Shown one piece after another: positions 1 through 40,868 of a stretch of 40,868 nucleotides of DNA. The notes beneath the pieces were generated by a model. That model was not told the DNA's origin. It made no database searches and worked only from the letters and a program-made list of their open reading frames with translations. How positions within the stretch are numbered: the first letter of the stretch is position 1; every line of letters starts with the position of its first letter. The DNA is from a virus. The stretch lies in IMG/VR virus record IMGVR_UViG_3300038682_000215, positions 1 to 40,868 of that record. The stretch is one strand, 5' to 3'. A program made the position numbers and the translations under genes.

Positions 1-17
1 GTTTCCCAGTCACGATC
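1..17 (+). other. Amplification primer tag (artefact)
   Basis: The first 17 bases, GTTTCCCAGTCACGATC, are the M13-derived constant tag used on random primers for sequence-independent viral amplification. They do not match the other copy of this region near the contig end, where the sequence continues into portal codons. They are therefore non-biological. Confidence 0.9.
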
Positions 18-124
18 CGGGGGGGTGTTGTAATACTTAACGCTCCCCGTCTTTTTAATTCTGACCCCTTCACATTCATATAATGGGCCTAATTCTGATT
101 CGTAGACCTCAACCTCTTCTACGG
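18..124 (+). repeat. Left copy of contig self-overlap
   Basis: Bases 18-124 equal 40762-40868 (offset 40744) with one difference, G at 25 against A at 40769. The mismatch lies a few bases from the primer tag and is probably a priming or consensus error. The repeat falls inside the portal reading frame and keeps that frame. This indicates a circular assembly of about 40,744 bp, as expected for a circularly permuted headful-packaged phage, and not a true short terminal repeat. Confidence 0.9.
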
Positions 125-608
125 AGGTCACTTCTTCGTCAGACAGCAAGGCTTGATACTCAACCTCAGACAGCCCTTTATATCTTGTGGTTGAAACCTC
201 TTCCTCTTCTTCCCAGCATACTTTAACCGTGCCTGTGTACTGTAATAGAGCATCTTTAAACATGTTGTGCAGCGTTAACACGCCGTTGTTTTGATGCATG
301 AAAACCCAGTTTGATAAATGGGTCTTCTCGAAAGCCTCTTGCTCATCTTCCTGGCGCGACTCTTCAAACCTTGCAATAAGCTTACCTTGCGTGAATATGC
401 GAATCAGGCTAGGCAGCATCCACTCTATAACGTCTGAAACATCCGAACTGATAGCCGATGACTGGCCTTCGACCTCATCGCCGTAGGGCTGGCAATTGTA
501 GTAATCCAGGTTTTTAGCGCGCTTTTCAGACAGCTGCCCCTCGTAATCAAGTGCCGAGGTTTCTTCGGACTTAACGATCAAAGCAATGGCTAAATCAGAT
601 AGTTTCAT
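18..608 (-). CDS. Portal protein, N-terminal part (continues at the other contig end)
   Basis: Translation from the ATG at 608 gives MKLSDLAIALIVKSEETSAL and stays open to the contig edge. Through the self-overlap the frame continues exactly into 40868-39346, giving one protein of 668 aa (P22 portal is 725 aa). Residues around 60-75 contain DVIEWMLPSLIRIFT, typical of the P22-type portal family. The portal forms the dodecameric ring at the capsid vertex through which DNA is packaged and ejected. The ATG overlaps the TerL stop (ATGA), placing it directly behind terminase as in P22. Confidence 0.9.
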
Positions 609-1924
609 GCGATTCCTAATTTTGGCTTATTCTTTGGCTTTTTAGGCTTTGCTGGTTCGAACACAATGCAACCCAGCCCAAAAGCGTCAGCGCCGTGAGA
701 AGCCCAGTCATGCTCTGGACCTAACCCGATGTTTCTCTGCTCATCTTTCTTTTCATGATACCAGCCTAAAGCGCCTAAACCAGCTTCACATTTCTTGGCA
801 TCAAACATCATTGACGGAAACAGCCGCCTACCAGCTTCAATCCTGGCCTTAGCAGCACCCTTGCCCTGATTCGGGACCACTGTCACTTGGTAACCCGCTT
901 GCCGCAGTGCGCTTTCGTAAGAAACATCGTAAACCTTGTCGTTTGTTTTGCCGTCATGGGGTAGCCATATTTGAGCTTTGTTAGGCGTGTAGCCTTGCTC
1001 TCTCAGCCAAACCAAATGTGTCGCCAATGGCTGGCCAACAGCCTCATAATAATTAATCCACCGAATGGACGTGCCAATAAACTGAGCTGCCCATATTGTA
1101 AACGCGTCCGATTTTGCCCCGGTCCCGCCAATATCCACAAACAGCCTAATGGTCATTAATGGATCAACAGTGACCGATGTTATTCTGTTCTGCTGTCTGG
1201 CCTCAACGATATGTCGGGCATAATACGCTCCGCTGGTAACCGTTGCGTAACCGCCTTCCCAAATATGGTCATAACCATCAGGGTCAATTCTGAGGCAGTC
1301 TAGGCGCTCTTCCTCTAATACTTTTGGGAACCATCGGTTATCAGACCAATTAGCCTTAACTACCGTTGTGTTTGTCGGGGTTGCTTCGCCCCTCAATAAT
1401 CGGTCAACAGCATCAGACTTGAAACGCGGGTTCCAGCTAAACCACAATTCTGATGAAAGGCTCCGCTCTTCAGACTCCCAGCGTATTGTCGGCCTAAGCA
1501 ATGATAGTGAATGACTGGAAATGCTTTGCGATTCTTCGCCCCAGGCTATATGGAACCCTTCATACGATTTTATGGTGTCTGCTGTGTGATCCTGCATTCC
1601 CGTAAAAGCAATTACCCCATCACCTGGAGTTTGTATTCTATCCGTGTAAACTTTGAACCCGTCTCGCTCGCCAATCCCAAACTTCCTCAGTTTACTTTCA
1701 ATCAGGAACTTAGCCGACTCTTTGAGAGACTTCTGTATCTCCCTAAAGCAGAGCATTCTAAGCCCTTCGCCTGAAATAGACTTCCATCGTATCGCATGAT
1801 CTATACCATCTTCAGCGAAGAAGTGAGACTTGCCGCTACCCCTACCGCCATAAGCCCCCTTATACCTCGCTGGCTCCAGAAGAGGCGTGAACACCTTGGC
1901 GGTTGGAATATCAAGAACTGACAA
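605..1924 (-). CDS. Terminase large subunit
   Basis: ATPase/nuclease that packages DNA through the portal. The Walker A motif GGRGSGKS is at about residues 26-33 and the Walker B-like segment is FHIAWGEES. The C-terminal half has nuclease-type acidic motifs (FVDIGGTGAKSDAF, LPHDGKTND, HGADAFGLG). It belongs to the Terminase_3-like family. An ATG at 1975 would overlap TerS by 65 nt. I prefer the TTG at 1924, which follows an AGGAG five bases upstream and gives 439 aa with the family-typical start SVLDIPTAKVF. It overlaps TerS by 14 nt. P22-like synteny suggests headful packaging. Confidence 0.95.
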   Translation of the reverse strand: MSVLDIPTAKVFTPLLEPARYKGAYGGRGSGKSHFFAEDGIDHAIRWKSISGEGLRMLCFREIQKSLKESAKFLIESKLRKFGIGERDGFKVYTDRIQTPGDGVIAFTGMQDHTADTIKSYEGFHIAWGEESQSISSHSLSLLRPTIRWESEERSLSSELWFSWNPRFKSDAVDRLLRGEATPTNTTVVKANWSDNRWFPKVLEEERLDCLRIDPDGYDHIWEGGYATVTSGAYYARHIVEARQQNRITSVTVDPLMTIRLFVDIGGTGAKSDAFTIWAAQFIGTSIRWINYYEAVGQPLATHLVWLREQGYTPNKAQIWLPHDGKTNDKVYDVSYESALRQAGYQVTVVPNQGKGAAKARIEAGRRLFPSMMFDAKKCEAGLGALGWYHEKKDEQRNIGLGPEHDWASHGADAFGLGCIVFEPAKPKKPKNKPKLGIA

Positions 1925-2213
1925 TTGTTCTCCTGATTTCCTGAATAATTGGGTTATCTTCCTGGCCGCCAACATTAAAATCTTGTGGCTCTTTGTCGTC
2001 GGGAAGGTACTTTGCTATCAACTTCATTCGAGTGTCGATAGCTTTTGACAATCGACTTATCGTTAATTGATCAATTTCGCTATCAAGGTTTTGCAGTTTA
2101 TCAAGCATTACAAGTACATGCTGCTCGTGACCCTGCTGCCTTAATAACTCTCTCAATGAGTCTCTGCGCTCTTGTCTGATCTTTGCAGCTCGGCTTACTC
2201 CGCTTGCTGGCAT
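1911..2213 (-). CDS. Probable terminase small subunit
   Basis: 100 aa, basic N-terminus (PASGVSRAAKIRQERRDSL), then predicted helices with heptad-like spacing. It sits immediately upstream of and overlaps the large subunit. I identify it by position and by its small, charged, helical character. No specific motif proves it. Small subunits bind the pac/cos site and regulate the motor. Confidence 0.65.
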   Translation of the reverse strand: MPASGVSRAAKIRQERRDSLRELLRQQGHEQHVLVMLDKLQNLDSEIDQLTISRLSKAIDTRMKLIAKYLPDDKEPQDFNVGGQEDNPIIQEIRRTIVSS

Positions 2214-2287
2214 GATTAAGCTCCCGTGGGTTGGCTTAGTGGTTTTTGATTATTTCCAATTTCTGGCGATTGTTTTCCAGCTTTGCC

Positions 2288-2476
2288 TTATTGCTCTGCC
2301 CAAGTGTCGGTTGATTCGGTTTGAACGGTCCACGTATCTGAGCTGTTTGCTTGTGTTGACCATGAATCAGAAGAATTTTCTTGAACGGTCCATGTCAATT
2401 GCAGCCCGGAAGACGCCCACACTTGCTGCCATATATCAGCCCACAGGCCGTTTGCCCAAACAGTATCTACCAGCAT
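2288..2476 (-). CDS. Trp-rich repeat protein, late operon
   Basis: 62 aa. The ATG overlaps the stop of the upstream appendage gene in a TAATG junction, so translation is probably coupled. The C-terminal half is a run of short repeats built on (S/T)W(T/S)xQ: LTWTVQ, DSWSTQ, DTWTVQ, DTWAEQ, separated by acidic/serine linkers at 9-10 residue steps. Nothing identifies a function. Its position behind a tail-appendage gene suggests a virion tip or decoration peptide (inference). Confidence 0.6.
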   Translation of the reverse strand: MLVDTVWANGLWADIWQQVWASSGLQLTWTVQENSSDSWSTQANSSDTWTVQTESTDTWAEQ

Positions 2477-3930
2477 TATACGCCAAACTCCGTGCCTGTC
2501 TGGCCGTTGCCTGTGATCGCAACATCGTTGATAGATTGGATATTGCTATCTACCTGGCCTGCAGTCGTAAATGTCAGGCTGTCTGTTTTTGCTTTAATAC
2601 CGTCCACTACGGTGTCTACGGTTGTTATAGCTGTGGATATGCTTGTCAGTGCGCCAGCGTCTGGGATTGCGTCTGTTACCACCTTGATTGCGTCAACAAC
2701 AGTATCAACGGTCGCAAGGTTTGCGGCTGTGGCTAATGACGCTGCTGTGATTGCATCTGTGCACTCGCTCTGAACCTCAGCATCCCATGATGCATTCCAG
2801 GGCACGGCGGTTAGTCCAGCGCCAGCAGCCCCTATTTCTGCTGTGTCCACCAGTATTGCTGCAATCTCGGTGGCTATCTCGCCAAAAGTGCCTGCACCAA
2901 CATGACCTGATTGAGCCTCATCCCATACCGCATCAGCTATCGCCGCAGCTGTAGGATCGTTCAGGCCTGCAATTTGAGCGGGCAAAGTTGTTCCTGTGTC
3001 TGTCAGAACCGAGCTGACGTTTGTGCTTACAGTACTTAAAGCGGATGCCTGTGCTATTGATGTTAAAGCGCCCGAATCTGGAAGATTATCTGTAACTGCC
3101 TTGATTCCATCAACGACTGTATCCACCGTTGATACGGGTGCGTCAAGGTTGTTACCTACGATATAGCCAGCAGTTCCGGCACCGTAAGCCCCTGGGATTG
3201 CTGTTGACCATGGATCACCTGCAGCACCTGCGGCGTTTAGAGCATTGCCCGTTGTTCCTGCTGTTAAGTGTCCTGATAGCACTTCATCCCACACACCATC
3301 CGATATGCCAGCCACTGTTGGCAGCCCGTCAAGCGTAGTTATTGTCCCGCTGATCGAGTAACCAGTTTTGTCATTGTTTGTGCCAACTGTGATTTGGCCG
3401 GTTGTAACCGTTATGGCTAAATCACCAAAGTTTGTTGGGGCGCTCGACGCAAGAATGGCTGAATCGGTCCCGCGCATGTCTGTATTGGTAGTCACCGTAT
3501 CGCATAGGTTTATTGCTGTTGAGCTGAGGTCTACGCTTGTAGATTGGTTTTCTACGTTGCCCCAATCTATGCCCGCAGCACCAGTAGAAGTAACATCAAG
3601 CGTGTTGCCTGCGGTAATCTTTGGCCTGTATAACTCAATCGTTCTCGTTACCGGGGCCATGCCTGCGTGCGTGATATGGAATGCCATCTCTTGGGTTTCG
3701 TCACCTGAATCAATGGTCATGTCCTCATCCAGAAGCAATTCATAAACTCCCGGCATGTTGGTCGCGTCAGTTTCATTGATTGTCGGTGTTGTCATCGCCG
3801 CGGCCGTACCGCCGTTCCTAGAGCGATACACTGTAAAGCTTGATAGCCCCGTTTCGCGGGTTGCGAAGTCAGTGGCATCAACTGCAACAAAGTAGATGTA
3901 TTGGTCTGTGACGCCGCTTGCAATTCTCAC
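2476..3930 (-). CDS. Putative tail appendage/fibre protein
   Basis: 484 aa. It starts at a GTG that overlaps the previous stop (GTGA). The N-terminal ~115 residues look like a beta-rich domain (DQYIYFVAVDATDF, GVYELLLDEDM, MAFHITHAG), typical of phage fibre and baseplate-wedge attachment regions. The rest is low-complexity Ala/Thr/Asp/Val sequence with recurring DTVVDGIKAVTD-, ADAVWDEA- and LTSIA-type units, as in extended trimeric fibres. It has no enzymatic motif. It lies between a LamG-like protein and terminase in the late operon. Exact role is unproven. Confidence 0.6.
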   Translation of the reverse strand: MRIASGVTDQYIYFVAVDATDFATRETGLSSFTVYRSRNGGTAAAMTTPTINETDATNMPGVYELLLDEDMTIDSGDETQEMAFHITHAGMAPVTRTIELYRPKITAGNTLDVTSTGAAGIDWGNVENQSTSVDLSSTAINLCDTVTTNTDMRGTDSAILASSAPTNFGDLAITVTTGQITVGTNNDKTGYSISGTITTLDGLPTVAGISDGVWDEVLSGHLTAGTTGNALNAAGAAGDPWSTAIPGAYGAGTAGYIVGNNLDAPVSTVDTVVDGIKAVTDNLPDSGALTSIAQASALSTVSTNVSSVLTDTGTTLPAQIAGLNDPTAAAIADAVWDEAQSGHVGAGTFGEIATEIAAILVDTAEIGAAGAGLTAVPWNASWDAEVQSECTDAITAASLATAANLATVDTVVDAIKVVTDAIPDAGALTSISTAITTVDTVVDGIKAKTDSLTFTTAGQVDSNIQSINDVAITGNGQTGTEFGV

Positions 3931-4778
3931 TCAAGAACCCCGTTTAATCTATGCGCTGAAATTACCGCAAACTGACAATCGATATTATGCAATCTTGGTG
4001 GGATCGGTGTCACGCCGCCCCCATCGTCTAAAGCCGGATCGTCATTACTGGCACTTAGCGCGGTATCGGTATCACTGATCTGCGTTGGTGTTAGCTGTCC
4101 GGTACCGATCTCAAGATAATAAATGCGCCCATCAACGTTTCTATTTTTCGAGTTTCGATTGCCGATTGTCATGTATCGGCTGGATGCGTTTATTCCAGAC
4201 AAATCAACATTCTGGTCTGGATAAGTACCGGCGGTATCTGATTGCTGAACGCCATCGTAATAAACTTTCACCCGATCCGATGCGGTCGCCTGAGTTGTAT
4301 CGAAAACAATATGAACGACTGTTAAACCAGCGCCTTGAATGCCTGGGAACCACACCTCATCGCCGCTCGCACCGCTCTCATAATCCCAGCGCACCGCCAG
4401 ATTACTGCCATAATGAACAACACCTAAATCACCGTTGCCAGACGCCGTTCCAATTTGAAAAATGCGCGCCGCGTTAGGGTCGCCAGCGTCAATGTCCGCA
4501 ACAAATATACACGAAGCTTCAGTGACGCTATCAAAGGATGAACCAATATTACCAGTCGCATCAATGCCCGATAGCTCCAGCTTCCCGCCGGTAGTGCATG
4601 CTGTTGATGTAAAATCAACTCCGTTGCCGCCCGCGATAGAAGTCCATTCAGCATCGCCGGAATTATAATCGATCGTCAGTGTGTTGCCGTTGCCCGTTTG
4701 GTCAGACGCAGACGAAGGGCCGCTACCCGTGCTTGCTTCGTCTAGCAGCCATCTTGCAACAACACTATAAGCAGCCAT
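3927..4778 (-). CDS. LamG/concanavalin A-like domain protein
   Basis: 283 aa. Residues ~1-235 follow the LamG/laminin-G jelly-roll pattern: ARWLLDEASTG start, a GGNGVDFTSTAC strand, VVHIVFDTT, VKVYYDGVQQSD and GRIYYLEIGTGQLTPTQI. Such domains bind carbohydrate on phage appendages, so this is probably a receptor- or surface-binding structural protein. The last ~45 residues (DDGGGVTPIPPRLHNIDCQF) form a linker-like tail. Its stop overlaps the next gene. Confidence 0.65.
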   Translation of the reverse strand: MAAYSVVARWLLDEASTGSGPSSASDQTGNGNTLTIDYNSGDAEWTSIAGGNGVDFTSTACTTGGKLELSGIDATGNIGSSFDSVTEASCIFVADIDAGDPNAARIFQIGTASGNGDLGVVHYGSNLAVRWDYESGASGDEVWFPGIQGAGLTVVHIVFDTTQATASDRVKVYYDGVQQSDTAGTYPDQNVDLSGINASSRYMTIGNRNSKNRNVDGRIYYLEIGTGQLTPTQISDTDTALSASNDDPALDDGGGVTPIPPRLHNIDCQFAVISAHRLNGVLE

Positions 4779-4780
4779 TT

Positions 4781-5215
4781 TTAGCTAAACGATGCCAACA
4801 CGGAATTTATGCTATTTTCAATTGCGGTTTGAATCGCAGATGAAACGGGCTGCGTAAACTCAATTTTTTTAGTTGTTGGATTAATCACCGGATCAAAAAC
4901 AGATTCATTATTTTCGATTAGCGTGCATAAAGAGTCGAAAGCACTGAACACGCCTGCAACATCAGAAACAGTAATCGGTTCCGCTCTTAACAGCGATAAT
5001 TGCTCAACAATTTCAGTCGATTTCCCCAGCGCTATCGCGTCGGTGTATTTTGACTGCGCCGTTATGTTATATCTCGGCAGATTTAGAAGTTCCCCGTAAT
5101 CTGAGGATTGAGCGGACGCTAAAGCAGAGGCCGACATTGTTGAAATATTTTCTATAACGGCGTCTATATTGTTTGCAACAATTAGTATTTTTGGGCTTGA
5201 TACCGGGTAAGTCAT
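4781..5215 (-). CDS. Hypothetical late protein
   Basis: 144 aa, not recognised. The sequence is Ala/Ser-rich and probably mostly helical, with NNIDAVIENISTM near the start and AIQTAIENSINSVLASFS at the end. It is reminiscent of fibre-linked coiled segments. It lies 2 bp after the FnIII-like secreted protein and just before the LamG-like gene, so it is probably part of the same appendage group. A GAGAGAG tract in the end of the upstream gene may serve as its ribosome site. Confidence 0.6.
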   Translation of the reverse strand: MTYPVSSPKILIVANNIDAVIENISTMSASALASAQSSDYGELLNLPRYNITAQSKYTDAIALGKSTEIVEQLSLLRAEPITVSDVAGVFSAFDSLCTLIENNESVFDPVINPTTKKIEFTQPVSSAIQTAIENSINSVLASFS

Positions 5216-5217
5216 TA

Positions 5218-5730
5218 TCAGTCTCTCTCTAACAAATTAACTTGAATCTCTTTAGATTTTCGCCCGCCGGTATCAACCGTTCTGACCGTCACACTATCAA
5301 TGCTTTCCGATCTGTATTCGCAGCATGGAACCGATGCTATAACATCTCCATTTTGCATAATGTCAAAACTATGTATTTCATCAAGCTCTAAAAGAGTTCC
5401 ATCTTCTCGGTGCGTTGGCGCGTTCCACGTAATCAAATAAACTGGTTTGTTTTCCGCGTACTGAATGCACGTAATTTCTAAGCGGCCACGTGTCACATAA
5501 TACTTTCCGCTTTCTTTTTCCGCTTTGTATTTTTCTGCATTGCGTAAAACTGTTTTGGTTTGAGTGCAATTTGTATCGATCATCATTGCAAAGCGCGCGG
5601 CATCAACGGCGGTGTATTCTGCGTTGTGCTCGCTTATTACCTCGGCCCTGGTAATTGTCGAAAACAATATCAGCCAAGCTGTCAACACCATTAAGATCGA
5701 TAGTCCGCACTTTTCCGCGACTATGCGCAT
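5218..5730 (-). CDS. Secreted fibronectin type III-like protein
   Basis: 170 aa from the ATG at 5730 (AGAGG nine bases upstream); a TTG at 5763 would add 11 residues before the signal. Residues ~1-30 are a signal peptide or anchor (ILMVLTAWLILFSTITRAEV). The second half resembles an FnIII domain: VYLITWNAPTHREDGTLLEL, FDIMQNGDVI, VTVRTVDTGG. Cysteines at CTQTK, TCIQY and PCCEY may form disulfides in the periplasm. It lies among the membrane/lipoprotein genes at the head of the late operon. A role in lysis or surface exclusion is possible but not shown. Confidence 0.6.
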   Translation of the reverse strand: MRIVAEKCGLSILMVLTAWLILFSTITRAEVISEHNAEYTAVDAARFAMMIDTNCTQTKTVLRNAEKYKAEKESGKYYVTRGRLEITCIQYAENKPVYLITWNAPTHREDGTLLELDEIHSFDIMQNGDVIASVPCCEYRSESIDSVTVRTVDTGGRKSKEIQVNLLERD

Positions 5731-5775
5731 GAAATTTGCCTCTTTCTTTAAGCCACTTCTCAATTTTCAGTTCCT

Positions 5776-6045
5776 TCATCGCTTTAGTTTCGAGATTGGG
5801 GTTAAGATTGACAGCAAGCCAGCGGCGCCCCCAATCAAATTCAGGTCATAGCCAAAAACTGTTAAAGCAGCGTCGATTGATTGAGCCTGTTCATTGCTGA
5901 TATAGCCGAACGCGCACAAGATAAAGACGATAAGCCCACCGAATGAGCTGATTTTCTCTTTTGTGAATCGCTCTTTTATGTAGTCAACCGTCACATAAGA
6001 AAGTGATTTTAATATGCCTTTACCGGGAGTCATTTGCGTCACCAT
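5776..6045 (-). CDS. Small two-helix membrane protein, holin candidate
   Basis: 89 aa with two hydrophobic segments (FGGLIVFILCAFGYI and LIGGAAGLLSILTPI), a charged linker and a basic tail SKLKR. Size, topology and position at the front of the late operon suit a holin. No family signature is obvious. It overlaps the upstream gene by 26 nt. An internal ATG at 6033 is an alternative start. Confidence 0.55.
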   Translation of the reverse strand: MVTQMTPGKGILKSLSYVTVDYIKERFTKEKISSFGGLIVFILCAFGYISNEQAQSIDAALTVFGYDLNLIGGAAGLLSILTPISKLKR

Positions 6046-6388
6046 CTCTTTGATTTTGCGGCCTATTTACTAAATTTCTAATGAGCAGGTCGATCTTGCT
6101 TTCTTGTGAGTCAAATCTAGCGCCGATCTCTTTCTTCAAGTCTTTATGGTCTTCCCGAAGATGATCGACTTTTTGCCTGTGGTCTTCTTTCTGCTCAGCA
6201 AACAACGCTAGCACATCAGGTCGCTTCATGATGTCTCGTGTCATCTCCTCAATCATGCGTAACCTGGCCTCGTGGTCCGCATGCTGATCGTCCAACCGCT
6301 TCACTTCGCGTTTACCCAACCAGGCAACAAGCGCGACCAAACCCGCAAGGATATAGCCGATAATTTCTTTGAGATCACCGATGTGCAC
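6020..6388 (-). CDS. Membrane-anchored coiled-coil protein
   Basis: 122 aa. One N-terminal membrane segment (IIGYILAGLVALVAWLG) is followed by a long charged coiled coil (RLDDQHADHEARLRMIEEM onward, rich in K/E/D/R/H). Such bitopic proteins are frequent in phage lysis cassettes, so it may work with the neighbouring holin candidate (inference). No catalytic motif is present. Confidence 0.55.
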   Translation of the reverse strand: MHIGDLKEIIGYILAGLVALVAWLGKREVKRLDDQHADHEARLRMIEEMTRDIMKRPDVLALFAEQKEDHRQKVDHLREDHKDLKKEIGARFDSQESKIDLLIRNLVNRPQNQRDGDANDSR

Positions 6389-6397
6389 ATGCGCCCC

Positions 6398-6655
6398 TTA
6401 CCATGCTTTTAGCTCTACTCCAACAGCATCAATTGTGGACTCTGGATTATTGTTAAATGGCTTTCCGGTAAAGCACCAGCTCTGATGTGTGTATTTTGCA
6501 TAAATACTTGAGTTTATTGGTTTTTCAATACTGAACGAACACACTGGATTTTGACCTGCGGTGTCAGTGTCTCTACCAAAATCATGCATAACAGAAACGC
6601 GGCCCGATGTACCACAACCAGAAATAAAAAGCGCGATTAACAGTATTAATTTCAT
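6398..6655 (-). CDS. Small lipoprotein, first gene of late operon
   Basis: 85 aa from the ATG at 6655. MKLILLIALFISGCGTSG is a clear type II signal peptide with lipobox FISGC, so it is a predicted membrane-attached lipoprotein with two further cysteines (PVCSF, SWCFT). An ATG at 6709 gives a longer form, but that one runs through the terminator hairpin and spoils the signal peptide. Neither start has a visible Shine-Dalgarno, which is notable next to the RfaH/ops signals just upstream. It may be an outer spanin or surface-exclusion lipoprotein; neither is shown. Confidence 0.65.
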   Translation of the reverse strand: MKLILLIALFISGCGTSGRVSVMHDFGRDTDTAGQNPVCSFSIEKPINSSIYAKYTHQSWCFTGKPFNNNPESTIDAVGVELKAW

Positions 6656-6664
6656 ATGTTTAGC

Positions 6665-6695
6665 AAAAAAACGCCCCGACACGCGAGGCAAAAAC
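6665..6695 (-). terminator. Intrinsic terminator guarding the late operon
   Basis: On the minus strand, GCCTCG-CGTGT-CGGGGC (6689-6673; 6-bp stem with one G-U pair, 5-nt loop) is followed by G and seven T (6671-6665). It lies between ops and the first late ATG at 6655, so unmodified polymerase leaving the rfaH-like gene should stop here. Confidence 0.8.
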
Positions 6696-6717
6696 AAAGG
6701 AGAGGACATTGATTGGA

Positions 6718-6729
6718 GACGCTACCGCC
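6718..6729 (-). promoter_or_regulatory. ops-like RfaH recruitment element
   Basis: The minus strand reads GGCGGTAGCGTC from 6729 to 6718. The first 11 bases equal the E. coli ops core (GGCGGTAGCGTG); only base 12 differs. The inner C-G-[GGTAG]-C-G arrangement that forms the small non-template hairpin contacted by RfaH is kept. It lies 18 bases after the stop of the rfaH-like gene and about 30 bases before an intrinsic terminator. Function is inferred from this match and the context. Confidence 0.75.
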
Positions 6730-6746
6730 AAGATTTCCAGATCAAA

Positions 6747-7229
6747 TCAGTGGCGAGCAATTGATTTGTTGTCAATTATGATTGTTTTTTGTTGATTTAG
6801 CAAGTTTATTAAGATAAGTGACCGCGCTTCCCCGTCAGGCTCTTGAAAGATTGCATCAAGCCCTTTAAACGGGCCTGATTTGATTGTCACGGCCTCGCCT
6901 TTTTGGGGTAGCCTAGATATTGCCTTTGCCTCAAAAGCCGCCCTGATTGCGCTTATTATGCTGTCGTGTATCGGGGTTATCTCACCCCCAAATACGACCA
7001 ATTGATATACGCCTTTAGTGTTGTTGACCTTGAAAGCTGACTGGGTATCCGGGTCAAAATTGACGAACACGTACCCCCTGAATGCTGGCTCTGTAACAAT
7101 CTTACGCTTGCCATCAATTAGCTTTTCAATGTCGATTAACGGGTAGTATGAGCCGTAACCCTGCGATTCTAAGTTGTCGCTTGCGGTCTGCTCATTGCCG
7201 TATTTCGTTCGCGCCAAGAACCAAGTCAT
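6747..7229 (-). CDS. rfaH-like: RfaH-like transcription antitermination factor
   Basis: 160 aa (E. coli RfaH is 162). An N-terminal NGN domain (WFLARTKYGNEQTA, TEPAFRGYVFVNFDP, NNTKGVYQLVVFG) is followed by a KOW-type C-terminal domain with the RfaH signature EPDGEARSLILINLLN. Residues matching the E48-R138 interdomain salt bridge of RfaH are kept (E47, R136), suggesting the autoinhibited fold-switching form. K9 matches ops-contacting K10. The HTT motif that touches the beta-prime clamp is replaced by SAF, and R16/H20 by T/N. It is the last gene of the leftward early operon, coupled by ATGA to the gene before. An ops-like site and terminator follow. Probable role: phage late antiterminator. 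Confidence 0.92.
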   Translation of the reverse strand: MTWFLARTKYGNEQTASDNLESQGYGSYYPLIDIEKLIDGKRKIVTEPAFRGYVFVNFDPDTQSAFKVNNTKGVYQLVVFGGEITPIHDSIISAIRAAFEAKAISRLPQKGEAVTIKSGPFKGLDAIFQEPDGEARSLILINLLNQQKTIIIDNKSIARH

Positions 7230-7459
7230 ATTTCTTCATCACCAAAGACCGTGTGCTCCACGTCAAACGCCAGGCGACGGACAGCATAAACCGCACTCTC
7301 ATTAGTAAACCCGGTACTCACGTACGTATTCGTCTTCATCTTACCGGACACTGTTACGATCATTACCGCATCACAGCTACCTATACAACTCTTAAGCAGC
7401 TCGTCGGCAGTTAAATATTTGTCGCCGGACATGGTTACTATATTGTCATTCTCGGTCAT
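7226..7459 (-). CDS. Hypothetical protein upstream of rfaH-like gene
   Basis: 77 aa, not recognised. It reads as a small mixed alpha/beta domain (YLTADELLKSCIG, AVMIVTVSGKMK, TGFTNESAVYAVRRL). ATGA overlaps on both sides tie it to the membrane protein before it and to the rfaH-like gene after it, so all three should be made together. Confidence 0.65.
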   Translation of the reverse strand: MTENDNIVTMSGDKYLTADELLKSCIGSCDAVMIVTVSGKMKTNTYVSTGFTNESAVYAVRRLAFDVEHTVFGDEEI

Positions 7460-7638
7460 TGTTTTGTCCGCCTCACCTCAAAAAAGTACATATTCCAACC
7501 CGTCGCCAATATATACAGAAGTGTCGGCAGCACGACCGCGCCATCAACGGCCTGATAAATAGCTCCAAAAAACACCATAAAAAATGAGCATATACTTATA
7601 AGCCCAACCATTTCAGCCCTTCTTTCTGTCTCAATCAT
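7456..7638 (-). CDS. Small membrane protein
   Basis: 60 aa from the ATG at 7638, which has AGGAG nine bases upstream. The ATG at 7647 directly abuts that AGGAG and is less likely. Two hydrophobic spans (VGLISICSFFMVFFGAIY and AVVLPTLLYILATGWNMYFF) end in a basic tail EVRRTKQ. No family recognised. ATGA coupling to the next gene. Confidence 0.6.
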   Translation of the reverse strand: MIETERRAEMVGLISICSFFMVFFGAIYQAVDGAVVLPTLLYILATGWNMYFFEVRRTKQ

Positions 7639-7711
7639 CCGCCACATCTCCTGCTATTCTCGTTGTTAGCACAGCATTTAGAATATCCAGTTCGTTGCTA
7701 GGGTTATACGG

Positions 7712-7882
7712 CTAGTGAACCGTCTGCCCTATCCTCTCTATCTGCTGCCTTCCACACTTCTTGCAAACTCGTTTTTGCATGTGATCTGTAGCGCCGGATA
7801 GCTGCCATTTTGCTGATAACGTTTTAGGTGGTACAGGTACGTCATACTGCTGCCACTTCTCCCACTTATGTAATATACACAT
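7712..7882 (-). CDS. Small Cys-pair (zinc-ribbon-like) protein
   Basis: 56 aa. Translation from the ATG at 7882 starts MCILHKWEKWQQYDVP and ends near RVCKKCGRQQIERIGQTVH. The CKKC knuckle together with the early Cys/His suggests one small zinc site. Proteins of this shape are common in phage early regions. It begins 10 bp after the preceding stop. Confidence 0.65.
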   Translation of the reverse strand: MCILHKWEKWQQYDVPVPPKTLSAKWQLSGATDHMQKRVCKKCGRQQIERIGQTVH

Positions 7883-7891
7883 ACATTCATC

Positions 7892-8047
7892 TCAAAATAT
7901 CCAGTTAGTTTTCACCGGCTCTCTAATCCGATCACAAGGCCCGGCCCCGTTTTCACATATCACAATTATCATGCTCGGATCTTCAATTATCAGATCAGCC
8001 ACTTTACACCCTGCTACGAAAAACAAAGCAGCGAAGAAGCAGCGCAT
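7892..8047 (-). CDS. Small lipoprotein or membrane protein
   Basis: 51 aa from the ATG at 8047: MRCFFAALFFVAGCKVADL is a short signal with a lipobox-like FVAGC, followed by a short exported part with two more cysteines. An upstream ATG at 8092 would add 15 residues and overlap the previous gene. Neither start has a strong ribosome site. Function unknown. Confidence 0.5.
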   Translation of the reverse strand: MRCFFAALFFVAGCKVADLIIEDPSMIIVICENGAGPCDRIREPVKTNWIF

Positions 8048-8075
8048 GAAAAATCTCAAACTACCTTTTAAACTT

Positions 8076-8498
8076 TCAACAATTTTCAACATTGCCTACA
8101 GCCCTGTACTTGCCTTTTTTGACCGCTACAATCTTGTTTTTATCTCGAAGAGAATAGACCAGGTGCTTGACTCTGCTTCTGTCAAATGTCGTTCTCTGTG
8201 CGAGTTCTCCAATCGTTTCAACACCATCGCAAACAAGCCTGAAGATTATTTCTCTCTGCTCAACCGGTTTGTGCTGTCTGGCTTTTCTGCTTTTTTTGTT
8301 TGCCCGATCACGAGACGCTTTGTAGTGATCGTCTGGCTCAATCTCTTTTGCTTGCATGATCGGCGTAGTCTTGACTGGGCCGCGCCTAGCCTCGAACTCT
8401 GCCATCTTTCGCGCCAACTCTTCGCGCTCTGCCTGTTTGCTCTGCACTGTGCCACCGCCAACACTTTTTGAGTCTGCCCACTTGTCTGCTGTATCCAT
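8076..8498 (-). CDS. Winged-helix-like DNA-binding protein
   Basis: 140 aa from the ATG at 8498 (GGGG seven bases upstream). The first half is charged and probably helical (KQAEREELARKMAEFEARRG), with a basic KKSRKARQHK stretch. The C-terminal ~60 residues fit a winged helix-turn-helix: IFRLVCDGVETIGELAQRT, DRSRVKHLVYSLRDKNKI, VAVKKGKYRAV. Probably a transcription or replication regulator of the phage; target unknown. Confidence 0.55.
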   Translation of the reverse strand: MDTADKWADSKSVGGGTVQSKQAEREELARKMAEFEARRGPVKTTPIMQAKEIEPDDHYKASRDRANKKSRKARQHKPVEQREIIFRLVCDGVETIGELAQRTTFDRSRVKHLVYSLRDKNKIVAVKKGKYRAVGNVENC

Positions 8499-8508
8499 AT
8501 CAAATCCC

Positions 8509-8691
8509 CTAATCAATGCTGATGTATTTTTGCTTCCATTCCGGCTTGATTGGAATGTAATAATCACAACAGGATTCGCCGTTGTTGTCGAAATCGTTAT
8601 ACGCTTGATGCTGATCAGCTTCAGCTTGCGCACGATAGCAACTATCGTAGCTGGGGCAATCCCGCTTTCCACACATAGCCAGCATCGTCAT
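8509..8691 (-). CDS. Small Cys-rich hypothetical protein
   Basis: 60 aa. Four cysteines in the order C-x5-C-x5-C...CC (MCGKRDCPSYDSCY, ESCCDYY) suggest metal binding. ATGA overlap with the upstream 68-aa gene. No function assigned. Confidence 0.55.
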   Translation of the reverse strand: MTMLAMCGKRDCPSYDSCYRAQAEADQHQAYNDFDNNGESCCDYYIPIKPEWKQKYISID

Positions 8692-8894
8692 AGCTTCTCC
8701 GCCACCCTCAGTTCGATTTCATGACCGTTGATGATCGCTGCGATTTGCATCTCTTCGCCCTGTCGCTCTTCGAATTCTCTCACCGCCTGAACATCCGCCG
8801 TTGTGATTGTAATAGGCTTTTTATCGCGCTGAGCTGCAAGTATCGCGGCTTTGATGAAGCGTGAATGCTTTTGTACTTTGTGTTGGTCATTCAT
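8688..8894 (-). CDS. Hypothetical early protein
   Basis: 68 aa: basic helical first half (KHSRFIKAAILAAQRDKK), then ITTADVQAVREFEERQ and a short beta-like end. AAAGGG lies close upstream of the ATG. It sits after the RuvC-like resolvase in the same operon. Not recognised. Confidence 0.55.
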   Translation of the reverse strand: MNDQHKVQKHSRFIKAAILAAQRDKKPITITTADVQAVREFEERQGEEMQIAAIINGHEIELRVAEKL

Positions 8895-8939
8895 AGCCCT
8901 TTCAGCCTCTTGTGTATTCGATTCTGTTTTTGTGAAAAG

Positions 8940-9422
8940 CTATTTGCCAAACCTTGCTATGAGAATGGCGTCTGCTCTCCCTATATCTTTTTTCCTGCCT
9001 AGTGGCGCGTCAGGGTAAAGCCGTTGCGCTAGCGTTCTAGCGTTATCCTTATCTTTGCCAATCAATCCTGCTGCCTTTTTCCACTTTTGCGGAGTCACCA
9101 AACTGCATGGGTAATCCATGCCAGCAATGACCCCTTGAATTATCCCGAAGCCTAAGCCGAAATTGAACATGGACGCAACGCCCTGCCCAGGCATTGCGCC
9201 AACTTTCTCAACTATGAACGAGAACTCGCAACCATGAGGGCCAGCCTTGGGCAAAGATTCCACCGCAGCGCGCTCGATCATCTTCTTCAGTTCATACGGG
9301 TTAACTTGCTGCTTTTTTCCGTTCGCCATTAGCGGCATGTCAAATACACAAAATAGCCGAATCCCGTCATCACTAACAATCGCAACCGCGCCAGTATTCC
9401 CAGGATCTATACCAATAATCAT
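8940..9422 (-). CDS. RuvC-like Holliday junction resolvase
   Basis: 160 aa, the usual RuvC size. The RNase H-type acidic residues are visible: D6 in IIGIDPGNTGA, E72 in SFIVEKVGAMPGQG and D151 in DIGRADAILIARFG. GQGVASMFNFG also matches the family. It should cut four-way junctions formed during recombination or replication of phage DNA, complementing the Rad52-like and NinB proteins on the other strand. ATGA overlap with the YbcO-like gene upstream. Confidence 0.85.
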   Translation of the reverse strand: MIIGIDPGNTGAVAIVSDDGIRLFCVFDMPLMANGKKQQVNPYELKKMIERAAVESLPKAGPHGCEFSFIVEKVGAMPGQGVASMFNFGLGFGIIQGVIAGMDYPCSLVTPQKWKKAAGLIGKDKDNARTLAQRLYPDAPLGRKKDIGRADAILIARFGK

Positions 9423-9727
9423 ATTTTCACCAACCCTTTATTTATCCAAAATTCCCACGTCCTGATTATTGCCCGGCGGGTATAAAAAAGAATTTCTTCT
9501 TCTGTCCCTTTGTATCCGTCAATCCATGCATGGCACTGACTGCAAGCAAAGCAAGCGCTAAAGTCATGAGTCTTCCCGCCCATCTTCCCCCCGTCAACCT
9601 GCACATGAGCAAGTACAACTGTGTCAGGGTTGTAATTGCACACTCCGGAAACGTTTAGGGTGCAATCTTGCCCTCTCGCGCTGCGTTGCAGCTTTGGTGA
9701 TACGAATCGCTTTTGCACTCTCTGCAC
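9419..9727 (-). CDS. YbcO/DUF1364-like putative HNH-type endonuclease
   Basis: 102 aa. SARGQDCTLNVSGVCNYNPD, VVLAHVQV, GMGGK-like GKMGGKTHD and CFACSQCHAWIDG are the conserved blocks of the DUF1364/YbcO family found in lambdoid phages. Paired cysteines and histidines form the metal site of an HNH-like fold. It is coupled to the RuvC-like gene by ATGA, supporting a DNA-processing role in recombination or replication. Confidence 0.75.
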   Translation of the reverse strand: MQRVQKRFVSPKLQRSARGQDCTLNVSGVCNYNPDTVVLAHVQVDGGKMGGKTHDFSACFACSQCHAWIDGYKGTEEEILFYTRRAIIRTWEFWINKGLVKI

Positions 9728-9737
9728 CTCTTCGGCT

Positions 9738-9926
9738 TCAGTTTTTCAAGCAAGATGTAGCACCTTTGTATTTCTCGCAATACTCCGGGTTAACCGCAGT
9801 GCCGTCTTCCTCTTCGTACCAGCCGTCAGGAATGAATTTTCGGCCTTTAGTAAACCCTGCAACTACGAATACTCGGTTTTCACTGAAAACTTTAACGTAA
9901 TCGCCTACATTGATTACTTCAGTCAT
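9738..9926 (-). CDS. Hypothetical SH3-like small protein
   Basis: 62 aa. It starts TEVINVGDYVKVFSENRVFVV, a pattern typical of small KOW/SH3-like beta barrels that handle a 'DYVKV...V' strand pair. The C-terminus has two cysteines. It sits between the radical-SAM gene and the YbcO-like gene, with no clear function. Confidence 0.55.
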   Translation of the reverse strand: MTEVINVGDYVKVFSENRVFVVAGFTKGRKFIPDGWYEEEDGTAVNPEYCEKYKGATSCLKN

Positions 9927-9930
9927 TGCG

Positions 9931-10986
9931 CTATACCAAAGCCTCTGATTGATTGGATAGGTTTATTACTCCTTCGATCTTAAGCTTCTTCGTTTTAGAT
10001 TTTAGTTCTGAGCCGCCAAGTATTGCGTTCCCGCAAGTAACTAGCCCGTTTTCTTCGTCAGTTGAAGGAACAAACACCAAAACGTCAAACCCGGATTCTT
10101 TAAGGTCTTGTTCTGGCTTCTGGTACGGTTGCCAGCTTTCATACCCGCCAACAGTTTTAGTACCGCTCTCTCGGCAAGCATTGTTGTTGTGTATAGGTGT
10201 GATCTTGCACATAAATTTTGCTGGATCGAACAGCCTATTGACCTTTTCAGCGTCAATAATGTAATCAGTTGAGTATGCAAAGTTTAAGCAATATTTCCGG
10301 CTTATTGGGTCAGGCATCTTATCTGCAATTCGCGCCAACTCTTCAAGAGTTAACGAAAGCCCGCCGAACATTTCCGCCCGTTGATCTTCGTCAGTTGAGT
10401 TTATACTAAACTGTAACCCTGCCTGCCCGTTGTATATGTCGTTTTTAATTCTGCACCATTCAAGAATCCTTGACTCAAGGCCGCTGAATTTTCTTGGTAG
10501 AGACGTGGTAAGAACAGGATGAAACACCTCTATGTTCAACCCAGTATCCGTAGCTATTTGGCGCTTATTCTCATAGCACCAAACCGCGAAATCAAAAACA
10601 GCTTTGTTGAATATTGGATCTCCCATTCGTGCAAAGTGCAAATTTAACCGCTCTGTATATTTATTTTCTGGAAAAAGCCCAATAGCTCGATACATTTGAT
10701 TTTTTAAATCATCAAAAGTTACGTTCCCTCTCCATTTGACTTTTGGAACATCGCAAAAAGTGCATTTCATAGGGCACCCATATTGCGTGCTGAGCGTAAC
10801 AACCCACTTCTCGCTAAGCGGCATACAGTTAGTATTTGGAACACCAGCTATTGGGTTTGTGTATCCAAGAAAATCCGCTTTAACGTTGTGCCGCTTGCCG
10901 TAATCACCGATTGATAGCGTCTCAAGATCGCCCTTGCTATATTCATCAACAAACAAATAGCCAGTTGGAACCATGTATTTTTTCAT
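9931..10986 (-). CDS. Radical SAM enzyme of RlmN/Cfr type
   Basis: 351 aa. The [4Fe-4S] motif CPMKCTFC uses C71, C75 and C78, preceded by VVTLSTQYG as in RlmN/Cfr (SSQVG). FARMGDP matches the SAM-binding GMGEP-type loop, and ITPIHNN matches the conserved Pro/Asn segment. C318 in LVTCGNAILGG lines up with the methyl-carrying C355 of RlmN (AACGQL). The position of RlmN C118, seven residues before the cluster, is Thr64. It may methylate an adenine in rRNA/tRNA or another substrate; specificity cannot be read from sequence. It lies in the leftward early operon. Confidence 0.8.
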   Translation of the reverse strand: MKKYMVPTGYLFVDEYSKGDLETLSIGDYGKRHNVKADFLGYTNPIAGVPNTNCMPLSEKWVVTLSTQYGCPMKCTFCDVPKVKWRGNVTFDDLKNQMYRAIGLFPENKYTERLNLHFARMGDPIFNKAVFDFAVWCYENKRQIATDTGLNIEVFHPVLTTSLPRKFSGLESRILEWCRIKNDIYNGQAGLQFSINSTDEDQRAEMFGGLSLTLEELARIADKMPDPISRKYCLNFAYSTDYIIDAEKVNRLFDPAKFMCKITPIHNNNACRESGTKTVGGYESWQPYQKPEQDLKESGFDVLVFVPSTDEENGLVTCGNAILGGSELKSKTKKLKIEGVINLSNQSEALV

Positions 10987-11047
10987 TGCTCTATACCCCG
11001 TCCTGTTCTATTTTTCAAAAAAAGGAAAACAGCCTCTCGTATAAATT

Positions 11048-11230
11048 TTAAACCGGCAGCTTCGACCGAAACCGCGAATACTCCAACGCTTCCTGAATCG
11101 CAGAATTAGCAATGGCAGATGCAACAATAAAATCAATGTGCAGCTTGAAGCCTATCGCGCACTCGTACTGCCACCACGCTTCATGCTTTTCCGTTTCCAT
11201 GATGATGCCCTCTGTTGTTACGCTACTCAT
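11048..11230 (-). CDS. Hypothetical early protein
   Basis: 60 aa, mostly helical (AWWQYECAIGFKLHIDFIVASAI in part hydrophobic), ending in RFRSKLPV. Its ATG overlaps the end of the tiny hydrophobic gene upstream (ATGAGTAG). An internal ATG at 11200 is another possible start. Function unknown. Confidence 0.5.
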   Translation of the reverse strand: MSSVTTEGIIMETEKHEAWWQYECAIGFKLHIDFIVASAIANSAIQEALEYSRFRSKLPV

Positions 11231-11285
11231 CTAAGCAACATGCCAGAGCAATCACAAGAAAAATCATACACGCCACAGATGTCAT
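11223..11285 (-). CDS. 20-aa hydrophobic peptide
   Basis: The ORF MTSVACMIFLVIALACCLDE is coupled to the membrane protein upstream by TAATG and to the next gene by an ATG/TAG overlap. It is little more than one membrane span. It could be a toxin-like or lysis-modulating peptide, or only a coupling ORF. Confidence 0.35.
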   Translation of the reverse strand: MTSVACMIFLVIALACCLDE

Positions 11286-11416
11286 TAGTAATCATCCTCT
11301 TCACGCTTCAGAGCTTCGTTGATATCACGCTGATACACCGGCCAGTTTTTTACTATCGTGCCCAGGATAAAAGCGATAACTAAAACGCCGACTCCAATCA
11401 TGTAATATGTGTGCAT
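11285..11416 (-). CDS. 43-aa single-span membrane protein
   Basis: GGAG lies seven bases before the ATG at 11416. Sequence: a membrane helix (MIGVGVLVIAFILGTIV) followed by a charged cytoplasmic or periplasmic tail rich in E/D/R ending EEDDY. The strong ribosome site and coupled downstream ATG support it as a real gene. Function unknown. Confidence 0.6.
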   Translation of the reverse strand: MHTYYMIGVGVLVIAFILGTIVKNWPVYQRDINEALKREEDDY

Positions 11417-11491
11417 CTTCTTTCTCCGATGTTTTACTTCATTAAACTAAAGCACAGCTTCAACAGCTCCACAACAATCATCTAATCTTTT

Positions 11492-11638
11492 TTATTCAGA
11501 CTGACGAACGGTAGCGCTGGCCTCGATCTTGTCTCTAAGATCGCGCATTATTTTCTCAAGCCTTGCTTTGTCTTCTTGAGTCGCTTTTTTGTGCATCTCG
11601 ATTAGCGCTGAAGCCAAGGCTGATTTAATCGGCTTCAT
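11492..11638 (-). CDS. 48-aa helical protein coupled to the helicase
   Basis: The ATG overlaps the DnaB-like gene stop (ATGA). The product is one amphipathic charged helix (KPIKSALASALIEMHKKATQ, DKARLEKIMRDLRDKIEAS). Because it directly follows the helicase and is coupled to it, it might be a helicase accessory peptide (inference only). Confidence 0.5.
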   Translation of the reverse strand: MKPIKSALASALIEMHKKATQEDKARLEKIMRDLRDKIEASATVRQSE

Positions 11639-12918
11639 CGGTATGGCCAGCTCTGTACGAGATTTTCAAACTTAATGAATTTTGCAAGCCACGCAACCCT
11701 AATCAACCCGGTCGGGCCATGCCGGTTTTTTTCCACGTTTAGCTCAGCCACACCGGCATCCTGGCTGTCTTCGTTATAAGCTTCATCACGATAAAGCATG
11801 ATTATTTCATCTGCCTCTTTTTCGATTTCTGAAGAGTTGGCCAAATCGCCCATGAGCGGCCTTTTGTCTGTCCTCTTTTCTACTTCTCGGTTGACTTGCG
11901 CAAGCGTGACGACTGGAATGTTAAGCTCTCTAGCAAGCGTTTTAAGCCCCCTGGCTATCTCGCTTACTTGCTCGATTCTTGAGTCGCGCGGGTTGTTTCC
12001 GCTAAGCCGCTGAAGATAATCTACAAAAAGTATCTTGATGCAGTGCTTCTGCTTCATTTTGCGCGCCCACCGCTGCACCTCCGCAATCGTTGGGCTTGAT
12101 TTTTCATCAATCAAGATTGGCTTGTCGTTCATCCTGCCGATCCCGTTGTACAGCTTTTGCCAATCGTCATCCTCCAGGTTTGCAGTTCTAACGCGCTGAG
12201 AATCAACCCGCCCATAGTTGCTAATCGCTCTTGTTGCAAGCTGTTCCGCTGACATTTCCGCTGATATAACCCCCGCAGGAACACCACAATTTAGCGCAAG
12301 GCCCAACAATAAGCCGGTTTTACCCATCGCCGGCCGCGCACCGATTACGCACAAATCCGACTCCTGGAACCCACCCAAACAATCATCTAAGTCAGTAAGT
12401 CCACTGGTTATGCCGGTTATTTTCCCGCCAGACTTATGCACCCTGTCCAGCTTATCCACAGCTTTTTTAAGGGCTTCTTTCAGGGTGTAGGTAGTCTTAG
12501 CTGCTGTCTCGTCCAAAGCCATCAGCTCACTGATAGCAATATCAATCGCCGATTCATCTAGCGCTATATTGTCGGACAATTCTAAGGCGATACGACGCAC
12601 GTCACGCGACTTTCGGTAGCGCCTTACGCTCTTTGCGTATATTTGTACGTTCGTGGCGCTGGCGGTGTTTCTGGCGATCGTAGCCACCGTTACAGACCAA
12701 TCCTTTCCCGTCGTCCTGCTCAGCTCTTCGGAAACCGTCCACAGGTCGAAGGGCTGGCCAGCGCTTTCAAGCTGCATCATTGCTCCGAAAATTTGCCCCA
12801 TTGCCTGATCACAGAAATCCAGGGGGGTGAGATCAATATCGGCAATTTTTGAGTTGTCCAGCAATAACCCGCCAACCACCGCTTGCTCGGCTTCTAAAAA
12901 TGACTCGAAGTTGCTCAT
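11635..12918 (-). CDS. dnaB-like: DnaB-like replicative DNA helicase
   Basis: 427 aa. The N-terminal DnaB domain (EQAVVGGLLLDN, about 1-100) precedes a RecA-like helicase domain with Walker A ARPAMGKTG (193-201), Walker B ILFVDYLQRL, and the ELNIPVVTLAQVNREVEKR and DLANSSEIEKEADEI blocks of DnaB. It should unwind the phage fork as a hexamer, loaded by the adjacent DUF1376 protein. ATGA overlap with that gene, as in lambda O-P-type replication modules. Confidence 0.93.
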   Translation of the reverse strand: MSNFESFLEAEQAVVGGLLLDNSKIADIDLTPLDFCDQAMGQIFGAMMQLESAGQPFDLWTVSEELSRTTGKDWSVTVATIARNTASATNVQIYAKSVRRYRKSRDVRRIALELSDNIALDESAIDIAISELMALDETAAKTTYTLKEALKKAVDKLDRVHKSGGKITGITSGLTDLDDCLGGFQESDLCVIGARPAMGKTGLLLGLALNCGVPAGVISAEMSAEQLATRAISNYGRVDSQRVRTANLEDDDWQKLYNGIGRMNDKPILIDEKSSPTIAEVQRWARKMKQKHCIKILFVDYLQRLSGNNPRDSRIEQVSEIARGLKTLARELNIPVVTLAQVNREVEKRTDKRPLMGDLANSSEIEKEADEIIMLYRDEAYNEDSQDAGVAELNVEKNRHGPTGLIRVAWLAKFIKFENLVQSWPYR

Positions 12919-13640
12919 CGGTCATCCCCCGGTTTTGGCATGAGTTTGCGGGGTGCAGGCGCTTGCGTTGGTGGTGGTGTTGAATTATCCCGTCGCACCC
13001 AATTTCGCCACGTTGCCAGCCAGTCAGCCTTCACACCCTTGCTGCCAGCTTGAGCTATCCAGTAATCCTTGAACGTGTCGGATATGAATTTGATCTGTTG
13101 GTCATTCAGGTTTGGATTGATAGCCTTGGCTGCTTCGTAGTAATCCTGATTTAGTTTCCAGTCTGTTGGAAGCCTTGAGCCTTTAGGTTGTTTCTTTGGT
13201 GGAGCGTCGACAGACGCAAGTGTGTTATTACTCTGTTTAATGGTTTCATGGTTAATGTTTAGTGTTTTATGGTTAGCATTGCCTTCGCATTCAATCTGCA
13301 ATGCGTTCGCATCTGATTCTTTGCGCTCTGCAGACCATCTTACCTCTGCAGCCTGTTTTGCCTTTTCCGACTTTGCCTTGTATGCCGATATCTGCTTCAT
13401 CGCTGCAGCTTGTTCGTATCCGTAATCAGTGGGCGTGAAAAACTCCTCTAATACGTCAGCAATACATTCGCTATGCGTTCGCATTCTTATCAGTTTTGCT
13501 ATCTGGTCGGCAGAGCTAGGGAGGGGTGATTCGTGAAGATAAATCCAGTCGAGCATGCGCCTATAAGCCAAGTCCTCCATCTCAGAGAGGTGGGATGTAT
13601 GGCTCATATAATCGCCTATATTGAACTTGTAGTAGTGCAT
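12915..13640 (-). CDS. DUF1376-type replication initiator/loader
   Basis: 241 aa from the ATG at 13640, which follows the preceding stop (TGATATG). The first ~100 residues match DUF1376: MHYYKFNIGDYMSHTSHLSE, LAYRRMLDWIYLHESPLP. A variable linker (~115-170) is followed by a DnaT/O-like C-terminal region (LPTDWKLNQDYYEAAKAI, ADWLATWRNWVRR). Such proteins take the place of lambda O/P, binding the origin or recruiting helicase. The linker DNA carries repeat motifs that may be the origin. Confidence 0.8.
   Translation of the reverse strand: MHYYKFNIGDYMSHTSHLSEMEDLAYRRMLDWIYLHESPLPSSADQIAKLIRMRTHSECIADVLEEFFTPTDYGYEQAAAMKQISAYKAKSEKAKQAAEVRWSAERKESDANALQIECEGNANHKTLNINHETIKQSNNTLASVDAPPKKQPKGSRLPTDWKLNQDYYEAAKAINPNLNDQQIKFISDTFKDYWIAQAGSKGVKADWLATWRNWVRRDNSTPPPTQAPAPRKLMPKPGDDR
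13278..13312. repeat. Candidate origin repeats, first pair
   Basis: ATGCGTTCGCAT at 13301-13312 has inverted arms ATGCG/CGCAT. A degenerate copy (ATTGCCTTCGCAT) lies at 13278-13290, next to an AT-rich stretch (13240-13280) with three ATGGTT words. Location inside the replication-initiator gene is like lambda ori in the O gene. Confidence 0.4.
13473..13484. repeat. Candidate origin repeat, exact second copy
   Basis: Second exact ATGCGTTCGCAT. Here it is read in a different codon frame (RMRTH) from the copy at 13301-13312 (DANAL), so the shared 12-mer is not explained by protein similarity. Confidence 0.4.
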
Positions 13641-13641
13641 A

Positions 13642-13851
13642 TCACGCCCCCTGATGAGGGTCATCAGACCATTCTTGAGGCATATTCTCATTAAGCCAAT
13701 CTGCAGCATCCTTATGGCTGTAGCCTTCAAACCATAGCCGCTGCAGGGCTTTCTTTTGCTTTTTTGAGGGGGATTCAATGTTGGTGTGCGAATAGACTAA
13801 TCTTGACCATTTCACGGAAAAATTGGACATTCTGCGAGAGCGTTTTTTCAT
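13642..13851 (-). CDS. Hypothetical basic protein of replication module
   Basis: 69 aa, strongly basic at the N-terminus (MKKRSRRMSNFSVKWSRLVY). It then has a helical segment (KKALQRLWFEGYSHKDAADWL) resembling a small helix-turn-helix. First gene after the promoter at 13946-13973 and directly upstream of the DUF1376 gene. Function unknown; DNA binding is plausible. Confidence 0.55.
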   Translation of the reverse strand: MKKRSRRMSNFSVKWSRLVYSHTNIESPSKKQKKALQRLWFEGYSHKDAADWLNENMPQEWSDDPHQGA

Positions 13852-13945
13852 GATACCAACCTAAGTATGGCCAGCTAAAAAGAAGTGCGGCAACCACGCT
13901 GGTTTTGGCTGTCTCAGGAGTTACCCTGATGAGCCGCTTAAGTTA

Positions 13946-13973
13946 ATTCTACCTAATCGCTATAAAACTGCAA
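13946..13973 (-). promoter_or_regulatory. Putative sigma70 promoter for replication genes
   Basis: Minus strand: -35 TTGCAG (13973-13968), 16-nt spacer, -10 TAGAAT (13951-13946). It lies in a 188-bp gap upstream of the 69-aa protein, DUF1376 and helicase genes. Otherwise the gap holds only a 16-codon ORF starting at about 14001. Confidence 0.55.
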
Positions 13974-14039
13974 GGTGTTGCCGCCTCACTGGTTCACCGC
14001 TGACCCGCATATCAGAAAACTTCCAGTAAAGCCCCTCGA

Positions 14040-14258
14040 CTAAAGATCATCTAGCTGTCCTGGCATTTGCCATCGTGTATTAGAGCCTCTTTCTCGAATA
14101 ACTAGCCCTACGGTAGCGGGGTCCACGCAAACCTTCTCACCGTGCGTTCCCTTGCGGTGCTTGTCGAAGTTTCCGGTAGTGCTGAAATATTCGCCGCATA
14201 CCGAGCACATACAGACTTTGCTGCTACTGAGTTTTGATTTTGTTCGCGGTGTGTTCAT
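14040..14258 (-). CDS. FDXHR-like zinc-finger protein
   Basis: 72 aa from the ATG at 14258 (ATGA overlap with the preceding gene). CSVCGEYFSTTGNFDKHRKG contains a C-x2-C pair followed by FDKHR and a later His/Cys (GTHGEKVC), the pattern of the small FDXHR/C2H2-like zinc-binding phage proteins. Role unknown. Confidence 0.65.
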   Translation of the reverse strand: MNTPRTKSKLSSSKVCMCSVCGEYFSTTGNFDKHRKGTHGEKVCVDPATVGLVIRERGSNTRWQMPGQLDDL

Positions 14259-14533
14259 GCGCTCAACCCCCATTCCGCTTCCCTTGCTCGGCTTATGGTT
14301 GACTTATCCGGCGAAAACTCACCACACCAATCACCCCCGGTAGTTAACGGTTGCTGCCAAGCTTCAGACCTAGCCTCGCTGCCGCCGAGAGAGGTGTCCA
14401 CCTCTTGCAGATGGGCAGTGTCCAATACAGGGGGATATCTACGGCACTTACCGGGGCGGTCATCTCGGTGGAGTCTCCAATCCTCAGGCAGATATACCCA
14501 GTACTCGCATTCAGAACATCTTCGCTTACTCAT
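14255..14533 (-). CDS. Hypothetical Cys-containing protein
   Basis: 92 aa from the ATG at 14533 with GAGG upstream. It starts SKRRCSECEYWVYLPEDW, with C-x2-C, then GKCRR and GDWCGEF, suggesting a zinc site built from four cysteines. Coupled at both ends by short overlaps. No function known. Confidence 0.6.
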   Translation of the reverse strand: MSKRRCSECEYWVYLPEDWRLHRDDRPGKCRRYPPVLDTAHLQEVDTSLGGSEARSEAWQQPLTTGGDWCGEFSPDKSTISRAREAEWGLSA

Positions 14534-14669
14534 AAACCCCTCGCTTAGTTGAAGTGGGCGCAGGTGGTGTAATTCCTGCCTGGGCGCGCGGTGATTCACT
14601 TAACATCTTTTGCGCCTTCTTATGTCGTTTCGTACCGTTCAGCACATCACCACTGTGCATTACCCACAC
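14526..14669 (-). CDS. Small basic hypothetical protein
   Basis: 47 aa from the GTG at 14669, which has GAGGG seven bases upstream. Content is basic and Pro/Thr-rich (NGTKRHKKAQKMLSESPRAQ). It overlaps the start of the next gene by 8 nt. The 287 bp between this start and the gene ending at 14957 hold only a terminator, an inverted repeat CAACCG-CAA-CGGTTG at 14736-14750, and no convincing gene. Confidence 0.45.
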   Translation of the reverse strand: MWVMHSGDVLNGTKRHKKAQKMLSESPRAQAGITPPAPTSTKRGVYE

Positions 14670-14849
14670 ATAAAAACCCTCGCGAAGATGCTTATGGTTG
14701 GGTTCCCGGATTACCCGCCGGGCCGGGGATTGTCTCAACCGCAACGGTTGAATTTGCTCAGATAACCCGCGTAGCGCCGGGCGTTTTTGAGGTTGCTAGA
14801 GGCGGGGCACCAACTAACCTGTGATCAGAGAATTTACCGCCTCTACCCA

Positions 14850-14875
14850 GAAACCCCGGCAGTTTTCAGCCAGGG
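14850..14875 (-). terminator. Hairpin terminator
   Basis: Minus strand: CCTGGC-TGAAAACT-GCCGGG stem (14874-14855) followed by GTTTCT. It stands behind the gene ending at 14957. The tail resembles the hairpins at 15613-15635 and 15329-15353. Confidence 0.5.
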
Positions 14876-14956
14876 TGTTGGGGGGATGGGGATGGGGTTA
14901 GCCTGACCCTGACCGCGACCGTGAGTGGTGCATACCTTCTCGCATAAGTGCTGCGT

Positions 14957-15295
14957 TCATTTCTTCTGTCTCGGAAGAGGGTGATCCCACGGCGCGTAGC
15001 TAAGAAAAGCGCTTGAATTTAAAACTGCCCCGTTCGGGTATGGCGCAACTTCACCGAAAGCGCCGCTAACCAAGCAATCATGATATCGCCCGGTGTCCGA
15101 TATCCAGCTCGCATCCTCGATTTCGATAAAATCGCCGCACACTGACACAACTCTTCCAACTTCGATGCGTGTCACTGTTCGGAAAAGATAGGCTTTTCCA
15201 ATCTGTACTGGAGCACTTTGCTTTTGCTGTGCCCCGCACATTTTTGATATTTCTTTAAGCTGACCAAGAGTTAAACTATCAATATCAATATCCAT
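14957..15295 (-). CDS. Hypothetical protein
   Basis: 112 aa from the ATG at 15295 (GAGG seven bases upstream; an ATG at 15301 is the alternative). A short helix (SLTLGQLKEISKMCGAQ) is followed by a beta-rich domain: VQIGKAYLFRTVTRIEVGRV, GDFIEIEDASWISDTGRYHD. Several phages carry such small proteins, with unknown function. It is flanked by hairpins upstream (15329-15353) and downstream (14850-14875). Confidence 0.65.
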   Translation of the reverse strand: MDIDIDSLTLGQLKEISKMCGAQQKQSAPVQIGKAYLFRTVTRIEVGRVVSVCGDFIEIEDASWISDTGRYHDCLVSGAFGEVAPYPNGAVLNSSAFLSYAPWDHPLPRQKK

Positions 15296-15328
15296 TTCCA
15301 TTCCTCTTTTTTGGTTTCGTTGCACCCC

Positions 15329-15353
15329 AAAACCCCGCAAGCTGGTCGGGGTT
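15329..15353 (-). terminator. Hairpin terminator/attenuator
   Basis: Minus strand: AACCCCG-ACCAGCTTG-CGGGGTT (15353-15331) running into further T and GGGGT. It lies between the 59-aa gene (stop 15372) and the 112-aa gene. The U tract is short, so read-through is likely. Confidence 0.5.
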
Positions 15354-15371
15354 GCGAGTCTGGATGGCGCT

Positions 15372-15551
15372 CTAATCTTGCTTTTTTTCTCGTTCGAACA
15401 CGTTGCACATAATCGAGTCAAAAACAACGCACTCGAATTTTTCACCGTCGTTTACAGTGGTTTCTTCAATATCTTGATTTGAACCGGAGCGCTGAATAAC
15501 GACCTCTTTGTCGTCGGAGCAATGCGCTTCGATAATCACGGTTGTGGTCAT
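15372..15551 (-). CDS. 59-aa hypothetical early protein
   Basis: The ATG at 15551 has AGAGGA seven bases upstream. The product starts MTTTVIIEAHCSDDKEVVIQ and is acidic, probably a small beta sheet, with cysteines at AHCSD, FECVV and IMCNV. The strong ribosome site and codon-like composition support it. It is bracketed by hairpins on both sides. Confidence 0.6.
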   Translation of the reverse strand: MTTTVIIEAHCSDDKEVVIQRSGSNQDIEETTVNDGEKFECVVFDSIMCNVFEREKKQD

Positions 15552-15612
15552 AACAAAATCCTCTTATTGGAGTTGAGTTGTCTTTTAGTATTCGGCATCT
15601 GCCGTCACCCAG

Positions 15613-15635
15613 AAACCCGGCAAAACGAGGCCGGG
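15613..15635 (-). terminator. Hairpin terminator
   Basis: Minus strand: CCCGGC-CTCGTTTT-GCCGGG (15635-15616), perfect 6-bp stem, followed by TTTCT. It lies between the 47-aa membrane protein (stop 15662) and the 59-aa gene. Confidence 0.55.
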
Positions 15636-15661
15636 CGTACTGATTCAGGCTGTGCGCGCAC

Positions 15662-15805
15662 TCAGAGAAACTCGACAGTCCCGCTCAGCTTTCGGCACTC
15701 CATTGCAGCGGCACTTATCTGCATCGCGCTTTCAAAAACATCAACATCCAGCACGCCCACAACCACCGATAAAACAATGATCTGTAAAATTATCAACAAT
15801 ATCAT
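15662..15805 (-). CDS. 47-aa membrane peptide cotranscribed with repressor
   Basis: The ATG at 15805 has AGGAG seven bases upstream, located in the end of the repressor gene. The N-terminal ~20 residues are one membrane span (MILLIILQIIVLSVVVGVL), followed by a mostly polar tail. A membrane peptide expressed with the repressor could act in superinfection exclusion (inference). Confidence 0.6.
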   Translation of the reverse strand: MILLIILQIIVLSVVVGVLDVDVFESAMQISAAAMECRKLSGTVEFL

Positions 15806-15807
15806 AG

Positions 15808-16023
15808 TCATTCTCCTATCCTTCTAAGCACTGTTGATAGTTTTACCCCAAGATCCCTACACAATCCGATAGCTGTACTCAATCGCGGGTCAGCCCCATT
15901 CTCCAAGTCGCTTATAGTAGTGCGGCCAATCCCGGACGATTCCGCAACCTCGCGCAACCCCTTTCCTTTGCCGCTGCGCACCTTTTTAACTTCTATGCCA
16001 AACTCTGTTTGTTTTTCAGTCAT
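15808..16023 (-). CDS. Xre-family HTH repressor
   Basis: 71 aa from the ATG at 16023 (GGAGGA four bases upstream). The whole protein is one helix-turn-helix domain: GLREVAESSGIGRTTISDLE with LCRDLGVKLSTVLRRIG. It lacks the C-terminal dimerisation/cleavage domain of lambda CI, so it resembles Cro or small C-type controllers. It lies divergent from the rightward operon, with matching ATGTCCGG words in both promoters. It probably represses one or both. Confidence 0.8.
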   Translation of the reverse strand: MTEKQTEFGIEVKKVRSGKGKGLREVAESSGIGRTTISDLENGADPRLSTAIGLCRDLGVKLSTVLRRIGE

Positions 16024-16042
16024 GTTGTCCTCCGATGATTCA

Positions 16043-16071
16043 AATATAAATAATGTCCGGTTTAATGTCAA
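16043..16071 (-). promoter_or_regulatory. Leftward promoter (repressor operon)
   Basis: Minus strand: -35 TTGACA (16071-16066), 17-nt spacer, -10 TATATT (16048-16043). The -35 hexamer is full consensus. An operator-like word CCGGACAT lies in the spacer. Start of transcription is expected about 16036, shortly before the repressor ATG. Confidence 0.8.
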
Positions 16072-16093
16072 ATAATATTTGCATTATGTCCGG
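16053..16093 (+). promoter_or_regulatory. Paired operator words
   Basis: ATGTCCGG occurs at 16053-16060 and 16086-16093, 33 bp (about three turns) apart in the same orientation, one in each divergent promoter spacer. A partial AATGTC copy lies at 16064-16069. They are likely binding sites of the Xre-type repressor. Confidence 0.6.
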
Positions 16094-16107
16094 TATGGCG
16101 TTATAGT
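16079..16107 (+). promoter_or_regulatory. Rightward early promoter
   Basis: Plus strand: -35 TTGCAT (16079-16084), 17-nt spacer, -10 TATAGT (16102-16107). It drives the rightward operon beginning with the repeat protein. The operator word in its spacer implies repression by the divergent HTH protein. Confidence 0.75.
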
Positions 16108-16134
16108 TGGATCATGAACTCAAGGAGCGAAACA

Positions 16135-17154
16135 ATGAATAAGAAAGAAATACAGCAACGAACTCTACTAAACGGCAAGCCTTTGCCGCTTGATCAGTTT
16201 TCTTGGGGTGAGAAAACCAGAACTTTTTCTAACTCTTGCGATGGAACAGTTATCGACTTCTCCGGTTTGCAGGGCTGCACTATCGATGCTGGGTCGAACT
16301 GCACTATCAAAGCTGGGTCGAACTGCACTATCAAAGCTGGGTGGGGCTGCACTATCGATGCTTGGGTGGACTGCACTATCAAAGCTGGGTCGAACTGCAC
16401 TATCGATGCTGGGTCGAACTGCACTATCAAAGCTGGGTCGAACTGCACTATCAAAGCTGGGTGGGGCTGCACTATCGATGCTGGGTCGAGCTGCACTATC
16501 AAAGCTGGGTCGAACTGCACTATCGATGCTTGGGTGGACTGCACTATCAATGCTGGGCCGAACTGCACTATCAAAGCTGGGTGGGGCTGCACTATCGATG
16601 CTGGGGTGGAGTGCGTTGTCGTGCGTAAAGACGTTTTTGAGTTTTTCTCGCCGCAGCCGGGAAGAACAATAAAAATAAACCCTCCTGGAATTCCAAGCTA
16701 TTTAATCCTTGATGTGGATGTCTGGCGAGATATCGACGGCAACGAATGCATTGTGGCCGATGGGATTTTGTCGCGAGTTATTTCAAAGAGACAAGGTATC
16801 TACAAGGTAATCAATTACAACTCAGATAAGAAAACATTTCTTGTGGAACGCGACGGAGTTTACAGTCACGGCGACACGTTAAAGCAAGCGTATCACGATC
16901 TGAGATATAAGTTACTAGACCGCAATACTGACGAGTACGAGAGCTATACCCTTAATAATATTTTGCCGCTAGCCGACTGTATAAAAATGTACCGGACAAT
17001 TACCGGCGCTTGCGAAACCGAAACCAAAGCGTTTGTTGAATCTCAGACGGATTTAAAAGACGAATACACAATAGCTGAGCTGATTGAAAAAACTCAGCAC
17101 CAGTACGGTGGCAGTGAATTCAAAACTTTTTTTGAAGACAGGGCAGAACGATGA
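16135..17154 (+). CDS. 24-bp-repeat beta-helix-like protein (DUF7666-like)
   Basis: 339 aa from the ATG at 16135, chosen because AGGAG lies seven bases upstream; the ATG at 16114 would sit at the predicted transcription start. A short N-terminal domain ends at FSGLQG. Then come 14 octapeptide turns of the type CTIxAGSN or CTIxAWVD (about residues 48-160), with Cys and Ile at fixed positions, as expected for a tight parallel beta-helix. A C-terminal domain of ~175 aa follows (YLILDVDVWRDIDGNE, FLVERDGVYSHGDTLKQAYHD). Similar phage proteins exist without known function. First gene of the rightward operon. Confidence 0.75.
   Translation: MNKKEIQQRTLLNGKPLPLDQFSWGEKTRTFSNSCDGTVIDFSGLQGCTIDAGSNCTIKAGSNCTIKAGWGCTIDAWVDCTIKAGSNCTIDAGSNCTIKAGSNCTIKAGWGCTIDAGSSCTIKAGSNCTIDAWVDCTINAGPNCTIKAGWGCTIDAGVECVVVRKDVFEFFSPQPGRTIKINPPGIPSYLILDVDVWRDIDGNECIVADGILSRVISKRQGIYKVINYNSDKKTFLVERDGVYSHGDTLKQAYHDLRYKLLDRNTDEYESYTLNNILPLADCIKMYRTITGACETETKAFVESQTDLKDEYTIAELIEKTQHQYGGSEFKTFFEDRAER
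16277..16612 (+). repeat. 14 tandem 24-bp repeats
   Basis: Units start GCACTATC and alternate between GATGCT and AAAGCT cores, ending GGGTCGAACT, GGGTGGGGCT or TGGGTGGACT. Because 24 is divisible by three, several frames stay open here and create long shadow ORFs. Near-identity of units suggests recent expansion or gene-conversion-like homogenisation. Confidence 0.95.
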
Positions 17155-17471
17155 AAAAGCAAAAACCACGACTGAAGACAATCAACATCACAATCCCGGA
17201 AGATTCAATGCTGGTCCAGGTGGACAACGTTCCAGCGCATCAACAGTACGAGACTGCGCGCACGATGTGTAACACGCTGGGCCAGACGGTGCGGCTTTCA
17301 GCAAACAGCAGCATCATCAAAGCAGAGCCGCTCATTCAGGGCGACAACGTGCGCGCCATGCCCCGCAGACTGCACAACTGCCTGACTTGTAAAGACACCG
17401 GGTTCTATAAGCAGGGTGGAATCTCGCAAGTGTGCAACTGCACGAAGCCGAGCGGAGGTGATGCAGCGTGA
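17151..17471 (+). CDS. Hypothetical zinc-knuckle protein
   Basis: 106 aa, ATGA overlap with the repeat-protein gene. The N-terminal half is LKTINITIPEDSMLVQVDN. The C-terminus holds CLTCKDTGFYKQGGISQVCNC, a four-cysteine zinc-ribbon/DnaJ-like knuckle. Function unknown. Confidence 0.65.
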   Translation: MKKQKPRLKTINITIPEDSMLVQVDNVPAHQQYETARTMCNTLGQTVRLSANSSIIKAEPLIQGDNVRAMPRRLHNCLTCKDTGFYKQGGISQVCNCTKPSGGDAA

Positions 17472-17797
17472 GTCTTTCAAGCCGCCAAGTTGGCGAATTT
17501 CTAGAAACGCAAAGCGCAGACACTGTGCTTGACATGATTGCCGAAGCTCTTGACGAAAGCATGCTTGAAGCATTCTACGGCATGTGCTTAGAGCAAGGTA
17601 GCGAGTACCGCATAAGCTGCACACTTTTTGCCGGTGCGATTCTGGACCGCGTAGCCGAGTCTGTCAGCAAAGACGAAGAGGCGCTGGCAATGTTTGGAAA
17701 TGAGCAGGAAGACGATTGCAGCGATGTTGTGCGCGACGATAACCGAGACCGTGCTAGTGCTTGCAATGAAATCATTAATCAGGGGTATGCATCATGA
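17468..17797 (+). CDS. Hypothetical acidic protein
   Basis: 109 aa from a GTG that overlaps the previous stop. Helical and acidic (TVLDMIAEALDESMLEAFYG, EEALAMFGNEQEDDCSDVV). No recognised domain. ATGA coupling to the next gene. Confidence 0.6.
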   Translation: MSLSSRQVGEFLETQSADTVLDMIAEALDESMLEAFYGMCLEQGSEYRISCTLFAGAILDRVAESVSKDEEALAMFGNEQEDDCSDVVRDDNRDRASACNEIINQGYAS

Positions 17798-17988
17798 GCA
17801 TTGAAGCCGACATGGCGACACAAATAGTCGCGTATGTTGCAGAGCAGGCAGATGTTAAAAAAGTAAGCCCCTGCGTTGTGCTTGCCGAAGTGATGAAAAG
17901 AATGCTGATGTCTTGCGATGATGATTGTGCGCATGTTGGATGGTTTGAACTTAAAGCAATGCTGGATGAGAAGCTCAGTGAAAGTTGA
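17794..17988 (+). CDS. Hypothetical small helical protein
   Basis: 64 aa (MATQIVAYVAEQADVKKVSP, VLAEVMKRMLMSCDDDC). Overlaps the preceding gene by ATGA and contains the start of the NinB gene in another frame. Not recognised. Confidence 0.6.
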   Translation: MSIEADMATQIVAYVAEQADVKKVSPCVVLAEVMKRMLMSCDDDCAHVGWFELKAMLDEKLSES

Positions 17989-18430
17989 TCAGATTGTTTC
18001 AGGGACGTTTTTAGCGTCAATGCTGTTTAGCATATCAAGCAAAATTGACGTATCAAAAACGTACAAGATTATTATTAAAGAATCCAAAGCCAGGTCGCTA
18101 GATCAGAATGCGCTTATGTGGATGTGGCTGACAATTTTGGCAGAGCATTTCACGCTTGGTGGAATGGTTAATGAAGATGGTGAAAAGCTATCAAAAGACG
18201 ACATGCACGACATTATGAGACATAAATTTTTAGGCTATGAATCGAGTTCGCGAAAGCTTGGCCAGACCGTCATAGATGAGCATAAGCTCAGATCAACGGC
18301 CAAATTGGATTCGGGTGATATGCATCATTATTTGAGTCAGATCGATGAGTGGGCTAGCGGCCATGGTTGTCCGTTGCCCCACCCCGAAGATTGTGAATAC
18401 GTAAAACTAAGAGAGGAGCAATTGTCATGA
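17978..18430 (+). CDS. ninB: NinB-like recombination protein
   Basis: 150 aa from the GTG at 17978 (GAG seven bases upstream), close to the usual NinB length. Conserved NinB blocks: KARSLDQNALMWMWLTILAE, SKDDMHDIMRHKFLG, STAKLDSGDMHHYLSQIDEW. The lambda homologue (Orf) binds SSB and single-stranded DNA and can replace RecFOR in phage recombination. It sits just upstream of a Rad52-like annealing protein, forming a recombination module. Confidence 0.85.
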   Translation: MKVDQIVSGTFLASMLFSISSKIDVSKTYKIIIKESKARSLDQNALMWMWLTILAEHFTLGGMVNEDGEKLSKDDMHDIMRHKFLGYESSSRKLGQTVIDEHKLRSTAKLDSGDMHHYLSQIDEWASGHGCPLPHPEDCEYVKLREEQLS

Positions 18431-18627
18431 GCGGCGCAGATTACAGGCAACAGCAGGAAGAGGAAGAGTTGTTCCAGTGGGCTGAATGCCAGGGAATAAA
18501 TGCCCATGAATTTGTAGATGGGCAGGCGTTTGCCAAGCACAAGCGCCCAATACCGATAGGCAGCAGCGAATCTTTCCGCAGAGGATACAACGCACAGCTA
18601 GGGCTGGAGGATGTTTGTGGAAAATAA
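18427..18627 (+). CDS. Hypothetical protein between NinB and Rad52-like
   Basis: 66 aa, ATGA overlap with NinB. Acidic helix (DYRQQQEEEELFQWAECQG) then AFAKHKRPIPIGSSESFRRG. No recognised domain. The end of the gene supplies the GGAGG used by the next gene. Confidence 0.6.
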   Translation: MSGADYRQQQEEEELFQWAECQGINAHEFVDGQAFAKHKRPIPIGSSESFRRGYNAQLGLEDVCGK

Positions 18628-19177
18628 ACAGAAAATATTGCAGGCACCATTAGAAGCGCATGAGATTGATTTTAGGGTTCAATCCATCAACAACGGAGGC
18701 TATGCATTAATCCTGCCTTATAAGAACGCCAGGGTGGACATGCACCGGCTAAACAGGGCTTTTGGTGTAGGTGGATGGCAGCGAGAGCACGAAGTTCTAA
18801 ATGGTCGCCTTTATTGCTCGGTCGGGATCTGGAACGAAACCATTAACCAGTGGTGCTGGGTTCAGGATGTTGGAACCGAATCAAATACCGAGAAGGAGAA
18901 AGGGCAAGCTTCTGACTCGTTTAAACGGGCCTGCTTTAATCTCGGAATAGGTATTGAGCTTTATGATTATCCCGAAATATCCGTAAAGCTAAACGCTAAT
19001 GAATGGGTGAAAGGTAACGGAAATTCTGCAAATAAAGCTACCTGGGAATTTCAGCTTAAATTGTGGCGCTGGGTAATTCAGATGGAAGACGGCTTGCCTT
19101 CATTTATTGGGGCGCGAGACCAAAACGGAAAACTCAGATACAAACTCGGCACACTTAAACAAGAGAAGGCAGCGTAA
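18617..19177 (+). CDS. Rad52-like single-strand annealing protein
   Basis: 186 aa from the GTG at 18617, which has GGAGG six bases upstream; the ATG at 18611 abuts the GGAGG directly. The block TEKEKGQASDSFKRACFNLG followed by IGIELYDYP is the hallmark of Rad52/22-type phage recombinases (Sak-like). YALILPYKNARVDMHRLNRA and GGWQREHEVLNG fit the same fold. It should anneal complementary strands in phage recombination with NinB and the SSB-tailed protein next to it. Confidence 0.85.
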   Translation: MENKQKILQAPLEAHEIDFRVQSINNGGYALILPYKNARVDMHRLNRAFGVGGWQREHEVLNGRLYCSVGIWNETINQWCWVQDVGTESNTEKEKGQASDSFKRACFNLGIGIELYDYPEISVKLNANEWVKGNGNSANKATWEFQLKLWRWVIQMEDGLPSFIGARDQNGKLRYKLGTLKQEKAA

Positions 19178-19515
19178 TGAAAATAGGAATTGAGGTCAGA
19201 ATCGATGTAACCAAGATCCCGAAAGAGCGTATCTACGTTGGAGAAAAAGGGAAATACTTAACCATGACCACGTTTATTGATACCGAGCAAGAGGATCAAT
19301 ACGGCAATCATGGGTTTATATCTCCGTCAACAACGAAAGATGAGCGCGAACAAGGTGAGCAGACTCCCATACTTGGCAACTGCAAGGTGTTTTACAAGGG
19401 CGGCGGCAAGGCCGATAACGGTAGAACTCGCGATCCTGCTCAACGCCAAGAGGCCGCGCGCAGCATGCAGGGCGCGCCCAATGATGACGACTTTCTAGAT
19501 GATTGTCCTTTTTAG
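19177..19515 (+). CDS. Putative ssDNA-binding protein with SSB-like tail
   Basis: 112 aa, TAATG overlap with the Rad52-like gene. The first half is beta-like (IGIEVRIDVTKIP, GKYLTMTTFIDTE). The C-terminus DDDFLDDCPF copies the acidic tip of bacterial SSB (DDDIPF), the tail that recruits repair proteins. The position in the recombination module supports a ssDNA-binding role. The OB fold itself is not certain. Confidence 0.6.
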   Translation: MKIGIEVRIDVTKIPKERIYVGEKGKYLTMTTFIDTEQEDQYGNHGFISPSTTKDEREQGEQTPILGNCKVFYKGGGKADNGRTRDPAQRQEAARSMQGAPNDDDFLDDCPF

Positions 19516-19526
19516 GGGAAAGCAAA

Positions 19527-20018
19527 ATGAAGCTTTATGAAATAGCAAAAAATTATTCAGACTTTCTAAGTGTTGCTGACAGTGAAGAATTCGACCCCCA
19601 AACCGTGGCTGATACCCTGGAAGCAATCACTGGAGAAATCGAAGAAAAAGGACGAAACGTTGCAGCCTTTCATCAAAACATGGAAGCCGACATTAAAGCC
19701 ATGAAAGAAGCAGAGGCGCGAATAGCGGCCCGACGAAAGACACTCGAAAAGAAGCGAGACTGGTTAAAAGATTATCTGCGGGAAAACATGGAGCGGTGCG
19801 GGATCAACAAAATCGAATGCCCTGAATTTGTTGTCCGGCTCGCCAAGCCTCGCGATGTTTGCGAGGTTTACGCAGAGGATGAGCTTGACGAGCTATATGT
19901 ACAAATAAAGGTCACCAAGTCGCCAGATAAAGCGATGATACTGAAAGCGCTTAAAGATGGTTATGACGTTGAAGGTGCTCGAATCGGCAAGAGCAAGCCA
20001 GAATTAACCATTAAATAG
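19527..20018 (+). CDS. Gp157-family protein (siphovirus Gp157-like)
   Basis: 163 aa from the ATG at 19527; MKLYEIAKNY is the usual family start and GGGGAAAGC lies upstream. A long coiled coil (EIEEKGRNVAAFHQNMEADI through TLEKKRDWLKDYLRENMER) is followed by CPEFVVRLAKPR and a C-terminal KAMILKALKDG-V-GARI segment, all typical of Gp157. The family was first noted for phage resistance in Streptococcus thermophilus and occurs in recombination modules. Molecular role not settled. Confidence 0.8.
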   Translation: MKLYEIAKNYSDFLSVADSEEFDPQTVADTLEAITGEIEEKGRNVAAFHQNMEADIKAMKEAEARIAARRKTLEKKRDWLKDYLRENMERCGINKIECPEFVVRLAKPRDVCEVYAEDELDELYVQIKVTKSPDKAMILKALKDGYDVEGARIGKSKPELTIK

Positions 20019-20025
20019 GTGCAGC

Positions 20026-20109
20026 ATGATGCTAATCCTAATCCTGGCCCCTGCGCTGACTTTTTTGGCGCTGGCGGCTGGGCAGACTAAAGCAAGGGGT
20101 GATTTATGA
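20026..20109 (+). CDS. 27-aa hydrophobic peptide
   Basis: MMLILILAPALTFLALAAG forms one membrane span, then a short polar end. It is coupled to the next small membrane gene by ATGA. GGTGCAGC upstream is a weak ribosome site. Function unknown. Confidence 0.4.
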   Translation: MMLILILAPALTFLALAAGQTKARGDL

Positions 20110-20261
20110 GCTACATGGAATCGGCAGTAATAGCAACGAGCGAGGTGATGAGCATGAATCAAGCGTGTGAAGAACATAGTAGAAAGGCAGTGCGGTGGTT
20201 CGTCGCCGTGTTTGTTGCGGGGATGTTGTCGGTCGGGCTGATTGTGTGGTGGTTGGTGTGA
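20106..20261 (+). CDS. 51-aa tail-anchored membrane protein
   Basis: Polar N-terminus (MNQACEEHSRKAVRW) and one C-terminal membrane helix (FVAVFVAGMLSVGLIVWWLV). Coupled to the 27-aa hydrophobic ORF, so the two may act as a pair. A role in lysis inhibition or exclusion is possible, without evidence. Confidence 0.5.
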   Translation: MSYMESAVIATSEVMSMNQACEEHSRKAVRWFVAVFVAGMLSVGLIVWWLV

Positions 20262-20284
20262 ATAGAATCAATGAGGGCAGCAGC

Positions 20285-20695
20285 ATGAGAGCGCCAGACC
20301 TGATACTGCGCAACAATGATGGTGATAAACCGTACCTTTCGCGCTGGTACGTTATCCCGCGCAATCGCTACCTGAACATCTACCTGCACAAATTTGAAAG
20401 CAGCGACGATGACAGAGCATTGCACGATCACCCGTGGTATAGCGTGTCATTCTTGCTGCGTGGCGAATTGCTGGAGCACAGTTTTAAGGGTGCGCGTTTT
20501 ATCCCGTGGCTTATTCCTGTCTTTCGCTCTGCAAAATTCGCGCACAGGTTAGAGCTGATCAATGGCCCAGTGTGGACAGTATTTATAACTGGCCCGCGCG
20601 TCCGCCAGTGGGGGTTTTATTGCCCGAACGGATGGCGGCACTGGACGGTTTTTACAAGCCCGGACGGGCGGAGCGTTGGAAAGGGGTGTGACTAA
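20285..20695 (+). CDS. Cupin-like hypothetical phage protein
   Basis: 136 aa from the ATG at 20285 with GAGGGC upstream. RYLNIYLHKFESSDDDRALH followed by DHPWYSVSFLLRG, AHRLELINGPVWTVFITGP and GWRHWTVF read as a cupin beta-barrel with a His-x-His metal centre. This family is widespread in phages and its substrate is unknown. Confidence 0.7.
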   Translation: MRAPDLILRNNDGDKPYLSRWYVIPRNRYLNIYLHKFESSDDDRALHDHPWYSVSFLLRGELLEHSFKGARFIPWLIPVFRSAKFAHRLELINGPVWTVFITGPRVRQWGFYCPNGWRHWTVFTSPDGRSVGKGCD

Positions 20696-20883
20696 TGCCG
20701 ACGATCCCAGAATCAAACGACCCCCGATACAAAACAATGTACGTGCCAGCGTCTGCGCCGACGGCACACCATCGATACTGTGAGTGCAGTGCGTGTTTAG
20801 CTGATCCTGAGCGGTGGCCGAACCTGCACAGACCTGAGCCGGACTATGACATGAATCCATGGGAGAGCAGTGACGAGGGTTAA
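20695..20883 (+). CDS. Hypothetical small protein
   Basis: 62 aa, TAATG overlap with the cupin-like gene. CECSACLADPERWPN has a C-x-C-x2-C cluster that may bind metal; the C-terminus is acidic. It ends 20 bp before the tRNA. Confidence 0.55.
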   Translation: MPTIPESNDPRYKTMYVPASAPTAHHRYCECSACLADPERWPNLHRPEPDYDMNPWESSDEG

Positions 20884-20903
20884 GCTGGCTGTGTAGAGAA
20901 TAG

Positions 20904-21031
20904 ACAGGGGTAGCTCAAATGGTCAGGGCTGCAAGAATGGCGAAAAGCCGCTGGCAAGCGTGGAAGCCTGCAGCCCGAGCGCCGGGTCTTTAACCCGGAG
21001 GATGCTGGTTCGAGTCCAGCCCCCTGCACCA
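20904..21031 (+). tRNA. tRNA-Lys-like (anticodon TTT) with 51-nt D-arm insertion
   Basis: Acceptor CAGGGG (20905-20910) pairs with CCCCTG (21021-21026), then encoded ACCA. D stem GCTC (20913-20916) pairs with GAGC (20977-20980). Anticodon stem CCGGG/CCCGG (20982-20986/20994-20998), 7-nt loop TCTTTAA giving anticodon TTT. Variable loop AGGAT. T arm GCTGG-TTCGAGT-CCAGC. Between D-loop base A20925 and the D stem's 3' strand is a 51-nt insertion (20926-20976) closed by perfect 8-bp arms GGGCTGCA/TGCAGCCC. Without it the tRNA is 77 nt with CCA. Oddities: C instead of U at position 33, and A-C at the first acceptor pair. It may be a functional tRNA with an enlarged D arm, a tRNA that needs processing, or a decoy. 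Confidence 0.75.
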
Positions 21032-21062
21032 ATGCATTACTGACAAAGGAGCAAGAAGAATA

Positions 21063-21248
21063 ATGAGCAATTTAACGCAAGAGCAAGCAAGAATTTTATG
21101 TGAAGCGTTCGAGATTGATAGCTACATGAACAACCAGGATGAAATTGACCTTATGATAGATAACAATCCTGAGCTTCATGAGGCGCAAAGGGCGCTGTTT
21201 TATGCTGCTAATCCAAACGAACCGGAGAACAGTGATGACCGAGATTAA
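21063..21248 (+). CDS. Hypothetical acidic protein
   Basis: 61 aa after the tRNA, with GGAG upstream. Acidic helical sequence (QARILCEAFEIDSYMNNQDE). Its end carries the ribosome site and start of the next gene. No function known. Confidence 0.6.
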   Translation: MSNLTQEQARILCEAFEIDSYMNNQDEIDLMIDNNPELHEAQRALFYAANPNEPENSDDRD

Positions 21249-21627
21249 TTGGGAGCTGCTAGAAAAAGCAGCGAGGGCTTTAGTTGCTAAAAGCCTTCAG
21301 TGCGAAATGTGGGATTTTAGAACAGATATTCACGGGAATTATGTGCGGCAAGATACCTTAGAGCATCCCTGTGGACGCGCAGGATGTTTTATAGGCAACT
21401 GCCCGTTCCTCGGTATTGAGGAACTGAAGCTTGTTGATGATGACATGGGCATCAGGTCAATAGTCTGGAGAAGTTACTGTAAGCGTGTTTTTGGAATTTG
21501 CCAGGCGCAACACGAAAAGCTATGGGGCTACTTATTCGGATCTAACAAATCGGGCTACCCCAAGGATATTTTAAAGCGCGTTCTTAAAGCTAAGTCAAAA
21601 TGGGGTGAGGAGAACAGTGATGACTGA
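21235..21627 (+). CDS. Hypothetical protein
   Basis: 130 aa from the ATG at 21235 (GGAG seven bases upstream). Contains EHPCGRAGCFIGNCPFLGIE with three cysteines, and aromatic-rich RSIVWRSYCKRVFGI and HEKLWGYLFGS. It resembles small phage proteins found in early operons. Overlaps the genes on both sides. Confidence 0.6.
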   Translation: MTEINWELLEKAARALVAKSLQCEMWDFRTDIHGNYVRQDTLEHPCGRAGCFIGNCPFLGIEELKLVDDDMGIRSIVWRSYCKRVFGICQAQHEKLWGYLFGSNKSGYPKDILKRVLKAKSKWGEENSDD

Positions 21628-21985
21628 GTACGCAGAAAGAGACCCCCGCGATCTCGGAGAACATTACATAAAACACGTAAGCGCGATGACCGGTGAAGGC
21701 TTGCATTCAAAAGCCGCAATTGCTGCTGAACTTGCATACCGCGATTCTGAGATTGAACGCTTGCGTTTCTCTTGCTCAGAACTAAGCAGAGATGCACTTG
21801 ACGCGACTTTTGAGATTGAACGACTGCGGTCTGAGAATGAGAGACTTATAGCGTTTTGCCGAGACATATCTGAGCAAGTACCAGAACAGCCGGATTATTG
21901 GTCATCGTGTTCTCAGTGTGCGAAAAATATAGACACAGCCGAGGACATGTTAGAAGCACTAAAACCAGATAGCGAGGCGGAATGA
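21620..21985 (+). CDS. Coiled-coil hypothetical protein
   Basis: 121 aa from the ATG at 21620. Two EIERLR-type heptads (YRDSEIERLRFSC, TFEIERLRSENERL) suggest a coiled coil, then C-SQC. The start signal is nearly identical to that of the previous gene. Function unknown. Confidence 0.6.
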   Translation: MTEYAERDPRDLGEHYIKHVSAMTGEGLHSKAAIAAELAYRDSEIERLRFSCSELSRDALDATFEIERLRSENERLIAFCRDISEQVPEQPDYWSSCSQCAKNIDTAEDMLEALKPDSEAE

Positions 21986-22164
21986 TGGGGTGGGCAATAG
22001 ACGAAAAAGGACGTAAGCACTTCTACAACAAATCTCACAACATATTTTACTGCGTAGGCTGCTCATTGAGTCCGGTTTTTCGATTTGAGCTTGAGCGAGA
22101 CTGCACAATATCGGAAGCAGAGCTAAAGACGGGCTATAAAAGCATTGGGAGCGGGAGGGGTTGA
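21982..22164 (+). CDS. Hypothetical small protein
   Basis: 60 aa; ATGATG start overlapping the previous stop. KHFYNKSHNIFYCVGCSLSP has a C-x2-C pair. Not recognised. Confidence 0.55.
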   Translation: MMGWAIDEKGRKHFYNKSHNIFYCVGCSLSPVFRFELERDCTISEAELKTGYKSIGSGRG

Positions 22165-22421
22165 TTGTGTGTATCGAAATAGGAAGCCTTGAAAACCCGA
22201 TAGAAATCATGGGAAGTCAGGTTAAATTCATAAAGCTTCAGCAGAGAGATAAAGTACCATCTGAAGCTATCAAGATTCGCTGTCCGTGCCTGAAGCTGAA
22301 TAACTGGGCCTACATGTACCGGTGTTTGTACTGTGGCATTTTCTACTGCAAAGAGTGCGCAGAAGAGCACTTCGGAAAAACTGTAGAGCAGTATAGAAAA
22401 GGGGCCCGCGACGATGGTTGA
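22161..22421 (+). CDS. Hypothetical zinc-ribbon protein
   Basis: 86 aa from a TTG overlapping the previous stop; an ATG at 22209 would give 70 aa. Cysteines CPCLKL and CLYCGIFYCKECAEEHFG form a clear zinc ribbon/finger. Function unknown. Confidence 0.55.
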   Translation: MIVCIEIGSLENPIEIMGSQVKFIKLQQRDKVPSEAIKIRCPCLKLNNWAYMYRCLYCGIFYCKECAEEHFGKTVEQYRKGARDDG

Positions 22422-22677
22422 GTTTACGCATGACGACCTAACGGATCTGTGGGTGGGCGCTTTCAGATACTACCTGGGCCGAGCAACTATAGCTGTGCAT
22501 TCGTTTTGTGAGTCGCTTGTAAACCATTGGCCTGATGTCCCCGAGCGTGCTCAGTGTGTAATTTTGCGTGAACTAAAGGCGGCTATAGATTCGGGTAGCA
22601 GCATGGGCTGGGATATTGATAAGCACAAATGGCAATGGGTTTTTGGTGAACTAAACGAGCAAGGGGAAGGTGAATAA
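22414..22677 (+). CDS. Hypothetical protein
   Basis: 87 aa, helical (YYLGRATIAVHSFCESLVNH, ILRELKAAIDSG), Trp-rich near the end (HKWQWVFGELNE). Overlaps the preceding gene by 8 nt and the next by TAATG. Not recognised. Confidence 0.55.
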   Translation: MVEFTHDDLTDLWVGAFRYYLGRATIAVHSFCESLVNHWPDVPERAQCVILRELKAAIDSGSSMGWDIDKHKWQWVFGELNEQGEGE

Positions 22678-22910
22678 TGGATTTTAATTACTTAACAGGC
22701 GAAATAACAACAAGCCGGGTTACTCGTGTTTATAGAAGTCAATGCGGAAATGTTGGAAAAGTTATAAGAACGCCCGTCCATAATTACCATGCTGGCACTT
22801 ACGGAAAACCGCGTGTGGCCTTTTTTATCTGGCACAAGCCAGACTCAGCACCCGAATATAAGACAATAGAAGATTGCTTACAGGCTCTTGAAACCCATAA
22901 CAGCTTTTGA
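22677..22910 (+). CDS. Hypothetical protein
   Basis: 77 aa, beta-rich (TSRVTRVYRSQCGNVGKVI, RVAFFIWHKPD) with a short C-terminal helix. TAATG coupling to the gene before. Not recognised. Confidence 0.55.
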   Translation: MDFNYLTGEITTSRVTRVYRSQCGNVGKVIRTPVHNYHAGTYGKPRVAFFIWHKPDSAPEYKTIEDCLQALETHNSF

Positions 22911-22944
22911 CGCTTCAGAGCTACTAACAGCCGATAGGTGATAT

Positions 22945-23196
22945 ATGAGCGATGAGAAAGATAAATTAATTTCTGAGCAGCAACTAAAGATCCGCAAAAT
23001 GGAGTCAATTATTAAGCGGTGTTACGAGTCAGCTGACCGTATTAACTCTGTTTGCGTTTGCATCGGCGGGCCTCTCAATGATAACAAGAAGGGTTACACT
23101 AGCTCGCAGCTTGATGATTTTTACCGCATCAGTGCCGATGCCGAATCAATCGTGTATCAGTGCAATCGCATACACAGGCCCAGCGATGAAACATAA
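22945..23196 (+). CDS. Hypothetical protein
   Basis: 83 aa. N-terminal charged coiled coil (EKDKLISEQQLKIRKMESII), then NSVCVCIGGPLNDN and a helical tail. Not recognised. It follows a 34-bp gap. Confidence 0.55.
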   Translation: MSDEKDKLISEQQLKIRKMESIIKRCYESADRINSVCVCIGGPLNDNKKGYTSSQLDDFYRISADAESIVYQCNRIHRPSDET

Positions 23197-23282
23197 GGCC
23201 GGTGTTTAAAATTGAGTTTGAGGTGATTTGACAATGAAAATGAAACGCAGCGACTGGATAGCGCAATACCAGGCATCGTTTG

Positions 23283-23459
23283 ATGCCTGGATCAGCGCCC
23301 AGTGAGTCCACGATTTTGCGCAGGCTTAAAGCTGGAAAAATTCAGGGCGTTAAGCAGTTCCAGATCGGCGGCGTCGGGCAGTGGTATATTGAAGACAAAG
23401 GCTCTCTGTACAAAATCAAGAACTGGATGCCGCTGCCACAACCACCGGGGGTCGAGTGA
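23283..23459 (+). CDS. Small HTH-like protein, last gene of rightward operon (possibly frameshifted)
   Basis: 58 aa from the ATG at 23283. SESTILRRLKAGKIQGVKQF followed by a GQWYIE strand looks like an excisionase/MerR-type DNA-binding unit. Just upstream and overlapping in another frame is a 23-codon ORF (23234-23305; MKMKRSDWIAQYQASFDAWI). A shift near 23300 would join them into one ~75-aa protein that reads more naturally. It could be a sequencing indel, programmed shift, or two overlapping genes. Confidence 0.45.
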   Translation: MPGSAPSESTILRRLKAGKIQGVKQFQIGGVGQWYIEDKGSLYKIKNWMPLPQPPGVE

Positions 23460-23495
23460 TGATTGAAGAAAAAGTTACTTTGGCATAACCGAAAC

Positions 23496-25634
23496 TTACG
23501 TATCAGTAAAATACGATCCCGATACAGAAACTCTTGGAAGCCCAGTTACATCAGTTGTCGCAATTCTAGTAGCAGTAGAATCTGCGCTCTTCTGTGCTCT
23601 CAGAACTATATCTGACGTGCCTCCAACAATCTCAGCAGAAACGCTAGTAAACCCTGACGGATAAGTGATTCCTTGCAGTGAAGATACAGACAGCGCAAAG
23701 TCCCGCGAAGCCATAGCTAAAAATGGAAGACCCGATATAAGCAGAGTTCCTGACGCTGTTGTTTCTGTAAATGCGGTGGCTTGGACTTCACACGTAAAAT
23801 CTATTCTGCGACCGCGCTTTGTGTATTCAAGATAAGTATTTCCAGTGTTGTAAGTTACTGACAAATCTCCAGTTGTGTCAAAATCAAGTGTCGGTGTAAC
23901 TGATGACGATATACAACTTCTGTAATAAACGTCCCCGAATGTTCCAACTCCTGTTGTATCGCCTGACACATTAACAGCACCTGCGGGGGTGATCTGGTCA
24001 TCTATATCTGTATTTTCGTCAACAAAATTATTATCTGAAAAATCCATTTCATGATATATGTTATTGAAAATGTAATTGTATGTTTTATCGGCTGAACCCG
24101 ATCCAAAAACGATAGGGCCGAAACCGGAAATATTAAAGCTAAACCTATTTTGTTTAACGGTTATTTTTCCAGTGGCTTCTTCTATAAGAAGCGGCGATAT
24201 AGCGCCAGAACCGGTGTAATCAGTTTTCCAACCGTACATGCTATTATTTTCAAATGACCCTCCAACCCAGTTCCTCAGAAAATAGGCTGGGCCTCGGTTG
24301 TGACTCTCGCATCCATTGTTGTAAACTTTCGTTTCACGAAGTGAATTCAATCTATACGCATACGCAATTGCTGTTGTGTCTGTAAATATTGAAGGATCGC
24401 CACCATTATCGGCGGCATTACTGTTTACAGTTGAGTAAAGTAGTCCTCGAAGGTGATGACCATAATCTTTAAACCGATTAACGTAATTGCGTGAATACGT
24501 AGTTGATGTTCCAAACGCAAGAAAGCAACCTGTATGGCAATATGTAATTCTATTTCCTTTTATATTAGATAATATAACTTGATTGCCGCTAGCATAAATC
24601 CCGGTCTTGCAGTAATCAGATTTAACATTCTTTATCGTAGAATTATTAAGTCCATCAGCATAGATTCCGAAAAGAACGGTGGGGGTTAATGTGTCTTCGT
24701 TCCCATTTTTTACGGTTATATTTTTTACTTCACCGTAAGCATAATTCATATCTGGGGTAACGCCATCGTTTGTCAGATGCAGCACACATATTGGCGCTCC
24801 TGTGTCTGCGTAAGGGTAGCCACTATTGCGTGTTGAGGTTAGCGTTGATACAGTTGTTGTGGACTTTGCCAACGTAACTGCTCGTGTGTTTCCACCATCC
24901 AGAGAAACTGTTGATTTGACAATCACTGGAACATCAATAGCATAAGTTCCAGGTAAAATTTCAATCACGCCACCGCCACGCGCATAATAATAATCAACAG
25001 TGTATTGGAAACTTGCCGAGTCAGATGTAACCCCATCAGCAACTGCTCCGAAATGGAAGGGGTTAGGATTTTTAAGTGATATTTTAAACCCAACACCATT
25101 TGCATCATAGAACCCTGAATTGTCAGAGTAAGCGGTTTCTACAGTGCCAGTAGTGCCATCTCTGTGATAGTCTGCGCCACCCTTTGGCCCCGATGCTGTT
25201 GCGGCCCACCCAGGATGGAACGCCCTCGTTCGTATAATGTTTATGCCTGTGTTTGACCCTGCATATGCCGCAGCGAAAGAATCATAGGTAGCGGTAACAT
25301 CGCTTGCTGTGGTTTTTAGTGTTGCTCTAATTTTGTCGTAAGTGTCTACGGTTGACCCAGCAGAATCTTTCAGGATCATGTCATATACGACTGACGTATC
25401 GCCGTAAATCTCGCAAGCCGTGCCGCCAGCAGTCTCAGGAACCCCGCGAGAATTTAGATTGACAACGCCAACGGTAACGCCATTTGATAGGGCTGTACCT
25501 GAATCATCAGAGTACACGGCGGCAGGAGTTGAAGTTCCGGTAGCAACGAACGTCATAGTTCCAGCAGCATAAGGGTCGCCGTTTGCGTCAACAAAATTCT
25601 CAGGCCAAACTTCAAACTTAGCGTATGTTGCCAT
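23496..25634 (-). CDS. Tailspike, pectate-lyase-like beta-helix
   Basis: 712 aa. The N-terminal ~110 residues (FEVWPENFVDANGDPYAAGT, FVATGTSTPAAVYSD) form the head/tail-binding domain seen in many podoviral spikes. A pectate-lyase superfamily beta-helix then starts at NPFHFGAVADGVTSDSASFQ, with GGGVIEILPGTYAI, and continues to ~540. The C-terminal part is a beta-sandwich-like trimer tip. It should bind and cut host surface polysaccharide. Last gene of the late operon, as P22 gp9. It converges with the rightward early operon 36 bp away, with no clear terminator between. Confidence 0.88.
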   Translation of the reverse strand: MATYAKFEVWPENFVDANGDPYAAGTMTFVATGTSTPAAVYSDDSGTALSNGVTVGVVNLNSRGVPETAGGTACEIYGDTSVVYDMILKDSAGSTVDTYDKIRATLKTTASDVTATYDSFAAAYAGSNTGINIIRTRAFHPGWAATASGPKGGADYHRDGTTGTVETAYSDNSGFYDANGVGFKISLKNPNPFHFGAVADGVTSDSASFQYTVDYYYARGGGVIEILPGTYAIDVPVIVKSTVSLDGGNTRAVTLAKSTTTVSTLTSTRNSGYPYADTGAPICVLHLTNDGVTPDMNYAYGEVKNITVKNGNEDTLTPTVLFGIYADGLNNSTIKNVKSDYCKTGIYASGNQVILSNIKGNRITYCHTGCFLAFGTSTTYSRNYVNRFKDYGHHLRGLLYSTVNSNAADNGGDPSIFTDTTAIAYAYRLNSLRETKVYNNGCESHNRGPAYFLRNWVGGSFENNSMYGWKTDYTGSGAISPLLIEEATGKITVKQNRFSFNISGFGPIVFGSGSADKTYNYIFNNIYHEMDFSDNNFVDENTDIDDQITPAGAVNVSGDTTGVGTFGDVYYRSCISSSVTPTLDFDTTGDLSVTYNTGNTYLEYTKRGRRIDFTCEVQATAFTETTASGTLLISGLPFLAMASRDFALSVSSLQGITYPSGFTSVSAEIVGGTSDIVLRAQKSADSTATRIATTDVTGLPRVSVSGSYFTDT

Positions 25635-25662
25635 TTGTTAATCTACCTTATCTGTGTATAAT
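25635..25662 (+). promoter_or_regulatory. Sigma70 promoter of an inverted small gene
   Basis: -35 TTGTTA (25635-25640), 16-nt spacer, -10 TATAAT (25657-25662, full consensus). The expected start of transcription is the A of the ATG at 25669, so the message would be leaderless. It is the only strong plus-strand promoter noticed within the late region. Confidence 0.65.
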
Positions 25663-25668
25663 TTTAGG

Positions 25669-25908
25669 ATGTTTCTAGCCCTGAAAATAAAAGCTTATCT
25701 GTTGTACACTCTGCCGATTGTGGCCCCGTCTTGGTGGGCATTTACTAATTATTCGGGAGTGGTTGCAGCAATCTTGTCATTGTTTGGTGGCATGGTTTTA
25801 ATGCACGTTGTTATTACTGACGATGCAAAGGAAAACCACAAAAACCTCAAGCACCTAATAATGCGGAAGCGTCATTTTGATTCTTTAAGCAGCCGCCTAA
25901 CTGATTGA
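25669..25908 (+). CDS. Small membrane protein on the opposite strand (moron or holin candidate)
   Basis: 79 aa from the ATG at 25669; a GTG at 25654 would start inside the promoter. Two hydrophobic segments (LLYTLPIVAPSWWAFTNY and VVAAILSLFGGMVLMHVVI) are followed by a basic tail. It occupies the 237-bp gap between tailspike and ejection-protein genes, in reverse orientation. Its 3' end overlaps the ejection gene by 37 nt. An independent promoter and inverted orientation are typical of morons expressed from a resident phage (inference). A holin is an alternative. Confidence 0.55.
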   Translation: MFLALKIKAYLLYTLPIVAPSWWAFTNYSGVVAAILSLFGGMVLMHVVITDDAKENHKNLKHLIMRKRHFDSLSSRLTD

Positions 25909-27935
25909 ATCGCCTTTTCCTCGTTCCGCCCGAACGCCTTCTTAACGCCTGACCTAAGCACTTCCTGACCAACTCCAACTATGTCGCCGCGAGCCGCAGA
26001 AACAACCATGCCAGCCTTCTCGGAGACTCCTTGGAGCGAATTATCAGCAAAAGACCCCAGCATCTTCTCAAGATCGCTATAAAAAACTACCTGATGTAAC
26101 GGATCATCATTGAAAGATGCCCCGTATTTTCTGGCCACCTCGTCTAACTGGTCAATGGCCATGATCATATCGTTACGGACGCCGTAGTTACTGAGAACCT
26201 TTCTCAGCTCCTGGCCTACAAAGTCATCTACCCTAGCGGAATTTGGGTCGAATTTACGCTTACCCATTGCCCCGGCAAAATCATTCAGTGCGCCAATGGT
26301 TTCCCGGTATCTATCGTTCGCTGCTAGGTAGTCGCTCGATTCTGCTCTCAGCTTCTCATTAATATTTTCTCTTAGCTTTTTCAATGCGTTAACAGCTTGC
26401 TTGTCCAGTGGCTTGTCGGGGGATTTCTCCCAATTGATTTGGTTGTCAATGTACTGCTTCAGCTTGTGTAAACTAAGCCCGTCATCCTCTGATTTTAGCC
26501 GTTCATACACGCGTCTGATTGCCGTGGTTGCCTTATTCCCTTCGATCTGAGAACCGGTAAACGACAAGCCATCATGACCCTCCTTAACTCCAAGATTATA
26601 AAGGTCGTCAGAAAACGAATCGATCGATTGGGATATATCGATTTGCTTCCCTTTCAGTTGATTTGATGCCGCTTCGCCTATTTCTTTGCTGGCCTTCTTG
26701 TTAGCGTCCAGGATGGTTTTGTACCGCTTCATCACGGTATCACCAATAACCTTTTGGGGGCGATTGCGAACTCTTGCTGTCCCGCTTTTCAGGGTTTCTT
26801 CAGCCATATCAAGCATTTTACTCATGGCCTGCTTATCTTCATTGGTGCCAAACTTGATAGTGGCCACGGTTCGCTCATCAAAGCCCTGTTTAATGGCCTG
26901 ATTAGCTACAGGATCAGAAACAATTCTACCCCTACGATCCAGCGTGTAGCCCGCAGCTTCTTTGGTGCCTTCTCGCATCGCTTGACGGATTTCCGCCTTT
27001 TTGACTGATTCCTTGACGGGTTGATTAACTCGCTGCAAAAACTGGTCATTTCTTGGCTGGCGCTCAATAGGGGTCAAGGCCATGTCGTCGGCCTGATGAG
27101 TTGCACCCTGTAACTGGTCGTCAAGGTATTGAGCTGCTGCCGGTGATCGGCTTTTAAGGCTACGGATGCCTGACTTAACTCCCTGAATAGCTTTGCTGGC
27201 CACAACCGGAGCCGCCCCGGCCAATGCCACATCGCCCACGTCAAACTCACCGCCAGCGACTTCCTGACCTGTCTCTATCAGGGCTTGCGTTCCCATCCCT
27301 GCAGCAATCATCCCTGGTACGCTTGCCGCTTTTCCAGCTGGGGTGAACGCTGCCGCCGCCGCACCCATTTGGAGCGCGTCTGTGATGGAAGGACCAGCCT
27401 TATTCAGATTTACCGCTGCACCTGTTTTATTGTTAACGGCCAAAGTCTCACCGTCAGGCGTGGTTACAAGCCCAATATTTGGATCTGATTTAGATATGAT
27501 TGAGCCCATTTCTTCCGGGTTAAACGCCGTCAGCCCAGCCAAAGCAGAGCCAAAATCAACATTGGCACCCAAGCCGCTGAGCTCAGGAATTGCATTAACT
27601 CGAGCTTTTCTAATCGCTTCAACCTGCTCTGTGGGTAGGTCGGCTGCCGACAACTGGCCAGCCTCGATTTGCTTATATTGATCTAGCGCTTGCTGTTCGT
27701 CGTACTGGGCCTGCTGTGTGCGCTGCCCTGCAATCCCTCTGCCACCTGTGATTTGTGGCCGGTCTGATTGGGTTTGTGGCTGCTCGTACATTCCGGCTAA
27801 TGGGTCTTGCTGGGGTGGCTGTTGTGGCTCTATCTGCTGCGCTGGAGGCTTATCTTGGCTCTGTTGCGCGTACTTAGCCCACGGGCCTTCGGATGCTGGC
27901 TGTGCGCTTTGGGCGTACTTTTCCCACGGCTTCAT
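25872..27935 (-). CDS. Ejection/internal virion protein (gp16-like position)
   Basis: 687 aa. The N-terminus has two PW(E/A)KYAQ motifs and a Gln/Pro-rich stretch. Then comes a Gly/Ala-rich possibly membrane-active region (ALQMGAAAAAFTPAGKAA, ~185-240). The remainder is long charged helices (SLHKLKQYIDNQINWEKSPD). Third of three large proteins between DUF2824 and tailspike, matching P22 gp7-gp20-gp16 order, so probably ejected with DNA to cross the cell envelope. No clear transglycosylase motif seen. Confidence 0.7.
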   Translation of the reverse strand: MKPWEKYAQSAQPASEGPWAKYAQQSQDKPPAQQIEPQQPPQQDPLAGMYEQPQTQSDRPQITGGRGIAGQRTQQAQYDEQQALDQYKQIEAGQLSAADLPTEQVEAIRKARVNAIPELSGLGANVDFGSALAGLTAFNPEEMGSIISKSDPNIGLVTTPDGETLAVNNKTGAAVNLNKAGPSITDALQMGAAAAAFTPAGKAASVPGMIAAGMGTQALIETGQEVAGGEFDVGDVALAGAAPVVASKAIQGVKSGIRSLKSRSPAAAQYLDDQLQGATHQADDMALTPIERQPRNDQFLQRVNQPVKESVKKAEIRQAMREGTKEAAGYTLDRRGRIVSDPVANQAIKQGFDERTVATIKFGTNEDKQAMSKMLDMAEETLKSGTARVRNRPQKVIGDTVMKRYKTILDANKKASKEIGEAASNQLKGKQIDISQSIDSFSDDLYNLGVKEGHDGLSFTGSQIEGNKATTAIRRVYERLKSEDDGLSLHKLKQYIDNQINWEKSPDKPLDKQAVNALKKLRENINEKLRAESSDYLAANDRYRETIGALNDFAGAMGKRKFDPNSARVDDFVGQELRKVLSNYGVRNDMIMAIDQLDEVARKYGASFNDDPLHQVVFYSDLEKMLGSFADNSLQGVSEKAGMVVSAARGDIVGVGQEVLRSGVKKAFGRNEEKAIQSVRRLLKESK

Positions 27936-29176
27936 TTAGCAAGCTCCCAGTTGCTTGGGTCGGCAGGGTTGCCGCCTTTGAATCGGTATCCATCTTCTAT
28001 GGCTCCAGCACTAAGGCCGCCGGGATTATTGCCTCCAAGCTCCGCTTCTTTTGCTTCGAGGTCTCTCATTTTTTGCTCTAAGAATGTATCGAGCTGGGCC
28101 TTTTTCTCTTCTGGTGCCGAATCAGGATTCATCATCGCATTTCTTAGCCTGTCGCCTTCTGCCGCCGTAAATGCTGCGCCGAAAGTATCCCTCAAGAGTG
28201 GCAATACCTGGTTATCGACTAATGATTCCATTTTCGCTCTAGCGGTTGATCCTTCTGTAGCGCCAAAGCCAAGCTGCCTGCTAACGGTGTCAAAAGCCTT
28301 TCCTCCAACAGTGTAGGTTGCCACATCAGCCAATGCTTTCAGTTTGCCAACGACTTCTTGCAATCCAGGCATTGCCGCCTGCGCTCGCCCAAATGAACTT
28401 AAAGCCTCGCCTCGCTCCTTTGCTATGGTTTCGGCTTCTTTGATTGCTGACTGAATCTTTGGCTTCATTTCTAGCTGCACGTCTGACTTTGCTTGCTCAG
28501 ATGCTCCGGACTTTGCCCCAGCCTGACCAGAAACATAGCTAGTGACCTGCTCACCAAGAGCCGGATCAGTAGCCTCTCTCTGTGTTCCGGTTACAACCCC
28601 GGCCCTTGGGATTAATCCAGCCTCAACCGCTATTGCTTTCTGCTCTGCATTCATTTGCTCGACTGGCAATAAATTGCCTTGCGCATCCTTGGGAAGCCTG
28701 CCGATTAAATCGTTTCTGTCTTGAATGGCCGTTGGAATATTAGATCCGCTATTAAGCAATCCAGCCTGCTGAGCGCCATTGATCACCGCGTCCAGCTCGG
28801 AATTAACCACATCCATATTGCCTTCGGTTAGGGCCTGACGCAGCCCCAAGGTATCAGATGGGTCGCCGTCTCTGTCCTGAATCTTTTTAATCCGCTGGGC
28901 AATAGCTACCTGAGCCCTCATGGGGTCGGTTTGCGCCAATTCCTTGATTTTAACCGCATCGATAGCCGCGTCTTTGAGCATAAATTCAGCTTGCTGACGG
29001 GTCATCCGTTGTTCTGTTGCTTGATTGCTCAGCTCTGCGCCTTGTGTTTGGGCTTCTAGCAGACGATTGCGCATAGGCATCTGAGCAATCTGGTTGCCCT
29101 GTTGCGCTCCGAGCATTGCAGATTGAACCCCCTGCGCTGGGCGTAATCCGTTAAGCAATATGTTTGGGTTGGCCAT
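27932..29176 (-). CDS. Ejection/internal virion protein (gp20-like position)
   Basis: 414 aa, strongly helical and Gln/Ala-rich (LLEAQTQGAELSNQATEQRM, QQAEFMLKDAAIDAVKIKEL). The C-terminal part includes DNQVLPLLRDTFGAAFTAAE and KKAQLDTFLEQKMRDLEAKE. Typical of phage DNA-ejection proteins. Identification rests on composition and P22-like position. ATGA and TAATG overlaps tie it to both neighbours. Confidence 0.7.
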   Translation of the reverse strand: MANPNILLNGLRPAQGVQSAMLGAQQGNQIAQMPMRNRLLEAQTQGAELSNQATEQRMTRQQAEFMLKDAAIDAVKIKELAQTDPMRAQVAIAQRIKKIQDRDGDPSDTLGLRQALTEGNMDVVNSELDAVINGAQQAGLLNSGSNIPTAIQDRNDLIGRLPKDAQGNLLPVEQMNAEQKAIAVEAGLIPRAGVVTGTQREATDPALGEQVTSYVSGQAGAKSGASEQAKSDVQLEMKPKIQSAIKEAETIAKERGEALSSFGRAQAAMPGLQEVVGKLKALADVATYTVGGKAFDTVSRQLGFGATEGSTARAKMESLVDNQVLPLLRDTFGAAFTAAEGDRLRNAMMNPDSAPEEKKAQLDTFLEQKMRDLEAKEAELGGNNPGGLSAGAIEDGYRFKGGNPADPSNWELAK

Positions 29177-29973
29177 TATGCGGCCTCCTCGATTCGTGTG
29201 GGCGCGAATTCATCAGTAACCAGTAATGCCCCGTCCAGCTCAATAACCGCATCCGGAACAATCTCGCGCAGCTCATCAGCCATTCGGCCACGGTATCGAC
29301 CGCCCCAGATGTAATCGAACTCGTACAGGTTGCCGTATTCGTCCTCGCCAACCTTGACGATATTGCGCTTAAATTGCCGATCAGAAAAGAACTTCAAAGC
29401 GGCCCCGCCAGCTTGCAAAAGATTGTCGCCCAGCTGAGCAGAGGCATTTTGTCGACCCAAAGTCGTAGCCGCTTGAATGTCGCCGATATTGGAAAATGCG
29501 TTACCGATCTGACTACCGCTATTTAGCGTGTTTGCTGCGCTGCCTGCTGCTGAGGACTGGCCCAACTGTACAGGCGTCAAATAATTGCCAAGCTCTTGCT
29601 GACCAAGCTGGTTCAATAGGTTGAAATTCTGACCGAACAAAGCATTCGCCATGCCGCCGGAGTTAAATTTACCGCCGGACGCGAAGCTTGCCCCAGTTTG
29701 CTGGCCGATAGCATCCAGGGCCCCGGAGACCAAAGGGTTGCTCATAACAGCGTCAAAGCGGTTATTCGGGTCAAGCAGAGCCTGATATTCCGGGATAGCT
29801 TGCGTGCCAATATCAACGAAGGGTTGCAGTCGCTCAGCGGCTCGATTTTCGGCACCTTTGAGGTAGTTGATTTGATCTCGAACGCCAGCAGCTTGAGACT
29901 TTCCGGCATCTTTAACCGCAGACTCGCCGCCAAACCCTAAAGCGCCACCAATGTTTTTGACTACTTTGCTCAT
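29176..29973 (-). CDS. Ejection protein (gp7-like position) with S74-type C-terminal domain
   Basis: 265 aa. Helical Gly/Ala/Asn-rich first ~195 residues (VRDQINYLKGAENRAAERLQ) suit a small ejection protein. The last ~70 residues match the Peptidase_S74 intramolecular chaperone: S197-D198 in FFSDRQFKRNI with K202, LYEFDYIWGGRYRGRMADEL, and DAVIELDGALLVTD. In fibres and spikes this domain trimerises the protein and cuts itself off before the Ser. Here it ends an internal protein, so it may be structural only. Confidence 0.75.
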   Translation of the reverse strand: MSKVVKNIGGALGFGGESAVKDAGKSQAAGVRDQINYLKGAENRAAERLQPFVDIGTQAIPEYQALLDPNNRFDAVMSNPLVSGALDAIGQQTGASFASGGKFNSGGMANALFGQNFNLLNQLGQQELGNYLTPVQLGQSSAAGSAANTLNSGSQIGNAFSNIGDIQAATTLGRQNASAQLGDNLLQAGGAALKFFSDRQFKRNIVKVGEDEYGNLYEFDYIWGGRYRGRMADELREIVPDAVIELDGALLVTDEFAPTRIEEAA

Positions 29974-30359
29974 TTTGTCACCTCAAATAGCCCGTCTTTC
30001 TCAACCATGCCGCACTCTAAAGCATACTGTTTAACATGGCCTGGCTCTATATAAGCGGATATTTTGCTGTATTTTGTGTTCTGGAATATCCACTTGAACG
30101 CCTCTTTCGCGGATTGTCTGGAAAACTCGCCCCGATACTCAGGCAGAAAACAGGCGTGAATTGATATTCTTTCAGGATAGGTTTCACAAGGGAATAGCCC
30201 AACAATACGCCCGGAAAAATAAGCGGCCAGATTTAACATAGGAACCTCTTTATCTTTCCCGACCCACTCCACCAATTCAGGCCAAAACTGCTGGCCGGTC
30301 ATTTCCGGGAATAGAGACATAAACGCAAAGGCTTGCCGATCTGAAATAGGCGCTATCAC
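29970..30359 (-). CDS. DUF2824/GNAT-like virion protein
   Basis: 129 aa from a GTG overlapping the previous stop. GNAT-like strand/helix order: RIVGLFPCETYPERISIHAC, FLPEYRGEFSRQSAKEAFKW, SAYIEPGHVKQYALECGMV. Such proteins (DUF2824, cf. T7 gp13 and P22 gp14) sit before the ejection genes and help assemble ejection proteins. Catalysis is not expected with certainty. Confidence 0.7.
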   Translation of the reverse strand: MIAPISDRQAFAFMSLFPEMTGQQFWPELVEWVGKDKEVPMLNLAAYFSGRIVGLFPCETYPERISIHACFLPEYRGEFSRQSAKEAFKWIFQNTKYSKISAYIEPGHVKQYALECGMVEKDGLFEVTK

Positions 30360-30685
30360 TCTTCAGCGCCTGAAATCGTGAAATCCACAGTAGCCGCCAC
30401 ACTGGCCAACCCTGATATCTGATAGCTGCTGGAGCCTTCAATAACCTGGTTGACTGCGTTAGAGATCACCAGATCCTTCTCGGGATTGAGCACGAATTTC
30501 TTCAATATGCGGTCAGGCGTTCCGGTATGTGGCGCATAGATTGTGACCTCAACCTGATCCGTTGAGCTGGTGTTATAGGCGGACATCGCCCCGATCGTAC
30601 CAACAGAATTGCCAGTGGGAGCGTATATCGTGGTATCTGAGGTGCCGAGCTGGCCCTTACCGAGAAACTTTCTTGAAAATGCCAT
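30356..30685 (-). CDS. Beta-rich virion protein, paralogue of the gene at 31521
   Basis: 109 aa. GQLGTSDTTIYAPTGNSVGT and VEVTIYAPHTGTPDRI resemble the 110-aa product at 31521-31853. Probably a small beta-sandwich decorating tail or head. Coupled at both ends (GTGA and TAATG). Confidence 0.6.
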   Translation of the reverse strand: MAFSRKFLGKGQLGTSDTTIYAPTGNSVGTIGAMSAYNTSSTDQVEVTIYAPHTGTPDRILKKFVLNPEKDLVISNAVNQVIEGSSSYQISGLASVAATVDFTISGAEE

Positions 30686-31521
30686 TATGAAACCACCTTA
30701 GCCAAATAGCCGTTAATGCCTGCCGATACCTGTGTTCCGCTGGCTCCCGCTTCAATCGTTAGCTCAACGTCGGAGTTTTTTGGAATAATCAGAAACGGAT
30801 CGAAAGTTATGTTTTCGTACAGCGTCCCGTCTGAGCTTAGGAATATTTTTGGTGCCTGCGTTCTTAATACGTTCCCTAGAACTCTATGCCGCAATCGTAC
30901 AATTGCTTCAGTAGAAGACCCGGATGTCTTCTGTATCGCTGCGTAAAATCCCGTAACAATCCAGTAATCTTGAGATGAAATAGACGTTGCTGCCTTTTCT
31001 GATTGCTGCTCTTCCGCCTGAATAGTCAACTTTGTTGCCGCCGGTACATCAGGAACGCCGCCGGTTGTCCCTGTGGCAACCGTTGAGTCGTAGACGTAAG
31101 CTATTGATGATGCCGGTAAGCCAGATGACCCATAAACAAATGCCCTAGTAACCCTTGCTAGTGGCGTTGACAATGTAACTGCTGTCGTGCTGGTGCCTGT
31201 CACATTCTGAGTAACGAACGTTAGGTCAGAGCCTGATATGGTATGGCCCTCGATTGTTGCTGTTCCGGTAAACGTATCGTCAACGATAAAACTGTCAATA
31301 GAATTGGATGTGGCGTAGGTTTCTCTGAGCGTAGAGCCTTGAAAATTAGCTATTGTCTGCTCTGTAGTGCCGTCTGTGGCCAGAATTCCGCCAAACTTCA
31401 GCAAATCCTTTCTTTTTTCGCTAACTCTGACAGTATCGCCATAGGTTTTATAAATAACTTCTTCAGCATGGATTAATTCAGGGCTTATGTTTCTGCGGCT
31501 TCCAGTAAACGTAACGCCCAT
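30685..31521 (-). CDS. Putative tail/virion structural protein
   Basis: 278 aa, beta- and Thr/Ser-rich (FTGTATIEGHTISGSDLTFV, VTGTSTTAVTLSTPLARVTR). It ends in a compact domain (NSDVELTIEAGASGTQVSAG). No enzyme motif. It lies between the two small paralogous beta proteins; all three probably form one tail substructure. Confidence 0.6.
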   Translation of the reverse strand: MGVTFTGSRRNISPELIHAEEVIYKTYGDTVRVSEKRKDLLKFGGILATDGTTEQTIANFQGSTLRETYATSNSIDSFIVDDTFTGTATIEGHTISGSDLTFVTQNVTGTSTTAVTLSTPLARVTRAFVYGSSGLPASSIAYVYDSTVATGTTGGVPDVPAATKLTIQAEEQQSEKAATSISSQDYWIVTGFYAAIQKTSGSSTEAIVRLRHRVLGNVLRTQAPKIFLSSDGTLYENITFDPFLIIPKNSDVELTIEAGASGTQVSAGINGYLAKVVS

Positions 31522-31853
31522 CAGGATAACTCCGCGCCGTATAGGGTAAAGGTCAAAGCGTCTGCTGTGTCGGTTCGCACCGCAACATTTCCAGACGCGT
31601 TTCCACCTGCCATAAATATATCAATAATGGCTGATTCTCCCGCATTGACTTCCATATCCCAGACAATAGCCGTAGTTTCGTCGTAAGTAGATCCGTCATC
31701 ATCGTGGAACACACGAGCCTTTGCCACCGCTGCAGATGTGTTGCAAGCAATCACAGTTTTAGCAACCCATGGAACATCAGCTGATGGTGAATAGATGCTG
31801 GCCGCTGTCGTATTAGCTGGCCTAAGCTGGCCTAATTGCTTTTCTGTAATCAT
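31521..31853 (-). CDS. Beta-rich virion protein, paralogue of the gene at 30356
   Basis: 110 aa (KQLGQLRPANTTAASIYSPS, VWDMEVNAGESAIIDIFMAG). The LGQL...IY(S/A)P start and NTS-spacing agree with the 109-aa protein. Function probably structural. TGATG overlap with the next gene. Confidence 0.6.
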   Translation of the reverse strand: MITEKQLGQLRPANTTAASIYSPSADVPWVAKTVIACNTSAAVAKARVFHDDDGSTYDETTAIVWDMEVNAGESAIIDIFMAGGNASGNVAVRTDTADALTFTLYGAELS

Positions 31854-32161
31854 GTTAGCAGCGCATACCTTTTGGCGAAATCTTGCTCAGCTTCCTTATC
31901 TTCCGGAATAGCGAATGACACCTGAACTGAATAATCTTCCTGAACAGGATAAGAAGGCGCGCCGGACTCTGGCGACAACAGCGACGCTGCATAAAAATTG
32001 GTGCTTGATGCTGATGCAGACCCAGAAACCAAATCACTGTCGCCGCCTGTCCTGGTTCTAACTTGCCGCATCAGGTCAAAAAGGTGCTCTATGGCAACTT
32101 TTGTCGGCCCTTCTGGTATGTCCTGGAGGTACTGGAAAAGTGGCGAATCAATGTTAGCCAT
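31850..32161 (-). CDS. Putative small tail protein
   Basis: 103 aa from the ATG at 32161, which overlaps the gp10-like stop (TAATG); a longer start would overlap that gene by 67 nt. DSPLFQYLQDIPEGPTKVAI begins a helical part, then a Ser/Ala linker. The position corresponds to the tail-needle region of P22, but the size is small. Exact role unknown. Confidence 0.55.
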   Translation of the reverse strand: MANIDSPLFQYLQDIPEGPTKVAIEHLFDLMRQVRTRTGGDSDLVSGSASASSTNFYAASLLSPESGAPSYPVQEDYSVQVSFAIPEDKEAEQDFAKRYALLT

Positions 32162-33564
32162 TAATACCCCGCCGCTACCAAGTTGATTGTTCCGCTCCAC
32201 ATCGTAATGGGTACAGGGTCCGTCCATGAGATTCTAGGCTTTATTTGATAGCCATTTGCAAAATCATCAAACTGAACACGCTTTGTAAAGTCGCCACCGA
32301 TTCCAACAGGTACCCAGATCTTAGGCCCCCAATTCTGACCGCCATCACTGGAGTATTCACACATCAATACAGGATCTGAGCCCTGACCGCTTGCCAAGCC
32401 CACGCCAACCTGCATATCAATAAACATCTGTGTGGCGGTTACTCTTCCTGTATGACCTATATCCTTGCCGGTAAAAGTTCGGGGCGTCACAGCATGTAGA
32501 ACCGAATCACTGTTATCAGTGTATGTGTCTGCATCAAGCTCGTAGGTGTTGCCGTTCCTGTAGTCGGTCACTAGGAATTTATCATAGCAGTAAGTAACCG
32601 CGTTCCCGTACCATCGTTCGAACCTATCAGAATCGGTGCCGGACGATAAAACAGTCCAATAGTTATTCGTTTCAGAGTAAAGCAGATTTTTACCTGCAGA
32701 CGGAAAAGAGAACAAAACAAACACCTGACCCTTCCAGTTAAATGATGATGCTATGCAATCGCTTACGTTACTCATTTCACTGACAATGTGAGCTATACCG
32801 CTCGTATCAATGGAGTCATAACTAGCGCCTATGCACTTGTAAAATTTACGCTCATCATCAAGCCAATACAAATATCGGTCACTATTGGTAATTGCGTGCT
32901 TTCCGGCAATCCCAACATTAACTAGTGCTGTGTCCTGCCTTGATATGGGCGGATTGCCTGATCCGGTATAGCGATGCAGCTCTATAGACTTCGAGCCAGC
33001 TAGGTATATAAGCCCACTGAACACATACGCCAGAACAAGACTGTCGGGCAGGAATTCAGCTTCTGCGAAATTCAACGCATTGTATGTGTCACCATCGCCA
33101 GCGTCAGAAACAGCATACCGCCCATCATCGCCAGTGATTATAAAGCTGACATTTGTGTAGGAGATTGAGGAGGGGTTTGTTACAACACTCTGCGTAACCG
33201 TTGTTAAAGCTGATCCGTCATACTTATAAATAACACCGCCAGCAGTGAAATACAGATTAGTGCCATCATTAGAGAAAATAGCACGATCCGAACCATTAAC
33301 AGTACCAAGTGAAGTGCGAAGCCCTGCAATGCTTTCTTTGTATAAAGTCGTGCCGTTGATAACATAACGCACCCCCGCCATCACTGTATCGCCACGGTCA
33401 TTGCCAGCGCCACTAGTTCGCAATTTTAAGCCGGGGAAATTATGCACCCCCAAAATCCCGTTAGTGTTTGCGGCAGAGATATACACATGTCGCATCTCTT
33501 CTGATGAAAATTGCTTGTTATCGTGGCCGCCCTGCTGGCCAGCTAAAGGAAATTCAACTATCAA
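32161..33564 (-). CDS. gp10-like tail hub (packaged DNA stabilisation protein)
   Basis: 467 aa, P22 gp10 size (472). N-terminus SPLAG-like VEFPLAGQQGGHDNKQFSSE. Repeating propeller-like strands follow (LYFTAGGVIYKYDGSALTTV, FVLFSFPSAGKNLLYSETNN, DKFLVTDYRNGNTYELDADT). This matches the Phage_stabilise family, which plugs the neck after packaging and binds the spikes. The upstream gene is gp4-like, as in P22. Confidence 0.8.
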   Translation of the reverse strand: MIVEFPLAGQQGGHDNKQFSSEEMRHVYISAANTNGILGVHNFPGLKLRTSGAGNDRGDTVMAGVRYVINGTTLYKESIAGLRTSLGTVNGSDRAIFSNDGTNLYFTAGGVIYKYDGSALTTVTQSVVTNPSSISYTNVSFIITGDDGRYAVSDAGDGDTYNALNFAEAEFLPDSLVLAYVFSGLIYLAGSKSIELHRYTGSGNPPISRQDTALVNVGIAGKHAITNSDRYLYWLDDERKFYKCIGASYDSIDTSGIAHIVSEMSNVSDCIASSFNWKGQVFVLFSFPSAGKNLLYSETNNYWTVLSSGTDSDRFERWYGNAVTYCYDKFLVTDYRNGNTYELDADTYTDNSDSVLHAVTPRTFTGKDIGHTGRVTATQMFIDMQVGVGLASGQGSDPVLMCEYSSDGGQNWGPKIWVPVGIGGDFTKRVQFDDFANGYQIKPRISWTDPVPITMWSGTINLVAAGY

Positions 33565-34169
33565 GGGGTTGGCCCTTCGATTCGCATTGATTTAGCAGCG
33601 CCATAACGACCTTTCCTATCGCTTTCATTTGCTCTTTTAATTGCGCCATCAAAGAGCGGGGCATACTTCGCTAGCATCGCGTCATCTTGCGCCCACTGGG
33701 CATAATGAAACAGGCACCCATACAGATAGACCATAGGAAACCTGGTAAGAACTGTGTTTGTGGGGTTGCTGGATGAAAGCGCAGTAATCTCTTTATAGTA
33801 CTGCATTTCAATCGTGTAAGCCGAAGATGGCACGCGGTTGAATTCTATCTGTGACGTGATGGCGTAACTTGTCGGCATTCCTGACCCGGAAACAACATTC
33901 ATTGACTCAGGAGTAGAACAGAACAGTTCATAGCTTTCTGAGCCAGACACAAGCCTAAGCTTGCGTATAGAAACGTAGCCATCAGGCAAGGCAAGATACC
34001 TGTCTGAAGCTGAAGCGGTCGCCCTGGCCTCCATGTCGCGCACCTTTAGGTTTTGCCTAATGTCTGATTCTGCTAGGTCGATAAAGTCATCAACTACAGA
34101 AAGCGAGTCTGTGCGCTTTGACCACCGCTGAACAGCGTCCTTGAGTGTTGCATATGTGTTAATTGCCAC
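33561..34169 (-). CDS. gp4-like head-tail adaptor
   Basis: 202 aa from the GTG at 34169. ATLKDAVQRWSKRTDSLSVV, DDFIDLAESDIRQNLKVRDM, RYLALPDGYVSIRKLRLVSG and FPMVYLYGCLFHYAQWAQDD are characteristic of the P22 gp4/T7 gp11-type adaptors that bind under the portal. Followed directly by the gp10-like hub. The methyltransferase stop overlaps its start. Confidence 0.75.
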   Translation of the reverse strand: MAINTYATLKDAVQRWSKRTDSLSVVDDFIDLAESDIRQNLKVRDMEARATASASDRYLALPDGYVSIRKLRLVSGSESYELFCSTPESMNVVSGSGMPTSYAITSQIEFNRVPSSAYTIEMQYYKEITALSSSNPTNTVLTRFPMVYLYGCLFHYAQWAQDDAMLAKYAPLFDGAIKRANESDRKGRYGAAKSMRIEGPTP

Positions 34170-34671
34170 GTTTCACCACCACATAAAACCCGTTAGGCTG
34201 TGCTACGAACTGGATTAGCTCAAACCTGCTCATTATTTTTGGCAACCACCACGAAGGGTGTTCTTGGATTAGGTGAGCGTTACGGCCATCAGAAAGAACT
34301 TTTATGGCTGGCCCGGTATGAACAGTAAAGAACCCATAAAACTCAACACACCTACGTAGCTCATCTAAAACCGCGTCGAGGTATTCAGGCTCAATATGCT
34401 CAAGAACATCAATACAAGCAACCATCTGCGCAGAATCAGGAGTATCAGCCCATTCCGGCCGACCTGGATCATAGTGCTTGACCTCAACGTTATGATTGAC
34501 ATTGAGATGTTTAGCTAGATTCCCTTTGCCTGCGCCGTAATCCAACAACTCAGTAATGCCAATCTTGTTAATAAGGTCAGAAACGATAGGGGCGTAACCA
34601 ATTGAAGCCACTCCATAATTGGGGTTTTCGTGTAGACGCTCCTGCTCTTTCCTATACGCTTCTGAAATCAT
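34159..34671 (-). CDS. SAM-dependent methyltransferase
   Basis: 170 aa from the ATG at 34671 (GGAG five bases upstream, ATGA overlap). Class I motif I LLDYGAGKGNLAKHL, motif II-like EVKHYDPG, motif IV ACIDVLEHIEPEYLDAVLDE. It probably modifies a small molecule or sugar. Since it is coupled to two glycosyltransferase genes it may methylate a sugar they add (inference). Confidence 0.8.
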   Translation of the reverse strand: MISEAYRKEQERLHENPNYGVASIGYAPIVSDLINKIGITELLDYGAGKGNLAKHLNVNHNVEVKHYDPGRPEWADTPDSAQMVACIDVLEHIEPEYLDAVLDELRRCVEFYGFFTVHTGPAIKVLSDGRNAHLIQEHPSWWLPKIMSRFELIQFVAQPNGFYVVVKRGN

Positions 34672-35333
34672 TTGTGCTCCAACATTGATTCGTATTCTGC
34701 AAACCATTCATTTGCAAACTCTTGATTTTCGTAGCCTTTAAAGCATGGCGTACCCAGAGTGAAATGGACTATTTTGGCTTCTGGGTTTGGGCCAAGCTCG
34801 CCCACAAGATGATTCCATTCTTTAGGCAGTGCACCAACCCTCTGGTCTGTCGTCCAATGGAACTGGTGTAAGTATGATCCTGTATTGTGGTTCACGATAT
34901 CCGGGGTCAAACTACGGCATGATTGATTGAAGTTGTTGAATACCATCATGCTAGACCAATTCTTTTTAGGGTAAACGTGTTGGGTGTTCCCTAAAAACTT
35001 ACTCCCGGTTTTTGGTTTGTAATCATGTTGGACCACAAAAACATCGTGCCACAGGTCGCATTCGTTGAATATTTCCGAGATATCGCACCGAACAATCATG
35101 TCGCAGTCCATAAAGATCGATTGCCCTGTATATCCAGACAGGTAAGGTGTCAAGAATCTGGAGAACGAAAATTCTGTACTGCCATCTTCTTTCCCACGCC
35201 TAAACTCTGGAATGTTACGCTTGTTTATTGGCGTGAAGCTAACGGGCTGCGAGCTTCTTTTTAGAATTGAATGGCACAGTACATGATAGGCCACTGTTTC
35301 AGCTGGGTCGTAACCAATAAACACTCTAATCAT
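34668..35333 (-). CDS. GT8-like glycosyltransferase
   Basis: 221 aa. IRVFIGYDPAETVAYHVLCH and SIFMDCDMIVRCDISEIF carry the DxD metal/sugar-nucleotide motif (D76, D78). WTTDQRVGALPKEWNHLVGE and HFTLGTPCFKG complete the GT-A fold pattern. Transfers a sugar to an unknown acceptor. Middle of a three-gene cassette between capsid and tail genes. Confidence 0.8.
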   Translation of the reverse strand: MIRVFIGYDPAETVAYHVLCHSILKRSSQPVSFTPINKRNIPEFRRGKEDGSTEFSFSRFLTPYLSGYTGQSIFMDCDMIVRCDISEIFNECDLWHDVFVVQHDYKPKTGSKFLGNTQHVYPKKNWSSMMVFNNFNQSCRSLTPDIVNHNTGSYLHQFHWTTDQRVGALPKEWNHLVGELGPNPEAKIVHFTLGTPCFKGYENQEFANEWFAEYESMLEHK

Positions 35334-36657
35334 TAATTAGTTTCCTTGCAGCCTCTACGGTTTCTCGCCAGCTGCCTTTTTGCCGGACCAGATTAATCGA
35401 TTTATACCAAGGGAAGTCATCCCCTGTTATGTGGTATCGATATCCTGGTTTATCAGGGACCAGGACAACACATGGAACCCCAAGCGCCCCGGCCACATAA
35501 ACAACAGTAGTGCAAGCGGTGACCACCAAATCAAGCTGACTAACCAGAGCTGCCAAATCATCAATGTCACCACCCTTGCCTGTGGCTCTTGGGTAAGACT
35601 TTATTCCGTATTTGTCCAGCAGAAACTTATCAACAGGCTTGTACTCAAGGCTGATAAATGTATCTCGGTCGTTTAGTATTGGCTCCAAATCTTCTAGCTC
35701 CAGGCTCCTGCGTGATGCCCCGGTAACTCTTGATCCGCCACGCCATGCCAACCCAATCTTACGGCCTTTGAAGGTATCAAACAAAGCTTGCCACTGTACC
35801 ACCAGATCAGGATCAGGGATTAAATAAGGATCTCCAGGAAAGTCGTTATCAGTATTCCGATAAAAGTGCGGTAACTGGCCTATAGCTAACTGATAATCCG
35901 GATTTTCGTTATCCATCAGCGGGGTTTCTTTGTGATACCGAGTCCCGTAAACCGAGCAATCAAAGGATCGAGCAAACAGCCCTTGCAACCTTGAATCGCA
36001 ATCCAATACCACGTTGGTTGCTTTCATGATATCCGGCAGGCAGGAAGCGAACATAATCTCATCGCCAACCCCCTGCTCACCATAAACAACGACCGTGCCG
36101 TACTCGCCATTCCACTCCGGTAACCCGTAATCCCGTCGCTCCCTGTGTTTGACGCCAAGGGTGTCGTAGTAATTCGTCCAGCCCTCTTCCCACTGCCTAA
36201 GCATAACCTGAGCTAAGCCCTTGTTGTGGATTGCCGCTCTTAAATCTGGGTCGATCTCCATCGCCTTATCACACAGATCAATGCATTGCTGTGGTGAGCC
36301 CGTCTGTAGATGGATCAGAGCCTCGTTTGCATAGGCTGAGGCGTTGTCAGGCTTCATCTGATACGCCTTCTGAAACAGCCTCATAGCCTTGTATGGGTCG
36401 TAATCTTCCATGCACATACCCATATTGGACCATACTTCAGAGACGTTAGGGTTTAATTGTGCGCAACGCTCATAAATATGATACGCCAGACCGTATCGCT
36501 CTGCTCCCATCATGATATAGCCAGACATAAACAAGGCCATTTGCCCGTAATGGGAATCCATATGGTCGTTCATCACGTCACAACAGATCCTCATTGCCTC
36601 ATCAGGCTCAGAGTTTGCTAGTGATTTGGCATGCTTTAACTTATCTTCTGGCGTCAA
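35326..36657 (-). CDS. TPR-glycosyltransferase fusion protein
   Basis: 443 aa from a TTG overlapping the preceding stop; an in-frame ATG near 36600 is another possible start. Tetratricopeptide repeats fill ~50-165 (AAIHNKGLAQVMLRQWEEGW is one). A GT-B-like domain follows: VVVYGEQGVGDEIMFASCLP, GLAWRGGS, DDLAALVSQLDLVVTACTTV, VAGALGVPCVVLVP. Such TPR-GTs glycosylate proteins, the TPR selecting the target. Possible target is a virion protein. Confidence 0.8.
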   Translation of the reverse strand: MTPEDKLKHAKSLANSEPDEAMRICCDVMNDHMDSHYGQMALFMSGYIMMGAERYGLAYHIYERCAQLNPNVSEVWSNMGMCMEDYDPYKAMRLFQKAYQMKPDNASAYANEALIHLQTGSPQQCIDLCDKAMEIDPDLRAAIHNKGLAQVMLRQWEEGWTNYYDTLGVKHRERRDYGLPEWNGEYGTVVVYGEQGVGDEIMFASCLPDIMKATNVVLDCDSRLQGLFARSFDCSVYGTRYHKETPLMDNENPDYQLAIGQLPHFYRNTDNDFPGDPYLIPDPDLVVQWQALFDTFKGRKIGLAWRGGSRVTGASRRSLELEDLEPILNDRDTFISLEYKPVDKFLLDKYGIKSYPRATGKGGDIDDLAALVSQLDLVVTACTTVVYVAGALGVPCVVLVPDKPGYRYHITGDDFPWYKSINLVRQKGSWRETVEAARKLIND

Positions 36658-36983
36658 ATCTTATCAACCGTGCGCAGGTACATGAACTCTCTTGAGTTAA
36701 GCAATCGCTCAAGCTTGGGAAGGTCATCTTTGTTAAAAACGTCAACACCATGCTCTTCTTTTAGCTTCACGATCACATTATTAGGGATGGTGGCAATGTG
36801 CATGAAATCCATTTTCTTGCCGCGCCCTTTGTTATTATCGCCGTTTTGAAGGCGTTTGTTTCTCTCAAGGTAAGGCTTTACATCCTGAACAACTTCAATA
36901 AATGTTTTGCCGGACTGCCAATCATAATGATGATAGGTCTTCTCGCCCGTCTGTAGGTTGTTCTCCAGCAGTCTCTTGGTCAT
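36654..36983 (-). CDS. Hypothetical virion-module protein
   Basis: 109 aa from the ATG at 36983. Basic/charged, YHHYDWQSGKTFIEVVQDVK and NNVIVKLKEEHGVDVFNKDD. Lies after the coat gene and the 74-aa protein, overlapping the latter by 62 nt. Function unknown. Confidence 0.55.
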   Translation of the reverse strand: MTKRLLENNLQTGEKTYHHYDWQSGKTFIEVVQDVKPYLERNKRLQNGDNNKGRGKKMDFMHIATIPNNVIVKLKEEHGVDVFNKDDLPKLERLLNSREFMYLRTVDKI

Positions 36984-37146
36984 CTTTACCACCGTTGTGG
37001 ATGTATTCGTATGCTTTCTGGTAGTCGCCAACACGATCCTTGCACCGCAAAAACTTGTAAGCCCACAGGTTGAAAATAGGTGTTTTCTCCATAGTCTTAC
37101 GGTGAGCCTCGGCCAGCTCTTTGATATTCTTTGAAACTCTCGGCAT
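36922..37146 (-). CDS. Hypothetical virion-module protein
   Basis: 74 aa, basic helical N-terminus (MPRVSKNIKELAEAHRKTME), then FNLWAYKFLRCKDRVGDYQK and an acidic tail. Starts 12 bp after the T tract of the coat-gene terminator. Role unknown. Confidence 0.55.
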   Translation of the reverse strand: MPRVSKNIKELAEAHRKTMEKTPIFNLWAYKFLRCKDRVGDYQKAYEYIHNGGKDDQETAGEQPTDGREDLSSL

Positions 37147-37157
37147 GTTGCACCTTT

Positions 37158-37180
37158 AAAAGACGGGGGCCGAAGCCCCC
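37158..37180 (-). terminator. Strong hairpin behind the coat gene
   Basis: Minus strand: GGGGGC-TTCG-GCCCCC (37180-37165), a UUCG tetraloop on a 6-bp GC stem, followed by GTCTTTT. Five bases after the coat stop. Within the late operon it should reduce downstream transcription relative to coat, or protect the 3' end. Confidence 0.85.
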
Positions 37181-37185
37181 TATGG

Positions 37186-38157
37186 TTAGCTGGTTAACAG
37201 ATCGGTGACCTTACCGCTAGCCGCTTCGTTCTTAACACACAAGGTGAACTCATGCAGAAGCTGCGCTTTGTCGTTGTCGCCGGTTTTCGCCAATGGCGTT
37301 ACCTTCATAGACCGAAGGGTAGAAATACCCAGATACTCGAAGTCTAAAACAAACGCGGTCGCATCACGCTGGAACCGATTGGGAACCACTTTCAAGATGC
37401 CGAAGTTCGACTTATAGAAGTCAACAGCACCAATTAAGGTTACGTCCTGGTTCGCATTAGCGTCCGTTTGAAGGGTTGAAATACCGCTGAAACCACTGAC
37501 CACAGTACGGTTATGAGGCCCGACCATGATCGTGTCAGGGTCACCGCCTTGCGTCCAGCAAGCCTGGATAACAGCGTCCAGATTGGCTTTGGCAAACGTG
37601 CCCGCCGTTGAGGCATCAGTAGGAGCCGCGACCACGCCGGATGAGAATCCAACAGTCGTCGCGCCTGATGCTGATACGCCTTGAGTTGTTTTGTTGGTAG
37701 ACAACCACGATTCAAGAGATGCACTAGAGCGAGCAGAAGAAATACCGCCAGCGCTTGACCCCTGATTCTGGGTTAAGGCCAATTCCATATCGCGCTTTAG
37801 CTCTTTACCAGCTTTCATGGTCTGATAAGAATACTCATCGGCCCGTCCAGCTGAATCAACCGTCCGCTGTGTTCCAGAGACAATAACCGTCTGCTGTGAA
37901 ATCTGGCAGTAGTTGCCCACGCGGGTTGTTGGGGATAGAGTGGACCCGGTTGCGTCATCACCTTCAAACTGTCGGTTAGCCGCTGCTGCTCGAAGTGAGT
38001 CTGTCTGCCATTCATGATAAACCGCGCTGGCTCGAAGCTTTGACGCACGAGTCGTGAACGGAGTGTCCATGGGTGAAATGTCGTAAATGATATCCGCTAA
38101 GTCTTCGCGGTTACCGATTGCACTGAACGATGTCCAAGTATTCGTTGGTATAGTCAT
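37186..38157 (-). CDS. Major capsid protein (SU10/DUF5309-like)
   Basis: 323 aa. The N-terminal NREDLADIIYDISPMDTPFT and EWQTDSLRAAAANRQFEGDD, NYCQISQQTVIVSGTQRTVD and the C-terminal ILKVVPNRFQRDATAFVLDF, SMKVTPLAKTGDNDKAQLLH are typical of the DUF5309 HK97-fold coat family. Forms the capsid shell on the scaffold encoded just upstream. Followed by a strong terminator. Confidence 0.88.
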   Translation of the reverse strand: MTIPTNTWTSFSAIGNREDLADIIYDISPMDTPFTTRASKLRASAVYHEWQTDSLRAAAANRQFEGDDATGSTLSPTTRVGNYCQISQQTVIVSGTQRTVDSAGRADEYSYQTMKAGKELKRDMELALTQNQGSSAGGISSARSSASLESWLSTNKTTQGVSASGATTVGFSSGVVAAPTDASTAGTFAKANLDAVIQACWTQGGDPDTIMVGPHNRTVVSGFSGISTLQTDANANQDVTLIGAVDFYKSNFGILKVVPNRFQRDATAFVLDFEYLGISTLRSMKVTPLAKTGDNDKAQLLHEFTLCVKNEAASGKVTDLLTS

Positions 38158-38165
38158 GGTGTCAC

Positions 38166-39071
38166 CTACATATTTAGAAGTCTAACAGCATCATGGATTG
38201 AGCCGGTCTTTCTGAGCTTGCTCCGCATTTTCTGAGTGTCTTGAGACGCCCGCTCTTCTTTCGACTTAGGCACTCCAGGTTTGCTGTTTTTCGGTTTGGT
38301 TTTAACCTCTTTTGCTTCGAGGTTCGCTTTTTGTATGTTCTCAAGCTGCTGTAGCTTTGAGGCAACCACAAACAAGCGGTGATCGGTTGTTGAAGCCAGC
38401 TCATCATCTGTGTAACCCACCCCTTTCAGGGACTTAAATAGGTCTTCAGAATCTTTTGCCATTTTTGCCTGGTCGTTCTTCCATTCCGGGAAGGCGTCAA
38501 ATAACAGCTCTCGCTCCTTCTCAATCAACTTGTTCTGCCTTGCCTGCTGCTCTTGCTCTCGCTTCGATTTCAGTTGCTCGAACTTTTTGGTTTTGGCCTG
38601 GACCTTCTCGAACTCTTTCAAGTAGGCTTCCGGGTCATCTTCCTTCAGTTCTTGCATTTCTTTCGATTCGAGGTTGGCGATCTGATCTTCCAATAAAGAC
38701 CGTGCATCCTCTAGCTGGGAGTCGATTTCAGCTTGCTTAGCTTCGACGGTTTCACGCTGCTTGTTGAGTGCCGTGGTTTTGTTGCGGTAGTTGGCTTCCA
38801 TCATGTAGCCTTTTTGCAACTCTTCCAGGGACACCTCCAGCTCTTCGCCGTCAACCTTAACCTTGTACTTCTGGACTTCCTCTTCTGTGTCGGACTCTTC
38901 TGAGTGCGTTTCCTGAGTTTGTTCATCAGCTTCCGGTTCTGCTTCCTGCTTTACTGGCTCATCCTGAGCTTCTGGCTTTTCATCATCCGTTGGCGTTTGC
39001 TCGGATTGCAAAAGACCAGACAATCGGGCCGCAGCCCCACGGGTATCAGTAGCTCCGGTTTCGGTTGGCAT
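38166..39071 (-). CDS. Capsid scaffolding protein
   Basis: 301 aa. Extremely acidic N-terminal ~65 residues (TDDEKPEAQDEPVKQEAEPE), a short beta part (YKVKVDGEELEVSLEELQKG), then a long coiled coil (YRNKTTALNKQRETVEAKQA to ~190) and a basic C-terminus (KTKPKNSKPGVPKSKEER) suited to bind coat. Immediately before the coat gene, as P22 gp8. It should be absent from mature virions. Confidence 0.85.
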   Translation of the reverse strand: MPTETGATDTRGAAARLSGLLQSEQTPTDDEKPEAQDEPVKQEAEPEADEQTQETHSEESDTEEEVQKYKVKVDGEELEVSLEELQKGYMMEANYRNKTTALNKQRETVEAKQAEIDSQLEDARSLLEDQIANLESKEMQELKEDDPEAYLKEFEKVQAKTKKFEQLKSKREQEQQARQNKLIEKERELLFDAFPEWKNDQAKMAKDSEDLFKSLKGVGYTDDELASTTDHRLFVVASKLQQLENIQKANLEAKEVKTKPKNSKPGVPKSKEERASQDTQKMRSKLRKTGSIHDAVRLLNM

Positions 39072-39073
39072 AC

Positions 39074-39349
39074 TTATTCACCTTTTTTAAGTAGTTTATC
39101 TAACAAAGATCGCGCTTTCTTCCCGCCATCAATTTGGCGCTTGAATTCTTCCTCAAAAGCATCAATAGCCCTGATCATTTTATACAGCTCTTCCCGCTCT
39201 TCCGGATTATCCCATTTTGATGACCGAAAGTTATCAAACGTGGTTTGCCGCATTCTATCCAGGGCACCCTTAACCATGGGGTCGTTAATGATCCGCTTGG
39301 CTTGCTCAGCCTTTTGAATATCGGCTACAAGGTCTTTTTCTTCTCTCAA
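39074..39349 (-). CDS. Small helical protein between portal and scaffold
   Basis: 91 aa from a TTG at 39349 that overlaps the portal stop, with GGGGAG six bases upstream. All helical and charged (EEKDLVADIQKAEQAKRIIN, REELYKMIRAIDAFEEEFKR). Conserved in this position in related phages as far as gene order goes; function unknown, possibly an assembly factor. Confidence 0.65.
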   Translation of the reverse strand: MREEKDLVADIQKAEQAKRIINDPMVKGALDRMRQTTFDNFRSSKWDNPEEREELYKMIRAIDAFEEEFKRQIDGGKKARSLLDKLLKKGE

Positions 39350-40868
39350 ACCGCACTCCCCGGTACGTCTCTTTCGTATTTAAGCTCTAATTCAGTCAGC
39401 TTAGCGGCCATTTCCTGCATCTGTTTGCGCATATCTGCCGCGAGCTGAGCGTCGAACTGGCTTTGATTCTGAGCCATCTTAGCAGCCTCTAACTGACCCT
39501 TACCTTGCGCCTCGATTAGCTTGGCTTGGGCCTTCATTTGCTCAGCCTTCATGTATGGGTCGCCAGCTACCTGTTGCAGCTGTTGGATCATCCTTTGCGC
39601 CTGCTCAAGCTGAGCCATTAACGTATCTTCTGGGATATCCGGGTTATTGAAATACTCATCAGCGTCTTTAAGCCCAACCTCATCAATCAACTTTTCCAGC
39701 GTATTGAACAGCCTGGACTGGTCAGCCAGCATTAAACCGGCCCCCATATACCGCTCTTGTATCTGTAGTACATTATTTAGGTTTATGATCTTCTCTTGCC
39801 GATCCCCGGCACCAATCCCCACATCAATCCGGCATTTTGCGTTAGACCCCCAAGACCGAGGGTTCATTTCTACCGGCCTGCCTAATGCCTTGATCTGCAT
39901 GGCTGTGTCTTGATGCTTGGACAGAAGGCTAATCGTTTTCTGGAATATCTGCTTAACGCCTCCCTCAGCAAATAGCCGGGCAATCAGGTCCAATCGCTGT
40001 TGTGAGGCGTCCATAATGCCTTTGAATCCAGTGGCCGTCTTGTTTAGCGCTTCTGCGTCCAACCCTTGAGAATAGCGGGTAATCCCGGTCCTTATCTCCC
40101 GCTCCATATCGGTGTATTCAATAGCCCGGAATATACCGTCAACCATGTTTGGAATGGCTAATATTGACGTATGCCCAGCAACATCAGGCGCGTTAGTGTC
40201 AACCTCAACAACGCCGCCCGCTCTTGGAGTCAACAGGTCGTCAAGGTCAACCGCCTTTGAATACGCTATTCGTGGATAATTGGATTGATAAACGTTATCA
40301 AGTCCCTGGCGAAGCAGGTGTGACTTTCTGAACTGAATATCCGTAACCTGCTCAGCTGGACACGTCCCTATCGCTCGATGAGGTATAGGTATTGGGACAG
40401 CCACCCCAAACGGGTGATCTTCAACCTGCTCTTTTTCTAGGACTTTATCCCCAGCAAAGAAGATCTTCCAATACTCAGTTACCCCATCGCCGTCCACATC
40501 GATTTCAATGTAATACTCGCCCAGATAAACGATATCGTTAGGGCTATGATGAGAGGGGTTAGCCTCCCGGTAATTGTCGTAATCGTGGTACCGGGCGTCT
40601 TTCTCTTCTGAGGCTCTGTAATACTCATCGGCAGGAATGGAGTCAACAACAGCCTTATCAAACCCCATTTCCACTAGGTCTGATCGCGTTTTAGGGCATC
40701 GATGGCCAATGAACCGAGGCTTAACAAAGTCTCTGGCCGTTCGACTAACAAGAAACTCTTCCGGGGGGATGTTGTAATACTTAACGCTCCCCGTCTTTTT
40801 AATTCTGACCCCTTCACATTCATATAATGGGCCTAATTCTGATTCGTAGACCTCAACCTCTTCTACGG
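39346..40868 (-). CDS. Portal protein, C-terminal part (cut by contig end)
   Basis: The frame runs off the contig at 40868 and continues in the copy at 124-608. This part contains EEFLVSRTARDFVKPRFIGH, GVTEYWKIFFAGDKVLEKEQ, the crown/stem segments TATGFKGIMDASQQRLDLIA and ARLFAEGGVKQIFQKTISLL, and a Gln-rich coiled C-terminus (AQLEQAQRMIQQLQQVAGD). These are typical of P22-type portals with a barrel-like C-terminal helix. Confidence 0.9.
   Translation of the reverse strand, partial: VEEVEVYESELGPLYECEGVRIKKTGSVKYYNIPPEEFLVSRTARDFVKPRFIGHRCPKTRSDLVEMGFDKAVVDSIPADEYYRASEEKDARYHDYDNYREANPSHHSPNDIVYLGEYYIEIDVDGDGVTEYWKIFFAGDKVLEKEQVEDHPFGVAVPIPIPHRAIGTCPAEQVTDIQFRKSHLLRQGLDNVYQSNYPRIAYSKAVDLDDLLTPRAGGVVEVDTNAPDVAGHTSILAIPNMVDGIFRAIEYTDMEREIRTGITRYSQGLDAEALNKTATGFKGIMDASQQRLDLIARLFAEGGVKQIFQKTISLLSKHQDTAMQIKALGRPVEMNPRSWGSNAKCRIDVGIGAGDRQEKIINLNNVLQIQERYMGAGLMLADQSRLFNTLEKLIDEVGLKDADEYFNNPDIPEDTLMAQLEQAQRMIQQLQQVAGDPYMKAEQMKAQAKLIEAQGKGQLEAAKMAQNQSQFDAQLAADMRKQMQEMAAKLTELELKYERDVPGSAV
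40762..40868 (+). repeat. Right copy of contig self-overlap
   Basis: Same 107 bases as 18-124 apart from A at 40769. This copy is likely the correct one, since it gives an uninterrupted portal sequence with Ile (ATC) and continues into portal codons upstream. Confidence 0.9.

Follow-up and report, generated by a model that had tools for sequence, protein, structure and literature searches.

Phage tRNAs are increasingly viewed as weapons against tRNA-cutting defences, and the known ones are described as ordinary tRNAs with point changes. A phage record of 40,868 bases from IMG/VR, analysed here over its whole length (the window) and carrying terminase, portal, DnaB, Erf-like, NinB and Gam-like genes, encodes a tRNA-Lys-type RNA with a 51-nt hairpin inside its D arm, which raises the question of whether this RNA is a tRNA that decodes lysine codons, an interrupted tRNA gene, or an RNA that resembles tRNA-Lys for another purpose.

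Structure of the RNA in the window

A sequence-only reading of the window had described a tRNA-Lys(TTT) with all arms and an encoded CCA, its D loop interrupted by 51 nt bounded by perfect 8-bp arms. Both statements are confirmed by the sequence and by free folding, which recovers the cloverleaf together with the insert (Table 1), and the insert arm was found to covary between phages. In the window fold, the 8-bp arm leads through a 5' bulge, 3 bp and a purine-rich internal loop to a 4-bp apical stem closed by a GGCA loop, and this fold beats shuffled versions of the insert in 192 of 200 cases (200 of 200 for the related RNA in contig L200, see below). The anticodon loop consists of T32, C33, TTT, A37 and A38.

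Table 1. Features of the D-arm-extended RNA and the adjoining ORFs, in window positions.
Feature	Position	Strand	Basis or remark
D-arm-extended tRNA-Lys-type RNA, 128 nt including encoded CCA	20904..21031	+	sequence, folds, homologues L162, L163, L200 and L354
Acceptor stem, 5' strand ACAGGGG	20904..20910	+	pairs with 21021-21027; 6 pairs, A1.C72 mismatch
D stem, 5' strand GCTC	20913..20916	+	unchanged across 5 members
D loop with G18 G19 (AAATGGTCA), 5' of insert	20917..20925	+	sequence
51-nt insert, between A21 and G22	20926..20976	+	fold, arm covariation with L162, L163 and L200
Insert arm, 5' strand GGGCTGCA	20926..20933	+	fold, covariation; GGGC is the alternative partner of D-stem GCTC
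Insert arm, 3' strand TGCAGCCC	20969..20976	+	fold, covariation
D stem, 3' strand GAGC	20977..20980	+	family comparison
Anticodon arm CCGGG TCTTTAA CCCGG	20982..20998	+	anticodon TTT 20989-20991, C33 at 20988
T arm GCTGG TTCGAGT CCAGC	21004..21020	+	sequence
Acceptor 3' strand CCCCTGC, A73 (21028), encoded CCA (21029-21031)	21021..21031	+	sequence
Small ORF, ending 20 nt upstream of the RNA	20695..20883	+	translation
Small ORF, starting 31 nt downstream of the RNA, AAAGGAG at 21045-21051	21063..21248	+	sequence, translation

Standard tools handle this RNA poorly. ARAGORN makes neither a tRNA nor a tmRNA call in the window, and the cloverleaf is closed, anticodon arm included, as is not expected of a tmRNA. 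The Rfam tRNA model scores no more than 29.5 bits, since the pairing it proposes joins the 3' half to a portion of the insert. The ARAGORN miss suggests that many such phage RNAs lack annotation. A search for promoters and terminators near the RNA returned nothing exceeding chance.

Elsewhere in the window, the gene immediately preceding the RNA (20195-20695) has a match to PHROG 4786, which bears the label cysteine dioxygenase, and to no Pfam family, and the protein encoded at 9931-10986 has a strong match to PHROG 24834 (unknown) together with a sub-threshold radical SAM match.

Distribution among phages

Comparison with related phages had been proposed as a check; the RNA recurs in four other contigs. 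A pattern scan of 2.9 million viral contigs, in which 35-65 nt were allowed between TCA and GAGC, returned three IMG/VR contigs with the same RNA (L162, L163 and L200), and a subsequent one using a different T-arm spelling returned L354, a divergent fourth relative. The RNAs of L162, L163 and L200 are each 128 nt long, share the identical insertion point, A1.C72, A73 and CCA, and are aligned over their full length by the Rfam tRNA model, with 53 nt in the D loop (42.7-46.4 bits). Free folding of L354 gives the same cloverleaf and D-arm hairpin, with U1.C72, anticodon CUU, C33, A73 and CCA. The family as used below thus has five members, the window included, in three divergent lineages; a family model, R1, scores the window RNA at 129.8 bits, the window being one of its five training sequences.

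The carriers are different phages. L162 and L163 are 95.5% identical over 133 nt, the RNA being their only shared sequence, and between L162 and L200, whose contigs carry siphovirus-type tail and head genes with the RNA oriented opposite to the adjoining structural genes, the RNA is 93% identical as against 71-81% for neighbouring genes. The L163 carrier has a phrog_156 portal, a terminase and a P-like helicase loader. The window RNA matches that of L162 at 72% over 135 nt (E 1.4e-10), with no further match between the two contigs. No gene common to all carriers was found, and in L002 and L003, which contain relatives of the upstream gene, the RNA is absent at that site. These comparisons show that the same RNA spreads independently among unrelated phages.

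Scans of viral contigs with the 5' half, the 3' half and the insert core for further close members led back to the same contigs and otherwise to ordinary tRNAs or chance matches, and plasmid and phage BLAST searches returned no insert-bearing homologue. The initial view that such an insertion is not a standard bacterial feature is upheld by a pattern scan of 84,980 bacterial and archaeal species genomes, which contained no family member; its output consisted mostly of truncated or duplicated tRNAs, with a few archaeal D-arm insertions.

In L162 (about 9250-9422) and L200 (about 8598-8731), a further element lies just upstream of the tRNA-like RNA; its ends (CCGGTAGCCGYGCCGGKGGCGACAGAGCGG ... 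CCATGCAATAGCACCATAAGGCCGCCGGAYGGAGTAACCGGC) are conserved, its middle is variable, and it has no Rfam match.

Covariation and alternative pairing

Across the five members, 98% of cells in the four tRNA stems are paired, with double changes at five pairs, and sliding the stem partners as a control abolishes this covariation signal. In the 8-bp arm of the insert, compared among the four close members, 31 of 32 cells are paired and four of the eight pairs show double changes. These members also have in common the architecture of the insert, namely a 5' bulge, 2-3 bp, a purine-rich internal loop and an apical hairpin with a four-base loop. Beyond the arm, insert sequence is conserved only among L162, L163 and L200, where the interior is 97-100% identical as against 95-97% for the tRNA body; the interiors of the window, the L162 group and L354 differ, and the inserts of the window and L162, at 41% identity, show no recognisable conservation of the interior. 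A conserved, structured form of the RNA is well supported by these data. An alternative pairing of GGGC (20926-20929) with the D stem, also pointed out at the outset, does exist: each of the four close members can form a local D stem between GCTC and GGGC or GGGU, which is 0.5-5.9 kcal/mol weaker.

Lysine identity and elongator features

Recognition of tRNA-Lys by LysRS follows the pattern Y34 U35 U36 A37 A38 together with A73, the anticodon U-turn is made by U33, and the 1-72 pair aids binding to EF-Tu. All five members have a YUU anticodon, A37 A38, A73 and an encoded CCA, and all five have a 1.72 mismatch and a base other than U at position 33. The mismatch is A.C in the window, L162, L163 and L200 and U.C in L354, and position 33 is C in the window and L354 and A in the L162 group. 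The remark that C33 and the A-C first pair are unusual holds for the pair, since 7 of 606 CCA-bearing non-Met tRNAs from the collected phage loci have a mismatch there, but less so for the loop, since C33 alone is not very rare (57 of the 1271 ARAGORN tRNAs in these loci, with A33 in 10). The anticodon arm of L354 (CGGACCCTTAATCCG) equals a bacterial tRNA-Lys arm (CGGACTTTTAATCCG) save at positions 33 and 34. Run against the tRNAs of four bacterial genomes, the family model has tRNA-Lys(TTT) as its top match, with Thr, Arg and Met tRNAs scoring nearly as high. A canonical elongator tRNA-Lys would have a 1-72 pair, U33 in a 7-nt loop and a short D loop, in place of which the window RNA has the mismatch, C33 and the 51-nt insert. 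As the non-U33 loop and the 1.72 mismatch occur with YUU, A73 and CCA in every member, lysine identity appears to have been kept and two features that aid elongation appear to have been lost.

An initiator-tRNA origin was also considered, prompted by the 1.72 mismatch and the GGG/CCC run in the anticodon stem of the window RNA, both as in bacterial tRNA-fMet, and by the phage tRNA-Met genes among its best database matches. The family differs from tRNA-fMet in having UUU or CUU instead of CAU, and C11-G24. Pairs 29-31/39-41 are GGG/CCC in the window, GGG/CCU in L162, AGG/CCU in L163 and L200, and GGA/UCC in L354; with GGA/TCC in L354, the G-C run does not seem to be common to the family. The idea was dropped on account of these L354 pairs and its tRNA-Lys-like anticodon arm, and a comparison of isotypes gave no clear winner.

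D-arm insertions in other phage contigs

A wider set of viral loci was assembled by shared 5' and 3' tRNA signatures, in a search that required intact acceptor and T stems. With the first T-arm pattern, a standard U33 loop was found in 4 of 25 RNAs with a D insert and in 49 of 58 ordinary tRNAs (p 4e-9), and with the second in 0 of 17 and 17 of 22, respectively (p 5e-7). Pooled over the same loci, the counts are 4/42 versus 66/80, and 4/30 clusters versus 66/80 when relatives are collapsed, the collapsed counts having been entered by hand. In several D-insert RNAs a GNRA-type tetraloop closes the anticodon arm (GTGA in L140, GCGA in L320, GAAA in L334), and other four-base loops recur in subfamilies (TCAC in L124 and its relatives, GGCA in L079 and L119). 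In phage contigs at large, D-arm insertions are associated with non-decoding anticodon arms. The two features could also be coupled through decay of unused tRNAs, but simple decay is disfavoured because the acceptor and T stems are intact, as the search itself required, and the loops are closed.

Because their acceptor stems differ from that of the window RNA, these RNAs are to be regarded as its analogues and not as proven relatives. It is conceivable, though we hold it with considerable doubt, that a wide, undescribed class of non-decoding tRNA mimics exists in phages, with a functional D-arm hairpin and a closed or altered anticodon arm; its members would serve as mobile RNA-based counter-defence agents or regulators, and the window RNA would be the lysine-type one.

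Some of these RNAs recur in their own right. One type, with variable D inserts, is found in L124, L136, L148, L335, L336, L345, L355 and L357, and has the anticodon arm CCTGCC TCAC GGCAGG in most copies. The D-insert RNAs of L079, L119 and L326 have ATATATTGAAA.CAGCTAGTCGG.AGACGAA in common in their inserts and a short anticodon loop, and that of L119 adjoins two normal tRNAs. In phage BLAST searches with the D-insert RNAs of L119 and L140, no named phage was found to carry them.

A possible link to tRNA-Lys nucleases

Among the anti-phage nucleases that attack tRNA-Lys, PrrC and RloC act in the anticodon loop, and the PARIS nuclease AriB acts in the anticodon stem while also contacting the D loop; PrrC cuts next to U33. 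A study of phage T5 (PMC12409363), however, places the PrrC cut elsewhere in the anticodon. That study, with PMC10264068, names tRNA-Lys(UUU) as a target of both PrrC and AriB, and the predicted AriB complex touches U16-U17 of the D loop. The tRNA-Lys of T5 is described there as evading AriB through changes in the anticodon stem, and the D-loop change U16C as also impairing cleavage (PMC12409363).

On the strength of these published points, namely that tRNA-Lys(UUU) is targeted, that AriB contacts the D loop and that a phage tRNA-Lys variant counters PARIS, a role in counter-defence is proposed. Our tentative preference is for the window RNA being a phage-borne, probably non-elongating mimic of tRNA-Lys. 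It would retain the lysine marks (U35, U36, A73, CCA and the cloverleaf) and be recognised by LysRS, it would forgo the 1-72 pair and U33 and so would not elongate, and the structured hairpin of about 50 nt would stay in the mature RNA as a permanent part of the D arm, where it would stand near the docking place of the second AriB subunit. Its use would be as bait, or as a cleavage-proof substitute for host tRNA-Lys. The three functions first suggested for the insert were an expanded D arm, a processed insertion and a decoy for tRNA-Lys nucleases, and the first and last of these seem to fit best with the comparisons above. The C33 found in some phage tRNAs may leave decoding possible for the window RNA, and the sequence does not explain why a decoy should need the hairpin.

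The T5 tRNA-Lys(UUU) (PMC12409363) is likewise phage-encoded, has a lysine anticodon and carries anticodon-arm and D-loop changes relative to a bacterial tRNA-Lys, but is presented there as an ordinary tRNA with point changes, in contrast to the D-arm hairpin, 1.72 mismatch and missing U33 described here. Phage tRNAs predicted to resist nucleases have an altered anticodon loop, as does the window RNA (van den Berg 2023, PMC10264068); neither the word D-loop nor the word insertion is used in that paper, and D-arm insertions in phage tRNAs are described nowhere in the open-access papers searched. If the preferred reading is true, a hairpin-bearing tRNA-Lys mimic that moves alone among unrelated phages would be a new tool in this conflict.

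Alternative explanations

A working elongator that replaces nuclease-destroyed host tRNA-Lys, its hairpin and anticodon-loop changes merely preventing cleavage, would account for the lysine identity retained in three lineages, has a precedent in T5 tRNA-Lys(UUU) acting against PARIS (PMC12409363), and could accommodate C33, which other phage tRNAs also have. We consider it unlikely, as a 1.72 mismatch rare in elongators is present in 5/5 members despite different letters (A.C and U.C), every lineage is without U33, and D-insert analogues elsewhere have tetraloop-closed anticodon arms that are unable to decode. Those closed arms would suit a different proposal, in which the tRNA fold does no more than scaffold the RNA and mark it for processing, a stable RNA is released by RNase P together with 3' processing, and the D-arm hairpin is the active part that binds a protein or RNA. 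The conservation of the insert interior, with its purine-rich internal loop, within the L162 group and the exact fit of the window RNA between two same-strand ORFs point the same way. The conserved Lys anticodon and A73 would then be needless, however, the interior is unlike between the window and L162, and the RNA runs against the adjoining structural genes in L162 and L200, so that this proposal seems rather unlikely.

Removal of the 51 nt after transcription as a D-arm intron, giving a tRNA-Lys of ordinary size, has been weakened and is distinctly improbable. The boundary repeats GGGC and GAGC would permit clean excision, many phage tRNAs have short anticodon-stem insertions whose removal gives a perfect arm, and archaeal tRNA genes with D-arm insertions exist in the genome scan (L253, L258 and L265), where, as in the window, several tens of nucleotides lie in the D arm of a tRNA with a Lys anticodon. 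These noncanonical archaeal genes keep U33 in a normal CTTTTAA loop, whereas the window RNA has TCTTTAA; its excised form would still lack U33 and leave the 1-72 pair open. In place of a bulge-helix-bulge, the predicted fold has a continuous 8-bp arm beside the D stem, conservation of the insert interior in the L162 group equals or exceeds that of the tRNA body, contrary to what an intron would lead one to expect, and the insert-bearing RNA as a whole is better conserved than the sequence around it. A group I or other known intron was set aside, in keeping with the first description of the insert, as the Rfam search gave no such match and 51 nt compares with roughly 200 nt or more for group I. 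That the locus is a decaying tRNA gene or an assembly chimera, as the missing ARAGORN call and an isolated tRNA with odd features might suggest, is contradicted by independent contigs, compensatory changes and conservation exceeding that of flanking genes, and we give it almost no weight.

Other interrupted tRNAs

Interruptions at another site were observed in at least about 20 phage tRNA genes, which have insertions of 43-56 nt in the 5' strand of the anticodon stem at about position 28/29 (for example L081, L067, L009, L034, L063, L069, L006, L015, L035 and L117). Excising them in silico gives a perfect stem and a U33 loop. Two types recur, one with a hairpin plus ACAGCAA and the other with TAAAA...GGTTACTT, and the whole looks like an undescribed family of mini-introns, far below group I introns in size. 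Archaeal tRNA genes with D-arm insertions and normal anticodon loops are found in L253, L258, L265 and L245; three of these belong to Thermoplasmatota and have the Lys TTT anticodon. Finally, at about 1380-1860 of L208 (Gordonia phage Phendrix, MN096369), unannotated and heavily interrupted tRNA-like sequences lie inside a tRNA cluster.
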